Below are positions 1 through 64,000 of a DNA stretch of 64,000 nt, piece by piece. Origin of the DNA: Deltaproteobacteria bacterium (lineage in GTDB: Bacteria; Desulfobacterota; Binatia; UBA9968); the NCBI GenBank assembly GCA_016193465.1, contig JACPSE010000058.1, forward strand, positions 1-64,000, in the 5' to 3' direction. Within the stretch, counting starts at the first letter, position 1. The number at the start of each line of letters is the position of its first letter. The translations under genes were made by a program, and so were the position numbers. The notes beneath the pieces were generated by a model that had not been told where the DNA came from, ran no database searches, and saw only the letters and a program-made list of their open reading frames with translations.

Positions 1-116
1 GCCCCACCAAAGACGGATAGTTTGCCCACGGCTTCAATACCCGCTGCATGGGCTACTGGAGCCAACAGGAAAACTAATATAAATGCCGTCAACAGCGTGC
101 TCGCAGGAGCCCTCAT
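1..116 (-). CDS. Secreted barrel-like protein, N-terminal part (runs off window)
   Basis: The gene starts with ATG at 116-114 and leaves the window at base 1, so only about 38 residues are visible. They form a clear signal peptide: a basic start (MRAPAS), a hydrophobic core (TAFILVFLL) and a probable cleavage after AHA, followed by AGIEAVGKLSVFGGA. The Shine-Dalgarno sequence is the purine-rich AGAGGGGGG just upstream. The segment is almost identical to the N-terminus of the frameshifted gene at 405-1258, so the two are tandem paralogues. The mature part of that paralogue looks like an outer-membrane barrel, so this is probably an exported envelope protein; that is inferred from the paralogue only. 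The reading frame is also open upstream to 395. Confidence 0.6.
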   Translation of the reverse strand, partial: MRAPASTLLTAFILVFLLAPVAHAAGIEAVGKLSVFGG

Positions 117-395
117 GGTGGCTTCCCCCCTCTTTTCCCAAACTTTCTTTTTATATCGTCCCACGACCCTAAATGTCAACGAACAAATCTTCTTGACAGC
201 TTTAGGGAAGTCTACAAAGACAAAATGGCTCTTGTGGTAAAGGTAGTCTTCGCCGCTTTCATCGACGATGCGCACTAAATCGTCCTGGGCAGCTCTGGGA
301 TCCGGGAGAATCCGATAGACTTTGCCACGGATTAATGATGCCTCATAGACGGTATTATCGATGCACAGAGCAAAATGCTTTGTTAGCTGCTTCAT
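117..395 (-). CDS. Small conserved-type hypothetical protein, frame runs into the next gene
   Basis: ATG at 395-393 opens a frame reading MKQLTKHFALCIDNTVYEAS, later RILPDP, VDESGEDYLY and FVDFPKAVKK. I recall about 70-residue bacterial proteins with the pattern ALCI.N..YEASL..RK.Y...PD and DESGEDYLYP..YF, of unknown function; that likeness is from memory. Family members normally stop soon after the last motif. Here no stop occurs: the frame translates straight through the duplicated promoter (150-179) and joins the signal peptide that starts at 116. The natural stop was probably lost when the promoter-plus-signal-peptide unit was duplicated into this place. The start lies only 9 bases after the stop of the frameshifted gene upstream. 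Confidence 0.45.
150..179 (-). promoter_or_regulatory. Sigma70-type promoter of the paralogue at 1-116
   Basis: On the minus strand TTGACA (179-174) and TATAAA (155-150) are separated by 18 bases. The same boxes and spacing are kept in the second repeat copy, which supports function. Confidence 0.6.
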
Positions 396-404
396 CACCC
401 ACCC

Positions 405-1258
405 TCAGTCAATTGGGCCAGGCGGAGGAGCTTCCCCTGGGGTCACCCTTCTTCCCTGGGGTGACCCGCCACCGCCACCACCAGCGGCATCCGGATTGGG
501 TTCAAGATAGTTGCGGCGCAGCTCCTTGAGGGTCTGCTTTGGTTTATTGAAATAGAACTGAATCCCCGACTCAACCCTGTAGCGAGAACGGTTGTCCACT
601 GTAGCCCTAAACAGTTGGACCTCGACATTCTCCGTTGGCAAGAAAGCGAGGCCCAAAACCGGTCCCACCCCAGCCCCCTCAAGCGTACGCCGACCGGCAC
701 CGGCAAAGGTATTCACCTGCAACCCCAGGACAAGCTCGAGATTATCCTTGCGCATGAAAGACGCTACGTCCACAGGAGCAAAGTAATGCAGCGTGCTTTG
801 AATTTGGTTAAAGCCAAATTCGACGCTTGTTCGCGATCTCTGCGGTGAGTTGATGTGCTGGGAGTACCACAAATTCAGATTCGCCTGATCGAAATAGAGG
901 GAAAGCGAAGGGCGGATGTGGACAAAATTGTTCTCTCTCAAGGTCCGATGTTGATAGCTCAAAAAGGCCCCAACTTTACCTGAGTTCCAACCGAAAATGG
1001 GACCCAAACTCAGACCGTACCGGCTCCCCCGCCCCCCAACATAATGTCCGATCCCCTGTAAACCAAATCTCTCAGTTAAGGGGACAACTCCGAGAACTGA
1101 CCCCCCCCTCTAGCGCCTGCCACCAAATCATGTTCTTTCTCTGCCCCACCAAAGACGGATAGTTTGCCCACGGCTTCAATACCCGCTGCATGGGCTACTG
1201 GGACCAACAGGAAAACTAATATAAATGCCGTGAACAGCGTGCTCGCAGGAGCCCTCAT
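405..1258 (-). pseudogene. Secreted barrel-like envelope protein, frameshifted in a G8 tract
   Basis: The gene starts at ATG 1258 with a signal peptide (cleavage after AHA), continues AGIEAVGKLSVFGGAEKEHDLVAGARGGG and then hits a G8 run (C8 on the plus strand, 1101-1108). In the current frame it ends at 1076. In the neighbouring frame the coding sense continues without a break: SVLGVVPLTERFGLQGIGHYVGG, then about 220 residues of alternating, aromatic-rich strands down to the stop at 405. One G more, or two fewer, would restore a protein of about 284 residues. The strand pattern suggests an outer-membrane beta-barrel. The C-terminus is an odd Gly/Pro tail (GGGGGGSPQGRR, EAPPPGPID). It may be a true pseudogene, a phase-variable gene or a homopolymer sequencing error. 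Confidence 0.65.
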
Positions 1259-1325
1259 GGTGGCTTCCCCCCTCTTTCCCGGAATTTTGTTTTTATATCG
1301 TCCCACGACCCTAAATGTCAATGAA
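1143..1325. repeat. Direct repeat, copy 2 (promoter plus signal-peptide unit)
   Basis: This is the second copy of the unit at 1-183. Differences cluster around the third-codon-like positions of the signal peptide and the spacer before the -10 box, so the copies have begun to diverge. Confidence 0.9.
1292..1321 (-). promoter_or_regulatory. Sigma70-type promoter of the frameshifted gene
   Basis: On the minus strand TTGACA (1321-1316) and TATAAA (1297-1292) have an 18-base spacer, about 35 bases before the ATG at 1258. It is identical in layout to the copy at 150-179. Confidence 0.6.
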
Positions 1326-1413
1326 AAATCGCAGATGGTTTATTTAGTTCTGTTGTAGCGTTACCTGTGACCTTAGTTTCGGAAAATTTCGGATCGGGTT
1401 AGAGACCGCGCCC

Positions 1414-1761
1414 CTACTTCGTGTACCGCACCTCGAAGGTGGTGCACCCATCAGGTGATTTCCAGGGGCCATGCGGCATCCCCGGGGGGCGACAGGCATA
1501 TTGTCCTGCCCTGAACTCCTTGTTCAGCGTAAGGTCAAAGATGCTGCCTTCCACAATGTAGACTTCCTCCCAGAAGTCATGCGTCAATACCCCGTTCGCT
1601 GTGGTATCACAGCCGGGTTCGAACCGTAAAATGCGCGTATAGTCACCAGTGTTAGGATCGCCGCTCAGTATGCGCTCGCGAAGGCCTGTACATTTGCTGC
1701 CCGGGACCGCGCGCCACGGCTTGCTGGTGACGGCAAAAAACTCCAGTTCTTCCTTGTTCAT
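1414..1761 (-). CDS. Small cupin-domain protein
   Basis: A 115-residue single-domain protein. The two cupin motifs are visible: HDFWEEVYIVEG near residues 61-72 and PPGMPHGPW near residues 92-100, giving a metal-binding His/Glu set. Cupins of this size are often dioxygenase-like, isomerase-like or metal-sensing (ChrR-like) domains; the sequence does not say which. The start ATG at 1761 has a GAGGAGGG ribosome binding site. It stands alone, with gaps of about 85-90 bases on both sides, so its partner pathway cannot be read from context. Confidence 0.75.
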   Translation of the reverse strand: MNKEELEFFAVTSKPWRAVPGSKCTGLRERILSGDPNTGDYTRILRFEPGCDTTANGVLTHDFWEEVYIVEGSIFDLTLNKEFRAGQYACRPPGMPHGPWKSPDGCTTFEVRYTK

Positions 1762-1848
1762 CTATTCACCCTCCTCGCGGCTCCTATGAAACACAGCGAT
1801 GGATAGAGGAAATTTTCAGGATGCGTCAGCCCGACGGACCTTGCAGAG

Positions 1849-2316
1849 TCAACAGGCTTGCAAGATTTTTTCTATCTCCTTTTTGGCCCGCTGCGCTTGA
1901 GCGACATCCACGCGTCTTTCAAAAATTGGGAAAAGTTCGCGCTCCTCACGACGGATGTGGCGCTCCAGGAGGTCGCCGAGATCGAAGAGAGTTTTGGACA
2001 AAGCCTTCTTCTCCCCCAGACCTGCGACCTGCCTACGGATCTGTTGATGCTCCTTGATAAGATCCTCAACCATTTGCTGGCTCTCGGATGCGCAAGAATT
2101 AATGATGGGAAAGAGGACCTCTTCTTCAGCGCGAAAGTGGCGCTCGAGGTTTTTGGAAAAAAAATCCTTTACCTCTTTGGCCCTCTCCTCGAATCCCTCC
2201 CTTCCCACAGGCTTGATTTGACCCAGGGCCTGCTTGCGGCACCTCAGCGCCAAAGCCAGCCCCTGGTGATGGTCATGCGAAAGGGGTATCAAACTCGGAT
2301 GTCGCATCGCTGACAT
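1849..2316 (-). CDS. Hemerythrin-like HHE cation-binding protein
   Basis: An all-helical protein of about 155 residues with the metal ligands of the hemerythrin family: LSHDHH near the N-terminus, NLERHFRAEEEVLFP in the middle and LERHIRREERELFP near the C-terminus, with a further His in IKEHQQIRR. Such proteins bind a di-iron centre and act in oxygen or NO sensing, storage or iron-centre repair. I chose the ATG of MSAMRHPS (2316); the frame is open to a TTG at 2355, and the ATG at 2307 is also possible, as none has a strong ribosome binding site. It is cytoplasmic, with no signal peptide. Confidence 0.82.
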   Translation of the reverse strand: MSAMRHPSLIPLSHDHHQGLALALRCRKQALGQIKPVGREGFEERAKEVKDFFSKNLERHFRAEEEVLFPIINSCASESQQMVEDLIKEHQQIRRQVAGLGEKKALSKTLFDLGDLLERHIRREERELFPIFERRVDVAQAQRAKKEIEKILQAC

Positions 2317-2388
2317 CAGTTTATGTAAAAAACTGGACGAGAGCGGCTTTATCAACCGACTCTATCAGGGATGGTAAGAAGAATCATC

Positions 2389-2733
2389 CTACCGGGAGCG
2401 TCGGCGTCTCGCTTTTTCCTTGGGAGCGGCCGCGTCGGGAAACTGAATGCTGATGCTGTGAACCTGATCGGCAAACTTGTCCGCCAGACGGCCTACCAGA
2501 GCGCTCACCAGCCTCCACTCCGTACCGGGTCTTCGTGGGCTAAGAAACTCGCAACTGATAACCCCTGCGGCATAGGACCATTTGATCCAGCCGGAATAAT
2601 TGGGGTTGCGGTGGGTAATTCTCTTTCCGTACCTCGTCGCGATGAAGGTGCGAAGCTCGCCCGAGCGCATGGCATCGATGAGCGTTCGGTAAAGGTTAAC
2701 GCCGTGACGCTCGACAATCTGAAGCCTGATCAT
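2389..2733 (-). CDS. Hypothetical protein, basic C-terminus
   Basis: A 114-residue protein I do not recognise. It begins MIRLQIVERHGVNLYRTLID and contains ITHRNPNYSGWIKWSYAAGVISCEF in the middle, then a helix (RLVSALVGRLADKFADQ) and a strand (VHSISIQFPD) before a strongly basic tail (KEKARRRRSR). The ATG has a strong AGGGAGGG ribosome binding site, which supports a real gene. It follows the CoA-transferase gene with a 29-base gap on the same strand, so the two may be cotranscribed. No signal peptide or membrane segment is seen. The basic tail could bind nucleic acid, which is speculation. Confidence 0.55.
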   Translation of the reverse strand: MIRLQIVERHGVNLYRTLIDAMRSGELRTFIATRYGKRITHRNPNYSGWIKWSYAAGVISCEFLSPRRPGTEWRLVSALVGRLADKFADQVHSISIQFPDAAAPKEKARRRRSR

Positions 2734-2762
2734 TTTATCCCTCCCTGTGATGGGGGCGCTTC

Positions 2763-3938
2763 TCAGACAACTCCCAGCCCTTTGAGCTTTGCGATCGCTT
2801 CCTGGCTGTATCCGAGAGCGCCCAGCACCTCGCCTGTATGTTCGCCCAAAATCGGAGGCGGCACGTTCATCCTGGCAGGGGTGCGGCTGAGTTCGACGCC
2901 GCTTCCTACCAGCTTCACCTTCCCCATCCGGGGGTGCTCCACCTCGATCGGGAAGCCGTACTCCCGCACCTGCGGATCCTCAAAGACCTCCCTCAGCGTG
3001 TTCAGCGGCGCAGCCGGGACATCGCGCTCTTGCAGGCGTCGGAGCCATTCTTTCCGCTGCCCACCGCGAAAGACCGATTGGAGCTGCTCGGAAAGCAAAT
3101 CATAGTTTTCGAATCGGCCCTTGCGGTCACTAAAGCGCGGATCGTCCGCCCATTCCGGTTTGCCAACAACATCCAGAAGACCACGCCAAAATTTCTCCGG
3201 CGAGGAGAGGTGGATCACAAACGGGAGCCCATCCTTATCAACGAAGGCGAAGACGCCCGCCGTCCTGGTGCGGTAGGCCCGGCGCGGGACCACTCCGGTC
3301 TCGAAGTAGCGCGCGGCATTCTCGCTGACGAAAGCGACGGTGGCGCGCAGGAGCGAAGTTTCGACTCTCTGTCCTTCCCCGGTCATCAGCCGGTTCACCA
3401 AGGCAGCCAGAATTCCGTAGCAGGCGTAGATCCCGGTGAGATGATCGGAGAAGGATATCCCCATGCCCTGAGGCTTCTCCGGGTCGGTGAGCAGACTCAA
3501 AAGCCCGCTCATGGCCTGGCCGATGGTATCGTATCCAGGCAGATCGCGATAAGGGCCTTTCTGGCCAAAGCCGGAGATGGAGCAGTAGATGATTTTCGGG
3601 TTTAGCGCCCGCGCCGCATCGTAGCCGAGGCCTCTCTTTTCCAGCGTCCCCGGACGAAAATTCTCGATGACGATATCAGAGTCGGCAGCCAGCTTAAGAA
3701 AAATGTCCCGCCCTTGATCGTGACGGATATCCAGGGTCACGCTCCTCTTGTTGCGATTTAGACTACAAAAAGTCCCAGAGTAGAGCTTCTCCCCCCAACC
3801 GCGAAACGGATCTCCCTGTCCCGGCTGCTCCACTTTGATAACGTCAGCGCCCATGTCGGCCAGGAGCAGGGAGGCAAATGGCCCGGTAACATAGCTTGCA
3901 AGCTCAAGAATGCGGATTCCTTCGAGGGCGCCGTTCAT
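2763..3938 (-). CDS. CaiB/BaiF family (class III) CoA-transferase
   Basis: A 391-residue protein of the usual family length. It moves CoA between an acyl-CoA and a free carboxylic acid in the cytoplasm. The N-terminal family signature is intact (GIRILELASYVTGPFASLLLADMGADVIKVE), as are SLNRNKRSVTLD, ENFRPGTLEKRGLGYD and ISGFGQKGPY. The catalytic Asp is D137 in PGYDTIGQAMSGL. The C-terminal domain (GRFENYDLLSEQL, DVPAAPLNTL, GEHTGEVL) is complete. The substrate cannot be read from sequence; relatives use carnitine, formate, succinate or aromatic acids. The start at 3938 matches the family N-terminus. Confidence 0.92.
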   Translation of the reverse strand: MNGALEGIRILELASYVTGPFASLLLADMGADVIKVEQPGQGDPFRGWGEKLYSGTFCSLNRNKRSVTLDIRHDQGRDIFLKLAADSDIVIENFRPGTLEKRGLGYDAARALNPKIIYCSISGFGQKGPYRDLPGYDTIGQAMSGLLSLLTDPEKPQGMGISFSDHLTGIYACYGILAALVNRLMTGEGQRVETSLLRATVAFVSENAARYFETGVVPRRAYRTRTAGVFAFVDKDGLPFVIHLSSPEKFWRGLLDVVGKPEWADDPRFSDRKGRFENYDLLSEQLQSVFRGGQRKEWLRRLQERDVPAAPLNTLREVFEDPQVREYGFPIEVEHPRMGKVKLVGSGVELSRTPARMNVPPPILGEHTGEVLGALGYSQEAIAKLKGLGVV

Positions 3939-4017
3939 GTTTGATGCCTGTCTCCTTTCTTTCCCTTTACCCTTCCTAACTTTTACCGGGCAAAAAAGTC
4001 AAGGGCATGCCTTACAG

Positions 4018-4076
4018 GATCTCAGATCGCAAATTTCAAATCTGAAATCTGAGATGTGAAATTTGAGATTCCGAGC
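4018..4076. repeat. Intergenic self-complementary word repeat
   Basis: An AT-rich stretch in which CTCAGAT/ATCTGAG and AAATTTCA/TGAAATTT recur in both orientations, so several alternative hairpins are possible. It lies between the CoA-transferase gene and the sensor kinase. There is no T-run typical of an intrinsic terminator. A similar AT-rich word repeat lies at 47735-47795. Confidence 0.6.
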
Positions 4077-4086
4077 ATAGCGAGGA

Positions 4087-7005
4087 TTATTGGATGGAGT
4101 ACGGCAGCTCGAAGGTAAAAGTCGAGCCCTTCCCCGGTTGGCTCTCGACCTTGATGTGACCCTCCATCATCTCCAGGTATCTTTTCACAATGTTCAGCCC
4201 CAGGCCGACCCCGCCGTAGCTGCCGGTGTGCGCTTCTTCTAGCTGATGAAACTGCTCAAAAATCTTGTCCCGGTCCTTGAAAGCGATGCCAATCCCGGTA
4301 TCCGCCACGCTGAACTCGATCCGATTTTTGCCTTTAAGGTCTCGAACCCGCACCTCGATGCTACCCTGGGGCGTAAACTTAAAGGCGTTGCCGATCAAGT
4401 TCTGCAAAATCTCCTCGATCTTCAAGGCGTCCGTTGTCATCGGAGGGAGATCGGGTTCCACCTCCCACAGCACCTTCAGGCGGCCATTTCGATTGAGCTG
4501 CTCCACGTAACCTCTGGTGTGCGCGATGATCTCATCTACGTGAAACGTGGAGACGTTCAAGGAGGCCTTTCCCGCTTCCACCTTGGTGACCGTCAATACG
4601 TCATTGATGAGTTTGAGCAGGGTCTCAGAATAATACAGGATCTTCTCCAGAGCGCTCCTTTGCTTGGCGCCGATATCGCCAAACATGCCATCTCTCATCA
4701 GATCGGCGTTGCCAATAATGACATTAAGAGGAGTGCGCAATTCATGCGACATGGCTGCCAGAAAATCCGCCTTCGCCTGATTGGCCGTTATAAGCTCAAT
4801 GTTGGTTTTTTCTAGCTCTAAAGATTTCTGTTTTGTCTGATAGAAGAGGTTGGCATTTTCCACGCCCACGCCGATCTCGTTGGCAATGGACCCTATCAAC
4901 TCTAGCTCCTCCGGAGAAAAACGGCGTCGGAAATAGTTGGCCAGGTTTAAGACTCCGACGATCCTTGCCCTAGATTTGACGGGAAAATTGTACAACGTTC
5001 GGAAGCCGAAGGACTGCGCCCTTCGTCCCGCAGTTACCTGAAGATAGGCGGGGTCTGTCTGGATATCTTCATAAACCAACGGTTCCCCACTCTCTATCAC
5101 CCTTCCCATACTCCCCGTGCCTATCCCCCGCCGGTATATGGCGCGGACAAACTCATCGCTCAAACCCTTGTGGGCCCTGAGATGCAGCTCCTGACCTGAG
5201 GGATCCGCCACGTATATCCAGGCGGCGTCAAACGCCAAGATCTCGCACACCTTGTCCACGCTCTCTCTTAGGATAACGTCGAGCTCCAGAGATTGGTTCA
5301 CGGTGGCCGCGATGGTATGGAGAGCGGAAAGTTGCTGACTTTTTTTCACCGCCTCCTCATAGAGACGGCTATTTTCGATAGCTACGCCAATCTCATTGGC
5401 TACAGAACTGATCAACTGGACCTCGCTCGGGAGAAAAGAACGGGGAACAAGGTTCATGAGGTCCATCGTTCCCAGCACCTTTCCCTTCACCTTGATCGGC
5501 AAAGAAGCCAGAGCGCGATAGCCAGCCTGCTTCGCCAGTCCGCTATAAGCAATCTGCTCATAGCGCGGATCGGTCTCTATATCCTCGAACAAAAGGGCTT
5601 CCCCGCTCTCCGCAACCTTGCCATTAATCCCCTCGCCTATTCTGTAGACGGAAAGCTGCATTCCGGCCTCTCCCGCAAACCCTTGGGAGGCCTTCAACAG
5701 TAGTTCTTTTCTCTCTGGATCCAACAGATGGACGCGGCCTGCGTCAAAGCGAAGGACCTCCAGAACCTTTCTCAGCGCCGCGCTAAGGACACTGTTGATA
5801 TCAAGGGACTCGCTAACACTAACCGTCACGTCATAAAGGGCTGAAAGCTCGCTGGTGCGTTGCTCTACCTTCTGCTCCAAAGTCACATGGGAAGCCTGAA
5901 GCTCCCCTGCCATCTTGTTAAACTCCCGGGCTAACTGCTCAATCTCATCCCCCGTCTTGATTTCCACACGATGATGGAGGTTGCCGTGACCAATGACCTC
6001 GGCGCCGCGATGCAGCTCCGAAATCGGCCTGGTGATTCTGTTGCTGACCCATACAATGATGAGCGCCCCAATCAACACTCCGATACCTAATAGCAGAAGG
6101 GCGTAGCGCTCCATCCTTTTGAGTTCGCTCAAGGCTGCTGCAACAGGCTCTTCTAAAACGACCGCCCAGCCTAGCCCACCCACTGGAGCGAAAGTGGCAA
6201 GCACAGGCTCCCCAGTAATCCCCTGGCTTTCATAAGCAGGGGTAGGGTCTGGAGATGTGGGATTGCTGAGAAATTCCTGAACCGCATGGAGGTGACTCAG
6301 ATTCGTTCTTTTTAGGACCAGTGAGGGATCTCTATGGGCGATGAGATTTCCCCGACCATCCACAAGATAGGCATAGCCGGCGCGACCGAACCCAATCTCT
6401 CCGATCACCTCCCAGAGGATTTTCAGATTGGCCTCCACAGAAACCACGCCGACCACCTCCTGAGGAGTAACCCTCAGCGGGACCGAGATGGTCACATAAG
6501 GCTCCGCTTTATCGGACGTGTAGACCGGACTGATATAGTGCTCCCCCTTTATCGCACTCTTGAATTTAGCGGAATCGCTTTGATCGGCAAGCTCTCCGGG
6601 AAGATAGACTCTACGCTCCGAAACCTTTAGTACTTCCAACCCCTTTCCGTCCAAAACCGACACGTCGGTAAACGCCCTATCGTTCTTTAGCAGGAGAAGG
6701 GCAAGCAGCCTCTGCTCTTTCCCTCCCAGCTCATAAAGGGTCGCAGAGGCGGAGAAATCGAGCAGACGCTCCGCCTTCCGCCGGATGAAGTCCTCGATCT
6801 CGCGAGCAACCCTGGAGGCAACCTCTGTCTGAAGCTCAGCGGCTTCTCTCTTGATTAGCCTTCGGGTGTACATGGAGCCGGCGAGGGTATTCACAATCAG
6901 AGCTATTCCCAGAAGGGTAAGGCCCCATATCAGCAGCCGGCGGCGGATACCACCGCTTCGGCGAGAGAACAACTGTGTTATTTTGCCCAACTCCAATTTC
7001 TTCAT
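4087..7005 (-). CDS. Membrane sensor histidine kinase, double GAF
   Basis: A 972-residue membrane kinase. Segments in order: transmembrane helix about 23-45, an extracytoplasmic Cache-like sensor about 46-298 (YHISPVYTSDKAEPYVTISVPL, GYAYLVDGRGNLIAHRDP), transmembrane helix about 301-321, HAMP about 322-375, two GAF domains about 398-548 and 570-720, a coiled coil, HisKA with the phosphorylated His at 754 (AAMSHELRTPLN), and an ATPase domain 855-968 with DTGIGI and GGVGLGLNIV. There is no receiver domain and no response regulator next door, so its partner is elsewhere. Its start codon overlaps the stop of the solute-binding protein gene by one base (TAATG), so the two are translationally coupled. 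Confidence 0.93.
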   Translation of the reverse strand: MKKLELGKITQLFSRRSGGIRRRLLIWGLTLLGIALIVNTLAGSMYTRRLIKREAAELQTEVASRVAREIEDFIRRKAERLLDFSASATLYELGGKEQRLLALLLLKNDRAFTDVSVLDGKGLEVLKVSERRVYLPGELADQSDSAKFKSAIKGEHYISPVYTSDKAEPYVTISVPLRVTPQEVVGVVSVEANLKILWEVIGEIGFGRAGYAYLVDGRGNLIAHRDPSLVLKRTNLSHLHAVQEFLSNPTSPDPTPAYESQGITGEPVLATFAPVGGLGWAVVLEEPVAAALSELKRMERYALLLLGIGVLIGALIIVWVSNRITRPISELHRGAEVIGHGNLHHRVEIKTGDEIEQLAREFNKMAGELQASHVTLEQKVEQRTSELSALYDVTVSVSESLDINSVLSAALRKVLEVLRFDAGRVHLLDPERKELLLKASQGFAGEAGMQLSVYRIGEGINGKVAESGEALLFEDIETDPRYEQIAYSGLAKQAGYRALASLPIKVKGKVLGTMDLMNLVPRSFLPSEVQLISSVANEIGVAIENSRLYEEAVKKSQQLSALHTIAATVNQSLELDVILRESVDKVCEILAFDAAWIYVADPSGQELHLRAHKGLSDEFVRAIYRRGIGTGSMGRVIESGEPLVYEDIQTDPAYLQVTAGRRAQSFGFRTLYNFPVKSRARIVGVLNLANYFRRRFSPEELELIGSIANEIGVGVENANLFYQTKQKSLELEKTNIELITANQAKADFLAAMSHELRTPLNVIIGNADLMRDGMFGDIGAKQRSALEKILYYSETLLKLINDVLTVTKVEAGKASLNVSTFHVDEIIAHTRGYVEQLNRNGRLKVLWEVEPDLPPMTTDALKIEEILQNLIGNAFKFTPQGSIEVRVRDLKGKNRIEFSVADTGIGIAFKDRDKIFEQFHQLEEAHTGSYGGVGLGLNIVKRYLEMMEGHIKVESQPGKGSTFTFELPYSIQ

Positions 7006-7976
7006 TACTGCCCGATCACTTCATCCGCCCGCAAGAGAATCTCCCTGGGAATCTTGAGGCCGATGGCCTTCGCCGTCTTGAGATTGATCGCCAGGGTCAG
7101 CTTGAAGGGCTGCTCGATGGGAAGATCCGCCGGCTTAGCCCCCTTGAGAATTTTGTGCACCAGCGCCGCCCCCTGTTGCCCAAGGGCGAAGTAATCCGGC
7201 GCGTAGGTAGCCAGTGCTCCTCTCCTCACATTAATGACGAGAGTAGTAATCACCGGGAGCTTCTCTTTAATAAAGTGCTGAACGACGACGTCAAGATTCT
7301 TGGTAATGGTTAGATCCGGTGGGAGCAAGATGGCATCTGCCTGCTTTCGAGTCATCGTGCTAATGACCTGCCCCAAGTCGTCTCGGCTCGAAGCGTTCAC
7401 TTCTTTAATGGCGAAGCCCATCTTTTTCCCCGCTTCCCGAACCGCAGCCAGATTCTCTCTGTAATTGACCCCCTGAGGGTTGTTTAAAGATACCAATCGC
7501 TTGACCTTCGGTGCTAGCTCCTTAAGCAATTCCATCCGCTTTGCGGTAAGGTCCAAAGAGGCAGAGCTGATGCCGGTCATGTTATTGCCGGAGCTGGCGT
7601 AGCTTTGAACAAACTCCAGAGGATTCCCGGCGCTGAGAAACACTACCGGAAGATCTGTTCCCTTTGTCAACTTAGCTACTGGCACCGTAGCAGCGGTAGA
7701 GGATGTAACGATTAAATCGGGCTTGGCCTGGACCAATTTCCGAGCCAGCTTTTGAATATTATCTTGACCCCCCTTGGCATTATGAAAAGCATAAAGGATA
7801 TTTTTCCTCTCTGTATGGCCCAGCTCTGCCATTTTTTTCTTGAATCCATCGAAGGCAGGGATGAACTGATCCTCGGCCACCAAGGCGCCGATGTGGTAAA
7901 TTTTTTGGGCGCCGGCCTCTGGCACACCCATCGAACAAACGAGCAACGTGAAAACAAAAACCAGTGCACGCTTCAT
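7005..7976 (-). CDS. ABC-type solute-binding protein (ABC_sub_bind family)
   Basis: A 323-residue exported binding protein. The signal peptide covers about residues 1-23 (MKRALVFVFTLLVC, then GVPEAGA). The mature part has the family features IGALVAEDQFIPAFDGFKKKM, LVQAKPDLIVTSSTAATVPV, PVVFLSAGNP, NMTGISS, ADAILLPPD, GALATYAPDYFALGQQGA and AINLKTAKAIGL. The family (PF04392, TrpX-like) binds small ligands in the periplasm. No permease or ATPase subunit lies nearby. Instead the gene overlaps the start of a Cache-GAF histidine kinase by one base, so it probably presents its ligand to the sensor. The start at 7976 has a GGGAGG ribosome binding site. The gap to the ATPase gene upstream is only 38 bases. 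Confidence 0.85.
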   Translation of the reverse strand: MKRALVFVFTLLVCSMGVPEAGAQKIYHIGALVAEDQFIPAFDGFKKKMAELGHTERKNILYAFHNAKGGQDNIQKLARKLVQAKPDLIVTSSTAATVPVAKLTKGTDLPVVFLSAGNPLEFVQSYASSGNNMTGISSASLDLTAKRMELLKELAPKVKRLVSLNNPQGVNYRENLAAVREAGKKMGFAIKEVNASSRDDLGQVISTMTRKQADAILLPPDLTITKNLDVVVQHFIKEKLPVITTLVINVRRGALATYAPDYFALGQQGAALVHKILKGAKPADLPIEQPFKLTLAINLKTAKAIGLKIPREILLRADEVIGQ

Positions 7977-8014
7977 TTTAACGTGGCCTCCCTAACAGCG
8001 TATTTGTGCACGCC

Positions 8015-9004
8015 CTAGCCAGATTCGGCGAAGAGCGCCTTGCCAGCCTGGCGGAGCATTTCGATCCCCCGAACCTCCTGGTCAAAGAGCGGGACTATGG
8101 CCCGCACCGACCGGTCAAATTTTTCCCAGATGGTTTTCATGTGCTCGTCCTGCATCTGAATCCTGTTGCGCACAAAATCTGGGACCTTTTCCCCAAGGGC
8201 CTGCCGATCTAGCAGCATGTTGACCACCACCCCCCCCACCGGGATGCCGAATTCATGGAACCAGCCGATGAACCGGGTAATGACCGCGATCGGGAGGGCC
8301 TCGGGCAGGGTAACGAAAAAGAAGGCAGTTTTCTCAGCATTCGTGAGGCGCTCGCGGGCCTGTCCCATCCGCTGACGAAACTGCAGCAGATAGGCGAGAA
8401 GGGGGTCCTCCTCTTTTTTCTTTGTGAAGGAGAGCATCTCCCGGAGCGTTCGCGCCTCCTCCCGCGACTTGAGCATCTTGTCCACCCACAGAGAATAGAC
8501 CTTGGACATCCCCAGAAGCCGGCGGGCATTGGCTGTCGGCGCAGTGTCGAAGACATAGACGTCGTACTCGTCCTTGAGCATGAGGTCCACCATGTTTTCA
8601 AACATCGCGGACTCTTCGAAGGCGGGGTTCATTGTGGCGGACTCCACAAAGTCCTCAGCTTTTGTGCTGATGTCGGCGAACTTGAGAAACCATTGGATTT
8701 TTTCCCGAATCTCTTTCTTCGACCGTTCTATGGTCTCCCTGGTGTCGATCTCATACGCCGAAAGCAGATCCACTCCCTTGACTGGTGTGGGCGCGCCAAA
8801 AACCGATTGCTCCAGGAGTCCGGAAAGACTGTGGACGGGATTGGTGGATGCCAGGAGTGTCCGCTTTCCCTGCCCTGCGAACCAGATGGCCGTGGCGCCT
8901 GCCAAGGCGGTCTTGCCGACACCCCCCTTACCGCCAAAAAAAACATACTTTAGAGCGAGGTGCTCGCGGAAAAATTGCGCCATGGATGTCGTGATTTCCC
9001 TCAT
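8015..9004 (-). CDS. ArsA/Get3-like P-loop ATPase, subunit 1
   Basis: A 329-residue soluble ATPase of the ArsA/Get3 group. The P-loop GGKGGVGKT is at residues 24-32 and the switch II motif DTAPT at 153-157, both well kept. The switch I motif, normally DPAHS, reads NPVHS here (N55 for Asp); that Asp helps position water for hydrolysis in Get3, so activity may be weak or need a partner. It also carries PAFEESAMF. The C-terminal half (FFFVTLPEALPIAVITRFI, GIPVGGVVVNMLL) is typical of the family. There are no arsenite-binding Cys clusters and no arsenic genes nearby. It lies downstream of a second, differently degenerate copy, so a heterodimer is likely. The start could also be the ATG 7 codons later. 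Confidence 0.85.
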   Translation of the reverse strand: MREITTSMAQFFREHLALKYVFFGGKGGVGKTALAGATAIWFAGQGKRTLLASTNPVHSLSGLLEQSVFGAPTPVKGVDLLSAYEIDTRETIERSKKEIREKIQWFLKFADISTKAEDFVESATMNPAFEESAMFENMVDLMLKDEYDVYVFDTAPTANARRLLGMSKVYSLWVDKMLKSREEARTLREMLSFTKKKEEDPLLAYLLQFRQRMGQARERLTNAEKTAFFFVTLPEALPIAVITRFIGWFHEFGIPVGGVVVNMLLDRQALGEKVPDFVRNRIQMQDEHMKTIWEKFDRSVRAIVPLFDQEVRGIEMLRQAGKALFAESG

Positions 9005-9016
9005 CTCTCCCGCTCA

Positions 9017-9086
9017 GTTCAAATGGTTCAAAAAGTTCAAATCGTTTAAACCGTTCGAACGGCTTGAACGTCTTAAACTACTTGAA
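9017..9086. repeat. Degenerate 9-base repeat array A (GTTCAAnnn)
   Basis: About eight units with a 9-base period and consensus GTTCAAnnn, turning into the complement (TTGAAC) in the second half, so the array can also fold on itself. It fills the gap between the two ATPase genes and its last unit supplies the final codons of the upstream ATPase. A sister array lies at 10072-10136. Confidence 0.8.
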
Positions 9087-10049
9087 GAGCCTTTCTGCCA
9101 GTTTCTCGATCATCGGCAGTCCCGTGATATCCCGTTCCATCTCCGGAACATAGGCGAGGACCTGATCGCCCAAGGTGCCCTGGATTTTCTCCAAATATTT
9201 CTGCTGCATGACGATCCGATTTCTCAGGTACTGGGGCACATTGTCCTGGCGAAGCTCCAGAGGCAGCACCCGGTTCACCACATACCCTGAGATCGGGACA
9301 TTGAAGCGGGAAAACAGCTCTGCCGCCTTCCTGGTATCCAAGATAATCATCTCCTCGGGCACGAGCACGAAGAAAAAGGCCGTGCGGCCCCGGTCGGTAA
9401 GTATCTGCGAGGAGGCATTGATGCGGCTTTTGATATACCGAAGCTCTTCGAGAATCTTGTCCTCTTCGACCGTCTCCTGGCGTCGCATGGTGGCCGCCAT
9501 CTGATCATACTGGCGCATCTCCTCGCGGAGCTTGGTGATCTTGTTGATCCACTCGTCGTACACCTTCGCCATGGAAAGGTAATATAAGGCATGGCCAAGC
9601 GGAACCAGATCATAAATATAGTAGTCGTACTCCCCCTGGACAATGATATCCACCACAGCATCGAAGATCGCGCTCTCCTCCATGGCAGGCTCCGCCGAGG
9701 CGGCAGCTATGTAGCTGTCGATCTCCTCCGGGACGCGATCGAAGCCGTACATATCCAAAATCTTTTTGCGGATCTCATCTTGATACTCGCGGATGCGGCG
9801 ATCCGCATCCACCTCTTGCGCCCAGAGGTTCTGCATGATGGGCACCGGCCCTTTGCCGAAAATGTCCCTCTGAAAAATATCCGAGAGGCTCGCTTGCGGG
9901 TCCACGGAAAAGAGCAGCACCCGCTTTCCTTGGCTCGCCAGCCAGAAGGCGCTGGTAGCGGAGAGCGTCGTCTTTCCCAGGCCTCCCTTGCCGCCGAACA
10001 TAATATAGCGGCGCCCCGGCTGGCTTTCAAACACCTGTTTCAGTGACAT
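9078..10049 (-). CDS. ArsA/Get3-like P-loop ATPase, subunit 2
   Basis: A 323-residue paralogue of the ATPase at 8015-9004. The P-loop GGKGGLGKT is at residues 19-27. The switch I Asp is kept (D50 in SVDPQAS) but switch II, normally DTAPT, reads DLVPL at 147-151. This is the opposite loss to its neighbour: one subunit keeps switch I, the other keeps switch II. It shares PAMEESAIF, FFFVLVPEEM and VPISGYVVNRVLPLE with the partner and family. It is cytoplasmic. The gene is bracketed by the two 9-base repeat arrays, and the ribosome binding site is weak. Distant relatives deliver tail-anchored proteins to membranes or drive metal export; which applies here is not known. Confidence 0.85.
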   Translation of the reverse strand: MSLKQVFESQPGRRYIMFGGKGGLGKTTLSATSAFWLASQGKRVLLFSVDPQASLSDIFQRDIFGKGPVPIMQNLWAQEVDADRRIREYQDEIRKKILDMYGFDRVPEEIDSYIAAASAEPAMEESAIFDAVVDIIVQGEYDYYIYDLVPLGHALYYLSMAKVYDEWINKITKLREEMRQYDQMAATMRRQETVEEDKILEELRYIKSRINASSQILTDRGRTAFFFVLVPEEMIILDTRKAAELFSRFNVPISGYVVNRVLPLELRQDNVPQYLRNRIVMQQKYLEKIQGTLGDQVLAYVPEMERDITGLPMIEKLAERLFK

Positions 10050-10071
10050 AGACTCAGGAACGGATAAAATG

Positions 10072-10136
10072 GTTCGAGTCGTTTAAGCCGTTCAAATCGT
10101 TAAACGTTTTGAACAACTTGAACGTATTGAACGACT
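10072..10136. repeat. Degenerate 9-base repeat array B (GTTCAAnnn)
   Basis: About seven units with the same 9-base period and the same switch from GTTYAA to TTGAAC as array A. It fills the gap between the small protein gene (stop 10139) and the ATPase gene (start 10049). One unit is 8 bases long. Confidence 0.78.
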
Positions 10137-10138
10137 AT

Positions 10139-10414
10139 TTATCCCAGAACGTCGGTAACGTCCCGCTCCCGGAGCATCCTTCGCTTCCATGAGCTGATCT
10201 GCGGCGTCACATAGGGCAGCAGCCGCAGCGAGTAGTAGGGAGGGAGGATCGGAATGCCGAGCAAATCTCCCATGGTGATGAGGATAAAGAGGTGCTCCAT
10301 GCTGGCTCGCGTGCGCACCGCGTGCCGGGTCATCTCATGCGAGGACATGCCGTAAACAATGTCCTTGAGCACCTGAATGACGCCGCTTTTTTTCCGCTTC
10401 TTTTCTTCAGCCAT
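10139..10414 (-). CDS. Small hypothetical protein, GDLLGIPILPP family, copy 2
   Basis: A 91-residue protein homologous to its upstream neighbour (10434-10700). The shared core is E.TRHA..(R).s.E.lF.l.T.GDllGiPiLPP.YsLRLLPY, followed by a WKR.M.R tail. The N-terminus is lysine-rich (MAEEKKRKKSG). The central 25-30 residues are hydrophobic and Pro-rich, so it may be a membrane hairpin or peripheral membrane protein. I do not know a named family for it. Two homologous small proteins precede two homologous ATPases, which suggests matched pairs in one complex. Confidence 0.7.
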   Translation of the reverse strand: MAEEKKRKKSGVIQVLKDIVYGMSSHEMTRHAVRTRASMEHLFILITMGDLLGIPILPPYYSLRLLPYVTPQISSWKRRMLRERDVTDVLG

Positions 10415-10433
10415 TTAACTCTCCTTACATACT

Positions 10434-10700
10434 TCACACACCCTGGAAATCGTACTCTTTTTTCTCCCAAAACTCCTTGCGCCGGGCCATCTCCCGCTTC
10501 CACTGAGCGACTTCCAGGACCAAGTAGGGAAGGAGACGCAAGGCGTATACAGGCGGCAACACCGGCACGCCGACCATGTCACCCACAGTCAGCACCATAA
10601 AGATGCCCTCCAGCTCGCGCCGCATATCGAGAGCGTGACGCGTAAATTCATAGCCCGTGAGTCCATACCAAAACTGTTGAATTGGTTTCAATCCCAACAT
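10434..10700 (-). CDS. Small hypothetical protein, GDLLGIPILPP family, copy 1
   Basis: An 88-residue protein with the same core as its neighbour: YEFTRHALDMRRELEGIFMV, then LTVGDMVGVPVLPPVYALR and LLPYLVLEVAQWKREMARR. Identity is concentrated in the TRHA, GD.(V/L)G(V/I)P(V/I)LPP and LRLLPY motifs. It follows cstA with a 27-base gap and precedes the second copy with a 19-base gap, so all are probably cotranscribed. Function is unknown; the hydrophobic core suggests membrane contact. Confidence 0.7.
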   Translation of the reverse strand: MLGLKPIQQFWYGLTGYEFTRHALDMRRELEGIFMVLTVGDMVGVPVLPPVYALRLLPYLVLEVAQWKREMARRKEFWEKKEYDFQGV

Positions 10701-10727
10701 CTCTTTACCGGAAACCCCAATACCCCC

Positions 10728-12521
10728 CTACCCCCTGGCAGGCGCCGGGCCAGGGGCCGGAGCTGGACGACCCAGGTATTTCAGAAAGGCGCGCCAGCCG
10801 TCGAGACCGATGAGCAGAGCCGCCATGACCAGGAGCACCGACACCAAAACCATGAGTCCCGACCCCGCTGCCGGAAGCAACCTTCCCGCCGCGACGTTCG
10901 GCCGGTAAACATTAAAGTAGAGATTGTAAGCGGTGACCACGACCGAGCCCACGGTGGTAACGTACATAAATATCATCGGTAGGCCGGCATAGAGCCAAGC
11001 CTTGCCCACCGAGGCAAGCCAGATCGTCACCAGCAGCAGCGACAGTGCCGCCATGAGCTGGTTGGCGGCGCCGAAGAGTTGCCAGAGGTAGATCCAGGTC
11101 CCTGTCAACACCAGCAGGATAGCCAAGGCAACTGAGATAAAGGAAGCCACGTGCTGATTGCGAAACACTGGAACGACCTCTCCCAACCACTCCGTCAGGG
11201 TAACCCGCATCACCCGAAAGATGAGCTGAGTCACCACGAGAACAATAACGATGAAAGCGGCAAAGGCGAGCGAAGAGGCGTAGTCGAGCGGTATACCCCA
11301 CACGCTGATAAAACCCCCGAGACCATTAGCGAAAGCGGCCACCGGCGATCCCTTGGCGCCAACAGAAACAGCCAGCAGAGCGAGAAGCCCAAGCAGAAAC
11401 TCGGCGAACATCGACCCTGCACCCACCGGGAGCATATCAGCCTCATTTTCGATCTGCCTTGCCGTTCCCACCGTGCCGAACAGCGCGTGCCACCCCGAGA
11501 TCGCGCCGCAGGCAATAGTAACGAAGAGCATGGGCCATAGCGGCATGACCCCTGCCGGACCGAGTTGCGGGTTCCACCCCTTAAATGCTGGAATCCGGAA
11601 TTGAGCCACCTCCGGTTTAACGAACGTGCCGAGCGCGGCGCCGGCCAATCCCAGGATCATTGCCAACGCCGTAACCCAAAAACCCACGTAAACAACAGGC
11701 TGGGCCATGCGCCAGATCGGAAGCACAGACCCCGCGTAGCAGAAAACGCAGATAGCCAATGCCCAGAAGAGAAGGCTCGGCATGATCTTCGCTTCCGCGC
11801 CTTTAAAACTAGCCAGCGTAGGGTCGAAGTAGGTCACGATGGGGGCGCCACCGGTGATCCCGTTGAGCATCTCGTTGAGCCCCTTAAATGTGCCCTCGGT
11901 CAAGGGACCAATGAGGATCGCCAAAAGAGTGATCCCCACGGTAAGGATAGTTGCGGCCAATAACCCTGACCGCCAGCGGTAGAGCATCTGTCCCAGCAAA
12001 AGGCCCATAGCGACCAGCAGGATCATCCCCAGGTGCGTTCGGGGCTGGGACTCCAGCACGGAGGCCATGATGCCCACGAAGGCGCCGGCAATCAGCAACA
12101 AATAGAAGAAGATAAAGAGAAAAAGCACCGTCCGCGTCCGCGGTGAGATCAGCCGGTGGGCCACGGCTGATAGACTATTTCCTTCGTTGCGCACGGAGAG
12201 CACAATGGCGCTGTAGTCGCTGGCCCACCCCATGAAGGAGACTCCCACCACAAGCCAAATAAGGGCCGGGAGCCAACCCCACAGAGTAGCCGCCACGATG
12301 GCGCCTACGATCGGCCCTGCTGCGGCAATGGACTTGAAGTGGTAGCCAAAGAGGATGTTCCTGTTCGTGGGCATGAAGTCTACGCCATCCATGTAGAGGG
12401 TCGCGGGGGTGGCTCTCCTCGGATCGGATTGGATAACGCTGCGATCAATGCGCCGGGCATAACGCGTATACGCCAGGTACACTGTTACGATACCCAGGAT
12501 CACCGCGAACAGGCTATTCAT
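10728..12521 (-). CDS. cstA: CstA family carbon-starvation transporter
   Basis: A 597-residue polytopic membrane protein. The CstA signature is clear: GVDFMPTNRNILFGYHFKSIAAAGPIVG near residues 46-73, then GVSFMGWASDYSAIVLSVRNEGNSL and SGWHALFGTVGTARQIENEADMLPVG. Many hydrophobic segments alternate through the length. The family takes up peptides and pyruvate in E. coli (CstA, BtsT). The C-terminus is a Pro-rich tail (GRPAPAPGPAPARG). It heads a minus-strand run with the two small proteins and two ATPases, so it may be a substrate or partner of that set. It is a little shorter than E. coli CstA (about 700). Confidence 0.9.
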   Translation of the reverse strand: MNSLFAVILGIVTVYLAYTRYARRIDRSVIQSDPRRATPATLYMDGVDFMPTNRNILFGYHFKSIAAAGPIVGAIVAATLWGWLPALIWLVVGVSFMGWASDYSAIVLSVRNEGNSLSAVAHRLISPRTRTVLFLFIFFYLLLIAGAFVGIMASVLESQPRTHLGMILLVAMGLLLGQMLYRWRSGLLAATILTVGITLLAILIGPLTEGTFKGLNEMLNGITGGAPIVTYFDPTLASFKGAEAKIMPSLLFWALAICVFCYAGSVLPIWRMAQPVVYVGFWVTALAMILGLAGAALGTFVKPEVAQFRIPAFKGWNPQLGPAGVMPLWPMLFVTIACGAISGWHALFGTVGTARQIENEADMLPVGAGSMFAEFLLGLLALLAVSVGAKGSPVAAFANGLGGFISVWGIPLDYASSLAFAAFIVIVLVVTQLIFRVMRVTLTEWLGEVVPVFRNQHVASFISVALAILLVLTGTWIYLWQLFGAANQLMAALSLLLVTIWLASVGKAWLYAGLPMIFMYVTTVGSVVVTAYNLYFNVYRPNVAAGRLLPAAGSGLMVLVSVLLVMAALLIGLDGWRAFLKYLGRPAPAPGPAPARG

Positions 12522-12566
12522 CTCTTCCGGTCCTGATAATAAACTTTTCCCCTTGGTTTAGCGGGA

Positions 12567-13193
12567 CTAGCGAGACGCATTTTTCTCACCGACGCGCCAG
12601 AGGTAAAGGGTATGGTCCCAGCCAGAACGGTCTTTGATTGTTTCGCTTCTTAACGGCTTCCAATCGCCCATATCAAAGTCGTGAGAGACTACTCGAGATC
12701 CCGGCTGCATTTGCTTCCAAATGTTCGGCCTCAACATCAAGTTGACTTCAGGGAGGAGGTACATGGTCAACACGGACGCAGGCGATAGATCAACTGTCCT
12801 TATGTCCTGCTCGCGGATCTCTACCAGATTCCCCACTCCTTCTTTGCGAATGTTCTCCCGCGACTCCCTGATACGATCGGGGTCAATCTCAAAACCGATG
12901 GCCTTAACACCGTATTTTTTGGCTGCCGTTATAACAATTCTCCCGTCACCAGAACCCAGATCGTAAACCACATCGCCCTTCTTGACCTGGGCCCACTCCA
13001 ACATACGCTCCACAACCTCCTGTGGCGTCGGCACATAGGGGACGATTTTCTTGGACTCAAGGTCGCTCTGCTGGGCATGAGCGGCTCCTACCCCACTGCC
13101 TATTCCCGGCCGCGCGAACTCAGAGGGAAACCAACCCGGAGTCATCAAAGAGATAACCAGGCCGATCCACAGAAACCATTGTTGCTTTCTCAT
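12567..13193 (-). CDS. Class I SAM methyltransferase with signal peptide
   Basis: A 208-residue protein. Residues 1-40 look like a signal peptide (MRKQQWFLWIGLVISLMTPGW, ending AHA before QQSDLESKK). From residue 60 it is a class I methyltransferase: motif I YDLGSGDGR at 77-85, the acidic residue of motif II in FEIDPDRI at 101-108, EQDI at 128-131 and a late strand HTLYLWRVG. The fold is complete and short. Export is puzzling because SAM is not known in the periplasm; the N-terminal segment could instead anchor it to the inner face of the membrane. It has its own promoter (13239-13268). Confidence 0.78.
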   Translation of the reverse strand: MRKQQWFLWIGLVISLMTPGWFPSEFARPGIGSGVGAAHAQQSDLESKKIVPYVPTPQEVVERMLEWAQVKKGDVVYDLGSGDGRIVITAAKKYGVKAIGFEIDPDRIRESRENIRKEGVGNLVEIREQDIRTVDLSPASVLTMYLLPEVNLMLRPNIWKQMQPGSRVVSHDFDMGDWKPLRSETIKDRSGWDHTLYLWRVGEKNASR

Positions 13194-13238
13194 GCTATAG
13201 GCCTCCTTGACATTTTGGATTACCAGAACGTTGAAGGG

Positions 13239-13268
13239 AAATTACCTGAACAGCGTGTGGCGTGTCAA
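13239..13268 (-). promoter_or_regulatory. Sigma70-type promoter of the methyltransferase gene
   Basis: Minus strand TTGACA (13268-13263), 18-base spacer, TAATTT (13244-13239). The expected transcript start is about 40 bases before the ATG at 13193. Confidence 0.45.
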
Positions 13269-13282
13269 GAAGCGAGCCGGCC

Positions 13283-15655
13283 TCAACCCAAGGCTTGCCC
13301 GGCGCTGACCCCGCTCTGCAATTGTCGGCGAATCACGAAGGTGAACCTGCTCCCCTCGCCTTCATTGCTGTCAACCCATATTCTCCCGCCATGGAGCTCC
13401 ACGATTTCCTTGGCAATCGTGAGACCCAGACCCGTGCTGCTGACTCCCTGCGGGGACGCTAAACTGACCTGCTCGAATTTTTCGAAAATTCTTTTCTGGT
13501 CTGCCTTGGGAATTCCAATCCCCGAATCCTGCACGCTGACGGCCACGTTAGACCCATCCACCACCCCGGACGCTAAATCGTCCGGGTTGATCTCCACGCA
13601 GATCTTTCCCCCTTCGGGAGTAAATTTGATGGCGTTGCCAAGGAGATTCGTCACCACCTGAGTCAAACGGTCCGCATCCGCCACTATAGGAACGGCCTTT
13701 TCGGGGTATACCTCCTCAATAGCCACCTGCTTGCTCTCTGCCCAGCTTCGGACCGTTTCCACGACATGATGCACCATGTCCCTAAGCTCAAAAGAGATGG
13801 GGTGCAGCTCTATCCTTCCGGCCTCCAGCTTGGCAACATCCAGGAGATCATTCACAAGACGCGCCAGCCGGGTGATATTGCGGTGCGCAATAGAGAGAAA
13901 CTTCTCCTGCTCAGGACTGACCTCTCCGACCTCTTTCCCCATAAGAAGGGACAAGGATTCCTCAATCGCCAACAGCGGAGTTCGGAGCTCATGCGAAACA
14001 TGGGCGACGAACTTTGACTTCGCTTCATCCAACTGTTTTTGCTTCGTGATATCGCTGAGGACCGACACCATACCCACGGTCTTACCTTCCTGATTCTCAA
14101 TCACAGCGGTGCTTGCCTGAACGATCCTCTGGGCGTCCTCGCTCGAGCTTTTCACTTCGATCTCTTTGGTAACGTGACCCTCTTCGTCTCGAAGAGGACC
14201 TTTGGCCAGAGCCAACGTGTGTTCCCCCTTCACCAGCTCGGGGATAGGAACGCCCTTGGCGCCCTTTTGATCTAGTCCCAGGAGTTTCTCCGCCGCCGGG
14301 TTCATGAACTGAATTTTGCCTTCCCCGTCCACGACCACCAGTCCTTCCCCGATGCTCCTGATTATAGTATCTACTCTTTCCTTCTCGTCCAGAAGCCGCT
14401 TTTTCTCGCGCTCCAGTGCGGCGGTTTGATGCTTGACCCGCAAGGCGAGTTCCTCCGCAAAGTGATCCCGGATGCGCCGTAGCTCTTCGAGCTCCTCCGG
14501 CGCAACCTCGACTTGGCCAGACTTCTTTGGCGCGCGCTTCTCCTCTACGGCCGCAAAAGCCCGATCCAAGTCCTTTTCGCCAACCCCCAATGCGCTCAGC
14601 CTTTCCCGCAGGGGCTCGATGAGCCGCTCGCGGATTTCTTTGCCGCGCAAAAATTTTGCCCCAATCTTGGCCAGCGAGGTCACAGCGCCGCCGCTTTCCT
14701 GGAATGCCTTGGTTATCAGTTCCAACTTGACCTCATCGGCGCACCGCTCCAATCTCGCGACCAGCTCTTCCACCGCCACTTTAAAGTCCCCGGGAACATC
14801 GGGACCCTCTACCGTCTTCTTGAACTCCTTGGCAAAGCGAGAGATGCGCGGCGAAAAATCTTTCCCCTCCTGGATCGAAGGCCGGGCCAAATGTTCCTGC
14901 AGGAAACGTCCCAGATCTTCCACAATCCGCTTCAGCGTCTCCAGGTCCTCTGCCCGCCGCAGGACCTCTCTAGCAACCAGCTCGGGCTTCTTCTCCACTT
15001 CATAGGCAAGCCGCTCGAGATCGAGAGTAAGCTCGATTTTTTCGCCGGCGCCCTTTAGAAGATGCTCGACCAGTTCCTCCATCCGCTCTATCTTGCGTCC
15101 TCGCCCCGCGGGTGCCGCCTTCTCTTTTTTCGCTGCTTCGCTTCTTTCACCTGCATCTCCACCCTCGCCTCCGCCTTGACCAACCCCTGACTTCTTGACC
15201 ACTGCCTCCTCTTCTTTAATGATCTGAATACGAGCGGCCCCGAGGCGGATGTGCTTCAATTTCGCTTCTTCAAAAACCTTCTTGAACCCCCCCATTTCTT
15301 CCAGAGTCTTTATCGGCGTAGCGATCACTTTGAAGAGCGAGTTAAACTCGTCTTCGGTGGCCCCTTGATCAAAGGTCAGACTCTCGATATGGAGCCGGTT
15401 GGTTTCACGCAAAAGCTCGGCAACCCCGGTCTTTTTATTGTCGAGAGCATGGTCGTTGACAACTAGCCGTCCTCCCACAAACGCCAAGACGAGGGCCGGT
15501 TCCGAGCCCACAACCACCTCAAGCCTGGCCAAAAAGTTTCGCACCGCAAGCTGCGCCGCCGGGTGCTTCTCAGAATATAGCCGGTACTGGCTCAGGACAA
15601 AGCTAAAAACCTTGATGACCTCCGCGTATTGTGTTTCTTTCCCCTGAGTTTGCAT
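13283..15655 (-). CDS. Cytoplasmic histidine kinase with PAS and a long N-terminal region
   Basis: A 790-residue kinase without membrane segments. Residues about 10-147 form a domain (VFSFVLSQYRLYSEKHPAAQLAV, FVGGRLVVND, HIESLTFDQGATEDEF) that I remember from other deltaproteobacterial signalling proteins but cannot name. A low-complexity Gly/Glu/Lys linker (150-187) and a helical region (190-420) follow, then PAS (425-540), HisKA with His555 (VAHVSHELRTPLL) and an ATPase domain with DSGIGIPKADQKRIFEKFEQ and STGLGLTIAKEI. Its ATG directly follows the stop of the GAF kinase (TAGATG, no gap), so the two kinases are coupled. No response regulator is adjacent. Confidence 0.9.
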   Translation of the reverse strand: MQTQGKETQYAEVIKVFSFVLSQYRLYSEKHPAAQLAVRNFLARLEVVVGSEPALVLAFVGGRLVVNDHALDNKKTGVAELLRETNRLHIESLTFDQGATEDEFNSLFKVIATPIKTLEEMGGFKKVFEEAKLKHIRLGAARIQIIKEEEAVVKKSGVGQGGGEGGDAGERSEAAKKEKAAPAGRGRKIERMEELVEHLLKGAGEKIELTLDLERLAYEVEKKPELVAREVLRRAEDLETLKRIVEDLGRFLQEHLARPSIQEGKDFSPRISRFAKEFKKTVEGPDVPGDFKVAVEELVARLERCADEVKLELITKAFQESGGAVTSLAKIGAKFLRGKEIRERLIEPLRERLSALGVGEKDLDRAFAAVEEKRAPKKSGQVEVAPEELEELRRIRDHFAEELALRVKHQTAALEREKKRLLDEKERVDTIIRSIGEGLVVVDGEGKIQFMNPAAEKLLGLDQKGAKGVPIPELVKGEHTLALAKGPLRDEEGHVTKEIEVKSSSEDAQRIVQASTAVIENQEGKTVGMVSVLSDITKQKQLDEAKSKFVAHVSHELRTPLLAIEESLSLLMGKEVGEVSPEQEKFLSIAHRNITRLARLVNDLLDVAKLEAGRIELHPISFELRDMVHHVVETVRSWAESKQVAIEEVYPEKAVPIVADADRLTQVVTNLLGNAIKFTPEGGKICVEINPDDLASGVVDGSNVAVSVQDSGIGIPKADQKRIFEKFEQVSLASPQGVSSTGLGLTIAKEIVELHGGRIWVDSNEGEGSRFTFVIRRQLQSGVSAGQALG

Positions 15656-16960
15656 CTACTCTCGCCTCTTACACTCCACCGGAAACCAGAATTTAAAAAT
15701 GGAACCTTTCCCCTCAACGCTGTCCACCTCAATCCCCCCACCGAGAAGCTCTAAGATCTTTTTCACATTCCTTAGACCTAAACCCATGCCTCCGTAGAGT
15801 CTCGTGTGCGAGCTGTCGATCTGGTGGAAAGGGTCAAAAATGACGTTGTAACGGTCGGCGGAGATGCCAATCCCCGTATCTTCTATCTCGCACTGTGCTA
15901 TCCGTCGCTCTGGAGAATAGCGGACCCTAACATTCACGCTTCCCTTCTCGGTAAACTTAATGGCATTATCAATCAGGTTCCGAAAAACTTTGGTGAGCTT
16001 TCCCTGGTCGCTGAAAAGCGGCGGCAGCTTCGAGTCAATCTCCCAATGGAGCTCAAGCTTCTTGTGCGTGGCCTCATCGCCTACCGTGTCCGTGATCACA
16101 TCCCGGATGTGATCCACCGTGAAAGGATCGGGATGAACCGCGACTCCTCCTGCCTCCAGTTGTGATACCTCAATCGCATTCTCCACCTGGAATAGCAGTC
16201 CGGCGCCGCTTCTTCGGACCGTCTGGAGGCTGTCCCTTTGTTTTTCGTTCATCTCGCCGAATATCCCGTCCATCAGAATTTCAACGTTACCGAGGATAAC
16301 GGTAACTGGCGTGCGCAGCTCGTGGGAGATAACGCTGAGGAGGCGCTCTTTAATGCCGCCCGATTCCTCAAGACGCAGGGTTAATTTGGTAAGGTCATCG
16401 ACGTTGTTTTTGAGGGCTGTAAAGAGCCGGGCATTTTCAATGGTGATGCCGATAACTCTCCCCATAGCCGCAAGGAGTTGAATTTCCTGCTCTCCAAAGC
16501 CGCCTCTTTCAGGGCTGGCGACGGCAAGGGTTCCGACCACCCCCTCGCGCGCCAGAAGCGGGACGCCCAGTAGGGAATTGATCCCCTCCTTTCTCAAGGA
16601 GAGATAAGCGCACGAGGAATCTGTCTGAATATTGTCCCATAAAACCGGACCTCTGGTGCGGACAATCTTTCCGGAACTCCTCTCTCCGATCTTGATGCTG
16701 CGGTATTTCTCCGCGTACTCATCGGGGAAACCTCTGTGGCTCAAGAGTTCAAGCTGCCCCGTCGCAGGGTCAAGAACCCTGATATTGCCATATCTGAGGT
16801 TCAAGACTTCCAGCACCTTATCCAGGGCACTGTCATAAATGCGGGCGGAGTTCTGGGCTATGGTCAGAAGGTCGGCCAAGGCAGACAAGGCCGAGTAACC
16901 GGTCAACCCAATTCCGTTAGGGACTCCAGATAACTTGGCTACCGCCATTGCGGACCTCAA
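15656..16960 (-). CDS. Cytoplasmic GAF histidine kinase
   Basis: A 434-residue soluble kinase: GAF domain about 35-182 (LNLRYGNIRVLDPATGQLELLSHRGFP, SLLGVPLLAREGVVGTLAVAS), HisKA with His213 (SVISHELRTPVTVILGN), and an ATPase domain about 310-428 with DTGIGISADRYNVIFDPF and YGGMGLGLRNVKKIL. It is first in a two-kinase unit with 13283-15655. A promoter and a palindromic operator lie upstream (17091-17137), leaving a leader of about 140 bases. No receiver domain or response regulator is present, so the pair probably feeds a regulator encoded elsewhere. Confidence 0.9.
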   Translation of the reverse strand: MRSAMAVAKLSGVPNGIGLTGYSALSALADLLTIAQNSARIYDSALDKVLEVLNLRYGNIRVLDPATGQLELLSHRGFPDEYAEKYRSIKIGERSSGKIVRTRGPVLWDNIQTDSSCAYLSLRKEGINSLLGVPLLAREGVVGTLAVASPERGGFGEQEIQLLAAMGRVIGITIENARLFTALKNNVDDLTKLTLRLEESGGIKERLLSVISHELRTPVTVILGNVEILMDGIFGEMNEKQRDSLQTVRRSGAGLLFQVENAIEVSQLEAGGVAVHPDPFTVDHIRDVITDTVGDEATHKKLELHWEIDSKLPPLFSDQGKLTKVFRNLIDNAIKFTEKGSVNVRVRYSPERRIAQCEIEDTGIGISADRYNVIFDPFHQIDSSHTRLYGGMGLGLRNVKKILELLGGGIEVDSVEGKGSIFKFWFPVECKRRE

Positions 16961-17090
16961 AAAGGATCAAGAAAACGACTATAGCCTGCAATATCCGTTC
17001 CCTATTAACAGAAATTCGGCCAATTGCCAAAAAGCGCTAGAGAAATTGGCGGGTTTGCTTGATTGCCTCAAGTTATTACTAGCTTTTTTG

Positions 17091-17137
17091 TGTCCTTGAT
17101 AAGGACATTATTGTACGCTGGCGTCAAATTGCGTCAA
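17091..17137 (-). promoter_or_regulatory. Promoter with palindromic operator for the kinase pair
   Basis: On the minus strand TTGACG (17137-17132) and TACAAT (17115-17110) are 16 bases apart. The perfect palindrome TGTCCTT-ATC-AAGGACA (17107-17091) starts two bases after the -10 box and would cover the transcript start, as a repressor operator does. The -35 region is a tandem copy of a 10-base unit (17121-17140), which provides two possible TTGACG boxes. Confidence 0.5.
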
Positions 17138-17174
17138 ATTATGAAGTGGCTGGGCTCGCGCCCTTCGGCAAAAC

Positions 17175-17789
17175 TCAGCCCTTGAACGCCGTCATATAAG
17201 GAAGCTTTGCCGCGGCTTTTTTTGCCTTGTCCAAATTAGCGTGGAGCATAGAGGTACAATCCCAAGAGCCTGTCATCAGCGCACTGCGGTAGCTGTCGGG
17301 GATGTCAAAGCGGATTTGTCTCTCGCGGCAAGAGAGCGATTTTTTCTCAAGGTCCAGCGATAGGACCCCTCGCGGATTTGACTCCACCGCCTTCATCAAT
17401 TCCTCGATCTCGATGGAGGTGACCGTTACAGTGGGCATTCCCATCATCACGCAATTGCCGGCAAAGATGGCGGCAAAGGATTCGCCGACGATGGCGTGAA
17501 TGCCAAAACGGAACAGCGCCTGTGGCGCGTGCTCTCTCGATGAGCCGCAGCCGAAATTCTTGTTGACGAGAAGGATCGACGCGCCTTGGTACTTGGGATC
17601 ATTGAACGGGTGAGATTTAGGCTTGCCCTCCGAATCAAATCTCTCATCGTAGAAAGGATACTCACCCATTCGAGCAAAGGTGATCTCCTTCAAGTAGCGC
17701 GCCGGAATGATCCGGTCGGTGTCGATATCGTTTCCCCGGATCGGAACGGCGGTCCCGGTCACTTTGGCAATCTTAGTCTCCACGGTCAT
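17175..17789 (-). CDS. leuD: 3-isopropylmalate dehydratase small subunit
   Basis: A 204-residue LeuD. With LeuC it isomerises 2-isopropylmalate to 3-isopropylmalate in leucine synthesis. Family motifs: GNDIDTDRIIPARYLKEITF, ILLVNKNFGCGSSREHAPQAL and FAAIFAGNCVMMGMPTVT. It follows leuC with a 74-base gap filled by a word repeat. The length is normal. Confidence 0.95.
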   Translation of the reverse strand: MTVETKIAKVTGTAVPIRGNDIDTDRIIPARYLKEITFARMGEYPFYDERFDSEGKPKSHPFNDPKYQGASILLVNKNFGCGSSREHAPQALFRFGIHAIVGESFAAIFAGNCVMMGMPTVTVTSIEIEELMKAVESNPRGVLSLDLEKKSLSCRERQIRFDIPDSYRSALMTGSWDCTSMLHANLDKAKKAAAKLPYMTAFKG

Positions 17790-17799
17790 TTTTTTCCTC

Positions 17800-17862
17800 G
17801 ATAGCTCTTAGCCGTCAGCGCTCAGCTTTCAGCTCTTGCTGACCGCTGATAGCTGATTGCTT
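17800..17862. repeat. Intergenic word repeat (GCTGAtagCTGA type)
   Basis: Short copies of AGCT.TCAGC/GCTGA.AGCTGA in both orientations between leuC and leuD. The same word family is at 38203-38272 and 48757-48838. Confidence 0.6.
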
Positions 17863-17863
17863 T

Positions 17864-19270
17864 TTAAACATACTCCCGCACATCAACAATCTTGCCGTTC
17901 ACGGCGGCTGCCGCGACCATCGCCGGGCTCATAAGAATCGTTCGGCCGCCCGGGCTTCCCTGCCGGCCGATGAAATTCCGGTTGGAAGAAGAGGCGCATA
18001 TCTCCCTTCCCTTTAATTTGTCCGGATTCATGGCCAGACACATCGAGCAGCCAGCTTCCCTCCATTCAAAACCCGCCTCGGTAAAAATGCGGTCCAACCC
18101 CTCCTTTTCCGCCAGGACCTTAACTGCCGCCGACCCCGGGACAACGAGCGCCCGTATAGCGGGGTGAACCTTTCTGCCCTTAGCTATTTTAGCGGCTGCG
18201 CGTAAATCACTTAGACGTGAGTTGGTGCACGAGCCGACGAAGGCCACATTGATCGGAGTTCCCAGAATAGGACTTCCGGGTTTCCAACCCATGTGCTCGT
18301 ACGCCCGCTTTGCCCCTTCAGGGTCAGAGCATCGTTCCGGATCGGGAAGCTTCTCCAAAATACCTACGGCCTGCCCGGGGTTGATCCCCCAAGTCACCGT
18401 CGGCTCAATCTCCGAAGCCTCCATGTCCACGACATCGTCATAGTGGGCATCGGGGTCTGAGGCGATCGAACTCCAGTAGGCAACGGCCCTTTCAAAGTCC
18501 TCGCCTTTGGGAACGAACTCTCTTCCTTTGAGAAACGCGAAAGTAATCTCGTCCGGATTCACGTACCCAACCAGGGCGCCCCCTTCGATGCTCATGTTGC
18601 AGATGGTCATCCGCTCCTCCATGCTCATTTTCTCAACAACCGAGCCGCCGTATTCGTAGGCAAACCCTTTTCCTCCACCTACACCCAACCTGCGGATGAT
18701 GAAAAGGATAATGTCTTTGGCATAAACCCCTGCTGAAAGGGCCCCATGTATATTGATTCTACGCACCTTGAGCTTGTCCATCGCCAGCGTCTGCGTTGCC
18801 AGGACGTCGCGGACCTGGCTTGTCCCAATGCCAAAGGCGAGTGTGCCGAACGCCCCGTGCGTGCTGGTATGGCTGTCTCCACAAGCCAGCGTCATCCCCG
18901 GCTGGGTCAAGCCGAGCTGGGGACCGATCACATGGACGATGCCTTGCCGGTCACTGTCGAGGCCGTAAAATTGAATCCCAAACTGGCCGGTATTCTTTTC
19001 CAGGGCTTGAGTTAACTCCTCAGCCTGGGAGTCGAGAAACGGGCGAGCCCGCATGTCCGTAGGCACTATATGATCAAGCGTGGCAAAGGTCCTCTCCGGA
19101 AAGGCAACCTTCAAACCTTTTTCCCGCAGCATGTCGAAGGCAGGAGCAGTGGTAATCTCGTGGATCAGATGGAGGCCGATAAAGATTTGCGTCTGGCCGG
19201 TGGGCAGTATGTCAACCGTGTGGGACTCCCAAACTTTGTCGTAAAGTGTCCGTCCTGAACCTTTTGCCAT
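17864..19270 (-). CDS. leuC: 3-isopropylmalate dehydratase large subunit
   Basis: The start is ATG 19270 ([20 protein letters not shown]): the SD-like AGGGGGGGAA lies 8-9 bases before it, inside the longer frame that begins at 19294. The product is about 468 residues, normal for LeuC. It binds a 4Fe-4S cluster through Cys in [11 protein letters not shown] and in [11 protein letters not shown]. Other motifs are [23 protein letters not shown] and [24 protein letters not shown]. It works with LeuD just downstream. leuCD are separated from leuAB by asd, truA and several accessory genes, a split arrangement. Confidence 0.95.
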
Positions 19271-19354
19271 TCTGAGATTCCCCCCCTGATGCAAATCATA
19301 TCTGCCCGTTCCGGCGAGTTCAAGGGCCTCTATTCCACCATTCCACGCCGCACG

Positions 19355-20524
19355 CTAGCGCTGCTGGCTCAGGAGGTCGTAGATAAGATAATAGAACTTA
19401 ACCATCGAGGGGAGATAGACCGTCAAGAACTCCTTAGGAGAAAAACTCTTGCGCGCAGGATCCACATGGGTAAACAGCTTGAGGATTGCAACGTGCACCC
19501 TGCTCTGATCCTGCACGGCATCCGCCAGCCTGAGGCTCTCCGTATAGGGAATCAGAGGGTCCGTGCTCCCGTGACCGATCAGGAGATAGGCGCCGATCGA
19601 AGGAAGCACGGGGGCGAGCGAGAGCTTTTCTAAATATTCCCGCACCCGTGGATCAACGCTCTGCATCAGATCGTCCACGCGCCGGGGGTCCTCATTTGTC
19701 AAAAGTTCGTAGAGCTTCCTGCCGGCTGGAGTCAACCGGCTGACAAGCGGAAAAATCTCGTTTTTCTTTTTTTCCTCTTCCTTTGTGAAAATCTCTCTGA
19801 GGAGTCTCCGATCCCGCTCGTTTTGAACGTAATCCACGTTGTTCATAAAAAAGACCCATTTGCCGTAAGGCTCCGGCTTTAGGAAACCCTTCTCATCGCG
19901 GTACTCGTAGTGACCAGTCGTGATAAAGCGGATGACGTTGATGGGATCATAGTAGCCGCCGAAGGAAACCAGAAACTTGACTTGATGGCGAAGTGAGGGA
20001 TGCCCGGCCGCCATGAACGTAGGTCCGGCGCCGTAACTAAAACCCAGCAGCCCCATCTTGCTTTCATCCACTATCTCTTTCCTGGAAGCCAGGTAAAGAA
20101 ATGAGGCAACGATGTCATCCACATCGCTGAACAGGATCCGAAAGGACTTCATGCCTTTAAGCTCAGGGACCAGCACTACAAAACCAGAACGCGCCAGGGA
20201 GCGCGCGAAGCGAATCAGCCGAGGATCATCTTTGCCCGCCTCTATGATCCCGTGTGTGAGGAGTATAGCAGCCCGCCTTTTGCCGTCCGGCACGCGGTAC
20301 AGGTCCGCGGGGATCTGTTCGTCCCCTGTGGAAATCTGCACCCGCTCTGCTACGGGAACTGGCGTGACCCACGCCAGCGCCCCGTGATCGGGCTCATGAA
20401 CGGTTTTCTCGTCCAGAATATCGCGTAAAAACAGAGCAGTGACCGTCCCCAGCCGGATCTGAGGGAAAAAGACGACGAAGAGCAAAAGCAGGCAGCCGAG
20501 GATAAAAGAGAGCTTTCTTTTCAT
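19355..20524 (-). CDS. Membrane-anchored or exported alpha/beta hydrolase
   Basis: A 389-residue protein. Residues 4-30 are strongly hydrophobic (LSFILGCLLLLFVVFFPQIRLG) and act as signal or anchor. The alpha/beta hydrolase fold follows: oxyanion segment LLTHGIIEAGK near 88-97, nucleophile elbow GFSYGAG with Ser163, acid in GHGSTDPLIP (Asp322) and His353 in LFTHVDP, a complete triad. A charged helical insert (about 235-300) forms a cap. The substrate is unknown; dienelactone-hydrolase-like and acyl-hydrolase relatives exist. It sits between leuC and truA on the same strand. Confidence 0.8.
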   Translation of the reverse strand: MKRKLSFILGCLLLLFVVFFPQIRLGTVTALFLRDILDEKTVHEPDHGALAWVTPVPVAERVQISTGDEQIPADLYRVPDGKRRAAILLTHGIIEAGKDDPRLIRFARSLARSGFVVLVPELKGMKSFRILFSDVDDIVASFLYLASRKEIVDESKMGLLGFSYGAGPTFMAAGHPSLRHQVKFLVSFGGYYDPINVIRFITTGHYEYRDEKGFLKPEPYGKWVFFMNNVDYVQNERDRRLLREIFTKEEEKKKNEIFPLVSRLTPAGRKLYELLTNEDPRRVDDLMQSVDPRVREYLEKLSLAPVLPSIGAYLLIGHGSTDPLIPYTESLRLADAVQDQSRVHVAILKLFTHVDPARKSFSPKEFLTVYLPSMVKFYYLIYDLLSQQR

Positions 20525-20529
20525 GCCTT

Positions 20530-20588
20530 TTGCCTTTTTTTCTGTTGCCTGTTGTCTCTCGCCTGTCGCCTTCTTATCGTTGCCTTTT
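20530..20588. repeat. Intergenic word repeat (TTGCCTgttGCCT type)
   Basis: Repeated TTGCCT, GTTGCCTG and CGCCTGTCGCCTT words in the gap between truA and the hydrolase gene. The same family is at 29338-29403, 53105-53160, 56513-56627, 56888-56915 and 60688-60716. Confidence 0.55.
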
Positions 20589-21320
20589 TTAGTATTTTAC
20601 TTCCACCAGAAACAGCCCATGGGGCGGCGCCGTCGGACCCGCCAGCCGTCTATCCTCAGCCTTCAGGAGGTCGGCAAAATCTGCGGCGCTTCTTTCTCTT
20701 CTTCCCACTTCCACAAGTGTCCCCACGATGTTGCGCACCATATGCCTGAGAAAAGCGGTCGCTTCCACAGTGTAAACCAGAAACCCATCCTTCGGGCTCA
20801 AGGAATTGTGAAAAATCTTCCTTACAGCATGCTCAGCATCGCATCCGGCAGCTTGAAAGGAGCCGAAATCATGCTCTCCTTCTAGAGATTGAATTGCCTC
20901 CTGCATGGAGAGGAGATCCAGCCGGTCGCGTATATGCCAGGAAAAGCGGCGGTAAAAAGCCGATGGGATCGGATGGTTCCATATTCTGTACTGGTACACC
21001 CGGCTCTTAGCGTCTCGCCGCGCATCGAAAGAGTCCGCTACCAGTTCGACCTGTTTTACCACGATGTCCTGCGGAGTCAGGGCATTAAGCCCCTTTTGCA
21101 GCAGGCCAACATCAAGATCGCCCGCATAAATAAAATTGGCAACTTGACCCAGAGCATGGACTCCGGCATCCGTACGGCCCGATCCGTTGAGTCGAGTCTT
21201 CACCCCGAGGATCTTCTCCAACGCCCGCTCCAAAACCTCTTGGATTGTCTGACCGTTCGGCTGAACCTGCCAACCGTGATAATTAGTCCCGTCATATTCG
21301 ATGGTTAGCTTGATATTCAT
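20589..21320 (-). CDS. truA: tRNA pseudouridine(38-40) synthase
   Basis: A 243-residue TruA that makes pseudouridine at positions 38-40 of tRNA anticodon stems. The N-terminal motif IEYDGTNYHGWQVQPN and the catalytic Asp51 in GSGRTDAGVHALGQVANF are present, as are ALTPQDIVV, RYQYRIWN-like SRVYQYRIWNHP and FLRHMVRNIVGTLVEVG. Length and order are normal. In related bacteria it also sits next to asd; here an accessory block separates them. Confidence 0.95.
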   Translation of the reverse strand: MNIKLTIEYDGTNYHGWQVQPNGQTIQEVLERALEKILGVKTRLNGSGRTDAGVHALGQVANFIYAGDLDVGLLQKGLNALTPQDIVVKQVELVADSFDARRDAKSRVYQYRIWNHPIPSAFYRRFSWHIRDRLDLLSMQEAIQSLEGEHDFGSFQAAGCDAEHAVRKIFHNSLSPKDGFLVYTVEATAFLRHMVRNIVGTLVEVGRRERSAADFADLLKAEDRRLAGPTAPPHGLFLVEVKY

Positions 21321-21366
21321 GATAACTGCGGTGGCTCGTGCTCGTAGCTCGTGTTCGTCCTATGGG

Positions 21367-21534
21367 TCAGATCCCGCCGTACTCCTTAACGGGATCGTCG
21401 TAGTAGTTGGGCAGGTACATGTGATTGTAGACGGTGTAGCTCTTGCAGCCGTAGCGCTGCGTGGCTTCGAAATACGGCGACCTTCGTATCCGCGCCCCCC
21501 GCGCGATGGTCCCGATGTCGAAGGCTTCACTCAT
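21367..21534 (-). pseudogene. GcvT/DmdA-like aminomethyltransferase fragment (N-terminal 55 residues)
   Basis: The frame ATG 21534 to TGA 21367 encodes 55 residues ending SPYFEATQRYGCKSYTVYNHM, then YLPNYYDDPVKEYGGI. This matches the N-terminus of folate-dependent GcvT-like proteins, which typically read (R)SPYFEATLR.GA..(F/Y)..YNHM..P..YGDP..EY. Full proteins are over 350 residues, so about 85 percent is missing. The reading frame ends at a word repeat (21328-21362) before truA, so the rest was lost at that point. It is probably a decayed remnant. Confidence 0.6.
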
Positions 21535-21773
21535 CAGCTTCTATTTACCTGAAACGGGCAATGCTTGCCAAGCCTTTGGCAGCCATAATGGGATTATGCC
21601 GACCACCCAAGCGGCCTTTTACAACCGTTACGGACGTTCAAAATGCTTGACAAGTTCTTGGAAAGGCAAGACCATCACCGTTATTTGTGAAATCAGGACT
21701 GTCAATCGGCCTTGGAAATGACACAAAAGGTTGTTTCAAAGATAGACACAACGTACAATCAGCCAGTGGAAAG

Positions 21774-22766
21774 ATGCAGATACTGTTAGCAGCAATGATG
21801 TTAGTAGGTTTGTTCGCAGCGGGCTGCGTCCAAGCGGTCGCGCCGCATGCCGAGCTTGAGAAGCTTCCCATCATCGACAGCCATGGGCATCTTAACGGAG
21901 ACATCTCAGCCGAAACACTTATCGCCCTCATGGACCGGTCTGGGGTCAGCCGCATGGTTTTAATGGCAAGGTATTATGCCTCAGCCTATTCTGCCGGCTC
22001 GGGCAGCGATGAGCAGGCCTTGGACTACAGTAGAAAGTACCCGGGACGATTCATCCCGTTTGTAGCAGGACAGCGAGGAAGCCTGGGGCAAAAAAACCGG
22101 TCTCGCTGGCTTAAACCAGATGGTGTTGCTGAAAACCTGCTTTTGGAAACCGAGCAAAAGCTGCGCTCAGGGGAGTTTTATGGACTGGGAGAGTTCATCA
22201 TCCGTCACTATGACTATCAGGCGCACGGCCAAGGAGGCAGCGAATTGAATATCCCCGTGGATACCCCTTTGATGCGCCGCTTCGCGGCGCTTGCGGAAAA
22301 GTTCCGAGTGCCCCTGCTCCTTCACGCTGAAGGCGAGCCCGAGGTCGTCAAGGGGATGAGAAGCTTGCTCGAATACAACCCGAAAGCGAAGGTTATCTGG
22401 GCCCATAACTGCGGGCGGAGCTCCGCCGAGATCATAGGCCAAATGCTTACGAGATATACGAACCTCTTTTGCGACCTGGGAGGAATGCTGAATGCTTCCT
22501 TTGCGGGCTACGGCAGATACTGGCCTAGAGCAACCCAATGGATGCATCTTATTGAGGACGGATCAGGGCAACTCTATCCTGAGATGCAAGCGCTTTATGA
22601 GCGTTTCCCTGATCGTTTCCTGATCGGGACCGATCCAGCTCACACACCGGCCTTAGCCCAATACGAGAAGCGCATCCATCGGTTCCGCCAACTTCTCTCT
22701 AACCTTGGGCCTGAAACCGCGCAGCGCCTAGCCTTTAAGAACGCAGAGGCGCTATTTAGAAGGTAA
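21774..22766 (+). CDS. Amidohydrolase-family lipoprotein
   Basis: About 330 residues from ATG 21774. The start was chosen because MQILLAAMMLVGLFAAGC is a lipoprotein signal with the lipobox FAAGC; the longer frame from 21687 adds a charged tail in front of it. The mature protein is a TIM-barrel amidohydrolase: metal-binding HxH in IDSHGHLNGD, HAEGEPEVVKG, IWAHNCGRSS, and a late acidic motif IGTDPAHTPAL. It is likely tethered in the periplasm. The reaction is unknown; relatives include amidohydrolase 2 decarboxylases and hydrolases. It reads against all neighbours, consistent with an insertion. Confidence 0.78.
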   Translation: MQILLAAMMLVGLFAAGCVQAVAPHAELEKLPIIDSHGHLNGDISAETLIALMDRSGVSRMVLMARYYASAYSAGSGSDEQALDYSRKYPGRFIPFVAGQRGSLGQKNRSRWLKPDGVAENLLLETEQKLRSGEFYGLGEFIIRHYDYQAHGQGGSELNIPVDTPLMRRFAALAEKFRVPLLLHAEGEPEVVKGMRSLLEYNPKAKVIWAHNCGRSSAEIIGQMLTRYTNLFCDLGGMLNASFAGYGRYWPRATQWMHLIEDGSGQLYPEMQALYERFPDRFLIGTDPAHTPALAQYEKRIHRFRQLLSNLGPETAQRLAFKNAEALFRR

Positions 22767-22772
22767 AATTTC

Positions 22773-22819
22773 TACAGGTGATCCCTAATCAAGATCTCGG
22801 CGATCTGGACCGCATTCAA
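22773..22819. repeat. Partial copy of the asd 3-prime end (direct repeat, left)
   Basis: 47 bases matching 23948-23994 at 44 positions. On the minus strand it still encodes LNAVQIAEILIRDHL plus a stop, the exact C-terminus of Asd. The right copy is the living gene end. The two lie 1175 bases apart and enclose the antitoxin and vapBC genes. Confidence 0.9.
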
Positions 22820-22838
22820 CGTCGAGGAAGCGGGGACA

Positions 22839-22873
22839 GGTCTTGCATTCACACATTGTCGTAATGCAAGACC
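22839..22873. repeat. REP-like stem-loop
   Basis: A perfect 11-base inverted repeat, GGTCTTGCATT and AATGCAAGACC, with a 13-base loop, directly beside the partial asd copy. It resembles REP/RAYT-type palindromes left by IS200-like transposases; no transposase gene is in the window. Confidence 0.55.
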
Positions 22874-22972
22874 CACCCCATAAATGCGCACCGTAATGTT
22901 CATCTGGACAACGATAGCCCACCGGGGTATTATTCGGCCAGGGTTTTCGATATTATCTAACTGAGGTCCAGC

Positions 22973-23197
22973 ATGGAGCGCGCTCCAATTTCCGAACCGC
23001 CGGGTTTCAGTAATCTCTCCAAAGCGGAGCAGATCCGGTACTTGCAAGCGCTTTGGGACCATATCTCAGAAAATCCGAGCGAGGTTCCGGTCCCCGAGAG
23101 TCACGTCGAGCTTGCCGAGCAACGCCTTGCGGAGTATCAGCGCGATCCGAAAAAAGCCCGTCCCGCCCATGATGTTCTCGACCGCCTGCGTGGTTGA
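22973..23197 (+). CDS. Addiction-module antitoxin (CHP02574/Unstab_antitox type), orphan
   Basis: A 74-residue protein with the family pattern: LSKAEQIRYLQALWDHISENP, then V.VPESHVELAEQRLAEYQRDPKKARPAHDVLDRLRG. Such proteins are RelB-like antitoxins normally followed by a RelE/ParE-type toxin. No toxin gene follows: the next gene (vapC) is convergent and ends 30 bases away. GAGG before the ATG serves as ribosome binding site. It is the only plus-strand gene within the repeat-bounded islet. Confidence 0.75.
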   Translation: MERAPISEPPGFSNLSKAEQIRYLQALWDHISENPSEVPVPESHVELAEQRLAEYQRDPKKARPAHDVLDRLRG

Positions 23198-23227
23198 TCT
23201 AGCGACCTAAAAGCGTTGAGACTAATT

Positions 23228-23638
23228 TTATCTGCGAGCAGGGGGGACGAGACGGTAACCGGCCTCTGCGAAATGCGGGTCCAGGGCAAGCACATCACGA
23301 AGACCCTGCGCGCGCATGAATTCCAGGCTCACGCAGTCCACAAGGCTCAGCCGTCGGCGATCCTCCCGCAGCAGCCGCTCAGTCGCCTTCCGGTGGAGAG
23401 CCTCGGAGACCCACTCGACGGACATCACGGGCACGAGGTGACCCACAAAGTCACGAACCGGCGCGAGACCGAGGCGGTGCTGGAGGAGGGCAACTGTCTC
23501 CACGATGACATACGATGTAGTCCAGAGGGTACGTCCTCCTTCCAGGGCTTCACGAAAGGCTCGGAAAACCTCGGCGTGCCTGTCCTCGCTTCGGACCAGC
23601 AGCGCATAGAGCCCTGAAGTATCGAGAAAGAGACTCAA
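23228..23638 (-). CDS. vapC: VapC-type PIN-domain toxin
   Basis: A 136-residue PIN-domain ribonuclease. The acidic site residues are visible: Asp in MSLFLDTSGLYALL, Glu in SYVIVETVALL, Asp in LSLVDCVSLEFM and Asp in ALDPHFAEAGY. VapC toxins cleave tRNA or rRNA when not bound by antitoxin. Its ATG overlaps the vapB stop (ATGA, 4 bases), the usual coupling. All catalytic positions seem intact, so it should be active. Confidence 0.88.
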   Translation of the reverse strand: MSLFLDTSGLYALLVRSEDRHAEVFRAFREALEGGRTLWTTSYVIVETVALLQHRLGLAPVRDFVGHLVPVMSVEWVSEALHRKATERLLREDRRRLSLVDCVSLEFMRAQGLRDVLALDPHFAEAGYRLVPPARR

Positions 23639-23892
23639 CGGCGGTAAGCCTCGGCGAGATGGCGATCATGGTTGACAGCAATGCGAGAAGGCCGCTCCCG
23701 ATCACTGTATTTCCCGCACACTGCCAGCGCCGAGCGCATCAAATCCTCGCGGGTGGGGGCTGTTTCATCTACACTCAGGCGCTCGCTCACGCAGCGCCGC
23801 ACCGCTTCGGCAAGGGATACACCGAGTCTCCGTGCCCAGCGCCGCAGCCGGCGGTACTGCTCCTCAGGTAGCTGTATCTGCGTACGCACCAT
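23635..23892 (-). CDS. vapB: VapB-type ribbon-helix-helix antitoxin
   Basis: An 85-residue antitoxin. The N-terminal ribbon-helix-helix is typical: MVRTQIQLPEEQYRRLRRWARRLGVSLAEAVRRCV. The C-terminal part (TREDLMRSALAVCGKYSDRERPSRIAVNHDRHLAEAYRR) would wrap the toxin. The start abuts an operator palindrome and the promoter leaves only a few bases of leader, so the mRNA is probably nearly leaderless. Confidence 0.85.
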   Translation of the reverse strand: MVRTQIQLPEEQYRRLRRWARRLGVSLAEAVRRCVSERLSVDETAPTREDLMRSALAVCGKYSDRERPSRIAVNHDRHLAEAYRR

Positions 23893-23930
23893 GATGTAAT
23901 GATTTATACATCCTTTGGCCGGGAGGTCAA
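23893..23930 (-). promoter_or_regulatory. vapBC promoter with operator palindrome
   Basis: Minus strand TTGACC (23930-23925), 16-base spacer, TATAAA (23908-23903). The inverted repeat GATGTA-8-TACATC (23893-23912) covers the -10 box and touches the vapB start codon, as expected for autorepression by the VapBC complex. Confidence 0.6.
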
Positions 23931-23946
23931 GATACCTGGTGCCTGC

Positions 23947-24969
23947 TTACAGGTGATCTCTAATCAAGATCTCAGCGATCTGAACCGCATTCAAGGCGGC
24001 GCCCTTGCGCAAGTTGTCCGCAACGACCCAGAGATTGATCCCGTTGGGCACGGAATCATCCTCGCGTATCCTGCCTACCAGAGTCTCATCCTTGCCGACA
24101 GCATCGATCGCCATAGGATAGATATTTTTCTCGGGCTCATCGCAAAGCAGGACCCCCGGCGCCTCGCGCAAGATGGCCTTAACATCTTTGGCCGTGAGCT
24201 TCTTTTCCGTCTCGATATTGACCGATTCGGAGTGGCCGCAGAAGACCGGCACCCGCACCGTAGTGGCTGTCATTCGAAGCGAAGGCTCCCCAAGAATCTT
24301 GCGGGTCTCGTTGATCATTTTGAGCTCTTCCTTGGTGTAGCCGCCGTCCAGAAAGACATCAATGTGGGGAATACAGTTGAAGGCGATCTGGTGCGGGAAC
24401 TTCCTTTTTTTGATCTCTCTCCCGTTGAAAAGAGCGCTGACCTGCTGGCTCAACTCTTCCATCGCCATCCGTCCGGCCCCTGAGACCGACTGATAGGTGG
24501 AGACCACTACGCGCCTGATCCGCGCCGCATCGTGGATGGGTTTTAAGGCCACGACCATCTGGATGGTTGAGCAATTTGGGTTCGCGATAATGCCGCGATT
24601 CTTATAGCGGGCAATTTCCTGCGCATTGACCTCCGGGACGACCAAAGGGACATCTGGCTCCATGCGGAAGTGAGCCGTGTTATCCACCACCACGCTGCCG
24701 GCAGCCACGGCGATCGGGGCAAACTTCGCGCTCACGCTTCCTCCAGCAGAAAACAAGGCGATGTCTACACCTTGGAACGAATACTCTTTGAGCACCTCAA
24801 CACGAATCTGCTTGCCGCGAAACTCGAGGAACTGCCCGGCCGACCGTTCCGAAGCCAGGAGACGAAGCTCGCCAACAGGGAAGAGCCTTTCTTCAAGGAC
24901 CTCCCGCATCTGCTCGCCCACCGCCCCGGTGGCGCCTACCACCGCGACATTGTATTTTTCTTTCTTCAT
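23947..24969 (-). CDS. asd: Aspartate-semialdehyde dehydrogenase
   Basis: A 340-residue Asd that reduces aspartyl phosphate to the semialdehyde for lysine, threonine and methionine synthesis. The NADP-binding start VAVVGATGAVGEQM, the nucleophile Cys133 in NPNCSTIQMVVAL and His246 in FCGHSESVN are present. Its last 16 codons are duplicated at 22773-22819. It belongs to the leuA-leuB-asd-truA group on this strand. Confidence 0.96.
   Translation of the reverse strand: MKKEKYNVAVVGATGAVGEQMREVLEERLFPVGELRLLASERSAGQFLEFRGKQIRVEVLKEYSFQGVDIALFSAGGSVSAKFAPIAVAAGSVVVDNTAHFRMEPDVPLVVPEVNAQEIARYKNRGIIANPNCSTIQMVVALKPIHDAARIRRVVVSTYQSVSGAGRMAMEELSQQVSALFNGREIKKRKFPHQIAFNCIPHIDVFLDGGYTKEELKMINETRKILGEPSLRMTATTVRVPVFCGHSESVNIETEKKLTAKDVKAILREAPGVLLCDEPEKNIYPMAIDAVGKDETLVGRIREDDSVPNGINLWVVADNLRKGAALNAVQIAEILIRDHL
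23948..23994. repeat. asd 3-prime end (direct repeat, right)
   Basis: The native copy of the 47-base repeat described at 22773-22819. It includes the asd stop codon. Confidence 0.9.
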
Positions 24970-24983
24970 CTCCCTTTATCCCT

Positions 24984-25033
24984 TGTACGGGCGTATTGCT
25001 ATACGTGTACGGGCGTATTGCTATACGCCCCTA
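24984..25033. repeat. Tandem 22-base repeat with hairpin between asd and leuB
   Basis: Two adjacent identical 22-base units (24984-25005, 25006-25027). The second forms a perfect 8-base stem, GGGCGTAT-TGCT-ATACGCCC. No T-run follows on either strand. Elements ending GGGGCGTAT..ATACGCCCC occur in many bacterial genomes as dispersed palindromes (from memory). Confidence 0.75.
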
Positions 25034-26119
25034 CATCCCTTTATCTATCTTTTCCCTGACCAGCCTTCCCATCTCTTTGCAGCCAACAAGACGACACCCT
25101 TTCTCTTGGATGTCTGCGGTCCGGTACCCCTCGTCCAGCGCGGCCTCCACCGCCCTTTCTATGCGGTCGGCAGCCTTACTTTGGTCGAGAGAATGGCGCA
25201 GCATCAGAGCCACCGTCAGGATCGTCGCCAGCGGATTAGCCATGTTTTTACCCACAATATCCGGCGCGGTCCCATGGACCGGCTCGTACATCCCTACCTT
25301 TCCTCCGAGACTGGCCGAAGGCAGCATGCCAATGGAGCCGGTGAGCATCGCCGCTTCATCGCTCAAGATATCGCCAAACAGGTTGGTCGTGACGATGACA
25401 TCGAACTGCTTGGGATTACGAACGAGCTGCATGGCGCAGTTATCCACGAGCATGTGTTCGAGCGCAATATCTCCATAGCCATTCTCTTTATGGAACCGGG
25501 TCACAACCTTGCGCCAAAGCTCGGTGGCCTCAAGAACGTTGGCCTTATCCACTGAAGCAACCTTTTTCCGCCTTCTACGAGCCGCTTCGAACGCCACGCG
25601 GGCGATGCGCTCGATCTCCGGGGTAGTGTAGACCTCGGTATTCACCCCTCTTTCGGTGCCGTCAGGGAGCTTCGTGACTCCCTTCGGCTGCCCAAAATAG
25701 ATCCCTCCGATAAGCTCTCGCACGACCAGGAGATCAGTCCCCTCCACCACCTCGCGCCTTAAAGTCGAGGCCGAGGCCAATGGCGAAAAGACCTTCACCG
25801 GGCGGAGATTGGCGAAGAGCCCTAATTCCTGGCGCAAGGCCAACAGGGCCCGCTCAGGGCGTATGGAGTAATCCAAGCCATCCCACTTTGGCCCTCCCAT
25901 AGCGCCGAGAAGCACCGCATCGCCCCCTTTGGCCAATTTGAGAACCGGGTCAGTAAGCGGTTTCCCATAGGCATCAATAGAAGCCCCACCCACCAGGCCC
26001 TCTTCGAACTCGACCCCAAATCCGTACAGCGAAGCTACCTGACTTAGGAGCTGGGTCCCCTCCCGGACCACCTCCGGGCCGATTCCATCTCCCGGCAGTA
26101 CTGCAATTTTGTAACTCAA
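25031..26119 (-). CDS. leuB: 3-isopropylmalate dehydrogenase
   Basis: A 362-residue LeuB, NAD-dependent oxidative decarboxylase of leucine synthesis. Motifs: AVLPGDGIGPEVV, LLGAMGGPKWD, LLALRQELGLFANLRPVKVF, ELIGGIYFGQPKG, YTTPEIERIARVAFE, VDKANVLEAT and the substrate/metal segment NLFGDILSDEAAMLTGSIGMLPSASLG with YEPVHGTAPDI. Length is normal. It lies between leuA and asd. Confidence 0.96.
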   Translation of the reverse strand: MSYKIAVLPGDGIGPEVVREGTQLLSQVASLYGFGVEFEEGLVGGASIDAYGKPLTDPVLKLAKGGDAVLLGAMGGPKWDGLDYSIRPERALLALRQELGLFANLRPVKVFSPLASASTLRREVVEGTDLLVVRELIGGIYFGQPKGVTKLPDGTERGVNTEVYTTPEIERIARVAFEAARRRRKKVASVDKANVLEATELWRKVVTRFHKENGYGDIALEHMLVDNCAMQLVRNPKQFDVIVTTNLFGDILSDEAAMLTGSIGMLPSASLGGKVGMYEPVHGTAPDIVGKNMANPLATILTVALMLRHSLDQSKAADRIERAVEAALDEGYRTADIQEKGCRLVGCKEMGRLVREKIDKGM

Positions 26120-26132
26120 CTTAACACCTCTT

Positions 26133-26203
26133 ACGTTCCGTGGCTCGCCGCTCGTTGCTCGTGCTCGTGACGAACACGAGTCACGCTCACGAACACGAAC
26201 CGG
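26133..26203. repeat. Intergenic word repeat (CTCGTgctCGTG type)
   Basis: Repeated GCTCGTG, CGAACACGAG and CACGAACACGAA words in both orientations between leuB and leuA. A shorter relative is at 21328-21362 next to truA. Confidence 0.6.
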
Positions 26204-26204
26204 T

Positions 26205-27773
26205 TCATGGCCCCTCCCTCTCCACCAATTGCCGATAGTGCTTTCGATACTCCAGCTTGTTAAGAGCGTTAATGTAAGCGAGCGCGCTGGCCGTGATGAT
26301 GTCCGTATGCGCCCCTTGCCCCGAGACCCGGATGCCCCCGTCCTCGATCAAGCAGGAGACCTCTCCCTGGGCATCGGCTCCGCCGGTGATCGCCTTGACC
26401 GAGTAACGGACCAGTTTTGAGCGCGAGCCGGTTATTTTAGAGATCGCCTTATAGCAAGCGTCCACCACTCCGTCTCCCGTGGCATGGTCCGTGCGCTCCT
26501 GACCATCCACGCGCAGCTTCACGCTTGCCGACGGTATGGCATTGGAACTGGAATTCACATTAAGGTAAAGGAGCTCGAAGCGATCGGGCTGCCCGGGAAG
26601 CCTGAGGATCTCCTCAGCCACGATCGCTTCAATGTCTTCATCGTAAACCTCTTTCTTCTTATCCGCCAACTCCTTGAAGCGGAGAAAGGCGCGATTCATA
26701 TCTTCCTTATTGAGATTCAAACCCAACTCCCTGAGCCGCTCACTAAAAGCATGACGCCCGGAATGCTTTCCCATGACCAACCGGTTGCCGGTAATCCCGA
26801 CGGACTCCGGGGTCATGATCTCGTAGGTGAGTTTTTGCTTGAGGACACCGTCCTGATGGATGCCCGCCTCATGGGCAAAGGCATTGTCCCCCACAATCGG
26901 TTTATTGATTGGAATGGAAATACCGGTGATCTGAGAAACCAAGCGACAAGTCGGGTAAATCTGTTCGCTCACGATGTTGGTATCAACGCCAAAGAGGTTT
27001 TTCCTGGTCTTGATGGCCATGACGACTTCTTCGAGAGAGGTATTACCCGCACGCTCTCCGATGCCATTGATCGTGCACTCAACCTGTCTGGCGCCGTTCG
27101 CCACTGCGGCCAAAGAGTTGGCAGTCGCCAGACCTAAGTCATTATGACAGTGAGCGCTCCAAGTGGCCCGCTTTCCGCCCTCGGTGTGCTCAACGAGATA
27201 GCGTACCAGAGAACCGAACTCCGAGGGAATCGCGTAACCCGTGGTGTCTGGGACATTTAGGGTCTTGGCCCCGGCGCGAACCACCTCACTGAAAACCTGC
27301 GCGAGAAAATCCCGATCGCTGCGCGAGGCGTCTTCCGCCGAAAACTCGATATAGTCGATATGCTTCTTCGCATAGCTCACGGCCCAGACCGCAGCGTCCA
27401 GGACTTCGTTGCGGGACATCCTGAGTTTGTGCTTCATATGGATATCCGAGGTGGCAATAAAGATGTGGATCCCCGGATGCCTAGCCTGCTCCACCGCCTT
27501 TAAAGCCCTTTTGATATCACCATCCTGAGCCCGTGCCAGACTTACTACCCTGGAACGCTTGACCTCTTTGGAGATACGCTCGACGGACTCAAAATCTCCC
27601 TCGGAGGAAGCCGCAAATCCGCCTTCGATCACATCCACGCCAAGCTTTTCCAGTTGGCGCGCGATCACGACCTTTTCCTCGACATTCATGCTCGCACCCG
27701 GAGATTGCTCTCCATCTCTGAGCGTCGTATCAAAAATCCTTACGGTATTGTCCTCTGTGACTTTCTCTGACAT
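26205..27773 (-). CDS. leuA: 2-isopropylmalate synthase
   Basis: About 522 residues from ATG 27773 ([26 protein letters not shown]). This start is chosen because GGAGG lies 8 bases before it, inside the longer frame from 27788. The enzyme joins acetyl-CoA and 2-oxoisovalerate, the first leucine-specific step. [26 protein letters not shown] and GIGERAGN are catalytic-domain motifs. The C-terminal allosteric leucine-binding domain (about 395-520) is present ([22 protein letters not shown]). A terminator-like hairpin lies just upstream. Confidence 0.95.
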
Positions 27774-27790
27774 GGAACCATCCTCCATAA

Positions 27791-27822
27791 AACAAAAACT
27801 CCCGCGGCACGGCCTACGGGAG
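27791..27822 (-). terminator. Intrinsic terminator or leuA attenuator
   Basis: On the minus strand CTCCCG (27822-27817), a 12-base loop, CGGGAG (27804-27799) and then TTTTTGTT. It lies after the pssA stop and only about 20-25 bases before the leuA start. It either ends the ilv-psd-pssA transcript or attenuates leuA. Confidence 0.65.
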
Positions 27823-27849
27823 CATCAACTGACTTTCTAGAAGGAGGAG

Positions 27850-28704
27850 CTACTGCAGAGCCTCGGCCATCTCCCCCCTCTTCTCCCGTCTCCGCTTACG
27901 GAGCGTTAGTCCCCATAACAGGGGCCCGGATAAAGTATACAGGAGAAAAGTGGTAAAAAACATAATCTGCGGCTCCGCAATGGTCAGTTTAATAAAAAGG
28001 ATCGCAGAAACCAATAACCAAAAGGGATGCCTTTTTCTAAGATCGATCTGTTTCAGACTCAAATACTGGAAGCTGCTCACCATTAATCCGGCAAGGAGAT
28101 AGATAACCACGAGCAGGATGACCCGTTTGTTGGCCGCCCCCTCGCCTCCAAGAAAATAATACATAAGGACTGTAGCTGCAATCATCTCTGCCGCGGCGGG
28201 AATGGGCAGTCCGACAAAGTGACTCTTTTCCACGGTCCGGATCTGCACATTGAACCGGGCAAGCCTCAGAGCGCCGCAAACCACGTAGAGACATGCTGCC
28301 AACCAACCCCAGGTCTCCCAAGGAACGAGCGCCCAATAATAAACCAAAACTGCCGGCGCCACTCCGAAGGACACCAGATCAGCTAACGAATCGAACTCGA
28401 CGCCGAACTGGCTGGTTGTCTTGGTCAGCCGGGCCACATAGCCGTCCAGGCCATCCAGGAGATGGGCCAGGATGACAAATATCGCCGCCTGGAGATAGCG
28501 CCCGTTAAAGGTCGATATAACGGAGAAGAAACCGCAAATAAGATTCCCCGCGGTAAAGAGGCTAGGGATCAGATAGAAGCCCTTTTTCAATTGTGCCGAC
28601 TGGACCCTTTGCTTGAGGGGAACTCGGGCCACCCCTTTTTTAGGGAGGAGCCGCACTTTCCCCATTGAGGGCCGCTCGCCTTGCGGGTCATTGATCCCGT
28701 TCAT
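27850..28704 (-). CDS. pssA: CDP-diacylglycerol-serine O-phosphatidyltransferase
   Basis: A 284-residue membrane enzyme that makes phosphatidylserine. The CDP-alcohol phosphotransferase motif DG..DGYVARLTKTTSQFGVEFDSLADLVSFG is intact (DG, AR, G, D, D). Six to eight hydrophobic segments follow (for example LYVVCGALRLARFN, AAEMIAATVLMYYFL, VILLVVIYLLAGLMV). A basic N-terminal extension (about 38 residues) precedes the first helix. It overlaps psd by 4 bases, so the two steps to phosphatidylethanolamine are coupled. Confidence 0.93.
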   Translation of the reverse strand: MNGINDPQGERPSMGKVRLLPKKGVARVPLKQRVQSAQLKKGFYLIPSLFTAGNLICGFFSVISTFNGRYLQAAIFVILAHLLDGLDGYVARLTKTTSQFGVEFDSLADLVSFGVAPAVLVYYWALVPWETWGWLAACLYVVCGALRLARFNVQIRTVEKSHFVGLPIPAAAEMIAATVLMYYFLGGEGAANKRVILLVVIYLLAGLMVSSFQYLSLKQIDLRKRHPFWLLVSAILFIKLTIAEPQIMFFTTFLLYTLSGPLLWGLTLRKRRREKRGEMAEALQ

Positions 28705-29330
28705 GGAAGCCTCCCTATAACCGTCTCACCTGCCTTTACCCTCTGTGCTTCAACGACGTCCACATGAGTTCCCGCGGGCAAAAAGAGGTCCACACGGGAG
28801 CCAAACATAATCAATCCGAATCTTTGCCCTTGCTCCAAAGCGTCCCCCTTTTTCACATAACAGATAATGCGCCGGGCCAGGACTCCGGCAATTTGCACCA
28901 CGCCCAACCTTCTTCCCCTCACATCCACAAGGCTCAGGGCATTCTTCTCATTGTCCTGGGATGCCTCTTCCTTATACGCGGCAAAAAAGCTGCCCTTCTG
29001 ATAACGGACCTCTTCGACTTTACCACGGACAGGCGCGCGATTCACATGTACATCCAAAGGCGACAGAAAAATGCTGACCCTTGTTTCGGTCCCCTCAAAA
29101 GGTCCTCCTTTTTTCGCCGGCTTGATCCTGACTACCCTGCCGTCGGCAGGAGATAGGACCAGCCCTTCCCCCTGAGGGGCAACACGTTCCGGATCACGGA
29201 AGAAACCCAAAAAGGCAAAGGCAAAAACGGCACATGCAAGAGCGACCCACTTCCACCCCAACATCAGAACAAGCAAAGCCAAAAAGGCCGCGGTTAGGAT
29301 GAATGGGTAACCCTCTCTGGCAATTCTCAT
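28701..29330 (-). CDS. psd: Phosphatidylserine decarboxylase proenzyme (short type)
   Basis: A 209-residue PSD of the short class. It decarboxylates phosphatidylserine to phosphatidylethanolamine and self-cleaves to form a pyruvoyl group; the site is Ser in LIMFGSRVDLFLP near the C-terminus. Two N-terminal hydrophobic stretches (FILTAAFLALLVLML, ALACAVFAFAFLGFF) anchor it. Further motifs are LSPADGRVV, IFLSPLDVHVNRAPV and KNALSLVDVRG. The gene lies between ilvC and pssA, as in other deltaproteobacteria. Confidence 0.93.
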   Translation of the reverse strand: MRIAREGYPFILTAAFLALLVLMLGWKWVALACAVFAFAFLGFFRDPERVAPQGEGLVLSPADGRVVRIKPAKKGGPFEGTETRVSIFLSPLDVHVNRAPVRGKVEEVRYQKGSFFAAYKEEASQDNEKNALSLVDVRGRRLGVVQIAGVLARRIICYVKKGDALEQGQRFGLIMFGSRVDLFLPAGTHVDVVEAQRVKAGETVIGRLP

Positions 29331-29337
29331 CTTAAAT

Positions 29338-29403
29338 AGGCTTGAGGCGGAAGGCGTGAGGCTTGAGAGACTGTTGCCTGTTGCCTACCGCCTCTCGCCT
29401 TCT
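29338..29403. repeat. Intergenic word repeat (TTGCCTgttGCCT type)
   Basis: AGGCTTGAGGCG, GGCGTGAGGCTTGAG and TTGCCTGTTGCCT words between the ilvC region and psd. Confidence 0.55.
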
Positions 29404-29404
29404 T

Positions 29405-29533
29405 CTAATTTTTACTCTTGTCCACCAGGCGGTTTTGCGCCAACCACGGCATCATCGCTCTGAGCCGCTCGCCGACCTTTTCAACCGGATGATTCGCCGC
29501 CTCTTTCCTGAGTTCCGTAAAATGGGGCATTCC
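29405..29533 (-). other. In-frame C-terminal extension of ilvC after the TGA
   Basis: 42 sense codons plus TAG in the ilvC frame, immediately after the TGA at 29536-29534. They encode a normal KARI C-terminus, including ANHPVEKVGERLRAMMPWLA. The absence of any other disruption suggests a recent nonsense change, a base-call error or readthrough. Confidence 0.85.
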
Positions 29534-30421
29534 TCAGTGGTACTCGTTGATCCACTCTTCAGCGAATTTTCCCGACTGGATATCCCTGAGCAGATCCTCC
29601 ATCGCCTTGCGGACCTCCGGACCGATAACTCTTTTTCCCCGGGTAAGATCCCCGTATTCCGCGGTGTTGCTGATCGAATAACGCATATTAGTCAAACCAC
29701 CCTCATAGATGAGATCAACGATAAGTTTGACCTCGTGAACGCATTCGAAATAAGCCATCTCCGGGGGGTAACCCGCTGCCACCAGGGTTTCATAACCCGC
29801 CTGGATGAGCGACGTAAGCCCCCCGCAAAGCACTGCCTGTTCCCCGAAGAGGTCCGTTTCGGTTTCATCCTTGAAGGTCGTTTCAATAACCGCAGCCCGA
29901 GTCCCGCCCAGGCCTTTGGCATAGGCCAGTCCTACCTGCCTGGTATCGCCCGAAGGGTCCTGGTGCACGGCCAGGAGGCAAGGCACGCCGCGCCCTTTTT
30001 CGAACTCGCTCCTCAATAGATGTCCTGGCCCCTTGGGAGCCACCATAAAGACATTCACCCCGGCAGGCGGAACGATCCGCTTGAAATGGATATTAAAACC
30101 GTGGCCGAAGGCGAGATAGTTTCCCTTCTTCAGCCCAGGGCCAATCTCTCTCTCGTAAGCTTCGCCTTGAAGCTCATCAGGGAGGAGAACCATAATGATA
30201 TCTCCGGCCTGAGCGGCCTCTGCCGTCTCCATCACCCTGAGCCCCGCCTTTTCCGCTTTGGGCCACGAACCGCTTCCCCGCCTCAACCCAACTACCACAT
30301 CCGTCCCGGAATCCCTCAGGTTATTGGCATGGGCATGTCCTTGGCTCCCGTACCCAAGGACAGCTACTTTTTTTCCTTGAAGAAATTTCAAATCCGCGTC
30401 ACGGTCGTAGTAGACCTGCAT
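29534..30421 (-). CDS. ilvC: Ketol-acid reductoisomerase, cut by an in-frame TGA
   Basis: IlvC converts acetolactate to dihydroxy-isovalerate in valine, leucine and isoleucine synthesis. The visible 295 residues hold the NADPH motif [43 protein letters not shown] and the metal-binding segment [12 protein letters not shown]. It ends [12 protein letters not shown], then TGA. The same frame continues GMPHFTELRKEAANHPVEKV to a TAG at 29405 and encodes the normal C-terminal 42 residues. With one sense codon at the TGA the product would be 338 residues, the usual length. A CGA to TGA change is the simplest explanation. Whether the shortened enzyme works is unknown. Confidence 0.9.
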
Positions 30422-30544
30422 CGAACATCTCCTTCGCTGATAGAATGATAGAATATCTTTTAAGGACCTGTTGTGTCAACCCAGGTTCCCGCTCTCAGCG
30501 ACCGTAGAGCCGCTTGATGAACCCCTGTGATCAATGGGGAAAAG

Positions 30545-30940
30545 TTACTGCGCGACTCGCCCGACCATCCATGGTTTTAGCGGAGCATAGTTGACCCGCT
30601 TGTTTTGAGTGTTTTGGTCGTGCGCCGCCACGCGGAGAATCTCTAACGGCTCATCGCTCGCGCTTTCGAACCAGTACTTGTAGCCGCGCGGGATCATGAT
30701 GCCCTGATTCTTCGTAAGCTCCGCAATAACCTTGTCGCCTTCACCGTAGAACCTCACTGCACCACCGATGACCCACCAAAGTGCATCATCGCCAGTGTGT
30801 GTGTGAAGATTATTCTCGCCACCTTTGTTGACAACCTGGATTCCTGCCTTCAAGATGTCGCTCTTGCAGACGAAGATTCCCTTCTTCTCGCCGTTGAACT
30901 CCGGCTTTTCATACTTGAAGATCTGTACTTCTTGATCCAC
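30545..30940 (-). CDS. Cupin-domain protein
   Basis: About 131 residues from GTG 30940 (VDQEVQIFKYEKPEF). The GTG is chosen because AAAGGAGGGA lies just before it; the longer frame to 30997 has that site inside. The cupin metal motif is GGENNLHTHTGDDALWWVIGG with GEGDKV, and the second motif is MIPRGYKYWFESASDEPLEILRVAA. It faces the dehalogenase-like gene across a divergent promoter region, so the two may be co-regulated. Its reaction is unknown. Confidence 0.78.
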   Translation of the reverse strand: MDQEVQIFKYEKPEFNGEKKGIFVCKSDILKAGIQVVNKGGENNLHTHTGDDALWWVIGGAVRFYGEGDKVIAELTKNQGIMIPRGYKYWFESASDEPLEILRVAAHDQNTQNKRVNYAPLKPWMVGRVAQ

Positions 30941-31013
30941 GTTCGATCCCTCCTTTGAAAATATTTTTACTGGCTTTAGCCCAACAACATGACCCACCGA
31001 CCCGAGACAGCCA

Positions 31014-31043
31014 GATTTACCGTATCAACGACCCTGCTGTCAA
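31014..31043 (-). promoter_or_regulatory. Promoter of the cupin gene (divergent)
   Basis: Minus strand TTGACA (31043-31038), 18-base spacer, TAAATC (31019-31014). It points away from the promoter at 31073-31102. Confidence 0.4.
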
Positions 31044-31072
31044 ATTCTCAACAGTCTCGGCTTTTCATTCCC

Positions 31073-31102
31073 TTGACCCCGCCTTCTGAAGTGACGTATA
31101 TT
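31073..31102 (+). promoter_or_regulatory. Promoter of the dehalogenase-like gene
   Basis: TTGACC (31073-31078), 18-base spacer, TATATT (31097-31102), about 50 bases before the ATG at 31159. Confidence 0.5.
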
Positions 31103-31158
31103 CCCGGCCAATCCCTGTATGTTGCTGCTTTAAGACCAGCGCAAAAGGAGGCTTCCTT

Positions 31159-32382
31159 ATGCTGACAGGCAAGACGCAGCGCAATCCGCGATCTTACCGT
31201 ATTGTAGGCCCTCAGCGACAGATCGACGAGCGTGAGACCCCTCACCCTCGTGTCGACCGTGGCGAATTAGGAGAGCGGATTCGTTCCTGGCGCAAGACCC
31301 GATTCGGCGAGGATCCTTTCAGGCGTATCTACGGTGGCGGTGGTGATAAGAGCTGGAACAGTTTGTACCACATTATGAAAGATGTGCCAGAAGGGGGAGT
31401 AAATCCTAATCGGATACCTGTCTCCGACCCCGCCAAGATGGCCTGCAACATCAAAGAGATCGCCCGCTTCCTCGGCGCCGATGTGGTGGGGATTACATAT
31501 CTCGATCAAGCTTATGTCTATTCCCACCGCGCCGAAGGCAATGCCGCTACGGGGAAAAAGCCCGGAGACCCCATTCACCTGCCCCATCGCTATGCCATCT
31601 GTCTGGGTTTCGCCAGTGATTACTACAAGTTTCTCAGCAATAACAGTCGGATTTCAGACGCTGAGTACGGGCTGGGCAATATTCACACGATCCCAACCAC
31701 TTTCATGCTGGCCAGCTACATCCGCGAGATGGGGTACCCTGCGCGTGCTCAGTATTACGGGACCTACGAGTTGAATCCCATACCTCTGGCGGTGAATGCC
31801 GGGCTAGGGGAGCTGGGGCGTCACGGGATGCTCATCCATGAGGAGTACGGCTCCCGGCTGCACCTGGCTGTAGTGACGACCGATCTCCCACTGGCGGTTG
31901 ACGAGCCTGTGGATATTGGAGTCGAGGAAGTCTGCAAGTATTGCATGAAGTGTGCCCGCACCTGTCCCTCGCACAGCATTCCTTTCGGAGGCAAGGAGGT
32001 CTACAACGGCGTCGAGAAGTACCTTGTCAACGTGGACACCTGCTACAAGTACCGGCTGGCATCGAGGGGTCAGTGGTCCAATTGTGTTATTTGTGTCTCC
32101 TCGTGCTGTTACAACAAGCCTAAGGCATGGTGGCACACACTGGCCTGTTGGGCGATCAAGTGGACGCCGATCCCATTACGCCCGCTCCTTATTGTCCCTT
32201 TGCTTTGGATTGACGATCTTTTTTGGGGGAAGCGGCCCTGGAAACATATGAAGTGGCTGGACTACGACAATGCCCCTATGCCCGTGACCTGTAACATACC
32301 CGGCTGCCAGGCGAAGCACGCCAACCTGCAGCATAAGCGGCTCCATGTTACCAAGCCGGCAGTTGGAGGGGCAGTAAGCTGA
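31159..32382 (+). CDS. Reductive-dehalogenase-like corrinoid/Fe-S protein without Tat signal
   Basis: A 407-residue protein. The middle part has dehalogenase/QueG-like corrinoid-domain features: LGADVVGITYLDQAYVYSHR, HRYAICLGFASDYYKF, YIREMGYPARAQYYGTYELN and GLGELGRHGMLIHEEYGSRLHLAVVTTDLPL. Two Fe-S clusters follow: C259-C262-C265-C269 with CP, and C295...C309-C312-C316. The N-terminus has no twin-arginine motif, unlike respiratory RdhA, so it should stay in the cytoplasm. The C-terminal part is unusual: a Trp-rich hydrophobic stretch about 325-355 (ACWAIKWTPIPLRPLLIVPLLW), perhaps membrane-associating, and a further CxxxxC (C378, C383). The ATG has a strong AAAGGAGG site. It may reduce a halogenated or other aromatic substrate; the true substrate is unknown. 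No RdhB anchor gene is present. Confidence 0.75.
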   Translation: MLTGKTQRNPRSYRIVGPQRQIDERETPHPRVDRGELGERIRSWRKTRFGEDPFRRIYGGGGDKSWNSLYHIMKDVPEGGVNPNRIPVSDPAKMACNIKEIARFLGADVVGITYLDQAYVYSHRAEGNAATGKKPGDPIHLPHRYAICLGFASDYYKFLSNNSRISDAEYGLGNIHTIPTTFMLASYIREMGYPARAQYYGTYELNPIPLAVNAGLGELGRHGMLIHEEYGSRLHLAVVTTDLPLAVDEPVDIGVEEVCKYCMKCARTCPSHSIPFGGKEVYNGVEKYLVNVDTCYKYRLASRGQWSNCVICVSSCCYNKPKAWWHTLACWAIKWTPIPLRPLLIVPLLWIDDLFWGKRPWKHMKWLDYDNAPMPVTCNIPGCQAKHANLQHKRLHVTKPAVGGAVS

Positions 32383-32407
32383 GGCTGTGCTATTTACGGA
32401 GATGATC

Positions 32408-33469
32408 ATGATAAAGCGTATTCTCATCACCCCCATAACTCTTTTCCTTTCCCTTTGTCTTGTACCGAGCGTATGGTTTGTCCCCAGCATTCAGGCGCAG
32501 ACCGAGCCTTTCTATAGGGGTAAGACTATCCGGATCATTGTTGGCACCACGTCTGGGGGTCAATACGATCGCTGGGCTCGGCTGTTGAGCCAGCAGATGC
32601 CCAAGTATATCCCTGGAAACCCGGATATGATTGTGCAGAACATGCCAGGCGCTGGTTCCTTAGTCGCCGCAAACTATGTTTACGGAGTGGCCAAACCCGA
32701 CGGATTGACCCTTGGCATGTTCACCTATTACATCTACATGGATCAGCTCTTGGGCCACAAAGAAGTCCGGTTTGATTTGCGCAGATTCAACTGGATCGGG
32801 TCGCAGGAGAAAAGCCAAATGATACTCTTGGTGCGAGCTGACTCCCCGTATAAGTCCATCGAAGATATCCTTAAGGCCAAGGAACCACCAAAGTGTGGTG
32901 CCACGGGTAGTAGCGACTCAAGCTATGTCTTGGCTAAACTCCTGGAGGAGAGTCTGGGGGCAAAGTTTCAAATGGTCACTGGCTATCAGGGGGGAAATGA
33001 GATGGACCTAGCTTTAGAAAGGGGAGAGGTTGTTTGCCGGGGAACGAGACCTAGCGTTTATTTTGGCCGAGAGCCTTTTACCACGTGGCACAAAAAGGGC
33101 TTTATCCGGCCGCTTGTTCAAACTGGGCGTAAACGAGATCCGCGACTGGTCGATGTTCCTACAATCTATGAGATCATGGACAAGTATAAGGCTTCCCAGG
33201 TGAGCCGCCGTGTGGTTGAGGTCATAATGGCAGGTGATGAGTATGGTCGCCCCATGGTGGCCCCGCCTGGAGTTCCCATGGAAAGGGTGAGGATGCTACG
33301 CGAGGCCTATGATAAGAGCTTGAAGGACCCTGGTCTGATAGCCCAGGTCCAAAAGTCGCAGATGCAGGTGGAACCATCTACAGGTGATGAGCTCCAGATC
33401 CTGACACAAAGAGCCCTCGATCAACCTGCAGAGGTCATTGAGCGGCTTAAAACGCTCTTCGGGCAATAA
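32408..33469 (+). CDS. TctC/Bug-type solute-binding protein
   Basis: About 353 residues from ATG 32408, chosen because GGAG lies 6-7 bases before it. The signal peptide is MIKRILITPITLFLSLCLVP with probable cleavage after IQA or IQAQ. The mature start FYRGKTIRIIVGTTSGGQYDRWARLL, then IVQNMPGAGSLVAANYVY, marks the tripartite-tricarboxylate receptor family. Members capture carboxylic or aromatic acids in the periplasm. No TctA/TctB membrane genes are nearby. It follows the dehalogenase-like gene by about 25 bases, so it probably serves the same substrate. Confidence 0.85.
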   Translation: MIKRILITPITLFLSLCLVPSVWFVPSIQAQTEPFYRGKTIRIIVGTTSGGQYDRWARLLSQQMPKYIPGNPDMIVQNMPGAGSLVAANYVYGVAKPDGLTLGMFTYYIYMDQLLGHKEVRFDLRRFNWIGSQEKSQMILLVRADSPYKSIEDILKAKEPPKCGATGSSDSSYVLAKLLEESLGAKFQMVTGYQGGNEMDLALERGEVVCRGTRPSVYFGREPFTTWHKKGFIRPLVQTGRKRDPRLVDVPTIYEIMDKYKASQVSRRVVEVIMAGDEYGRPMVAPPGVPMERVRMLREAYDKSLKDPGLIAQVQKSQMQVEPSTGDELQILTQRALDQPAEVIERLKTLFGQ

Positions 33470-33536
33470 AGCCTCTACCGATGGGTTTTGGCATGTTGGC
33501 AAATGTTGTTGGTTCTCTCGCTACGGAACGGAAATC

Positions 33537-33780
33537 CTAAGCGGCAAAGCCCGAGTCTTCATGGAGCTCCCAAGAAACATCGCCAGCCGGACTCAGCGTG
33601 AAGGGCAGAGACTTCTGCATCGTTGGGGCGTATTCCTGCCAGGTCCCTTCTAGTATCTCGGTCGTCGGTGATCTCGCCGTACTTCGCAAAAACGCGCTTG
33701 CTGCGTGTTTCATTCTGCATCCGCTCCACGGTTGGCGCCGCCAAAGAGGCCTTGCGCAAGCTCTCTGAAAGATGTAAGAA
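33537..33780 (-). pseudogene. Possible remnant of a binding-protein C-terminus, frameshifted
   Basis: Two overlapping minus-strand frames join into one plausible protein end: KRVFAKYGEITDDR in one frame, then EILEGTWQEYAPTMQKSLPF in the next, ending ELHEDSGFAA at 33537. It somewhat resembles the C-terminus of NitT/TauT-type binding proteins. No upstream part is present. I hold this only weakly; it could be chance. Confidence 0.25.
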
Positions 33781-33788
33781 TTGTCAAT

Positions 33789-34028
33789 ATGAAAACTATT
33801 GCGATTACTATTGAGAACGATACTCTGGAGTCTATTGACGAGTTTGCCAGGAAATCTCCGCGACGCGGTGGCAGTCGCTCCGGAATCATCCGGATGGCTA
33901 TCAGGGAGTTCCTGACAAAACAACGGCAGCGGGACCGGGAGGCCCAAGAGCGGGAGATCTTCAAGAGGCACCGCAAGCGGTTGGAACGACAGGCCCGTGC
34001 CCTTATCTCCGAGCAGGCTAAGCCATGA
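33789..34028 (+). CDS. MazE/RHH-type antitoxin
   Basis: A 79-residue protein. The N-terminus MKTIAITIENDTLESIDEFA and the following RSGIIRMAIREFLTKQ form a ribbon-helix-helix DNA-binding fold. The rest is a highly charged helix (QRQRDREAQEREIFKRHRKRLERQAR) that would bind the toxin. The start at 33789 gives this complete fold; the longer frame from 33705 adds unrelated residues. It overlaps the toxin gene by 4 bases (ATGA). Confidence 0.8.
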   Translation: MKTIAITIENDTLESIDEFARKSPRRGGSRSGIIRMAIREFLTKQRQRDREAQEREIFKRHRKRLERQARALISEQAKP

Positions 34029-34381
34029 CGCGGGGCGAGATCTATCGTACCAAGGAACGGATAGCGGAGCGTGGAGATAAACCCGGTTTCTATGTGGTGG
34101 TATCACGTTGCTTCATCGCTGCTAATGATGACGTTTCAACAGTTATTTGCGCCCCGGTCTACGGCGACGTTCTGGGTTTAAACAGTGAGGTGATTCTGGG
34201 GCTTGATGAAGGGCTGCCACGGACGTGTGCGATTCGGTGCGACTTCCTAATGCTTATGTTTAAACGGAAACTCACTCGCTTTGTCAGTACCCTTCCCCAA
34301 GCTAAAATTCTGGAGCTAAATCGCGCCCTCGCTTATGCCCTGGAGTTGGGTGAACTTACCACCAGAGGCTACGTCAGATAA
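34025..34381 (+). CDS. MazF/PemK-type endoribonuclease toxin
   Basis: A 118-residue toxin. Family features: MTRGEIYRTKERIAERGDKPGFYVVVSR at the N-terminus, VSTVICAPVYGDVLGLNSEVILG in the core, RTCAIRCDFLMLMFKRKL and an end RALAYALELGEL. MazF toxins cut mRNA or tRNA at short sites. It is coupled to the antitoxin gene. It lies at the end of the accessory insert between ilvN and ilvC. Confidence 0.85.
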   Translation: MTRGEIYRTKERIAERGDKPGFYVVVSRCFIAANDDVSTVICAPVYGDVLGLNSEVILGLDEGLPRTCAIRCDFLMLMFKRKLTRFVSTLPQAKILELNRALAYALELGELTTRGYVR

Positions 34382-34720
34382 AGTCGCCTTATCAGGGCAC
34401 TACTCTGACTGTATCTCTTCCCCTTATTGGCGTCCCGTCAGAGGTCTTTCCGTCCATTGCGTTGAAGAAGTCAGGGAAACACTCGCGGGAATGAGAAAAT
34501 GACTGGGACGGGAGTCGATCTTAAGATTCCGGGAGGGTGACGTTCAGCGTCTCAGCGTCGACTGTCCAAAATCCTTTCTCATCCTTATACTAGGGCGAAA
34601 AGCAGCCCTCTCAGAGGATTCATGCCTCTGGATGAGGCCCTTCTTCAGAAGCCCGTAGAAATCCATTCCAGATTCGTGGAGGACGTCTGCCTTGACATTC
34701 TTGGCTGGGAATTTACCGGC
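34382..34720. other. Intergenic stretch with no supported gene
   Basis: About 340 bases between mazF and the ilvN stop. Several short open frames exist on both strands but none has a recognisable protein or ribosome binding site. It probably marks the right edge of the accessory insert. Confidence 0.6.
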
Positions 34721-35236
34721 TCAGGCCTTGGCCGTTTGCTGCTCTCGCCGGGACGGGAGTTTGGCCTCGCGCGGAATAGCGATGCGCCCGGTGCGGATAA
34801 GTTCCTTGATCCCGAGCGGTTTCAGCATATTGATCAGAGCCTCAACCTTGTCCACATCACCCGTCACCTCTATCGTATAGGTGGCAGGGGAAGAATCAAC
34901 GATTTTGGCTCGGAAAATATCCGCGATCCGTATAGCCTCGTCCCGGTGGTCCGGTCTGGTGTGAACTTTGATCAAGGCGGTTTCCCGGTCCAGGTAACTC
35001 GTCTCCGTCATGTCTACAACCTTGAGCACCTCGACCACCTTGTTCAGTTGTTTCATGATCTGTTCAATGACCCGTTCATCGCCTCCCGTCACAATCGTGA
35101 TCATAGAGGTCGTCGGATCCAGGGTGGGAGCTACGGAGAGGCTTTCAATATTATAGCCCCGGGCGCTGAACAGGCCAGCGACCCTGGCCAGCACGCCAAA
35201 CTTATTTTCTACTAGGACCGATATGATTCGTTCCAT
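34721..35236 (-). CDS. ilvN: Acetolactate synthase small (regulatory) subunit
   Basis: A 171-residue regulatory subunit (ilvN/ilvH type). The N-terminal ACT domain reads ISVLVENKFGVLARVAGLFSARGYNIESLSV and TTSMITIVTGGDE; the C-terminal half has HTRPDHRDEAIRIADIFRAKIVD and TYTIEVTGDVDKVEALI. It binds the large subunit IlvB and gives valine feedback. It follows ilvB by about 100 bases of word repeat. Normally ilvC comes next; here 4.3 kb separate them. Confidence 0.95.
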   Translation of the reverse strand: MERIISVLVENKFGVLARVAGLFSARGYNIESLSVAPTLDPTTSMITIVTGGDERVIEQIMKQLNKVVEVLKVVDMTETSYLDRETALIKVHTRPDHRDEAIRIADIFRAKIVDSSPATYTIEVTGDVDKVEALINMLKPLGIKELIRTGRIAIPREAKLPSRREQQTAKA

Positions 35237-35239
35237 CTG

Positions 35240-35337
35240 TGATGGTTACTCGTTAATCGTTATTAGTTATTCGTTCAATCGTGGAGTGTAGTGCCATTGA
35301 CCCGAATATACGAGTCAACGATTCACGAATAACGAGT
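35240..35337. repeat. Intergenic word repeat (ttaTTCGTtaATCGTT type)
   Basis: Repeated ACTCGTTAATCGTTATTAGT-like words and their complements (ACGAGTCAACGATTCACGAA) between ilvB and ilvN. Confidence 0.6.
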
Positions 35338-35338
35338 C

Positions 35339-37117
35339 TTAGGCTGGAAGAACGCCTTCCCCTTCCTCGGCTTTTTTCTTCGCCGCCCCGCTCCTTTGCG
35401 TCCTTCTGAGCTCCGGAGGATCTTCCAGCACCATTTCATGTTGCGCCCCACCGGCCGGAATCATAGGATAGCAGTTCTCAAACGGATCCACATGAAAGTC
35501 CATCAGGACGGGCCCTTTGTGCTTGAACCCCTCGCGGAGCACCGGCTCCACCTCCGCAGGCTTTAGAGCTCTCAAGCCGTAGATTCCATAGGCATCGGCC
35601 AGCTTGACAAAATCGGGGATCTTTCCGAGGTGGCTCGAGGCGTAGCGCCCCTCGTAAAAGAGATCCTGCCACTGCCGCACCATTCCGTGAAACCCGTTAT
35701 TGAGCAAAACGATCTTGACCGGCAGCTTGTGTCCGGCCGCCGTGGCCAGTTCCTGCAGGTTCATTTGAAAACTCCCCTCGCTGGTAATGCACATAACCAG
35801 CCTGTCAGGATAGGCCTTCTGCGCGCCCAGCGCCGCCGGGAGACCGAATCCCATCGTTCCCAGCCCCCCAGAAGTGATAAAAGTCCGCGGCCTGGTTCCT
35901 TTGAAGTACTGGGCAGCCCACATCTGGTGCTGGCCCACATCCGTCGCCACGATTCCTTCGTGCTTGGTGATTTCAAACAGCTTATCGATCACATACTGTG
36001 GTTTGGTTATCTTATCGTCCTGGTGGTAGCGCAGCGGATGGGCTCGTTTCCACTCCTCAATTTGGTTCCGCCACGGCCGGCGCCGCTCCTTCAGATCCTT
36101 CTGGTTACCATCCATCGACCGTAAAAGAACATTCATCTGGCGCAAAACGGCTTTCACATCGCCGACGATGGGAATATGGGCAAGGACGTTTTTCTTAATG
36201 GAAGTGGGGTCGATGTCGATATGAATCACCCGCGCCTCGGGACAGAAATCAGAGAGCTTCCCGGTCACCCGGTCATCAAACCGCGCCCCCACGGCTATCA
36301 AAAGATCGGCATGGTGCATGGCCATATTGCTACAGTAGCTCCCATGCATGCCTAACATGCCCATCGAAAGGGGATGAGTGCCAGGAAAACTCCCCAGCCC
36401 CATCAGCGTCATGTTGACGGGGATTTGGGTAATCTCGGCCAACTCAAGGATTTCATCAGCCGCGTCCGAGAAGAGAGCCCCTCCACCCACGTAGATCACG
36501 GGCTTTTGAGCCTTCATGATCTCGTCGGCCGCCTGCTTGATCTGGTGCTTGTTCCCTTCGTACGTCGGGTTATAACCGCGCAAGTTCACTTTCTCCGGAT
36601 ACTTGAATTCTGCCTTATCCGTGGTCACATCCTTGGGAATGTCCACCAGCACGGGTCCCGGCCTGCCAGTCGTGGCGATGTAGAAAGCCTCCTTGATCGT
36701 CCGCGCCAAGTCGTTCACATCCTTCACCAAAACGTTGTGCTTGGTGCAGGGACGGCTGATCCCCACGTTATCGGCCTCCTGAAATGCGTCGTTCCCGATC
36801 AGGTTAGTGGAGACTTGCCCGGTGAACGCGACCAGAGGGATTGAATCCATATAGGCATCCGCCAGACCGGTTACAATATTCGTCATCCCAGGACCGGAAG
36901 TGACGAGCACCACGCCCGCTTTGCCGGTAGCCTTGGCATATCCCTCGGCCATATGCGCGGCGCCCTGCTCATGGCGAGTCAAAACCACTTCGACATCCTT
37001 CTGCTGGTGCAAAACGTCGAAAAGCTTGAGAACCACTCCACCAGGGATTCCGAATATAACCTTGACCCTTTCCTCTTTGAGGCACTCGACGAATATTTCC
37101 GCTCCGGTCTTTTTCAT
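35339..37117 (-). CDS. ilvB: Acetolactate synthase large subunit
   Basis: A 592-residue ThDP enzyme that starts branched-chain amino acid synthesis from pyruvate. The catalytic Glu50 (TRHEQGAAHMAEGYA), FTGQVSTNLIGNDAFQEAD, the FAD-binding middle (GARFDDRVTG) and FITSGGLGTMGFGLPAALGA are present. The ThDP/Mg motif, normally GDGS...N, reads SEGS at 446-449 with N474 kept; the metal-ligand Asp is Glu here. The C-terminus has a basic/acidic tail after MVLEDPPELRRTQRSG. It overlaps the small DUF465 gene by 4 bases and is followed by ilvN. Confidence 0.94.
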   Translation of the reverse strand: MKKTGAEIFVECLKEERVKVIFGIPGGVVLKLFDVLHQQKDVEVVLTRHEQGAAHMAEGYAKATGKAGVVLVTSGPGMTNIVTGLADAYMDSIPLVAFTGQVSTNLIGNDAFQEADNVGISRPCTKHNVLVKDVNDLARTIKEAFYIATTGRPGPVLVDIPKDVTTDKAEFKYPEKVNLRGYNPTYEGNKHQIKQAADEIMKAQKPVIYVGGGALFSDAADEILELAEITQIPVNMTLMGLGSFPGTHPLSMGMLGMHGSYCSNMAMHHADLLIAVGARFDDRVTGKLSDFCPEARVIHIDIDPTSIKKNVLAHIPIVGDVKAVLRQMNVLLRSMDGNQKDLKERRRPWRNQIEEWKRAHPLRYHQDDKITKPQYVIDKLFEITKHEGIVATDVGQHQMWAAQYFKGTRPRTFITSGGLGTMGFGLPAALGAQKAYPDRLVMCITSEGSFQMNLQELATAAGHKLPVKIVLLNNGFHGMVRQWQDLFYEGRYASSHLGKIPDFVKLADAYGIYGLRALKPAEVEPVLREGFKHKGPVLMDFHVDPFENCYPMIPAGGAQHEMVLEDPPELRRTQRSGAAKKKAEEGEGVLPA

Positions 37118-37359
37118 GAGGTCTCCCTTTGAACGCCAGGCTGCCGGTATTTCCCTAGGATCTCCATGATCTTGTCTTTTCCCGCAAGCTTGAGCTTCTG
37201 AAGCCTTTTTTTCTCTACCTCTTCTGCCGGAGTCAGATGGGATTTGTGCTGGTATGCCAGAAGTTTCTTCTCTAGCTCTTGGTGCTCTTCATAATATCTT
37301 CTAAGTTCCGGATCCCTATCTAAAAGAGAGACGATAAACTCTTCCTCTCTCCTCTCCAT
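37114..37359 (-). CDS. YdcH-like DUF465 protein
   Basis: An 81-residue helical protein: RDPELRRYYEEHQELEKKLLAYQHKSHLTPAEEVEKKRLQKLKLAGKDKIMEIL. The LTPAEE..EKKRLQK.KL..KD.I pattern is DUF465 (YdcH/SlyX-like size). Function is unknown; such proteins form helical hairpins. It is the first gene after the ilv promoter and overlaps ilvB by 4 bases, so it may be involved in ilv regulation or simply ride in the operon. Confidence 0.82.
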   Translation of the reverse strand: MERREEEFIVSLLDRDPELRRYYEEHQELEKKLLAYQHKSHLTPAEEVEKKRLQKLKLAGKDKIMEILGKYRQPGVQRETS

Positions 37360-37399
37360 AAGAGAGCCTCCTTATTTCTTTTTGTCCTTAGGGGTTGTT

Positions 37400-37428
37400 A
37401 ATTTATCCTACGGTGTCTTCTTTGTCAA
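37400..37428 (-). promoter_or_regulatory. Strong sigma70-type promoter of the DUF465-ilvB-ilvN operon
   Basis: Minus strand TTGACA (37428-37423), 17-base spacer, TAAATT (37405-37400). The transcript would start about 35 bases before the ATG at 37359, leaving no room for a leader-peptide attenuator. Confidence 0.6.
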
Positions 37429-37464
37429 CGCAACAATAAAAATCCGTTATAAAAGGCTGTTTTG

Positions 37465-38190
37465 TTAAGACCTTACACGCTTCTTAAGCTCAGCCTCCGA
37501 AGGCCTGAGGTACAGGGGAATCATCGTACCCACTGAATCGAACTCCTGTCTTCTAACTCTTGCCTCTCCCAATTGAGCGACTGCGCATGCTGTCGAGGGG
37601 TAGGCCTCCCCTAGAGTTAAAAAGCCCCTGTCGGCCAACGCGGTAGTAATCAGGTTGCCGTAAGCTTTGATCCCGTCACCTATGAATAGGCAGGGCTCTG
37701 AGTGCCCAAGAACCGCCGCCCTGTCGATAATCGCGTCAGGGGAAGAAACGAGATCTTCGGTCAGGCGCTCCAAAGCTCCATCTCTCCTCCGGAACAGAGC
37801 AGCGTAAACCTCTTTTTTACGGGCATCGAGAAAGGGACAAACCAAACCCTCCCAGCCGGTTACCCTGGTTGCTATGGCCGGCAGGGTCGGAACTCCAACA
37901 ACGGGGATCTCCCATCCGTAAGCTAGACCCTTCACTGTACTCAATCCAATTCTGAGTCCGGTAAAAGAACCCGGACCTAGAGAGACTGCAAAGGCAGATA
38001 TCTCAGATAATGATAGACTCGCCCTGCTTAGAACCGCATCGATCAACGGCAGGAGGATTTCCGCATGATTACCGCGCGCCCCTGGCCCGCCCTGTTTTGG
38101 GGCGGAACGCGCCTCTTCTAAAATCAGCTTCCCTTCTTCTACGATAGCTACACTCGCTGTTGCCGTGGCCGTGTCGATTCCGAGAATCAT
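37465..38190 (-). CDS. tsaB: tRNA threonylcarbamoyladenosine factor TsaB
   Basis: About 241 residues from ATG 38190 (MILGIDTATATASVAIVEEG); a GTG three codons earlier is possible. TsaB works with TsaD/TsaE to make t6A37 in tRNAs. Motifs: HAEILLPLIDAVL, SLGPGSFTGLRIGLSTVKGLA and VCPFLDARKKEVYAALF. It follows rseP upstream on the same strand, with a word repeat between. Confidence 0.92.
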   Translation of the reverse strand: MILGIDTATATASVAIVEEGKLILEEARSAPKQGGPGARGNHAEILLPLIDAVLSRASLSLSEISAFAVSLGPGSFTGLRIGLSTVKGLAYGWEIPVVGVPTLPAIATRVTGWEGLVCPFLDARKKEVYAALFRRRDGALERLTEDLVSSPDAIIDRAAVLGHSEPCLFIGDGIKAYGNLITTALADRGFLTLGEAYPSTACAVAQLGEARVRRQEFDSVGTMIPLYLRPSEAELKKRVRS

Positions 38191-38202
38191 AAAAAGCACT
38201 TA

Positions 38203-38272
38203 GCTCTCAGCATTCAGCTATCAGCCCCCGCCTCTCCCTCTTAGCTGATCGCTGACGGCTGATGGCTGGCAG
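38203..38272. repeat. Intergenic word repeat (GCTGAtgGCTGA type)
   Basis: AGCTCTCAGC, TTCAGCTATCAGC, and TGACGGCTGATGGCTGG words in both orientations between rseP and tsaB. Confidence 0.6.
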
Positions 38273-39346
38273 CTATCCTTCAAAAAACCTGGCGATATCT
38301 CTATAAAAAGCATAGATCATAATAAGGCCTAGAATAAAAATGCCGACCTGTTGAGCCCTTTCTCGGTGTTTGAGTTTGACCGGCTTGCCTAGGATCAATT
38401 CGAAGAGAAAAAAGAGCAAATGTCCGCCGTCCAGGACAGGAATGGGCAAAAGATTCAGTACCCCGAGGTTGATGCTTAGTATGGCGACAAAAAACAAAAA
38501 GCTCCCCAGCCCCTCTCGCGCCTGCTGGCCCGCCATTTGCGCGATCAAGAGAGGTCCCCCAAGATTCCTGGGAGAGACTTCGCCTTTTATCATCTTGAAA
38601 AGAGCAAGCACAGTCAAAACCGAATACTCTCCGGTTGCGTAAAAGGCCTGTCCTACCGCGAGCACGGGATTGACTTTCTCAACAGCAACTTCGCCGCTTG
38701 CTATTCCAATCACCCAGATTTCTGTTTGCTCTCCAAAGATGTTTCTTCCCTCCCTCTTGATCGGCTGAATGATAAGCTCCAGCTCATGGCTGTCCCTCTG
38801 AAGTCGAACTTTCAAGGCCCTGCCTTGACTCTCCTTGATCTTGCTGGAAAGGTCCTCCCACTTTTTTACCTCCCGGCCGTCAACGCCTACAATCCGGTCT
38901 CCCTTTTGCACGCCTGCCCGTGCGGCCGGCGAATTTGGCTCCACAGCGCCCACCTGTGTCGTTAGAAAGCGTATGCCTAAGAAGATGAAAATGCAGGCAA
39001 AGATCACGACCGCCAGGAGCAGGTTAAATACCGGGCCGGCCGCCACGATAGCCGCGCGCTTGGCAAGCCCTTGATGAGAGAAAGATCGCTGCGTGTCCCC
39101 TGCCTGGACTTCCTCCTCGGGGTCTTCTCCTACCATTTTGACATATCCCCCCAAGGGAAAGGCGCTTACCAGGTACTCGGTCTCGCCGACTCTTCGCCCC
39201 AATAACCTCGGGCCAAAACCGATAGAAAAGGTGAGAACTCCTACGCCTGTTTTTTTTGCTAAAAGAAAGTGACCCAACTCGTGGATAATGATCAAAATCC
39301 CCAGACCTACGAGGGCTGCCACAACCGCATGAATAATATTCACCAT
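38273..39346 (-). CDS. rseP: Site-2 intramembrane metalloprotease RseP
   Basis: A 357-residue membrane protease. The zinc site HELGH (residues 22-26) lies in the first transmembrane helix and the third ligand in NLLPIPVLDGGHLLFF near the C-terminus. One PDZ domain (GAVEPNSPAARAGVQKGDRIVGVDGREV) is present instead of the two of E. coli RseP, so it is shorter. It cleaves anti-sigma factors and leftover signal peptides. It follows dxr by 13 bases. Confidence 0.94.
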   Translation of the reverse strand: MVNIIHAVVAALVGLGILIIIHELGHFLLAKKTGVGVLTFSIGFGPRLLGRRVGETEYLVSAFPLGGYVKMVGEDPEEEVQAGDTQRSFSHQGLAKRAAIVAAGPVFNLLLAVVIFACIFIFLGIRFLTTQVGAVEPNSPAARAGVQKGDRIVGVDGREVKKWEDLSSKIKESQGRALKVRLQRDSHELELIIQPIKREGRNIFGEQTEIWVIGIASGEVAVEKVNPVLAVGQAFYATGEYSVLTVLALFKMIKGEVSPRNLGGPLLIAQMAGQQAREGLGSFLFFVAILSINLGVLNLLPIPVLDGGHLLFFLFELILGKPVKLKHRERAQQVGIFILGLIMIYAFYRDIARFFEG

Positions 39347-39359
39347 TGTCCTTTCTCCT

Positions 39360-40514
39360 TTACGCTCTCTCGATAAGCGCCAACGCTTTGTCCCGCGCCC
39401 ACCGATCCACCTCCAGGATCTCCTGCACCTCTCCCGGGCGTCGCGTGGCGTGCGCCTCCATGGTCCTTTCGATGACTCGATGAATCTTACGAAAGCCGAT
39501 GCGCTTTTCTAAGAAGGCGGCGACGGCGACCTCATTTGCCGCATTGAGAACCGCAGGCATGGTCCCCCCCGCCGCCAGTGCTTGATAGGCCAGATTCAGG
39601 GCCGGGAATCTCCTCTTCTCCACAGGGGAAAAAGTCAGCTCACCCAGCCGGGTTAACTCCAACCGGCGGCAGTTCACCTTCAACCGATGAGGGTAGGAAA
39701 GGGCGTAGGCAATGGGTATGCGCATATCCGGAATTCCCATCTGGGCGATGATGGACCCATCCTGGTAGCGGACCATAGAGTGGACGATACTCTGCGGATG
39801 AATCACTACTTCTACCTGCGACGGCAGCATATCGAATAACCATCGAGCCTCTACGACTTCCAGCCCTTTGTTCATCATCGTCGCCGAGTCGACAGTAATC
39901 TTCGGCCCCATCTTCCAGTTCGGGTGCCTCAAGGCTTGCTGCACCGTGACATGATCCAACGCCCTGAGAGAGACATGGAGAAAGGGTCCTCCGGAAGCGG
40001 TGAGGATCAGGCGATCCACCTCTTCCAGGCGGTTTCCCTGCAGGCATTGGAAGATGGCGCTGTGTTCGCTGTCCACAGGAAGAAGCCGCGACCCTTTTTT
40101 CTTCGCCTCCCGAACAAAGATCTCCCCAGCCATGACCAGGGCCTCTTTGTTGGCAAGGGCCACTTCCTTCCCCGCGCGTACCGCCGCCAAGGTCGGCACC
40201 AAACCGGCGCCCCCGACAATCGCTGCGACCACGACGTCCACTGCGTTCGCGGTAGCTACAACGGTGGCGCCGTGCTCTCCCCACAGGATCTCTGTTTTCT
40301 GATCGCCCAGAGTCTTGCGCAAGAGAGGAACTCCCTCTTGCTCCTTGACGCTGACCCATTGCGGAGCGAACTCTTTGATTTGGGCGGCGAGGAGTTTGAG
40401 ATTGCGACCGGCAACAAGGCCCCGGACCCTAAACTCATCCGGGAAGCGGCGCGCCAAATCCAGCGTGCTAACCCCGATCGAGCCGGTGGAGCCCAGCACT
40501 ACGATCGACTTCAT
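39360..40514 (-). CDS. dxr: 1-deoxy-D-xylulose 5-phosphate reductoisomerase
   Basis: A 384-residue Dxr, second step of the MEP isoprenoid pathway. NADPH motif VVLGSTGSIGVSTLDLARRF, then ALANKEALVMAG, LLPVDSEHSAIFQCL, LTASGGPF, HPNWKMGPKITVDSATMMNKGLEVVEA and IVHSMVRYQDGS are all present. Length is normal. It overlaps cdsA by 4 bases. Confidence 0.96.
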   Translation of the reverse strand: MKSIVVLGSTGSIGVSTLDLARRFPDEFRVRGLVAGRNLKLLAAQIKEFAPQWVSVKEQEGVPLLRKTLGDQKTEILWGEHGATVVATANAVDVVVAAIVGGAGLVPTLAAVRAGKEVALANKEALVMAGEIFVREAKKKGSRLLPVDSEHSAIFQCLQGNRLEEVDRLILTASGGPFLHVSLRALDHVTVQQALRHPNWKMGPKITVDSATMMNKGLEVVEARWLFDMLPSQVEVVIHPQSIVHSMVRYQDGSIIAQMGIPDMRIPIAYALSYPHRLKVNCRRLELTRLGELTFSPVEKRRFPALNLAYQALAAGGTMPAVLNAANEVAVAAFLEKRIGFRKIHRVIERTMEAHATRRPGEVQEILEVDRWARDKALALIERA

Positions 40515-41317
40515 GGGTGCAGCAACCTCAGATAATAGGTGGTGAACACGACTGGGAATATAAGACTATCCATTCGATCCAGCAACCCGCCATGGCCGGG
40601 AAGGAGGGAGCCCGAATCCTTGACAGAAAAGACCCGCTTGATCCACGATTCAAAGAGGTCCCCTACCTGACCGAGAATGCTCAGAACAAGCGAGAGCGGT
40701 AGGATTTCCACCCAAGGGATCGCCGGCAGCAAAAAAATCCCTCCAAGGATCCCCGCAAGCACGCTGGCTGCCAGGGAAGCGATCGCCCCTTCCACGGTCT
40801 TGCCAGGACTGATCTCAGGATACAGCTTGTTCTTGCCGATGGCATTACCCGCGAAATAGCCCGCCGTATCTCCTGTCATAATCACCAGAAAGAGAAAAAA
40901 GACCCACGCCCTGCCATCCCGAGACTGGTAGAGTAGAGCCAGATGGGGAACCAGATAGCCGATGTAGAGAACTCCCAGGAGGGTCCAGCTCAGGTGTTGG
41001 TATCTCTTTTCCAGCTCGCCGCCAGGAAAAAGATACGTCGAGAAGATCAGGAGGATTACAATGCCCAGGGACAACCCAGGCTCAGGGGCACCCGGGATGA
41101 CAATACCAAGGGACAACAACGCCCCCAGGGCTATGCCGAGGGTCCGCTCTTTCGGGCGGTCGCGAAAGACGATGAAGAAATACTCCCACAGGGCGATGGC
41201 GGTAGCCAAAAAAACCAGCAGCGAGAAATGGCCTGCTCGACCCCAACCGATGATCAAGATCAAAAGGGGGACCCCCACCGAGGCGGTTATCACCCTGGAC
41301 CGGATCTGCGTGTTCAC
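40511..41317 (-). CDS. cdsA: Phosphatidate cytidylyltransferase
   Basis: A 268-residue polytopic enzyme that makes CDP-diacylglycerol, the substrate of PssA. The signature near the C-terminus is S.LGQVGDLFESWIKRVFSVKDSGSLLPGHGGLLDRMDSL. Several hydrophobic helices precede it, and TGDTAGYFAGNAIGKNKL with SPGKTVEGA are conserved. It overlaps uppS and dxr by 4 bases on each side. Confidence 0.95.
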   Translation of the reverse strand: MNTQIRSRVITASVGVPLLILIIGWGRAGHFSLLVFLATAIALWEYFFIVFRDRPKERTLGIALGALLSLGIVIPGAPEPGLSLGIVILLIFSTYLFPGGELEKRYQHLSWTLLGVLYIGYLVPHLALLYQSRDGRAWVFFLFLVIMTGDTAGYFAGNAIGKNKLYPEISPGKTVEGAIASLAASVLAGILGGIFLLPAIPWVEILPLSLVLSILGQVGDLFESWIKRVFSVKDSGSLLPGHGGLLDRMDSLIFPVVFTTYYLRLLHP

Positions 41318-42081
41318 CGGTTCCTGCCCACGGAGCGAAGAGGCTGTGCAATCTGTTCATCGGTACGGCCGAATCTCCTGCGGCGGCGTTGAAACTCCAA
41401 GAGCGCCTCAAGATATTCTGCTTCACGAAAATCTGGCCAGAGGGCAGGAGTGATGTAGAGTTCCGTGTAAGGAATCTGCCAGAGGAAGAAATTACTGATG
41501 CGCATCTCTCCGCTGGTGCGGATCAGAAGATCCGGATCCGGGATGGATTTCGTCTCCATGTGCGCGGAGACCATCTCCTCCTTGATGTCCTCCACAGCGC
41601 ACACACCTTCCTTTACCTTTCGCGCTATGCGCTGAACCATCCTGACGATGTCGTCGCGACCGCTGTAGCTGAGAGCAAGCAGAACGGTCATTCCTTTGTT
41701 GTGCTGCGTTGCCTCGACGGCATGCTCCAGGGTCTGCAGCACCGGGACTGGAAGACGGCTCCTGTCGCCGATGGCGAGGAGACGGATACCGTGCCGCATC
41801 ATCTTCGGTTGCTCCACCGTCAAGTAATGCTCGAGCAGGCCCATCAGCGCGTGCACCTCGTCCTTGGGCCTCAGCCAATTTTCGGTGGAAAAAGCGTAGA
41901 GAGAAAGATAGGGGATCCCCAGTTTACGGCTCATCTCCACGACCGCTCGGACCGACGCCCTACCCCGGCGGTGTCCCTCGATGCGCCCCTTGCCCCTTAA
42001 GCGGGCCCAACGTCCGTTGCCATCCATAATGATGGCCACATGTCCGGGCAACCGGCCCTTGTCTAAGCCCTTTAGATTCAT
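41314..42081 (-). CDS. uppS: Isoprenyl transferase (undecaprenyl diphosphate synthase)
   Basis: A 255-residue cis-prenyltransferase that makes the lipid carrier for peptidoglycan and O-antigen. The catalytic start HVAIIMDGNGRWARLRGKGRIEGHRRG is intact, followed by LSLYAFSTENWLRPKDEV, ALSYSGRDDIV and the C-terminal PDLLIRTSGEMRISNFFLWQIPYTELY. Length is normal. Confidence 0.96.
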   Translation of the reverse strand: MNLKGLDKGRLPGHVAIIMDGNGRWARLRGKGRIEGHRRGRASVRAVVEMSRKLGIPYLSLYAFSTENWLRPKDEVHALMGLLEHYLTVEQPKMMRHGIRLLAIGDRSRLPVPVLQTLEHAVEATQHNKGMTVLLALSYSGRDDIVRMVQRIARKVKEGVCAVEDIKEEMVSAHMETKSIPDPDLLIRTSGEMRISNFFLWQIPYTELYITPALWPDFREAEYLEALLEFQRRRRRFGRTDEQIAQPLRSVGRNR

Positions 42082-42119
42082 GCTGGATTGTGAATGGCGG
42101 GAGGGAAATGAGGCAGACC

Positions 42120-42677
42120 TCAGACCTCCATGATTTCGTCTTCTTTGGTCTTCAGTACCTTGTCGATCCTGCCGATGAAGTCATCGGTAATTTTTTGAAC
42201 TCGATCCTGATTATGTTTGAGATCGTCCTCGGTAATCTCCTTATTTTTGGTGATCTCCTTGAGTTTCTCAATCGTGAGCCGCCTGTGGTTGCGGATGGAG
42301 ACGCGGAACTCTTCCGCTACTTTCTTCACGTGCCTGACCAGTTCCTTGCGTCTCTCCTCGGTCAATTCAGGGATGGGAATCCGGATCACTTTCCCGTCGT
42401 TGTTGGGCGTCAACCCCAGACCCGCTTTAAGGATGCCCTTTTCGATGTTGCCGATGGCCCCTTTGTCGTAGGGCTGAACTACTAACAGGCGCGCTTCCGG
42501 AGCACCCAGGTTGGCTAGCTGATTGATAGGAGTCGGGCTGCCGTAGTAATCCACCATAACCCCCTCCAGCAGCGCGGTCGAGGCCCTTCCCGTTCGCACC
42601 TTCGCAAGGTCTTTGCGAAAGGCCACCACGGACTTTTCCATTTCTTTCTGGACCTCAGTAAAAAAACCCTCGTTCAT
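42120..42677 (-). CDS. frr: Ribosome recycling factor
   Basis: A 185-residue RRF. With EF-G it splits post-termination ribosomes. Motifs: [59 protein letters not shown] and [11 protein letters not shown]. It overlaps pyrH by 4 bases. Confidence 0.97.
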
Positions 42678-43405
42678 CTCTTACCTGCGCTCACCAGGGT
42701 GCCGATCCCTTCACCACGGACAACTCTCTTAATATTGCCCTTCTCCATAATGTTGAAGACGACGATGGGCAACTGGTTGTCCATGCAAAGAGAGATCGCG
42801 GTGGAGTCCATGACCTTGAGTTCTTTATTCAGCACCTCGATATAGGTCAACTCCCCGTACATCTTGGCCCCCTCATGCTTCAGGGGGTCAGCATCGTAGA
42901 CCCCTTTTACTTTGGTCGCCTTGAGAATTACGTCGGCGCCGATTTCCATGGCTCGAAGGCTGGCCGTGGTATCGGTCGTGAAATAGGGGTTGCCGGTCCC
43001 GCCGGCGAAGATCACGACCCGTCCTTTTTCCAGATGCCGGGTCGCCCGGCGTCGAATATAGGGCTCCGCCACTTGACGCATTTCTATCGCAGACATAACC
43101 CGGGTCGAGACGCCGCTCTTCTCCAGGGCATCTTGCAGGGCAAGACTGTTGATGACCGTAGCCAGCATTCCCATGTAGTCCGCAGTGGCCCGCTCCATTC
43201 CGCCCTCGCTCGCCTCCGCGCCGCGAAGGATGTTCCCTCCGCCGATGACCAAGGCCATCTCACAGCCCATTTCTTTGACCTCTTTGATTTCTTCGGCAAA
43301 GGCCCGCACCATTTTGGAGTCAATCCCGTATTTTTGCGCGCCTGCGAGGACCTCACCGGTAACCTTCAAGATGACCCGCTTATATTTTAGTTTCGCACCA
43401 CCCAT
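42674..43405 (-). CDS. pyrH: UMP kinase
   Basis: A 243-residue UMP kinase that makes UDP for nucleotide synthesis. Motifs: [76 protein letters not shown] and [19 protein letters not shown]. The start at 43405 may be a few codons early, before LKYKRVILK. It lies 10 bases after tsf. Confidence 0.96.
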
Positions 43406-43415
43406 TCCAAGCCGC

Positions 43416-44024
43416 CTATCCCCTTTCTACTCCCTCGCCGAGGTGGTAGCGGGCGAAACGGCGTACTTGGATGTTTTCCTGTAGTTTTGCCACAGTGTCT
43501 TTCATCAAATCCCCCACCTTGCGATCCGGATCCTTGATAAAAGCCTGTTCGAGCAGACAGAACTCGGAATAAAACCGCTCCATCTTCCCTTCCACGATCT
43601 TGTCGATCACTTTCTCCGGTTTCCCCGAATCCGCCGCTTGACGCCGATAGATTTCCCTTTCCCTCTCCAGCTCCTCGGGGGGAACGTCCTGCGGGCGAAT
43701 ATATCGGGGGTTCGTGGCCGCAATCTGCATGGCAATATCTTTCAATAGCGCTTGAAATTCTGCTGTTCGCGCTACGAAGTCCGTCTCGCAGTTCAGCTCA
43801 ACCAAGACACCGATCTTCCCGCCCGCATGGATGTACGCCCCCACCAGTCCTTCGGCCGCCACACGGCCCATTTTCTTTGCCGCAGCCGCCAGACCTTTGC
43901 GACGCAGGTAATCCACCGCCTTTTCCAGGTCCCCCCCAGACTCAGCCAGCGCCTTTTTGCAATCCATGATGCCGGCGCCGGTCTTTTCCCGCAGCTCTCT
44001 AACTGAAGCGGCATGCACTTCCAT
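43416..44024 (-). CDS. tsf: Elongation factor Ts (short form)
   Basis: A 202-residue EF-Ts that recycles EF-Tu. The N-terminal domain ([37 protein letters not shown]) and [15 protein letters not shown] are intact. It is shorter than the about 280 residues of E. coli because one core subdomain is reduced, a form known in several phyla. It follows rpsB by 5 bases. Confidence 0.95.
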
Positions 44025-44029
44025 CGAAA

Positions 44030-44821
44030 TTATATCCCTCCTGCCGCCGAGGTCACAGCAGGGTCAGCCTCAGCAGCCGCAGCCGTTGGCTCCGCTGTCT
44101 TCTCATCCTCTTTATCCTTTACCAAGGACTGCTCGTAGAGCGCTTTCCCTTCAACCACAGCGTCCGCGATGGCGGCGCAAAAGAGCCTGATCGCCCGTAT
44201 GGCATCGTCGTTGCCGGGGACTTTGCAATCCACCATGTCTGGATCGCAATTAGTATCGATAACAGCCACCACGGGGATCCCCAGTTTTCTCGCCTCTTTA
44301 ACCGCGATCTCTTCCTGGTTTGGATCAACCACAAAAATAGCGTCGGGAAGCTTTCTCATGCCCTTAATCCCGCCCAGGGCCTGCTCCAGTTTTTCTTTTT
44401 CGCGCCTCAGGCCCAACATCTCCTTCTTCGTCAGGGCCTCGACAATCTTGGGGTCGTTTTGCATCTCCTCAAGCCTTCGCAGCCGCTCGATGCTCTGGCG
44501 AATAGTTGCAAAGTTGGTAAGGGTCCCGCCCAGCCACCGGTTGTGGACATGGAACATCCCGCTCCGCTCTGCCTCCTCTTTGATCGCTTCCTGGGCCTGT
44601 TTTTTTGTCCCCACGAACAGAATATTTCCTCCGCCAGCGGCGAGGTCGCGGACAAAGGCGGCAACGCTTTTGAACATCGTGACCGTCTGCTGCAGATCAA
44701 TGATGTGAATGCCGTTACGGGCCCCAAAAATGTAGGGCTTCATCTTGGGATTCCAGCGGCTGGTCTGATGACCAAAGTGAACCCCTGCCTCCAAAAGCTG
44801 CTTCATGGATATCTCGGCCAT
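44030..44821 (-). CDS. rpsB: 30S ribosomal protein S2
   Basis: A 263-residue S2: [103 protein letters not shown]. The C-terminus has an acidic/Ala-rich tail ([20 protein letters not shown]). It heads the rpsB-tsf-pyrH-frr group. A hairpin in its leader (44951-44965) may be an autoregulation site. Confidence 0.97.
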
Positions 44822-44950
44822 AAACTACGCTCCTTTGGTTGTATCCTCCCCTTTCCTCACTTCCGCTCCTTACCCATCATGGGCACCAGGGAGAGGATCA
44901 GAAAGGGTGTGAAATGACTCCCGGAAAGTCTCTGGCTCCCGGGATCCCAA

Positions 44951-44965
44951 ACGCCCAATGGGCGT
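44951..44965 (-). promoter_or_regulatory. Palindrome in the rpsB leader
   Basis: A perfect ACGCCCA-N-TGGGCGT hairpin, with further CCCA/TGGG pairing outside, about 130 bases before rpsB. S2 leaders in several phyla bind S2 for autoregulation; this is a candidate only. It lies in the gap 44822-45056, which holds no other supported feature. Confidence 0.35.
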
Positions 44966-45056
44966 CCTGGGGCATCAATCAAAAAGACTTAACGATCTTG
45001 CGGTTTTAACAAAGATCTGCAACCGGTGCAAGGCGGCGAAAAGGAAACAGGGCGGG

Positions 45057-46361
45057 TCATTGGTTCATGGATTCAAGGAACTCCTTGTTGTTCTTCGTCC
45101 CATGAATCTTGTCCAACAAAAACTCCATCGCCTCCACTACACTCAACTGCGATAAAACCTTCCGCAGTATCCAGATTCGATTCAGATCTTCCCTGGATAT
45201 CAAAAGCTCTTCTTTTCTCGTTCCCGACTTGTTGATGTCGATCGCCGGGAAAACCCGCTTATCCATCAGGCGTCGGTCCAAATGGATCTCCATGTTGCCG
45301 GTCCCCTTGAACTCTTCAAAGATCACCTCATCCATGCGGCTGCCGGTATCTATAAGGGCCGTCGCAATGATGGTGAGGCTCCCGCCGTCCTCGATGTTGC
45401 GAGCGGCCCCAAAAAACTTTTTCGGTTTATGCAGCGCATTGGAGTCCACCCCGCCGGATAGGATCTTGCCGCTCGGGGGCACCACCGTATTATAGGCCCG
45501 AGCCAAACGGGTGATGCTGTCGAGCAAGATCACCACGTCCTTTCCGTGTTCTACCAGCCGCTTGGCCTTTTCAATCACCATCTCGGCTACCTGAACGTGG
45601 CGCGTTGCGGGTTCGTCAAAGGTTGAGCTGACGACTTCCCCGTCCACCGAGCGCTGCATATCGGTTACCTCTTCGGGCCGCTCGTCAATCAGAAGGACAA
45701 TCAGGATCACTTCTTTGTGGTTTTGGGCAAGGGCCTTAGCGATGCTCTGCAGCATCATCGTCTTACCTGTCCGAGGGGCAGCCACAATCAGCCCTCTCTG
45801 ACCCTTGCCGATCGGAGTCAAGAGATCCACGACGCGTGTCGTGTATTCGTCAGGCTGGTATTCCAGTTTGAAGCGCTCATTGGGATAGAGGGGCGTGAGG
45901 TTATCGAAGAGAATTTTGTCCCTTGCCCTCTCGGGGTCTTCGTAGTTGATCGATTCCACTTTGGGCAGGGCAAAGTAGCGCTCGCCCTCTTTGGGGGGAC
46001 GGATATGTCCCGAAATGATATCGCCCGTGCGGAGATTGAAGCGGCGTATCTGGCTGGGAGAGACATAAATATCGTCCGGACCAGGAAGGTAATTATAGTC
46101 CGGGGCTCTGAGGAAACCGAAACCATCAGGGAGCGTCTCCAGCACCCCCTCCCCATAGATATAGCCGTTCTGCTCGGTCTGGGCCTGCAGGATGGCGAAG
46201 ATCAGCTCCTGCTTGCGCATGTTGGCCGCGCCTTCGATATTGAAGTTTTTGCCGATAGTTGCCAGCTCGCTGATCCTCTTCTCTTTGAGCGACTTAAGAT
46301 TTAACCCATTCTCCTCCACCACGTCCGACTCGGATCGAGTCCTCCCACGTACCATAACCAT
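45057..46361 (-). CDS. rho: Transcription termination factor Rho
   Basis: A 434-residue hexameric RNA helicase. N-terminal helical part, RNA-binding OSB fold ([39 protein letters not shown]), P-loop [12 protein letters not shown], Walker [20 protein letters not shown] and [14 protein letters not shown], and the Q/R loops ([28 protein letters not shown]). The P-loop differs from the usual PPKAGKT by PRTGKT. The start at 46361 has AAAGGAG just upstream. No insertion domain is present. Confidence 0.97.
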
Positions 46362-46698
46362 GCGTCTCCTTTCATGCCCAAAAGTGAATTTTTCTAAAGC
46401 CCATCCTACCCTGCTTCATCCGTTCTACCGAACCCTCTAACCTCAACTCCCCGAGGCACGGACGTTTCCAAAACGCAACAATTGCCCTACGACTACGATT
46501 AGGAGGTCCTGCTTACAGACGCGGTATTTCAAGACAACAAAGGTCGCAACACAGAAGTGAATCTTATGTTTGAAATCCAAATCAAAGGTTTAGGTCGGAA
46601 TACAGTGAATGACAACCTTAGTGTGGGGTTAGCTCCAAAGAGTATCGCTGAATCAGGAAGCCGAAGATGCCCCATCATAAAAAAAACAAACCTCCTTG
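46362..46698. other. Gap between rluD and rho, no confident gene
   Basis: About 340 bases. The plus strand has an open frame of about 75 codons from about 46501 to 46732 without a clear start (LTDAVFQDNKGRNTEVNLMF, then EIQIKGLGRNTVND); it could be a decayed gene end or chance. The rho promoter should lie here; no strong sigma70 match was seen. Confidence 0.4.
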
Positions 46699-47733
46699 TC
46701 AACCCCCCTCCCCCGCTTTTCTCCGGTCGCTGAGGGAACGGAGTTCCCTCAGAGAGTCCAAAAGCCGCTGCATGTCCAACGGCAGGGGGGCGGTGAATTC
46801 GACCGCCAAACCAGTACGCGGATGGCTGAAACCGAGGCGCTCTGCGTGGAGGGCCTGACGCGGAAAATCGTCCAGAGCCGGCAGTCCCACCCGATCCCTG
46901 CCGAGCACGCCGCGCCTACGACCGTAGGTTCGGTCCCCGACCACGGGATATCCCTGGTCCGCGAGATGCACGCGGATCTGATGGGTGCGTCCGCTATGAG
47001 GCCTGAGGCGCAACAAGGTGACCCAGCCATTTGCCTCCCTGGTTGCCCCCACACCAAAGGACTCTTTCACCTGCCATTCCGTTAAGGCCTCCCTCAAGCC
47101 GGGCAGGGAGTAAAGGCTCGACATCCTTTTTCGGTCGCTTCTGTGACGGCCGATGGGACGATTGACCGCTCCCCTCTTTGGATCAACCAGCCCCCACACG
47201 AGGGCGAGATACTCTTTGAGAACGCGCCGTTCCTTAAACTGCAGAGCGATGTGGTGAAAGGCCTGTTCGTGCTTTGCAACAACCATGACGCCAGACGTGT
47301 CCTTATCCAACCGATGGACAATTCCCGGACGCCGCTCTCCGCCAATACCCCTGAGATTTGGGCAGTGATAGAGGAGGGCATTCACTAACGTTCCGCTTCG
47401 CCTTCCGGCAGCCGGATGGACTACCATCCCGGCCGCCTTATTGATCACAATGCAATCCTCGTCTTCATAGATGATATCCAGCGGCAGCGCCTCTGGCGCT
47501 AACGCTGTCTCTCGTGGAGGTATCTGCTCAATCTCAATACAGTCGTTGGACTTGAGACGCGTGCTGGGTTTTGTTCTATTCCCGTTCAGGATGATCTGCC
47601 CCTCGGCAATCATCCTCTGGATGCCGGACCGGCTCCACCTTCCCGCCTGTGGAGCGTCAGGAAAATGACGCGTCAGGAAAAGATCCAGGCGCATGCCGAC
47701 GTGCTCTTCATCCACAGCCAAACGGTTTAGCAC
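46699..47733 (-). CDS. rluD: RluD-family 23S rRNA pseudouridine synthase
   Basis: A 344-residue RluA-family enzyme. An N-terminal S4 domain (VGMRLDLFLTRHFP, SRSGIQRMIAEGQIILNG) is followed by the synthase domain with catalytic Asp143 in RPGIVHRLDKDTSGVMVVAK, then HSGRTHQIRVHLADQGYPVVGD. The C-terminal LGFSHPRTG closes the family pattern. RluD is the likeliest member, but RluC-type activity cannot be excluded. Confidence 0.9.
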   Translation of the reverse strand: MLNRLAVDEEHVGMRLDLFLTRHFPDAPQAGRWSRSGIQRMIAEGQIILNGNRTKPSTRLKSNDCIEIEQIPPRETALAPEALPLDIIYEDEDCIVINKAAGMVVHPAAGRRSGTLVNALLYHCPNLRGIGGERRPGIVHRLDKDTSGVMVVAKHEQAFHHIALQFKERRVLKEYLALVWGLVDPKRGAVNRPIGRHRSDRKRMSSLYSLPGLREALTEWQVKESFGVGATREANGWVTLLRLRPHSGRTHQIRVHLADQGYPVVGDRTYGRRRGVLGRDRVGLPALDDFPRQALHAERLGFSHPRTGLAVEFTAPLPLDMQRLLDSLRELRSLSDRRKAGEGG

Positions 47734-47734
47734 A

Positions 47735-47795
47735 ATGAAAATCTCAAAATGAAATTTAAATTTTGCAATTTGCCTTTTGCAATTTGCATTTTTTG
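47735..47795. repeat. Intergenic word repeat (TTTGCAATTTgc type)
   Basis: AT-rich repeats of AAATTT, TTTTGCAATTTGC and TGAAATTTAAA between rluD and ribF. It is similar in style to 4018-4076. Confidence 0.55.
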
Positions 47796-48752
47796 CTACC
47801 TTGCCAGTCCTACCCGCTCGTGTTTTCGGCTCTGACTCAAGATCTGCTGGGCACTCAAGACATCTTTCTTCATCTGCTCCACTAGAGTCTCAGGTGAGGA
47901 AAACTTTCTCTCCTCTCGAATCCTCTTAACAAAAAACAATTTCACGGACCGGCCGTAGAGGTCTCCCGAAAAATCGAAAACATAGCTTTCAACGGTCCTC
48001 GGCGCGTCTCCAAAGGTCGGATTCACCCCGATGTTGGTAACGCTCTGCCACAGGCGCTCGCCCGCCTGCAAGAAAGTGGCATAGATGCCGTCCAAGGGGA
48101 GCACCTCCGTCCGCGGAACAATGTTGGCAGTTGGAAAACCGAGCTGGCGCCCTCTTTGATGGCCGGGAATCACCCGCCCCGAGACAAAATGGTAACGGCC
48201 CAGAAACCGCTCAGCGTCTTGCACCTCACCCCGCTCAAGCATGGCCCTGATCCGGCTGCTGCTGACGCGCACCCCCCCCAGTTCCACCGGCTCTACGATC
48301 CCGACTTCAAACCCACTGGCGTCGCCCCATCGCATGAGATCCTCCACCCGGCCCTTTCTCCCCTTACCGAACCTCAAGTCCCTTCCCACCCACATCTTAC
48401 GAACCCGGAGGCGCTCGATTAAATAGCGGCGAACAAATGCGTCGGCCTCCATGCTCGCGAAGGCCCGATGGAAGGCCTGAATGATCGCCACATCCACTCC
48501 AAAGGAATCGAGGAGGTTCATCTTGTCTTTATGCGTCAAGATCAGCCGGGGAGCGCGCTCAGGGGCCAGGAGCCTGAGTGGATGGGGCTCAAAGGTTAAA
48601 ACCACCGAGCGGCCACCTAGCGCCTGAGCGTCCTGGACCACTCGTTGCAGCAGGGCTTGGTGGCCCAGGTGAATGCCGTCAAAGTTGCCCAGGGTCAGGA
48701 CGGATTTCGCAATGGATAAGTTTCGATCCTCTATATGGCGAACGATCTCCAT
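47796..48752 (-). CDS. ribF: Bifunctional riboflavin kinase/FMN adenylyltransferase
   Basis: A 318-residue RibF that makes FMN and FAD from riboflavin. The adenylyltransferase half has LTLGNFDGIHLGHQALL, VLTFEPHPLRLLAPERAP and SSSRIRAMLERGEV; the kinase half has YHFVSGRVIPGHQRGRQLGFPTANI and GVNPTFGD..RTVESYVFDFSGDLYG. Length is normal. Confidence 0.95.
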   Translation of the reverse strand: MEIVRHIEDRNLSIAKSVLTLGNFDGIHLGHQALLQRVVQDAQALGGRSVVLTFEPHPLRLLAPERAPRLILTHKDKMNLLDSFGVDVAIIQAFHRAFASMEADAFVRRYLIERLRVRKMWVGRDLRFGKGRKGRVEDLMRWGDASGFEVGIVEPVELGGVRVSSSRIRAMLERGEVQDAERFLGRYHFVSGRVIPGHQRGRQLGFPTANIVPRTEVLPLDGIYATFLQAGERLWQSVTNIGVNPTFGDAPRTVESYVFDFSGDLYGRSVKLFFVKRIREERKFSSPETLVEQMKKDVLSAQQILSQSRKHERVGLAR

Positions 48753-48756
48753 AGTT

Positions 48757-48838
48757 TTTAGAGAAGCTCTCAGCTACCAGCGCCCAGCTTCTATGCACCC
48801 GCTGATTGCTGACGGCTGAATGCTGATGGCTGGCGCAA
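48757..48838. repeat. Intergenic word repeat (GCTGAcgGCTGA type)
   Basis: CTCAGCTACCAGC, GCTGATTGCTGACGGCTGA and TGCTGATGGCTGGC words between cpoB and ribF. Confidence 0.6.
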
Positions 48839-48891
48839 GGTGATTAAAAAAACTCAGAGGTGGTTTTCCAGGACTCGGAGTATGCTAGGGG

Positions 48892-49752
48892 TCATGACTC
48901 CAGGGCCTTCAGCTTTTGTTTCGCCTTGGCAGCCTCCTCTGACTGGGGATACCGATCGACGAGTTCCTGGAGAATCAAACGGGCGTCCACCTTATCCCCG
49001 AGCTCAGCAAAGGCAAAACCTTGCTTGAGAAGAGCTGCCGGCACCTTGTCTCCTTTCGGATATTTGCGCCGAACCGCGTCAAACTCCAGAATGGCTTGGT
49101 CAAACTCTCGCAACGCGTAATGACTCTCTCCAATCCAATACTGGGCATTGTCCGCATACTCGCTCTGGGAATGTTTTCTGATAAAGTCTTTAAACCGAGC
49201 AATGGCGACCCGGTAATCCTTCTTCTCCAACAGTCTCCACGCCACTTCGTAATCTTTCTTGACAGCTTCCGACTCTGCCGACGGCTTTTCCCGGATCAAC
49301 TCACTCGACGTAGCGCCTTCGCGCGGGGCCGCCGACTCCTGACTACCGGGAGCTTGTTTCACGGCTTCTCGGAGGATCTTCAATTCCTCCTCGCGCGCCT
49401 TCAATAACGTCCCCTGGGCTTGGAGCTCCGAGCTCACCTTGGCTATCCGCGCCTCGATCTCTTTAACTCTCTGATCTCCCTCACGGGCGGACTGGCCAAG
49501 CTGGCGGTCAAGCTGATAACGGACCTCCTCGACCTTCTCTTTCAACGCGCCTAACTCCTCCTGCACCTGCTGGACGTTGGCGCGGGTGTCCGCCAAAGTG
49601 GAGCGGACGCCGTCGTACTCACTCTGAGTGGCGGCGTTTTCCACGCGAAGGCGCCGCTGCTCCCGCTCGATAAGCTCTATCTGTTGGGGGGTAGCGCAGC
49701 CCCATAGGGCCATCCCAACCAGCATGAGGAGCAAAGATAAAAAGCCCTTCAT
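48892..49752 (-). CDS. cpoB: Tol-Pal system protein CpoB/YbgF, lipoprotein
   Basis: A 286-residue protein. The N-terminus MKGFLSLLLMLVGMALWGC is a lipoprotein signal (E. coli CpoB has an ordinary one). A long coiled coil follows (about 25-130), then a Ser/Glu-rich linker and TPR repeats from about 165 (DYEVAWRLLEKKDYRVAIARFKDFIRKHSQSEYADNAQYWIGESHYALREFDQAI, YPKGDKVPAALLKQGFAFAELGDK). It coordinates outer-membrane constriction with peptidoglycan synthesis. It is last in the tolQ-R-A-B-pal-cpoB order. Confidence 0.92.
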   Translation of the reverse strand: MKGFLSLLLMLVGMALWGCATPQQIELIEREQRRLRVENAATQSEYDGVRSTLADTRANVQQVQEELGALKEKVEEVRYQLDRQLGQSAREGDQRVKEIEARIAKVSSELQAQGTLLKAREEELKILREAVKQAPGSQESAAPREGATSSELIREKPSAESEAVKKDYEVAWRLLEKKDYRVAIARFKDFIRKHSQSEYADNAQYWIGESHYALREFDQAILEFDAVRRKYPKGDKVPAALLKQGFAFAELGDKVDARLILQELVDRYPQSEEAAKAKQKLKALES

Positions 49753-49763
49753 GGTTTTAGGAG

Positions 49764-49834
49764 AAAAAATCCAGGAGCCAGGAGTCAGAATTCAGGATGC
49801 TGGATGCTGAATTCTGCATTCTTAAATTCTAACT
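49764..49834. repeat. Intergenic word repeat (gaATTCtgAATTC type)
   Basis: CCAGGAGCCAGGAGTCAG, GATGCTGGATGCTGAATTCTG and TTCTTAAATTCTAA words between cpoB and pal. Confidence 0.55.
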
Positions 49835-50392
49835 TCACGAGGCTGGCTTGGCAGAGACGATCACAAAACGTGCCCGACGGTTCTTCTGCCAGCATCCCTC
49901 GTTTTGCTCCTTGCAGACCGGCAGCTCTTCGCCGTAGCTGATAGTCGATAACCGCTCTTTAGAGATCCCCAGGGTGACCAGGTAGTCTTTAGCAGCCTGA
50001 GCCCGTTTCGCTCCCAGAGCCAAATTGTACTCGTTGGTCCCCCTCTCGTCACAGTGCCCTTCGATTTCTACCCGAGCCGCAGGGTTCGCCTTCAGCCAAC
50101 CGGCATTGGCCTTGAGCGTGCCTCGAGCTTCTGTCTTCAGATCATACTTGTCAAAATCAAAATAGATATCATTCAAAGGGCTGGGCGCCGGGGTTGTGCC
50201 GCGACGCGCTGCCTCCAAACTCGAAGGGGAGGGAGCTGCACGACCCGCCGGAGCGCTCTCTCTGGCGGTTGGTTGCGGCGGCGCCGGAGGCGGGGCCTCA
50301 GGCTTGGTGGTAGCAGGCGGGGGACAACCGGTTAAAGCAAGAAAGGCGAAGAACATCATCCCATACAACGACACGCGCAATCGATCAACCAT
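49835..50392 (-). CDS. pal: Peptidoglycan-associated lipoprotein Pal
   Basis: About 185 residues from ATG 50392 (MVDRLRVSLYGMMFFAFLALTGC). This start is preceded by GGAGAGAG and gives a clean lipobox; the longer frame from 50416 adds eight residues. A Pro/Ala-rich linker (PPPATTKPEAPPPAPPQPT) leads to the OmpA-like domain: IYFDFDKYDLKTEAR, VEIEGHCDERGTNEYNLALGAKRAQAAKDYL and NRRARFVI. It links the outer membrane to peptidoglycan. Confidence 0.95.
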   Translation of the reverse strand: MVDRLRVSLYGMMFFAFLALTGCPPPATTKPEAPPPAPPQPTARESAPAGRAAPSPSSLEAARRGTTPAPSPLNDIYFDFDKYDLKTEARGTLKANAGWLKANPAARVEIEGHCDERGTNEYNLALGAKRAQAAKDYLVTLGISKERLSTISYGEELPVCKEQNEGCWQKNRRARFVIVSAKPAS

Positions 50393-50439
50393 CTCTCTCT
50401 CCTTTCTTATCCCCAACTTAGATTAATCTATAAAGGCGT

Positions 50440-51756
50440 TTATTCCAAACGCGGCGACCACGACGGATTTGTATCATCTCCCCCTGAACCTGTCAATCTT
50501 TGCTGATTTTCCCCGCTCGCCTGCATCAGGTAGAGCTGGTATCGGCCTTTCCGATTAGAAGTAAATGCAAGGTATCTCCCGTCAGGAGACCATGAAGGAT
50601 CCTCGTTATCTGCGGAGTTCGACGTGAGCTGCTGCGCGTCCCCGCCCTGAGCCGCAATAGTAAAGATCTGAAAGCGACCGCCCGCCCTTCCCGTATAAGC
50701 AATTTTGTCGCCAGCGGGGGACCAGCTAGGAGAGGTGTTGTATCCTCCCGTGTAGGTAAGGCGGCGCGCCTTTCCGTTGGCAAGTTCCAGAACGTAGATC
50801 TGCGGGCTACCGCTTCGACTGGAGACGAAAGCTAAGCGGCCTCCGTCCGGAGACCAGGCAGGAGACACCTCAATGGCCGGATCTTCCGTTAACCGGCGCA
50901 CGATCTTCCCCGTAGTATCCAGCAAATAGATATCCACGTTTCCCTGCCTCTCGAGTGACATAGCAACGAACTTTCCATCGGGAGACCATTTGCCGCCAAG
51001 ATTCAAGCCGCCGCCGCTTAAGAACTTGGTATCTTTGCCGGTGAAAAGATTAAACAGATACAGGCCCGGAGCCCGTTCCCTGTAGCCGTAGGTAGAGTAG
51101 AAAATCGACCGGCCATCCGGGCTCCAAGAAGGAAATAAGTTAATCGTTGGGTCCTTCGTCACCTGGATCCTCTCGCTTCCATCCAGATGGGCGATGTAGA
51201 CCTGCTTAAAACGACCTCCCGCGTTGGAAACGTAGGCGATCCTCGTGTTGAAAACCCCCGGCACACCGGTGAACTGGAAAATGATTTCGTCGGCAAATTT
51301 ATGAGCGATGCGGCGGAATTCCTTCGCCTTCCCGGCGTATTTTTTCCCCACGATCTGCTTCGCCTGGTAGACATCAAAGAGGCGCAGCTCTACCGCCAGC
51401 TCGTCGCCTCCAAGGTTGAAGCCTCCCTTGGCCAATCCCTCGGCGCCGATCACCGACCAGTCCCTAAAATCGAAGTTTCCCAAGGTGATACCGCTTTTCT
51501 GAGGATCTTCGATGTAAGCTGACCGGTCCAGTATCCGGAACCAGCCTGAAAGCTCCAAGTCTCGAGCTATAATGTCCGCTATGCCCTCGGAAAGCCGACC
51601 TGCATCTTCGCCCGCTCCCAGGTTTCTCAGCGGGGAAATCGCTATCGGATAACGCTCGGCCCCTGGCCCGACAATCGTTCCCCTCACTTGGGAATAAAGG
51701 GGCTGCGAAGTCAGCCAGAGGGTCAATAGGAAAGTAAGAAGCGCCCTGAAAAACAT
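50440..51756 (-). CDS. tolB: Tol-Pal system protein TolB
   Basis: A 438-residue periplasmic beta-propeller protein. Signal peptide MFFRALLTFLLTLWLTSQPLYS; N-terminal alpha/beta domain (ISPLRNLGAGEDAGRLSEGIADIIARDLELSGWFRIL); then propeller repeats with NLFPSWSPDGRSIFY, GGKWSPDGKFVAM, VSPAWSPDGGRLAF, TSPSWSPAGDKIAY, EDPSWSPDGRYLAF. It binds Pal and TolA. It lies between tolA and pal. Confidence 0.96.
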   Translation of the reverse strand: MFFRALLTFLLTLWLTSQPLYSQVRGTIVGPGAERYPIAISPLRNLGAGEDAGRLSEGIADIIARDLELSGWFRILDRSAYIEDPQKSGITLGNFDFRDWSVIGAEGLAKGGFNLGGDELAVELRLFDVYQAKQIVGKKYAGKAKEFRRIAHKFADEIIFQFTGVPGVFNTRIAYVSNAGGRFKQVYIAHLDGSERIQVTKDPTINLFPSWSPDGRSIFYSTYGYRERAPGLYLFNLFTGKDTKFLSGGGLNLGGKWSPDGKFVAMSLERQGNVDIYLLDTTGKIVRRLTEDPAIEVSPAWSPDGGRLAFVSSRSGSPQIYVLELANGKARRLTYTGGYNTSPSWSPAGDKIAYTGRAGGRFQIFTIAAQGGDAQQLTSNSADNEDPSWSPDGRYLAFTSNRKGRYQLYLMQASGENQQRLTGSGGDDTNPSWSPRLE

Positions 51757-51759
51757 CGG

Positions 51760-52665
51760 CTAGCCACCCAGATCCTTCGGACGGAATGTCAGCTCCACGT
51801 CCATAAAATCCTTGCGATAGCTCTCCGGGGGCGGCGGCAAGGGGCTCGCCCTACGCACCGCGCGAAACACCGAATCGTCATAGGAGAGATCCCCGGAGTT
51901 CTGAACAACCTTGAGGGCAACGATCTCGCCATTCTCCTGGATTCCGAAGCGGACAGTGACTTCCAAATCGCTCCTTTTGCCCACCCAAGTCCAGCGCTCG
52001 CGAATCAAGCGACGCATCTGGTTGTAATAGACGATGAAGTCAACTCCCTTTACAATCCCCCCGCCTCTCCCCCCCGAGCCGATGGAGGCGGCGCCCTCAC
52101 CCTCGCTGGGACCGGCGCTGATCGCTTCCCCTTTTTGCTTTTTTTGCCCGCTCTCGGCCCGATCCCTGACCCGCTCCAAAGCCGCTTGAATCAATTTCTC
52201 CCGCAACTGACCGGGCAGCGCCTGTTCTGTCCGAGTCGCCTGTTCTACTTGAGGTTCCTGTTTCACCTCTTTCTTAGACTTCTTGACCGTGGTTTCTTCC
52301 CGCATCAAAGCCGGACGTTCCACCGCCTTCGCCTTCGCCTTCTCTTTCTTGGCTACCTCAACCCGTGGGGGCGGTTCAGCCTTTACTTTTTCGTTCCTCT
52401 TTTTTGCCGGCGGTGGAGACTCCAAGACGGATCCCAGGTTGGTGCCGCCCAATTTTTCCCCGCCCACCAATTCAACCGTATAAACCGGGTACGAGGGGCC
52501 TCTGCGGGACGGCATGTGAGGCATAAGGAATAGGCCGGAAATGAACATGAGATGAATCACGCCTGAGACGGTGACCCACCGCCAAAGCCTTCCGCCACTC
52601 TCCCCCACAGGAGAAAGCGAGCGGCCTTTCAGCGCCCTCATCGGAGTCGAGTAGATATCCGCCAT
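51760..52665 (-). CDS. tolA: TolA/TonB-type energy-transducing protein
   Basis: A 301-residue periplasm-spanning protein: one N-terminal membrane helix (RWVTVSGVIHLMFISGLFLM), a long Lys/Glu/Ala-rich middle (KKRNEKVKAEPPPRVEVAKKEKAKAKAV), and a C-terminal TonB/TolA domain (DFIVYYNQMRRLIRERWTWVG, EVTVRFGIQENGEIVALKVVQNSGDLSYDDSVFRAVRRASPLPPPP). Position between tolR and tolB makes TolA the right name. Confidence 0.9.
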   Translation of the reverse strand: MADIYSTPMRALKGRSLSPVGESGGRLWRWVTVSGVIHLMFISGLFLMPHMPSRRGPSYPVYTVELVGGEKLGGTNLGSVLESPPPAKKRNEKVKAEPPPRVEVAKKEKAKAKAVERPALMREETTVKKSKKEVKQEPQVEQATRTEQALPGQLREKLIQAALERVRDRAESGQKKQKGEAISAGPSEGEGAASIGSGGRGGGIVKGVDFIVYYNQMRRLIRERWTWVGKRSDLEVTVRFGIQENGEIVALKVVQNSGDLSYDDSVFRAVRRASPLPPPPESYRKDFMDVELTFRPKDLGG

Positions 52666-53088
52666 TTATCCCTCTTGCGTTGACGGACGGGTCACCATCC
52701 CCAGCCTTTCAATCCCTGCCTGTTTGATCTCCGCGATCGCCTTCATAACGACGCCGTAGCGGACATCCTGGTCCGCCCGCAGATAGACCTCCTTGTCCTG
52801 CTGGAGCTGGCGAATGGCGCGAAGCTTCTGCCCCAGCTCCGCGAGCGTCATCGGGTTGTCATTGAGATAGATCCTCCCATTGCGGGCGATCGCCACCACC
52901 AACTGCTCCTCTTTCCCTGGGATGGCCCCGGCCTTCGCCTGCGGCAGATTCACCTGGATGCCTTGTTGAATGATCGGCGCCGTCACCATGAAAATCACCA
53001 AAAGCACCAGCATCACATCCACCAAAGGAGTCACATTGATTTGGGAAATCGTCGTTCCATCTCTCTGGGATGAAGAATCGACAGCCAT
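52666..53088 (-). CDS. tolR: Tol-Pal system protein TolR
   Basis: A 140-residue ExbD/TolR protein. One membrane helix with the conserved proton-path Asp in NVTPLVDVMLVLLVIFMVTAPII, then a periplasmic domain (GIQVNLPQAKAG, LRADQDVRYGVVMKAIAEIKQAGIERLGMVT). Its stop abuts the tolA start. It forms the proton-driven motor with TolQ. Confidence 0.95.
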   Translation of the reverse strand: MAVDSSSQRDGTTISQINVTPLVDVMLVLLVIFMVTAPIIQQGIQVNLPQAKAGAIPGKEEQLVVAIARNGRIYLNDNPMTLAELGQKLRAIRQLQQDKEVYLRADQDVRYGVVMKAIAEIKQAGIERLGMVTRPSTQEG

Positions 53089-53104
53089 GGTTTAAAACTC
53101 CTTC

Positions 53105-53160
53105 ATTTTTAATTTTGAGTTTTTAATTTTCTGTTGCCTGTTGCCTTTCGCCTGTTGCCT
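53105..53160. repeat. Intergenic word repeat (TTAATTTtga and TTGCCTgttGCCT types)
   Basis: AT-rich TTTTTAATTTTGAGTTTTTA words run into TTGCCTGTTGCCTTTCGCCT words between tolR and tolQ. Confidence 0.55.
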
Positions 53161-53911
53161 ATTTCAAAAAATGGCGCTCCGCAATATTCAAAAAATCGTG
53201 CGAGAAATTGTCCATATCAGCGGTCAAGACTTTAATCCTCTGGACAAAATGGTTGTACGCCATTAGCGCGGGTATGGCCGCGGCCAAACCGGCCGCGGTG
53301 GCAATTAATGCCTCGGCGATGCCGGGAGCAACCGCCTGGATGCTGGAGGAATGGGTAACGCTGAGGCCCCGAAAGGCATTCATGATCCCCCAGACCGTGC
53401 CGAAGAGCCCGATAAAAGGCGTCGTGCTCGCGGTTGTGGCCAGAAAAGTCAGAGATTTTTCCAGTTTGGTGATCTCCATGCTCGTCGCGCGCTTCATCGC
53501 CCGCGCCACATTGTCGACGCCGCCCAACTCCGTGGTCAGGCCCTCGCCGTGCGCGGACTCTTTCTTGCTATGGGTAATCCGCAATAACTCCTCGTAGCCG
53601 GCGCGAAAGACCTGAGCTACCGGACCCAATTTTAATTCCCGGCTCGCGTCATGAATGGATGCGAGGTTGCGGCTCTCCCAGAAAATCTCTCTGAACCTTT
53701 CGGATTCGCCTTTGGCTGCCCGGATCTGGCGATACTTGTAAAAAATGATCCCCCAGCTTACTACCGAGAATAATATAAGGGTATAGAGAACTCCCTGGAC
53801 AATAGGACCGGAGCCTCTGACCAGGTCCAATATTCCCTGCTGCTGGTTAGCCGTAAATCCTGTTTGGGCCAGCAACTGAAGAAACCAAAAGGAAGGCATT
53901 GAAGAATCCAA
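53159..53911 (-). CDS. tolQ: Tol-Pal system protein TolQ
   Basis: A 250-residue MotA/TolQ/ExbB channel protein. Three membrane helices are visible (VQGVLYTLILFSVVSWGIIFYKY; LATTASTTPFIGLFGTVWGIMNAF; GIAEALIATAAGLAAAIPALMAYNHF). The TTASTTPFIGLFGTVWGI motif is diagnostic. It is first in the tol operon and divergent from pgk. Confidence 0.95.
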   Translation of the reverse strand: MDSSMPSFWFLQLLAQTGFTANQQQGILDLVRGSGPIVQGVLYTLILFSVVSWGIIFYKYRQIRAAKGESERFREIFWESRNLASIHDASRELKLGPVAQVFRAGYEELLRITHSKKESAHGEGLTTELGGVDNVARAMKRATSMEITKLEKSLTFLATTASTTPFIGLFGTVWGIMNAFRGLSVTHSSSIQAVAPGIAEALIATAAGLAAAIPALMAYNHFVQRIKVLTADMDNFSHDFLNIAERHFLK

Positions 53912-53919
53912 CTATTCAT

Positions 53920-53948
53920 TTGAAAAAGTATTACAACCCCTGTATTTA
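53920..53948 (+). promoter_or_regulatory. Sigma70-type promoter of pgk
   Basis: TTGAAA (53920-53925), 17-base spacer, TATTTA (53943-53948), about 65 bases before the pgk ATG in the divergent tolQ-pgk gap. Confidence 0.45.
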
Positions 53949-54013
53949 GTCAAATGGGGCCTGCCCCTTTAGCCAGGTAGTCAGCAGATTCACGCTTCAA
54001 GGAGCAAATTTTT

Positions 54014-55186
54014 ATGATCCGCAGGTTGGAAGAGCTGGATCTCACCGGCAAAAGGGTCTTTGTCCGGGTTGATTTCAATGTCCCGGTCAAAAAAGGCAAG
54101 ATTACGGAAACGCACCGCATTGAGAGCGTGTTGCCGACGCTGCGTTTTGTTCTCGCGCGGGCTGAAAAACTTCTGATTGCTTCGCACCTGGGACGGCCGG
54201 GGGGCAAAGCAGACCCGGAGTGGAGCCTCGCCCCGGTGCGCGATCACCTTGAGAAATCGCTCGCCTGCCAGGCAACTCTGGCGCCGGACTGTATTGGACC
54301 CAAGGTTGAGGCGCTGGTCAAGGATCCCGGCCATAAGGTGATCCTGCTCGAAAACCTGCGCTTTCATAAAGAGGAGGAGGCTAACGATCCGGCTTTTTCC
54401 CAAGCCCTTGCCTCCCTGGCGGATGTTTACGTCAATGACGCCTTTGGGACCGCGCATCGGGCGCACGCATCGACCGCCGGGATGGCAAAGTTTTTCCGCC
54501 AGAAGGGATCCGGTTTTCTCCTGCAAGAGGAGCTGGATTATCTCGGACGGCTCCTCTCCAGCCCGGAGAAACCGTTTGTCGCCATCCTGGGAGGGGCCAA
54601 GGTCTCGGATAAAATCGGCGTGCTGAAAAACCTGATTCCCAAAGTGGACTCTCTCCTCATCGGGGGCGGGATGGCTTACACCTTTCTCAAAGCAAAGGGG
54701 ATCTCTGTCGGGAAATCGCTGGTCGAAGAGGAGCGGATTCCCCTGGCGCGTGAACTCATCAGCCAGGCAGAAAGCCAGGGGATAGCGCTGTTGCTGCCCA
54801 CCGATCATATCGCAGCGGAGGAGGTCGAGAAGAACCCGATCACTACCGGGCTCAACATCCCGCCGGATCATATCGGGCTGGATATCGGTCCGAAAACAAT
54901 AGCCCAATTCCGTCAGGAGATCCGTAAGGCGAGGATCATACTATGGAACGGTCCCCTGGGTCTGTTCGAAGAGGAAAATTTCAGCCGGGGCACCCGATCT
55001 ATAGCCCAGGCCCTGGCCGAACATAGCGCCATTAGCGTCGTCGCCGGCGGAGACACGGTAGCCGCAGTCATGCAGGCGGGGGTCGAGGGCAAAATCACTC
55101 ACCTTTCCACCGGCGGAGGGGCGACGCTCGAGTTCTTGGAAGGGAAAACACTACCCGGCATTCAGGCCCTCGAGGAGCCGAGATGA
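54014..55186 (+). CDS. pgk: Phosphoglycerate kinase
   Basis: A 390-residue Pgk, ATP-making step of glycolysis. Motifs: GKRVFVRVDFNVPV, SHLGRPGG, LLENLRFHKEEE, VYVNDAFGTAHRAHAS, GGAKVSDKIGVL, GGGMAYTFLKA, WNGPLGLFE and VAGGDTVAAV with STGGGATLEFLEG. Length is normal. AAGGAG precedes the ATG. It is followed by tpiA after a 184-base gap with no supported gene. Confidence 0.97.
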   Translation: MIRRLEELDLTGKRVFVRVDFNVPVKKGKITETHRIESVLPTLRFVLARAEKLLIASHLGRPGGKADPEWSLAPVRDHLEKSLACQATLAPDCIGPKVEALVKDPGHKVILLENLRFHKEEEANDPAFSQALASLADVYVNDAFGTAHRAHASTAGMAKFFRQKGSGFLLQEELDYLGRLLSSPEKPFVAILGGAKVSDKIGVLKNLIPKVDSLLIGGGMAYTFLKAKGISVGKSLVEEERIPLARELISQAESQGIALLLPTDHIAAEEVEKNPITTGLNIPPDHIGLDIGPKTIAQFRQEIRKARIILWNGPLGLFEEENFSRGTRSIAQALAEHSAISVVAGGDTVAAVMQAGVEGKITHLSTGGGATLEFLEGKTLPGIQALEEPR

Positions 55187-55370
55187 GGCTTTTGGTCCTA
55201 CACTCGCACGGGAAAAGCGAGGGGCGCGAGGATAAGGGACGAGGGCATCGAGCGTGCAGACTCCGCAAAGTAAGAACAATTGGACCGGTATGCTCACAGC
55301 CTCAAGGCACAGGCCCATTGCCCTCGGCCCGAAAACTCGTGCCCCGAGCTAGGGCACCCCAGGAAGATTT

Positions 55371-56135
55371 ATGAAGCCTCTAGTCGTGGGCAACTGGAAA
55401 ATGCACGGCACCGAGAGCGAGGCCCCAACCCTGGCGCGCCAGATCCGCAGGGGAATGAGAGCCCTGCACGGAGTGGAGGTGGTTCTCGCCCCCCCATTCA
55501 CAGCGCTCACGGCTGTGCAGAAAGTTATCAAGGGAAGCAGCGTACATCTCGCCGCCCAGGACGTCCACTGGGAGGCAGAAGGCGCTTTCACTGGAGAAGT
55601 CAGCCCAAAGATGCTCAAAGAGGCGGGCTGCCGCTTCGTTATCATCGGCCACTCGGAGCGCCGCCATCTGTTCCATGAAAGCGACCAAACCGTAGCGAAA
55701 AAAATGCTCGCGGCTTTAGGCGCAGGGCTCCAGCCTATCCTCTGCGTCGGCGAGACATGGGAGGAAAGAAGGAAGGGGGAGACAACGCGGGTCATTGCCC
55801 GGCAACTCAGGGTCGCATTGAAGGGGCTGGGGAAAAGTGATATAAAAAAGATTGAAATTGCCTATGAGCCAGTTTGGGCCATAGGCACGGGTCGCAACGC
55901 CACCGCGGCTCAGGCAAGCGCAGTGCACCAAAGGATTCGCGGTTTTCTGAAAAGGCTCGTGGGTCAGGAGAGAGCCGCGAGCTGCCGTATTCTCTATGGC
56001 GGCAGCGTTAAACCCGACAACGCGGGCGGGCTTTCCTTGGCGGCGGAGGTCAACGGCCTATTGGTAGGAGGGGCAAGTCTTAAAGCGCGGGACTTTTTGG
56101 CAATCGTTCGCTGTTGTAATCCAATTTCGCTATGA
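55371..56135 (+). CDS. tpiA: Triosephosphate isomerase
   Basis: A 254-residue Tpi. Catalytic residues: Lys in VVGNWKMHGT, His in VIIGHSERRHLF and Glu in IAYEPVWAIGTG; the phosphate loop ILYGGSVKPDNAGG and LLVGGASLKARDF are intact. AGGAAG precedes the ATG. It overlaps secG by 4 bases. Confidence 0.97.
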   Translation: MKPLVVGNWKMHGTESEAPTLARQIRRGMRALHGVEVVLAPPFTALTAVQKVIKGSSVHLAAQDVHWEAEGAFTGEVSPKMLKEAGCRFVIIGHSERRHLFHESDQTVAKKMLAALGAGLQPILCVGETWEERRKGETTRVIARQLRVALKGLGKSDIKKIEIAYEPVWAIGTGRNATAAQASAVHQRIRGFLKRLVGQERAASCRILYGGSVKPDNAGGLSLAAEVNGLLVGGASLKARDFLAIVRCCNPISL

Positions 56136-56512
56136 TCACTTTTGTCATCATCATCCATGTCATCGTAAGCATCGGCCTGATACTGGTCGTTCTTCTTCAG
56201 ACCGGCAAAGGGGCGGACATGGGCGCGGTGTTCGGCGGCTCCAGCGCCACCATTTTCGGCAGCAGCGGCGCGGGAAACTTTCTTACCCGACTGACTACTG
56301 GCATGGCCATTGTCTTTATGATCACCTCATTGACTCTGGGTTACGCCTCAGGTAAGAAGCCTTCCTCCAGTGTCTTCGACAGGGGAAAAGTTGAGGCGCA
56401 ACAACCTGCTCGCCGGCCGCAGTCAGGACCGGCTACGACCCCTCAAGCCTCAGCGCCATCGGCAGCGCCACAACCCCAGACCCAACAGCCCGAGAAGCCC
56501 GCAAGTCCCTAG
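56132..56512 (+). CDS. secG: Preprotein translocase subunit SecG
   Basis: A 126-residue SecG. Two membrane helices (FVIIIHVIVSIGLILVVLLQTGKGADMGAVFGG, and FLTRLTTGMAIVFMITSLTLGYASG) with the conserved LLQ.GKGA...FGG.S motif between. The C-terminus is a Gln/Pro/Ala tail typical of the family. It assists protein export through SecYE. Confidence 0.94.
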   Translation: MITFVIIIHVIVSIGLILVVLLQTGKGADMGAVFGGSSATIFGSSGAGNFLTRLTTGMAIVFMITSLTLGYASGKKPSSSVFDRGKVEAQQPARRPQSGPATTPQASAPSAAPQPQTQQPEKPASP

Positions 56513-56627
56513 GCACGAGGCAACAGGCTTGAGGCGTCAGGGGAAAGGCTTAAGGAGGAAGGCGTGAGGCATGAGTTGAACCATCTTCCTCTTGCCTGTT
56601 TGCTGTTGCCTATCGCCTGTTGCCCTT
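56513..56627. repeat. Intergenic word repeat (GGCaacAGGC / TTGCCTgttGCCT)
   Basis: Plus-strand words GAGGCAACAGGCTTGAGGCG and GGCGTGAGGCATGAG, then their complement-type CTTGCCTGTTTGCTGTTGCC. The two halves can pair into a long imperfect hairpin between secG and the tRNA gene. Confidence 0.6.
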
Positions 56628-56636
56628 TTTATGTGT

Positions 56637-56723
56637 GCGAGGATGGCGGAATCGGCAGACGCGCTAGTTTGAGGGGCTAGTGCCAGAGATGGCGTAGGGG
56701 TTCAAATCCCCTTCCTCGCACCA
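56637..56723 (+). tRNA. tRNA-Leu (anticodon GAG)
   Basis: 87 bases including an encoded CCA end. Acceptor stem GCGAGGA/TCCTCGC, D-arm region GGCGGAATCGGCAGACGC, anticodon arm CTAGT-TTGAGGG-GCTAG with anticodon GAG, a long variable arm (TGCCAGAGATGGCGT) and T-arm GGGGTTCAAATCCCC. The long variable arm and A discriminator fit leucine. It reads CUC and CUU. Confidence 0.96.
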
Positions 56724-56731
56724 TACCTGCC

Positions 56732-56872
56732 TTGACACCCTGCTTTTTTAAGTGCGATAATCAGCCCTGTTTTCTGGCATTGTGAGGCCGGGGGACTGCC
56801 GGACTCTGGGGAGAGTCTCCGCATTATAGATCAACTGAGGGCCCGACTGGATCATTCCGGCCGGGCATTTTT
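56732..56872 (+). ncRNA. Candidate small RNA or leader with its own promoter and terminator
   Basis: TTGACA (56732-56737), an 18-base spacer and GATAAT (56756-56761) form a near-consensus promoter. About 75 bases after the predicted start, GCCCGACTGG/CCGGCCGGGC (56841-56866) plus ATTTTT is a good intrinsic terminator. Between them is a perfect GACTCT-GGGG-AGAGTC hairpin (56802-56817) next to GC-rich pairing segments. No open frame of note is inside. The transcript would be about 105 bases. It is either a free sRNA or a terminated leader of the kinase gene at 56921. Confidence 0.55.
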
Positions 56873-56887
56873 GCTTAAAGGGAGCTA

Positions 56888-56915
56888 TCAGTAATTGCTG
56901 TTGCCTATTGCCTAA
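56888..56915. repeat. Intergenic word repeat (GTTGCCTattGCCT)
   Basis: One short copy of the GTTGCCTATTGCCTAAC word directly before the kinase start, where a ribosome binding site would be expected; none is obvious. Confidence 0.5.
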
Positions 56916-56920
56916 CTGAC

Positions 56921-59900
56921 ATGAAGCTACGCTCCCATCTAATCATTCTTGTGGTCGCTGCGCTGCTGCCGGTGCTGATCTTTGCCAGCGTGATAATCGC
57001 GGTGTTCGACAAACAGCAACGGGCCACTGTCGAAAACCGGCTGGTAGACACGACCCGCGCCCTCTCGCTCGCCGTAGATCGCGAGGTCGCGGCTTGGGCC
57101 AGCACCCTGCAGGCGCTCGGCTCCTCGAAGCACCTTGATTCCGGGAATCTGAGCGCGTTCCGCGTGGAAGCGGCGCGGGTCTTAAAGACCCGCAAGGACT
57201 GGAACAATATTCTGCTCACCGACTCAGAGAGCCGCCAGCTTCTAAACCTCTTCCTCCCTCTCGGCTCCCCTTTGCCTTCCGTTGGGGATCTGGAACAGTT
57301 CCAACAGGTCATCAAGAGCTCTCAACCGGTCGCTTCTGATCTCTTCTTGGGTCGCGTGTCCCGCAAGCATCTGGTCGGCGTAGCCGTGCCTGTCGTTCGC
57401 AATGGAAAGGTCCGATTCGTCTTGGCATCAAGCACGTCGCCAAACTCGCTGCTGCAAATTCTCGCGCAACAGGATATACCGCCCGAGTGGCTTGGGACCA
57501 TTATCGATAGAAAAGGGATCATCATAGCCCGCACGCGCAACATCGAGAAGTCTACCGGCAACCCCGCGATGTCGCTGCGTGACGCTCCAAGCGGAGACGT
57601 ACAAGAGGGGCTAGGGCGCGGGGTTACGGAAGACGGCACGGAAGTTCAGGTGACATTTCACCGCTCGGCACTTACCGGCTGGACCGTGCGCCTGGCGATA
57701 CCCGTGTCGGTTCTTGAGGCGCCGCTGCGCCGCTCGCTCTGGTTCACGGTGGTAGGAGGGCTTGCACTTCTCATTGTGGGCATTGTGCTCGCAATCGGCT
57801 TCGGCCAGCGAATCGCCAAGCCCATTACAGATCTTTCCTTATGGGCAGAGACCCTGCGAGGGGGCGAGAGGTCGCGCCTTAAGACCTCCCCGATAGCCGA
57901 AGTGAACCGGCTAGCGCAGGTGCTTCAAGATGCCACGGTCACCCGCAATCGAATAGAAGAAACCCTGCAAGAACAATCACGGCTGCTGGATCTTTACTTT
58001 AAATACGCGCTGAACCCGGTCGTGTTTCTAGACCGCGATTTCAATTTTATCCGTGTCAACGAGGCGTATGCCCGCGCCTGTCAGCGAGACGTCAATGACT
58101 TCCCGGGACACAACTACTTTGAATTCTACCCTTCGGACGCCAAAGTCATCTTCGAAGAAGTCGTCAAAACCAAGAAGCCTTTCCAGGCACTTGCCAGACC
58201 CTTTGCTTTCCCCGACCATCCGGAATGGGAAGTGACTTACTGGGACTGGACCCTGGTGCCGATCCTCGACAGTACCGGCGAGGTCGAATTGTTCGTTTTC
58301 TCCCTTAATGACGTAACCGAGCGCAAAAAGGCAGAGAAAGAGACCCAACGCCGTCTTGAATCCATCCGCACCCTCCATGCCGTTGCTGCCACTGCGAACC
58401 AATCCTTGGACCTCGAGGTTGTCTTAAATCAGTCGTTGGAAAGGGCGTTGGAAGTTCTCCAGCTTGATGCAGGGCAGATCTATTTAACCGATCCATTGAC
58501 TCAGACAGTCCGCCTGAGGGCACACCAGGGAATCGGCGCTGAATCCCCTCAAGCTCTTTCTCGCCGGCTCGGAGAAGGTATTATGGGTCAGGTCGCAAAT
58601 GGGGAGCATGCGGTCTCTGAAGATATACAGACTGATCCTTATTATCTCCGATTATCGGGACAAGAGCGGATGCCGGCGGCGGCATCACGGGCCAATGTCT
58701 CTACTCCTATCAAAGCCAGGGGAAAAACTATTGGGGTCTTAAACCTGGCCAGCTATCAGCCGCGCCGCTTTTCATCCGAGGAACTTGAACTGGCAACTTC
58801 CATTGCCGATGTGATCGGTGTCGCTGCGGAAAACGCCAGACTGTATGAAGAGACCAAGCGCAGTTTGGAACGTATTCGGGTATTGAATGAAATCAACTTG
58901 GCTATCAGCACGAGTTTGGACCTCCAGACTGTCCTGGACATGCTCCTGGAAAAAACCAGCCTTCTCATTCCCCATGCAGCCAGCGAAATCAGGCTGTTAA
59001 ACAAGGAGACGGGGATACTGGAGCCGACAGCCTGCCGGAATATCAACGAAAAAGAATGGAAGGCGTTGAAGGCAGGGCGCGGGCTCGTCAAGATCGTGCT
59101 GGAAGCTAAAGCCCCTTTGATGGTTCTCAATGCTCCAGCAGACCCGCGGTCAGCAAATCCAGATTTTTTCCGTAAAGAGGGATTGGTCTCGTTTCTGGGA
59201 GTACCATTGGTGGCCAAGGAGGAGCCCCTTGGGGTCTTGGTTATCCTCACAAGAGAAGAGCATGAGTTCAGCGCTGAAGAGGTCGAATTATTCTCTACCC
59301 TTGCGGCCCAGGCAGCCATAGCGATTTACAATTCCCAGATTTATGAGCAGACAAGAAAACAGGCAAAGGAGCTTTTATCTTCCCGTCAACGGCTCCGTGC
59401 TCTCACGGCCAGGGTCATAAGCTCCAGGGAGGAGGAGGCCAGACGCATCGCCCGTGAGCTGCACGACGAGGCAGGGCAGCTTCTGGCCTCCGTCTATCTC
59501 GCTGTGGACGAGATCTCTCGCCAGGTACAACCTCCGGTCAAAGAAGATCTCCAAAGAGTAACGTGGCTGCTCGATCAAATCGAAGAGCAACTGCGGAGTC
59601 TGGCCCACGAGCTCCGCCCGACGATCCTGGACGACCTGGGGCTGCTTCCGGCGATCCAATCTCTAGCCCAACGATTCTCGAAACGAACAGGCATGGACAT
59701 CGCCTTGGAGGAAGTGCCAAAGCGGCGCCTTCCCCCTGCGATTGAGACGGCGCTCTACCGAACCGTTCAGGAGGCTCTCAACAACGTAACCAAACACGCT
59801 CAGGCGACCGCTGTTCGTGTTCAAATTCAGCAGGAGGACGGGATGGTTCGTTGCCTCGTTCTGGACAATGGGATCGGATTCGATGTGCCTGCGGTCTTGT

Positions 59901-60034
59901 CCCGAAGCGGCGCGGAGAATCTGGGATTCATCGGTATCCGGGAGCGAGTTGAGACTTTAAATGGAAAATTGCAAATCCAGTCGGCTCCCGGCCAAGGCAC
60001 ACAACTCTGCGTTACGATTCCTTTAGGGGAATAA
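56921..60034 (+). CDS. NarX-type membrane sensor histidine kinase
   Basis: A 1037-residue kinase. Order: membrane helix about 6-28, extracytoplasmic Cache-like sensor 30-270 (GRVSRKHLVGVAVPVVRNGKV, WLGTIIDRKGIIIARTRN), helix 274-295, HAMP 296-348, PAS 355-468 (ALNPVVFLDRDFNFIRVNEAYARACQ), two GAF domains about 498-645 and 668-810, HisKA_3 with His848 (RRIARELHDEAGQLLASVYL), and an ATPase domain (YRTVQEALNNVTKHAQA, DNGIGFD, GFIGIRERVETLNG). The HisKA_3 type pairs with NarL-family regulators, and one follows one base later. Confidence 0.94.
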   Translation: MKLRSHLIILVVAALLPVLIFASVIIAVFDKQQRATVENRLVDTTRALSLAVDREVAAWASTLQALGSSKHLDSGNLSAFRVEAARVLKTRKDWNNILLTDSESRQLLNLFLPLGSPLPSVGDLEQFQQVIKSSQPVASDLFLGRVSRKHLVGVAVPVVRNGKVRFVLASSTSPNSLLQILAQQDIPPEWLGTIIDRKGIIIARTRNIEKSTGNPAMSLRDAPSGDVQEGLGRGVTEDGTEVQVTFHRSALTGWTVRLAIPVSVLEAPLRRSLWFTVVGGLALLIVGIVLAIGFGQRIAKPITDLSLWAETLRGGERSRLKTSPIAEVNRLAQVLQDATVTRNRIEETLQEQSRLLDLYFKYALNPVVFLDRDFNFIRVNEAYARACQRDVNDFPGHNYFEFYPSDAKVIFEEVVKTKKPFQALARPFAFPDHPEWEVTYWDWTLVPILDSTGEVELFVFSLNDVTERKKAEKETQRRLESIRTLHAVAATANQSLDLEVVLNQSLERALEVLQLDAGQIYLTDPLTQTVRLRAHQGIGAESPQALSRRLGEGIMGQVANGEHAVSEDIQTDPYYLRLSGQERMPAAASRANVSTPIKARGKTIGVLNLASYQPRRFSSEELELATSIADVIGVAAENARLYEETKRSLERIRVLNEINLAISTSLDLQTVLDMLLEKTSLLIPHAASEIRLLNKETGILEPTACRNINEKEWKALKAGRGLVKIVLEAKAPLMVLNAPADPRSANPDFFRKEGLVSFLGVPLVAKEEPLGVLVILTREEHEFSAEEVELFSTLAAQAAIAIYNSQIYEQTRKQAKELLSSRQRLRALTARVISSREEEARRIARELHDEAGQLLASVYLAVDEISRQVQPPVKEDLQRVTWLLDQIEEQLRSLAHELRPTILDDLGLLPAIQSLAQRFSKRTGMDIALEEVPKRRLPPAIETALYRTVQEALNNVTKHAQATAVRVQIQQEDGMVRCLVLDNGIGFDVPAVLSRSGAENLGFIGIRERVETLNGKLQIQSAPGQGTQLCVTIPLGE

Positions 60035-60035
60035 C

Positions 60036-60686
60036 ATGAGAATCAGCACGCTTTTGGCCGATGACCACGTAATTGTCCGCGATGGGCTAAAGAACCTGCT
60101 GCTCCGCGAAGGATTTGATGTCATAGCCGAAGCGTCAGATGGCCAGGAGGCGGTACGGCTGGCAAAAGAGTTTCGTCCAGCCATAGCCGTTCTGGACATT
60201 TTCATGCCCTTGCTAAACGGTCTCGACGCTGCTCGGCAAATCAACAAAATCTCTCCTCAGACAAAAACAATCCTTCTTACCATGTATAACGAGGACCAGT
60301 ACGTTTTGGAGGCTCTCAAGGCCGGGGTCTGCGGCTATGTCCTGAAAACCCAGGCAAGCCAGGATCTCGTACAGGCAATTCGGAAGGTCTCACAGGGATC
60401 TATCTACCTTAGTCCCGCTGTTACTGGTGCTGTCGTAAAAGCATATTTGGAACAGGGAGAACATCCCTCTGCTCCCTCTGCTCCCTCTGCTCCTCTAACC
60501 CCTCGTGAGCGGGAGGTTTTACAACTTGTGGCCGAGGGTAAAAGCACCAAAGAAATTGCCCAGATTCTTGAGATTGGCGTCAAGACAGCCGAGACCCACC
60601 GGACAAACGTCATGAAAAAGCTCGACATCCACGAGGCAGCCGGCCTCGTCCGCTACGCCATCCGTCACGGTTTGATCCAGCCATAG
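60036..60686 (+). CDS. NarL/FixJ-family response regulator
   Basis: A 216-residue DNA-binding regulator, partner of the kinase just upstream. The receiver domain has D9/D10, phospho-acceptor D54 (IAVLDIFMPLLNG), T82 and K104 (YVLKTQ). The LuxR-type helix-turn-helix is at about 154-212 (LTPREREVLQLVAEGKSTKEIAQILEIGVKTAETHRTNVMKKL). The linker contains a 9-base DNA repeat three times (60465-60491) giving PSAPSAPSAP, an unusual expandable linker. Confidence 0.94.
   Translation: MRISTLLADDHVIVRDGLKNLLLREGFDVIAEASDGQEAVRLAKEFRPAIAVLDIFMPLLNGLDAARQINKISPQTKTILLTMYNEDQYVLEALKAGVCGYVLKTQASQDLVQAIRKVSQGSIYLSPAVTGAVVKAYLEQGEHPSAPSAPSAPLTPREREVLQLVAEGKSTKEIAQILEIGVKTAETHRTNVMKKLDIHEAAGLVRYAIRHGLIQP
60465..60491 (+). 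repeat. 9-base tandem repeat in the regulator linker
   Basis: Three exact CCCTCTGCT units, in frame, between receiver and DNA-binding domain. Copy-number change would lengthen or shorten the linker by three residues without a frameshift. Confidence 0.85.
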
Positions 60687-60687
60687 A

Positions 60688-60716
60688 CAGGCGATAGGCA
60701 TCAGGCAAGAGGCATT
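60688..60716. repeat. Intergenic word repeat (AGGCgatAGGC type)
   Basis: ACAGGCGATAGGCATCAGGC words after the regulator gene, complement of the TTGCCT family. Confidence 0.5.
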
Positions 60717-60779
60717 AGTTTTTGCCTTAAAAAACCCGCGCTTGTCTTCGGTTTGTTGCCAATGGCGGCCTGCTTTTAG

Positions 60780-60893
60780 CTAAGAAATTACAGAGGTGGA
60801 ATACAGGGAGATATCGGGATAGGGATAATCCCGACTGTCGTAGGTGACGAGTGTCAAATGGAGTTCCAAACAGGCGGCGGCGATAAGCGCGCG
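60780..60893 (-). pseudogene. VapC C-terminal remnant
   Basis: About 37 codons reading RALIAAACLELHLTLVTYDS then RDYPYPDISLYSTSVIS. This is the end of a PIN-domain toxin (A.IAA.ALELG.TLVTYD.RD). The first about 90 residues, with most catalytic acids, are missing. It overlaps the end of the antitoxin frame. Confidence 0.6.
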
Positions 60894-61114
60894 CGAAACC
60901 GTCCCAGGAAACGGTTCACGTCTGCTTGGGTTTTTAAGTCGGGATGATTGGTATCGGTCCAACAACCCGCCGATTCCTTCAGGGCCTTTTGAAACTTCAT
61001 GGCCCGCAATCGTTCCTCGATAGCCTCGGCAATAAACTGGCTGCGTCGGCGGTTGGGCACGGTTCTCCTCAACTCTTCCATGAGAGAGTCCGAGAGGACG
61101 ATCTGGGTTTTCAT
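60854..61114 (-). CDS. VapB-type antitoxin, toxin partner deleted
   Basis: An 86-residue ribbon-helix-helix protein: MKTQIVLSDSLMEELRRTVPNRRRSQFIAEAIEERLRAMKF, then a toxin-binding segment ESAGCWTDTNHPDLKTQADVNRFLGRFRA. The last residues (RLSPPPVWNSI) come from the frame running into the toxin remnant, so the C-terminus is probably altered. Without an active toxin it may persist as a solitary regulator. Confidence 0.65.
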   Translation of the reverse strand: MKTQIVLSDSLMEELRRTVPNRRRSQFIAEAIEERLRAMKFQKALKESAGCWTDTNHPDLKTQADVNRFLGRFRARLSPPPVWNSI

Positions 61115-61340
61115 ATATCACCACCTGCTGTCAATATACTTGTATCGCTATGTTTATGGCTTGTCAAAGCAACTCAAAACTCAAATGACAGCTCTTTGGC
61201 GTCAGGTGTTTTTTCCGCCAATCTCAGGTACTTACCTGATTGTCCCGCCTTTTTATCTCCTTTACCCTGTTTTGAGAATCTCCCCATCGGGATGCTACTC
61301 CGCCTGACGGCTGAACCCTTTAAGCAAAGGATACTCTTCA
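61115..61340 (+). other. Upstream region of the chemosensory genes
   Basis: About 225 bases before the CheY-like gene. It contains the inverted repeat CAGGTA-CT-TACCTG (about 61221-61234) and GC-rich potential hairpins near 61280-61315. No clear promoter match or known riboswitch was seen. Confidence 0.35.
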
Positions 61341-61730
61341 ATGAGCACAACAATCCTGACTGCAGATGACGATCAAAGGTTTCTAGCGATTGTGAGGCGC
61401 TGCTTAGAGGAAGAGCCGGATCTCAGTCTGGTCGGGCAGGCAACGGACGGGGAGCAGGCCGTGCGCTTGGCCGGAGATCTCCAGCCCGACGTCGTGCTCA
61501 TGGATCTATCTATGCCTCGTATGAACGGCTTGGAAGCCACGAGGCAAATCAAAGCCAGGCAACCCGATACCAAGGTCGTAATAGTGACCATGCACGATGA
61601 GGAGCCATACCAGAAGGCGGCGGCGGAAAACGGCGCAGACTCATTTCTCTGCAAGAAGACTCTGCTGAAGAGCCTCATACCGACGATCCGGCAGGTTTTG
61701 GCAAAGGGGCTGAAGACAAAGGCGATGTGA
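61341..61730 (+). CDS. CheY-like single-domain response regulator
   Basis: A 129-residue receiver domain without an output domain. D9/D10 and D11 near the start (TADDDQRF), acceptor D55 (VVLMDLSMPRMNG), T83 (VIVTMHD) and K105/K106 are in place. It is first in a group with CheW and CheR, so it probably acts in a chemosensory pathway. The stop is 4 bases before the cheW ATG. Confidence 0.9.
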   Translation: MSTTILTADDDQRFLAIVRRCLEEEPDLSLVGQATDGEQAVRLAGDLQPDVVLMDLSMPRMNGLEATRQIKARQPDTKVVIVTMHDEEPYQKAAAENGADSFLCKKTLLKSLIPTIRQVLAKGLKTKAM

Positions 61731-61734
61731 AACA

Positions 61735-62193
61735 ATGAATTCGTATCATCTCGTTCTTTTTACCCTTGACGACCAGCGTTACGCGCTACATCTCTCTGCC
61801 GTCGAAAGAGCGGTGTGCGCGGTTGATGTCACTCCCCTGCCCAGAGCCCCGGAAATCGTGCTTGGCGTGATCAACGTACAGGGACGGATTGTTCCTGTTG
61901 TCAACATGCGCAAGCGATTCCGTTTGCCGGAACGAGATTTGAAGCTCAGCGATCAGATAGTTATAGCGCGGACGTCGAGGAGAACTGTAGCGCTGGTTGT
62001 CGATGCCGTGACCGGCGTCACGGAACTTTCAGAAAGGGAAATCGTTTCACCGGGAAAGATTGTCCCCGGCACACAGTATGTGGAGGGCGTCGTCAAACTC
62101 GAAGACGGCTTGGTGCTTATCCATGACCTGAATCAATTTCTCTCTCTTGACGAAGAGAAGGCTCTAGATGTTTCGCTGGACGCCAATGGCTGA
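61735..62193 (+). CDS. cheW: CheW-like scaffold protein
   Basis: A 152-residue CheW: LVLFTLDDQRYALHLSAVERAVCAVDVTPLPRAPEIVLGVINVQGRIVPVVNMRKRF, then IVARTSRRTVALVVDAVTGV and QYVEGVVKLEDGLVLIHDL. It couples receptors to CheA. Its end overlaps the cheR start. Confidence 0.92.
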   Translation: MNSYHLVLFTLDDQRYALHLSAVERAVCAVDVTPLPRAPEIVLGVINVQGRIVPVVNMRKRFRLPERDLKLSDQIVIARTSRRTVALVVDAVTGVTELSEREIVSPGKIVPGTQYVEGVVKLEDGLVLIHDLNQFLSLDEEKALDVSLDANG

Positions 62194-63748
62194 ACGCTTG
62201 TCTGAAACGCAGCTTGCTCAACTGAGCGAATTTGTCGCCGAGCGGATGGGCTTTTACTTTCCGCGAGAGCGCTGGCCGGACCTTGAGCGGGGCATGCGAT
62301 CAGTTGCGCGCGCGTTCGACTTTGAAGACACGGAATCGTGCATTCGGTGGCTGGTTTCCTCGCCGGTGACCCAGAACCAGATCGAGACGCTAGCCAGCCA
62401 TCTTACTGTCGGAGAGACCTATTTTTTCCGCGAGCGGCAGAGTTTCCAGATTCTCAAGGAGCGCGTCTTGCCAGAGTTGATTCGACAGCGTCGTGGCATG
62501 GATCAGCGCCTGAGAATTTGGAGCGCCGGCTGCTGCACGGGCGAAGAGCCGTATTCCATCGCCATCCTCCTCAGGGAGATCCTGCCGGACTTAAAGGATT
62601 GGCGGAACACCATCCTGGCTACCGATATCAATCCACATTTTCTCAAGAAGGCCGCTGAGGGGATATACGGCGAATGGTCTTTTCGCGGGGTGCCCCCGGG
62701 GACCAAGGATAGGCACTTCGCCAAAAAGCATGGCGACCGTTTCGAGATCCTCCCCGAGATCAGAAGAATGGTCACATTTTCCTATCTCAACTTGGCGGAA
62801 GATGCCTATCCGTCGCTTTTGAACAACACCAATGCGATGGATGTGATTTTCTGCCGCAATGTTCTGATGTACTTTGCGCCGGAGCGAGCGAAACAGGTTA
62901 TTCGAAAGTTCCACCTTTCGCTGGTAGAGGGTGGCTGGTTGGTCGTGAGCCCCAGCGAGGCTTCCCAAATCCTCTATTCGCAGTTCGTTACCGTCAACTT
63001 CCCCGACGTGATCTTATATAAAAAGGACAGTTATAAAGCGTCAGCTGGTGTGCCCTACGGGTTGGAAGAGAAGCCAGGGCCGTCTCTTCAGCCGGCTTTT
63101 GCTTTTTCTTTCGCCTCCCCACCCGACCCTGAGCCTGTTATTGCCGAGCCACAAGCAGAATTCGTCGTAACAGATGCCCAAGAACCAGACGTGGTCGAGA
63201 CAGAGTCCGTTCCGTACGCCGAGACCTTGGGCCTTTACGAGCAGGGCCGCTACCAGGAAGCAGCCCAAATGCTCTCAGCACTACTGACAGAGGACCCAGG
63301 AAATGCCAAAGCGATGGCTCTTCTAGCGCGCGTTCATGCTAACCAAGGCAACCTCACGGAAGCCACCCGGTGGTGCGAAAAAGCCCTGGCTGCTGACAAG
63401 TTGAACCCTGCCTACCACGTTCTCCATGCCACTATCCTCCAAGAACTGGGCTCCACCCAAGAGGCGGTCCGTGCCCTCCAGCGGGCGCTCTATCTCGACC
63501 AAAATTTAGTGCTGGCTCATTTTGCGCTTGGAAATATCGCCAGACAGCAAGGGAAATTCAAAGAAGCAACCAGGCATTTTGAGAACGCACGCATACTGCT
63601 AGGCGCCTATGCCCAGGAGGAGATCCTGCCAGAATCTGAGGGCATGACTGCCGGGAGGCTGAGGGAGATCATGCGATCAACAAACGGAACCCAGGTGTCA
63701 GCAATCAGCAGAGAGCAAAGTTTTCCACGGCAAACGCTAAAAAAATAA
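62186..63748 (+). CDS. cheR: CheR methyltransferase with TPR repeats
   Basis: About 520 residues from ATG 62186 (MAERLSETQL), which overlaps the cheW stop by 8 bases. The CheR domain (1-270) has VGETYFFRERQSFQ, RIWSAGCCTGEEPYSIAILLREI, ATDINPHFLKKA and DVIFCRNVLMYF; it methylates receptor glutamates. A linker of about 75 residues (VIAEPQAEFVVTDAQEPDVVE) leads to TPR repeats about 345-480 (LYEQGRYQEAAQMLSALL, ALLARVHANQGNLTEATRWCEKAL, LALGN-like AHFALGNIARQQGKFKEAT). TPR-fused CheR often serves non-motility chemosensory systems such as Frz or Dif type. Confidence 0.92.
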   Translation: MAERLSETQLAQLSEFVAERMGFYFPRERWPDLERGMRSVARAFDFEDTESCIRWLVSSPVTQNQIETLASHLTVGETYFFRERQSFQILKERVLPELIRQRRGMDQRLRIWSAGCCTGEEPYSIAILLREILPDLKDWRNTILATDINPHFLKKAAEGIYGEWSFRGVPPGTKDRHFAKKHGDRFEILPEIRRMVTFSYLNLAEDAYPSLLNNTNAMDVIFCRNVLMYFAPERAKQVIRKFHLSLVEGGWLVVSPSEASQILYSQFVTVNFPDVILYKKDSYKASAGVPYGLEEKPGPSLQPAFAFSFASPPDPEPVIAEPQAEFVVTDAQEPDVVETESVPYAETLGLYEQGRYQEAAQMLSALLTEDPGNAKAMALLARVHANQGNLTEATRWCEKALAADKLNPAYHVLHATILQELGSTQEAVRALQRALYLDQNLVLAHFALGNIARQQGKFKEATRHFENARILLGAYAQEEILPESEGMTAGRLREIMRSTNGTQVSAISREQSFPRQTLKK

Positions 63749-63778
63749 TATCGAAGGGCTCATAAAAGAAGGCCCGAG

Positions 63779-64000
63779 ATGAAGGATAAAGAGGAAGAGA
63801 AGAAAATACTCAAGGCAAGGGCGAAAGAACTCGCGCGCGAGGCAAGGGAGGAGAAAACCCTCGAACAATCCATGGAGATTGTCGAGTTCCTCCTGGCCTC
63901 CGAAAAGTATGGCGTTGAGTCTTCCTATGTGCGTGAGATCTATCCGCTGAAAGAACTCACGCCTGTGCCGTGCACGCCTTCTTTTGTGCTCGGCATCATC
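63779..64000 (+). CDS. Second CheW-like protein, partial (runs off window)
   Basis: Seventy-four codons are visible. A highly charged N-terminal helix (KDKEEEKKILKARAKELARE, residues 2-21) precedes a CheW domain beginning IVEFLLASEKYGVESSYVRE, then PLKELTPVPCTPSFVLGII. The long charged extension is unlike the first CheW. A second CheW suggests a multi-input cluster continuing to the right, probably with receptor and CheA genes. Confidence 0.85.
   Translation, partial: MKDKEEEKKILKARAKELAREAREEKTLEQSMEIVEFLLASEKYGVESSYVREIYPLKELTPVPCTPSFVLGII

Follow-up and report, generated by a model that had tools for sequence, protein, structure and literature searches.

The protein encoded at 31159-32382 (+) of the window, a stretch of 64,000 nucleotides from a Deltaproteobacteria bacterium of the Binatia (contig JACPSE010000058.1), is probably a cytosolic, ferredoxin-fed reductase that combines a cobamide with two [4Fe-4S] clusters, has a re-tooled active site and belongs to an unrecognised clade (A+B) of the reductive dehalogenase (RDase) superfamily. 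The bacterium is a soil and groundwater organism with six copies of this cytosolic RDase relative. The preliminary description of the locus was borne out in part: its three ORFs, the RDase core, both Fe-S motifs and a C-terminal CxxxxC motif are present, whereas the Trp-rich stretch that it singled out is not unusual and the set of neighbouring genes is not conserved. The RDase ORF (407 aa, clade A) is real and has an AGGAGG Shine-Dalgarno sequence just 5' of it. It is followed by an orphan TctC-type periplasmic binding protein gene (32387-33469, +; PF03401, E-value: 7e-22) and faces a small, divergent cupin gene (30545-30997, -; PF07883). A sigma-70-like promoter (TTGACC-18-TATATT, 31073-31102, +) is predicted by consensus match only. 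A TTGAC/TATATT-like stretch is also found upstream of several other clade A copies; because it occurs in some copies only, the idea of a promoter conserved 5' of all of them was rejected.

The window protein matches the reductive dehalogenase model TIGR02486 with an E-value of 9e-44 and 150.6 bits, which is below the curated cut-off of 160.35. The other tested members of clades A and B score 147-158 bits, all under this cut-off, while the homologues L068, L084 and L085 and Sulfurospirillum RdhA pass it. The best relatives in the PDB are NpRdhA (7e-44), then PceA (~1e-25) and then QueG (1e-7); the QueG model TIGR00276 gives an E-value of 5e-13 and 48.8 bits, against a cut-off of 200. The PF13486 profile found no match in the genome, a null result that is uninformative because the control genomes were likewise without a match. 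Following AlphaFold2 modelling from a 52-sequence alignment (mean pLDDT 86, pTM 0.87), a Foldseek search returned NpRdhA first (TM 0.73), PceA next (~0.55) and QueG third (~0.40). An earlier alignment of 17 sequences, 15 of them near-identical, had given a pLDDT of 54 and was discarded. By inspection, the protein has no Tat motif or N-terminal hydrophobic segment, and no RdhB-like ORF is found among the ORFs neighbouring the gene, so the Tat signal and adjacent RdhB that mark respiratory RdhA proteins are both missing. The features of catabolic RdhA proteins, a vestigial duplicate domain and grouping with NpRdhA/BhbA, are not seen either: the window protein has a single domain and falls in a separate clade. 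Together, the profile matches and the model indicate a cytosolic RDase-superfamily member with a corrinoid-reductase fold that is predicted to bind a cobamide. A role in anti-phage defence was rejected, as there was no PADLOC match.

In a maximum likelihood tree of 77 sequences, clades A and B form one group (100/99), set off from QueG by a 100/100 branch and distinct also from the PceA group and the NpRdhA/BhbA group, with the reservations that the bootstrap was not fully settled and that the dyad positions discussed below make up two of the 240 alignment columns. Firm grouping with QueG would have overturned the preliminary description, and on this point it survived. Clade A+B appears from these comparisons to be a previously unrecognised branch of the RDase superfamily that is restricted, in the genomes sampled, to a single family of uncultured bacteria; it is regarded as undescribed because the Fe-S and cofactor-binding core is kept and both catalytic residues are lost. 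No description of it was found in the open-access literature (subscription journals were outside the search), and we know of no biochemistry for any of its members. Among 25 genomes of the family, clade A is present in 8, clade B (~40% identical) in 11 and either of the two in 16. No member was identified outside the family among order- and class-level relatives and 395 genomes of the phylum, and the best outsider (from genome G214) retains the canonical residues.

The loss of the catalytic dyad can be followed residue by residue. In NpRdhA, Y426 and K488 have been described as the proton-donating dyad and the K488Q variant is inactive (PMC7565698); in PceA, Tyr246 and Arg305 are essential by mutagenesis (PMC11921367; cf. 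PMC5500849). In the window protein, the codon aligned with NpRdhA Tyr426 and PceA Tyr246 (codon 174, 31678-31680, +) encodes Asn, and the codon aligned with NpRdhA Lys488 and PceA Arg305 (codon 235, 31861-31863, +) encodes His. Position 174 is Asn, Leu or Met in clade A (16/16) and Gln in clade B (9/9), and the catalytic Tyr is found in 0/25. Position 235 is His or Gln in clade A (16/16) and His in clade B (9/9), with Gln in two sequences and Lys or Arg in 0/25. Every other RDase homologue examined retains Tyr and Lys/Arg, except possibly a long-branch sequence designated clade C. This sequence (L024, 4136-5497) is a single RDase-like protein of uncertain placement, in which residue 235 is His and the alignment around 174 is ambiguous. 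Another group, clade D (L025, 9269-10174, and orthologues), consists of RDase-like proteins of ~300 aa that keep Tyr174 and Arg235; it occurs in many genomes of the family and of a second family of the same order, apparently once in each.

Loss of the Tyr alone is not decisive. The chloroform reductase CfrA is active with C260 at the Tyr246 position and Y256 at the Thr242 position, and residue 260 is variable within the CfrA group, yet CfrA keeps R319 (PMC11921367). In clades A and B, an invariant Tyr170 aligns with NpRdhA Ser422 and PceA Thr242, where CfrA has its Tyr. In the AlphaFold2 model, Tyr170 and residue 174 share a predicted helix (164-190), with Tyr170 a single turn ahead.

The Fe-S ligands, by comparison, are retained. 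The first [4Fe-4S] motif, C259-x2-C262-x2-C265-x3-C269-P (31933-31968, +), and the ligands of the second, C295, C309, C312 and C316 (32041-32109, +), are both present, and none of the eight Cys varies among 52 homologues. In clade A, C316 is followed by Cys317 where the alignment shows that RDases usually have Pro, and NpRdhA Arg552 is retained in clades A and B as Arg/Lys299. The Trp-rich hydrophobic stretch belongs to an ordinary RDase C-terminus, W-D-D-x-x-x-G...W, which is common to most RDase homologues and is modelled here as two confident helices. The CxxxxC motif (C378/C383) is more distinctive, being part of a tail, C378-x4-C383-x3-H387-x8-H396 (32290-32346, +), of which the C-x4-C-x3-H part occurs in 25/25 clade A and B sequences and in none of the other homologues.

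A recurrent partner of the clade A genes was missed in the preliminary description because there is none beside the window copy. For 11 of the 16 clade A copies with downstream sequence, an 82-aa dicluster ferredoxin is encoded directly downstream, beginning 21-122 bp after the RDase stop codon in ten measured cases; the remaining one, in L005, follows an RDase copy with a frameshift. The other five comprise a copy on contig C97 followed by an 18-residue ferredoxin remnant and four with none, including the window copy, which has lost its ferredoxin gene and for which ferredoxin is presumably supplied in trans. The cobamide assembly gene CobS is present in the window genome. Clade B loci contain a separate truncated RDase of ~200 aa in which the corrinoid half is present and the Fe-S half is missing (11/11), a ferredoxin fused to an HbpS-like domain (9/11) and, in eight cases, a stand-alone HbpS-like gene. 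Across the clade B loci L057-L067, the HbpS-like gene, the full-length RDase-like gene, the truncated RDase-like gene and the ferredoxin-HbpS fusion form a conserved cluster. Both haem and aquo-cobalamin are ligands of HbpS (PMC4923194). In sequence the truncated subunit is similar to NpRdhA, and in extent it matches the vestigial domain that NpRdhA carries as a fusion (PMC10463259). On this resemblance, the clade B cluster is best described as a putative NpRdhA pseudo-dimer divided between two genes, its ferredoxin bearing an HbpS-like domain.

The window genome contains six near-full clade A copies, two more distant homologues and two C-terminal fragments. The five other near-full copies are 76-90% identical to the window copy, and comparison of the window copy with nine others gives dN/dS values of 0.11-0.27. 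These values indicate purifying selection and, taken with the number of copies, that the gene is not a chance ORF. One fragment, on contig C34, is an internally deleted copy in which a 44-bp upstream stretch runs straight into the final 201 bp of the gene; each part is ~95% identical to the window. Remnants of further clade A genes at L022 (11605-11842) and L026 (3526-3586) are 95-97% identical to the window copy and show recent gain and loss of clade A genes.

The window copy lies in an accessory segment between ilvC and ilvN (30527-34719) that contains the cupin, RDase and TctC genes and an RHH/PemK-like pair. The segment is delimited by comparison with three congeners, in which homology to the window stops at 30526 and resumes at 34710-34721; at the same spot these carry an NMT1-like binding protein gene and other ORFs, and no RDase. 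The ilvN-ilvC gap is a variable spot in which several relatives have an NMT1-like binding protein gene, one of them with an amidohydrolase-like ORF in addition. Also within the accessory segment, at 33705-34381, an RHH-type gene (just under the Pfam cut-off) overlaps a PemK/MazF-like gene, and the two look like a toxin-antitoxin pair.

The partner genes are most simply explained by a cobamide reductase that receives its electrons from a ferredoxin. The small ferredoxin would pass electrons to the two Fe-S clusters, and these to a corrinoid in its base-off form, which the window protein is expected to hold; the resulting cob(I) species would then strip a small organic substrate of a leaving group. 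Since clades A and B have Asn/Leu/Met/Gln and His/Gln in place of the Tyr-Lys/Arg pair that protonates the product in known dehalogenases, protonation would fall to other groups (candidates are His235, Tyr170 and Asp167), or the reaction would be an elimination without need of a proton. We tentatively suggest that clades A and B represent a distinct enzyme class of the superfamily, without the canonical proton-donor pair, working either by reductive elimination or on a leaving group other than a halogen and served by a dedicated ferredoxin, with the addition in clade B of a separate pseudo-subunit and of a domain from the tetrapyrrole-binding HbpS-like family fused to the ferredoxin.

The preliminary description was right to place the protein among cytosolic RDase-superfamily members and not with QueG, but its three-gene catabolic unit, in which the TctC protein would import a halogenated carboxylate, the RDase dehalogenate it and the cupin act downstream, is unlikely. 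The gene order in the window is suggestive, with the TctC ORF (at its first start codon) beginning 4 bp after the RDase stop codon, and the TctC gene that directly precedes bhbA in Comamonas 7D-2 offers, by analogy, a real precedent for pairing an RDase with TctC. The cupin, however, adjoins no other RDase copy examined, and among close relatives TctC adjoins only the C34 and L002 copies. Those two proteins are 54-57% identical to the window TctC, whose nearest relatives (60-61%, including one on contig C65 of the same genome at 61%) are by their coordinates away from every RDase locus found; an RDase-specific TctC subfamily was rejected on this basis. There is no TctA match on the window's contig, with 18 elsewhere in the genome, and the Tyr/Lys-Arg pair of characterised dehalogenases is absent. 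Some binding protein gene is the nearest non-ferredoxin neighbour of 5/6 copies in this genome, against a rough expectation of ~12% per copy, but this is suggestive only, given that binding-protein genes lie in clusters and that the copies share ancestry. Adjacency is also cheap in a genome with ~250 binding-protein matches: the 4.5-Mb window genome (G000) has 151 matches to PF13343, 82 to PF09084 and 22 to PF03401 (TctC). This set amounts to ~6% of an estimated 4,300 genes, an unusually large expansion; 25 genomes of this lineage contain 7-65 TctC matches each at E ≤ 1e-40. The window TctC gene is probably in the RDase operon but independently recruited.

Other explanations concern the chemistry of the protein itself. 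Dehalogenation is possible, and a specific form of the favoured explanation that deserves serious consideration, while falling short of probable, is that the protein is a genuine reductive dehalogenase acting on organohalides of natural or human origin, with His235 (together with Tyr170) standing in for the usual proton donors in a CfrA-like manner. The activity of CfrA despite its variable residue 260, the position of Tyr170 and the retention of Arg/Lys299 are in keeping with this; on the other hand, clades A and B have no counterpart of CfrA Arg319, the K488Q change inactivates NpRdhA, and the genes next to the window copy include none with a recognised link to halogens. A second specific form, which we hold to be somewhat doubtful, is a cobamide reductase whose substrate carries no halogen, or which performs a reductive beta-elimination that needs no proton donor. 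It would account for the loss of both dyad residues throughout clade A+B, and precedents exist in QueG, with its non-halogen chemistry within the superfamily, and in a related dehalogenase whose Y298F variant lost hydrogenolysis and gained in dihaloelimination, a reaction that changes at R357 likewise increased (PMC11921367); the binding-protein neighbours, however, differ from copy to copy. Loss of both catalytic residues in every member could also mean loss of reductive chemistry, leaving a non-catalytic corrinoid-fold protein like the vestigial N-terminal domain of NpRdhA. This is very unlikely given the eight retained Fe-S ligands, Arg/Lys299, the ferredoxin partner and the low dN/dS, and the lookalike of the vestigial domain is the truncated clade B subunit, not the window protein. 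Finally, epoxyqueuosine reductase (QueG) shares the superfamily and its model gives the weak match noted above, far under the cut-off, but this identity was rejected as extremely improbable: the window protein is on the opposite side of a 100/100 branch, resembles QueG less than NpRdhA in fold (TM 0.40 versus 0.73) and in scores, and is encoded in six copies per genome.

If annotated by similarity, clade A and B proteins would pass for reductive dehalogenases and their hosts for degraders of organohalides. A whole branch that has lost the residues of the known chemistry, kept the machinery and multiplied allows the chemistry of a cobamide/Fe-S reductase lacking the pair to be tested directly, and clade B, as the putative split-gene counterpart of the fused vestigial domain of NpRdhA, is useful for the history of catabolic dehalogenases.

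Among known systems, the catabolic enzymes NpRdhA and BhbA are similar to the window protein in their corrinoid/[4Fe-4S] core, cytosolic location and lack of a Tat signal, and their surroundings also bear comparison: the NpRdhA cluster has ferredoxin genes (PMC10463259) and bhbA has a TctC gene before it. Unlike them, the window protein lacks the vestigial N-terminal duplicate domain, the fused reductase domain and the equivalents of Tyr426 and Lys488, has the extra CxxxxCxxxH tail and belongs to a separate clade. The respiratory enzymes PceA and CfrA have the same core and the C-terminal W-D-D-x-x-x-G...W region, and the Tyr at the PceA Thr242 position is shared with CfrA; the window protein differs from them in having no Tat signal or adjacent RdhB, in the change of Arg305 to His and in the replacement of Tyr246. 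QueG is likewise a cytosolic member of the corrinoid superfamily with two [4Fe-4S] clusters, but it is of a distant clade, and the window protein is multi-copy, has RDase-type N- and C-terminal parts and gives no sign of a tRNA role. The RDases with N-terminal transmembrane helices (PMC6797604) are, like the window protein, Tat-less and RdhB-less homologues from uncultured bacteria, from which it is distinguished in that no transmembrane helix is seen.

Follow-up and report, generated by a model that had tools for sequence, protein, structure and literature searches.

Leader RNAs that end in an intrinsic terminator are used by several described regulatory systems. Leaders of the ANTAR type and the BglG/SacY RAT leaders form the 5′ UTR of signalling or catabolic genes; they have a promoter, hairpins and an intrinsic terminator, and a conserved hairpin is tied to the terminator. 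The ANTAR signature is a pair of hairpins whose 6-nt loops have A as the first and G as the fourth base (PMC3369931). Riboswitches with terminating platforms combine a covarying hairpin, a conserved unpaired linker and a terminator, and occur before many unrelated genes. Lastly, CsrA-titrating sRNAs are short promoter-terminator units that contain GGA words and lie near signalling genes.

The leader analysed here shares these outlines and departs from each system in a specific way. In contrast to ANTAR and RAT leaders, its strictly conserved part is the terminator hairpin itself, and none of the 98 leaders compared carries the two A1/G4 hexaloop hairpins (one such hairpin occurs in 15); the genome encodes one ANTAR protein. 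Unlike riboswitches, the leader family is small and simple, corresponds to no Rfam class and has no supported antiterminator. The likeness to CsrA-titrating sRNAs extends to the short promoter-terminator unit near signalling genes but not to the regulator, as no CsrA match was found in the genome by a search which was positive in three of 14 control genomes. From sequence comparison, we consider it probable that the element is the 5′ leader of a sensor-kinase gene and acts in cis as a transcription attenuator.

The window, i.e. the whole stretch of 64,000 nucleotides that was analysed, contains the following features at this locus:

56637 to 56723, plus strand: tRNA-Leu (GAG), upstream neighbour of the leader (ARAGORN; Rfam tRNA, 51.6 bits)
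56732 to 56737, plus strand: −35 box TTGACA (sequence; promoter scan)
56756 to 56761, plus strand: −10 box GATAAT, with TG just upstream (sequence; promoter scan)
56769 to 56796, plus strand: hairpin P0 (MFE fold)
56797 to 56823, plus strand: hairpin h1, GACTCT-GGGG-AGAGTC plus a TGC/GCA base (MFE fold)
56824 to 56840, plus strand: unpaired linker (MFE fold) with the word GATCAAC at 56829 to 56835
56841 to 56866, plus strand: terminator hairpin GCCCGACTGGATCATTCCGGCCGGGC (sequence, fold, recurrence), with a T-run at 56868 to 56872 behind it
56921 to 60034, plus strand: histidine kinase of 1037 aa (ORF and Pfam), the putatively controlled gene
60036 to 60686, plus strand: NarL/LuxR-like response-regulator gene (ORF; family assigned by eye), directly behind the kinase

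The leader region (56724–56921) thus lies between the tRNA-Leu gene and the histidine-kinase gene, the position given by the first-pass annotation of this DNA. Open reading frames for pgk, tpiA and secG, named by eye from the ORF list, precede the tRNA. In Pfam, the kinase has the order dCache_1-PAS-GAF-GAF-HisKA_3-HATPase_c, where dCache_1 scores 42.5 bits, just under its cut-off of 45. By eye, a clear Shine–Dalgarno sequence is not found at the kinase ATG (56921). On the minus strand, a sub-threshold Rfam match to MIR444 (56516–56626; 22.8 bits versus 110 needed) covers the repeat-rich stretch before tRNA-Leu and is attributed to chance.

The first-pass annotation had described a near-consensus promoter followed by an intrinsic terminator, with the GACTCT-GGGG-AGAGTC hairpin between them and a predicted transcript of about 105 nt. 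These elements were all recovered. The promoter, TTGACA-18-GATAAT (56732–56761), agrees with the consensus at 11 of 12 positions and is the only site found in 3 kb, a length in which shuffled sequences yield 0.9 sites of at least 9/12. Transcription would start near 56768, and the predicted length and coordinates agree with an RNA running from there to the T-run. The GACTCT hairpin folds as part of h1. The terminator is laid out as GCCCG-A-CTGGA-TCAT-TCCGG-C-CGGGC followed by five T, and its central pair forms with a probability of 0.99 in the fold. Folding of the 109-nt RNA from the presumed start beats chance only modestly (−43.4 kcal/mol, z −2.1, with 5 of 200 shuffles equally good). The window terminator (56841–56872) is absent from the list of a simple terminator scan. 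Its pattern occurs once in the window against 0.01 expected with three mismatches allowed. Much stronger evidence than folding comes from the recurrence of the hairpin behind promoters in the same genome and in other genera.

Within its own genome, a search with 56724–56920 found two further places, at positions 15127 and 16384 of one other contig (G000:C103). Over 73 nt (15127–15199) the former is 81% identical to the window copy, and the similarity does not end at the terminator but continues in the direction of the kinase start. By eye, the kinase-like frame that follows the former copy seems to be broken early; a second leader and kinase gene follow 1.2 kb further on. Among 58 relatives searched with 56637–56920, short pieces of the leader were matched besides the tRNA. 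The pattern CCCGACTGGATCnnTCCrGyCGGG, with at most two mismatches, was found in seven of the 25 genomes from the window's family, where a reversed control pattern gave 0 hits, and in 10 of 148 genomes of the class; the three outside the family each have two mismatches, and the window terminator has none.

We assign copies to the leader family by the terminator hairpin GCCCG(G)ACUGGnUCnnCCAGCCGGGC or a close variant, which the window copy contains. Thirteen copies of the hairpin were aligned, and most of them lie behind a sigma-70-like promoter and before a gene. The word GATCAAC of the linker is common to some window-type copies in the alignments. In two relatives (G012 and G010) the copy sits between tRNA-Leu and a sensor-kinase gene as in the window; in other relatives the place behind tRNA-Leu looks different. 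A covariance model built from nine window-type copies (R3) scores these nine at 65–88 bits and the best copy of another sub-form, described below, at 45 bits. Most window-type copies are followed by a gene for a dCache kinase, a PAS kinase or CheW; for two of the short proteins scanned there, a Pfam match was not found.

A model of the terminator alone (R1) found further copies, including a better conserved sub-form that can be written yGGCUGGGUC-nnnn-GAUCCGGUCACAUCUUUGAUUC...GCCCGGACUGGnUCUCCCCAGCCGGGC-U-run. The model of this sub-form (R2, match limit E 0.001 in the class search) matched 137 times. Of the 143 class genomes searched, 20 have matches, namely 19 from the window's family (of 25) and the single one of the sister family; the 117 others have none. 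Genomes contain up to 23 matches, and the window's own genome has 21. In a phylum sample of 395 genomes, searched at 1e-5 with stricter filters, only the own genome was matched (0 of 394 others). An exact 20-mer of the sub-form was found in 13 stretches of named genome contigs, all of which carry an R2 match. Eleven are labelled as Deltaproteobacteria MAGs, one as Thaumarchaeota and one as Ignavibacteria; the latter two labels (L195 and L200), each on a contig with a family leader, may reflect binning errors, or transfer. The named relatives with the leader are groundwater and other environmental MAGs. Viral carriage was considered and dismissed: the single 20-mer match in a viral contig lies inside a phage reading frame, has no RNA-model match and is put down to chance.

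The annotation had recognised no known riboswitch class, and rightly so. Rfam returned only the tRNA and two sub-threshold matches for window positions 54000–60000 (E up to 5), and only a sub-threshold CRISPR repeat, no family, for 13 loci of the related sub-form (E up to 1). The covariance models for known riboswitches, T-boxes, other leaders and sRNA families were thus without a match. Within the accessible text of open-licence papers, no description of the leader family was found. Apparently, the leader-RNA family is uncatalogued and confined to one group of uncultured bacteria. Two irregularities were seen among the copies. At one locus (L166, G014:C481), three leaders occupy a short stretch before genes for small secreted proteins, two of which look duplicated. 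Four others (L091, L173, L178, L186) have a CCTGCC..GGCAGG palindrome within h1 or in its place, which resembles an inserted small repeat.

Later counts refer to 98 copies, which remained after one reverse-strand match and one fragment were dropped from 100 aligned matches. Information is low in the upstream flank (0.02–0.06 bits per column, 160 to 51 nt before h1) and rises at the promoter. Inside the unit, it reaches 1.0–1.1 bits per column in the h1 arms, 0.86 in the linker and 1.3–1.5 in the terminator arms, and from 21 nt behind the unit it is 0.01–0.04. Conservation is therefore limited to the promoter, the RNA and its terminator. A promoter scoring at least 9/12 precedes 23 of 97 copies (3.8 expected), and in five it reaches at least 11/12. 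An intact terminator, defined by at least 8 of 10 pairs and five T in seven, is present in 67 of 97.

Head-to-tail arrays of a heptanucleotide, TTGCCTr, are scattered over the window (23 matches of the word versus 2.8 expected):

20523 to 20571, window: TTGCCTr array
29374 to 29393, window: TTGCCTr array
53127 to 53160, window: TTGCCTr array
56592 to 56625, window: TTGCCTr array
56901 to 56913, window: TTGCCTr array
56511 to 56530, minus strand: TTGCCTr array
60689 to 60715, minus strand: TTGCCTr array

The same word is found 25–100 nt upstream of the leaders, with 54 occurrences (7.4 per kb) in 27 of 98 elements; between −600 and −200 its density does not exceed 0.11 per kb. The last repeat of 16 elements stands exactly 17 bp before the −10 box, which is most often TATTTT, as if the repeat supplied the −35 box in the leader family.

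These upstream repeats in some copies, the up to 23 copies per genome and the words GGCTGGG and CCCAGCC near the two ends of the RNA part would all suit a dispersed repeat of the MITE or REP kind which carries a promoter and lands before genes by chance. We regard this origin as very improbable. Conservation is bounded by the promoter and the T-run, the copies are strongly divergent (97 of 100 are kept at an identity limit of 88%) and h1 covaries, which is not expected of a young repeat.

The covariation of h1 is pronounced: 748 cells are paired against 682.8 expected (88.9% versus 81.2%, z 13.9) and 56 are doubly changed, whereas slid controls give z −0.4 and 1.3. Covariation is absent from the terminator (88.0 versus 87.3% paired, z 1.8), though it is the most conserved part. 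Both z values come from shuffles that treat the copies as independent, with relatedness uncorrected. In addition, the larger alignment (A4) was fitted to the R2 structure and leans towards h1 and the terminator alike, yet excess pairing appears in h1 only. An alignment of 14 sequences alone gave no clear result on covariation; the larger one gave the result for h1. The mutual-information ranking is dominated by the split into sub-forms and served as a pointer only. As the terminator is conserved in sequence without covariation, it appears to be held at the sequence level, beyond the need of a mere terminator. Such a constraint on the sequence, and not on the fold alone, points to a specific reader.

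The missing covariation of the terminator hairpin (z 1.8) may also be read in another way. An ordinary promoter and terminator could have spread with duplicated kinase genes and their leaders, and the terminator would then be a fixed, unregulated brake. The similarity of the C103 copy beyond the terminator and the decay of part of the copies are in line with this. However, the hairpin is kept across copies while the flanks are not (0.01–0.06 bits per column), and it precedes unrelated genes, where an ordinary terminator would be free to change its sequence. We thus give duplication a small chance of being the whole explanation.

The window copy itself is a weak member of the family. Against R2 it scores 28.6 bits (E 0.0004 in 304 kb), and it is not among the R2 matches of the class search at E 0.001. 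Its h1 stands where the covarying h1 is found in the wider family, and the two show no detectable sequence similarity. When the other sub-form was used to build a profile of h1 plus linker, this profile missed the window copy and gave a single weak hit among the window-type copies, a hit that 25 of 2000 shuffles matched. When the upstream halves were left out in turn, six of nine window-type copies were recovered by the rest, above all 500 shuffles; the half belonging to the window was not recovered. Hence, of the stem conservation that the first-pass annotation asked for in relatives, the terminator hairpin is conserved and the upstream stems of the window show no detectable similarity. By these comparisons, the link of the window copy to both sub-forms rests on the terminator hairpin, as does the link between the sub-forms.

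The annotation left undecided whether the element controls the kinase by attenuation or acts alone as a small RNA; the family comparison favours attenuation, and a role in trans is kept as a rival. Downstream genes were called with a home-made codon score that misplaces some starts. As raw counts by this score, 76 of the 85 copies with a called downstream gene share its strand (13 of 98 copies have no call), and 66 of 83 share that of the upstream gene. Orientation alone is weak evidence because the genes on both sides are mostly co-directional. Distances are more telling. In 30 of the 76 same-strand cases a start codon lies within 60 nt of the terminator, 23 of them with a Shine–Dalgarno-like word; this leaves hardly any room for another promoter, so that read-through would be needed. 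In the window, 48 nt separate the T-run from the kinase ATG, and the promoter scan lists no promoter-like site there.

These distances bear on the alternative in which a stand-alone sRNA of about 105 nt acts in trans, the kinase having its own signals or receiving incidental read-through. A strong promoter and a terminator do frame a discrete unit, in many copies of the wider family the distance to the next called start exceeds 100 nt, and the linker of the other sub-form, CACAUC..UUGAUUC, is unpaired and conserved. Nevertheless, the close starts, the lack of a listed promoter before the kinase and the common functional kind of most genes that follow window-type copies make this unlikely to us.

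For the wider family, Pfam domains were counted behind 64 leaders, some entries adjusted, out of 76 downstream references, with far and duplicate ones excluded. ORF6N and TctC were found five times each, dCache_1 four times and alanine dehydrogenase/transhydrogenase three times; molybdopterin oxidoreductase, DUF7718, DUF378 and NMT1 occur twice each and CheW once.

A promoter, a GC-rich hairpin with a T-run and a gene without a further promoter, which are among the marks of attenuator leaders in general, are found together in the window and in the family; a further mark is an antiterminator that excludes the terminator, or factor-dependent read-through. For the attenuator that we favour, the following course is proposed. 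RNA polymerase would start near 56768 at the strong sigma-70 promoter and transcribe P0 and h1. By default, it would stop at the conserved hairpin (56841–56872) and release an RNA of about 105 nt; such a discrete RNA is the expected outcome of termination. The terminator would be kept from acting under some condition, and transcription would then continue into the kinase gene (56921) and probably the response-regulator gene (60036). Its strictly kept sequence suggests for the terminator hairpin a role as the target of a trans-acting factor or as a partner in an alternative pairing; neither ANTAR nor CsrA finds support as the reader. The promoter, the hairpins, the terminator, the family and its placement before genes are shown by the sequences; termination, read-through and the signal behind them are inferred.

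Alternative GC-rich pairings had also been put forward in the annotation. Candidates exist, but covariation in the family does not support them. In the most obvious antiterminator, the strands of h1 and of the terminator are swapped (h1 5′ with terminator 3′, h1 3′ with terminator 5′). This exchange showed no covariation (z 0.2 and 1.1). In 77 of 97 sequences the swapped state has no advantage in stability, and for the window copy it is unfavourable. The strands are complementary, and the strand-swap antiterminator is retained as no more than a possibility. A leader peptide was considered; an open frame ending at UUACAUUAG, noted by eye in one copy, is not common to the other sub-forms.

The series of covarying hairpin, conserved unpaired linker and terminator, seen ahead of a wide variety of genes, would also fit a riboswitch proper, in which P0, h1 and the linker bind a small signalling ligand directly and this binding controls the terminator. 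We doubt this reading. Rfam offers no known class, the architecture is very simple, the most conserved part is the terminator instead of an aptamer, covariation supports no antiterminator and the upstream half of the window copy is not detectably conserved.

More tentatively, the attenuator reading can be extended to the whole genome. Up to about 20 leaders per genome might form a regulon whose terminator hairpins are read by their sequence, either by a trans-acting factor or through an RNA strand swap; sensor-kinase, chemosensory, solute-binding-protein, transhydrogenase and ORF6N genes would thereby be switched together. We hold this to be possible but rather doubtful; if true, it would represent a new class of sequence-specific terminator control. 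If the attenuator reading is right, these bacteria possess an uncatalogued leader-RNA family which joins a covarying hairpin to a sequence-conserved terminator before many unrelated genes. With the covariance models and the copies, a defined group of leaders is available in which a common signal can be sought.
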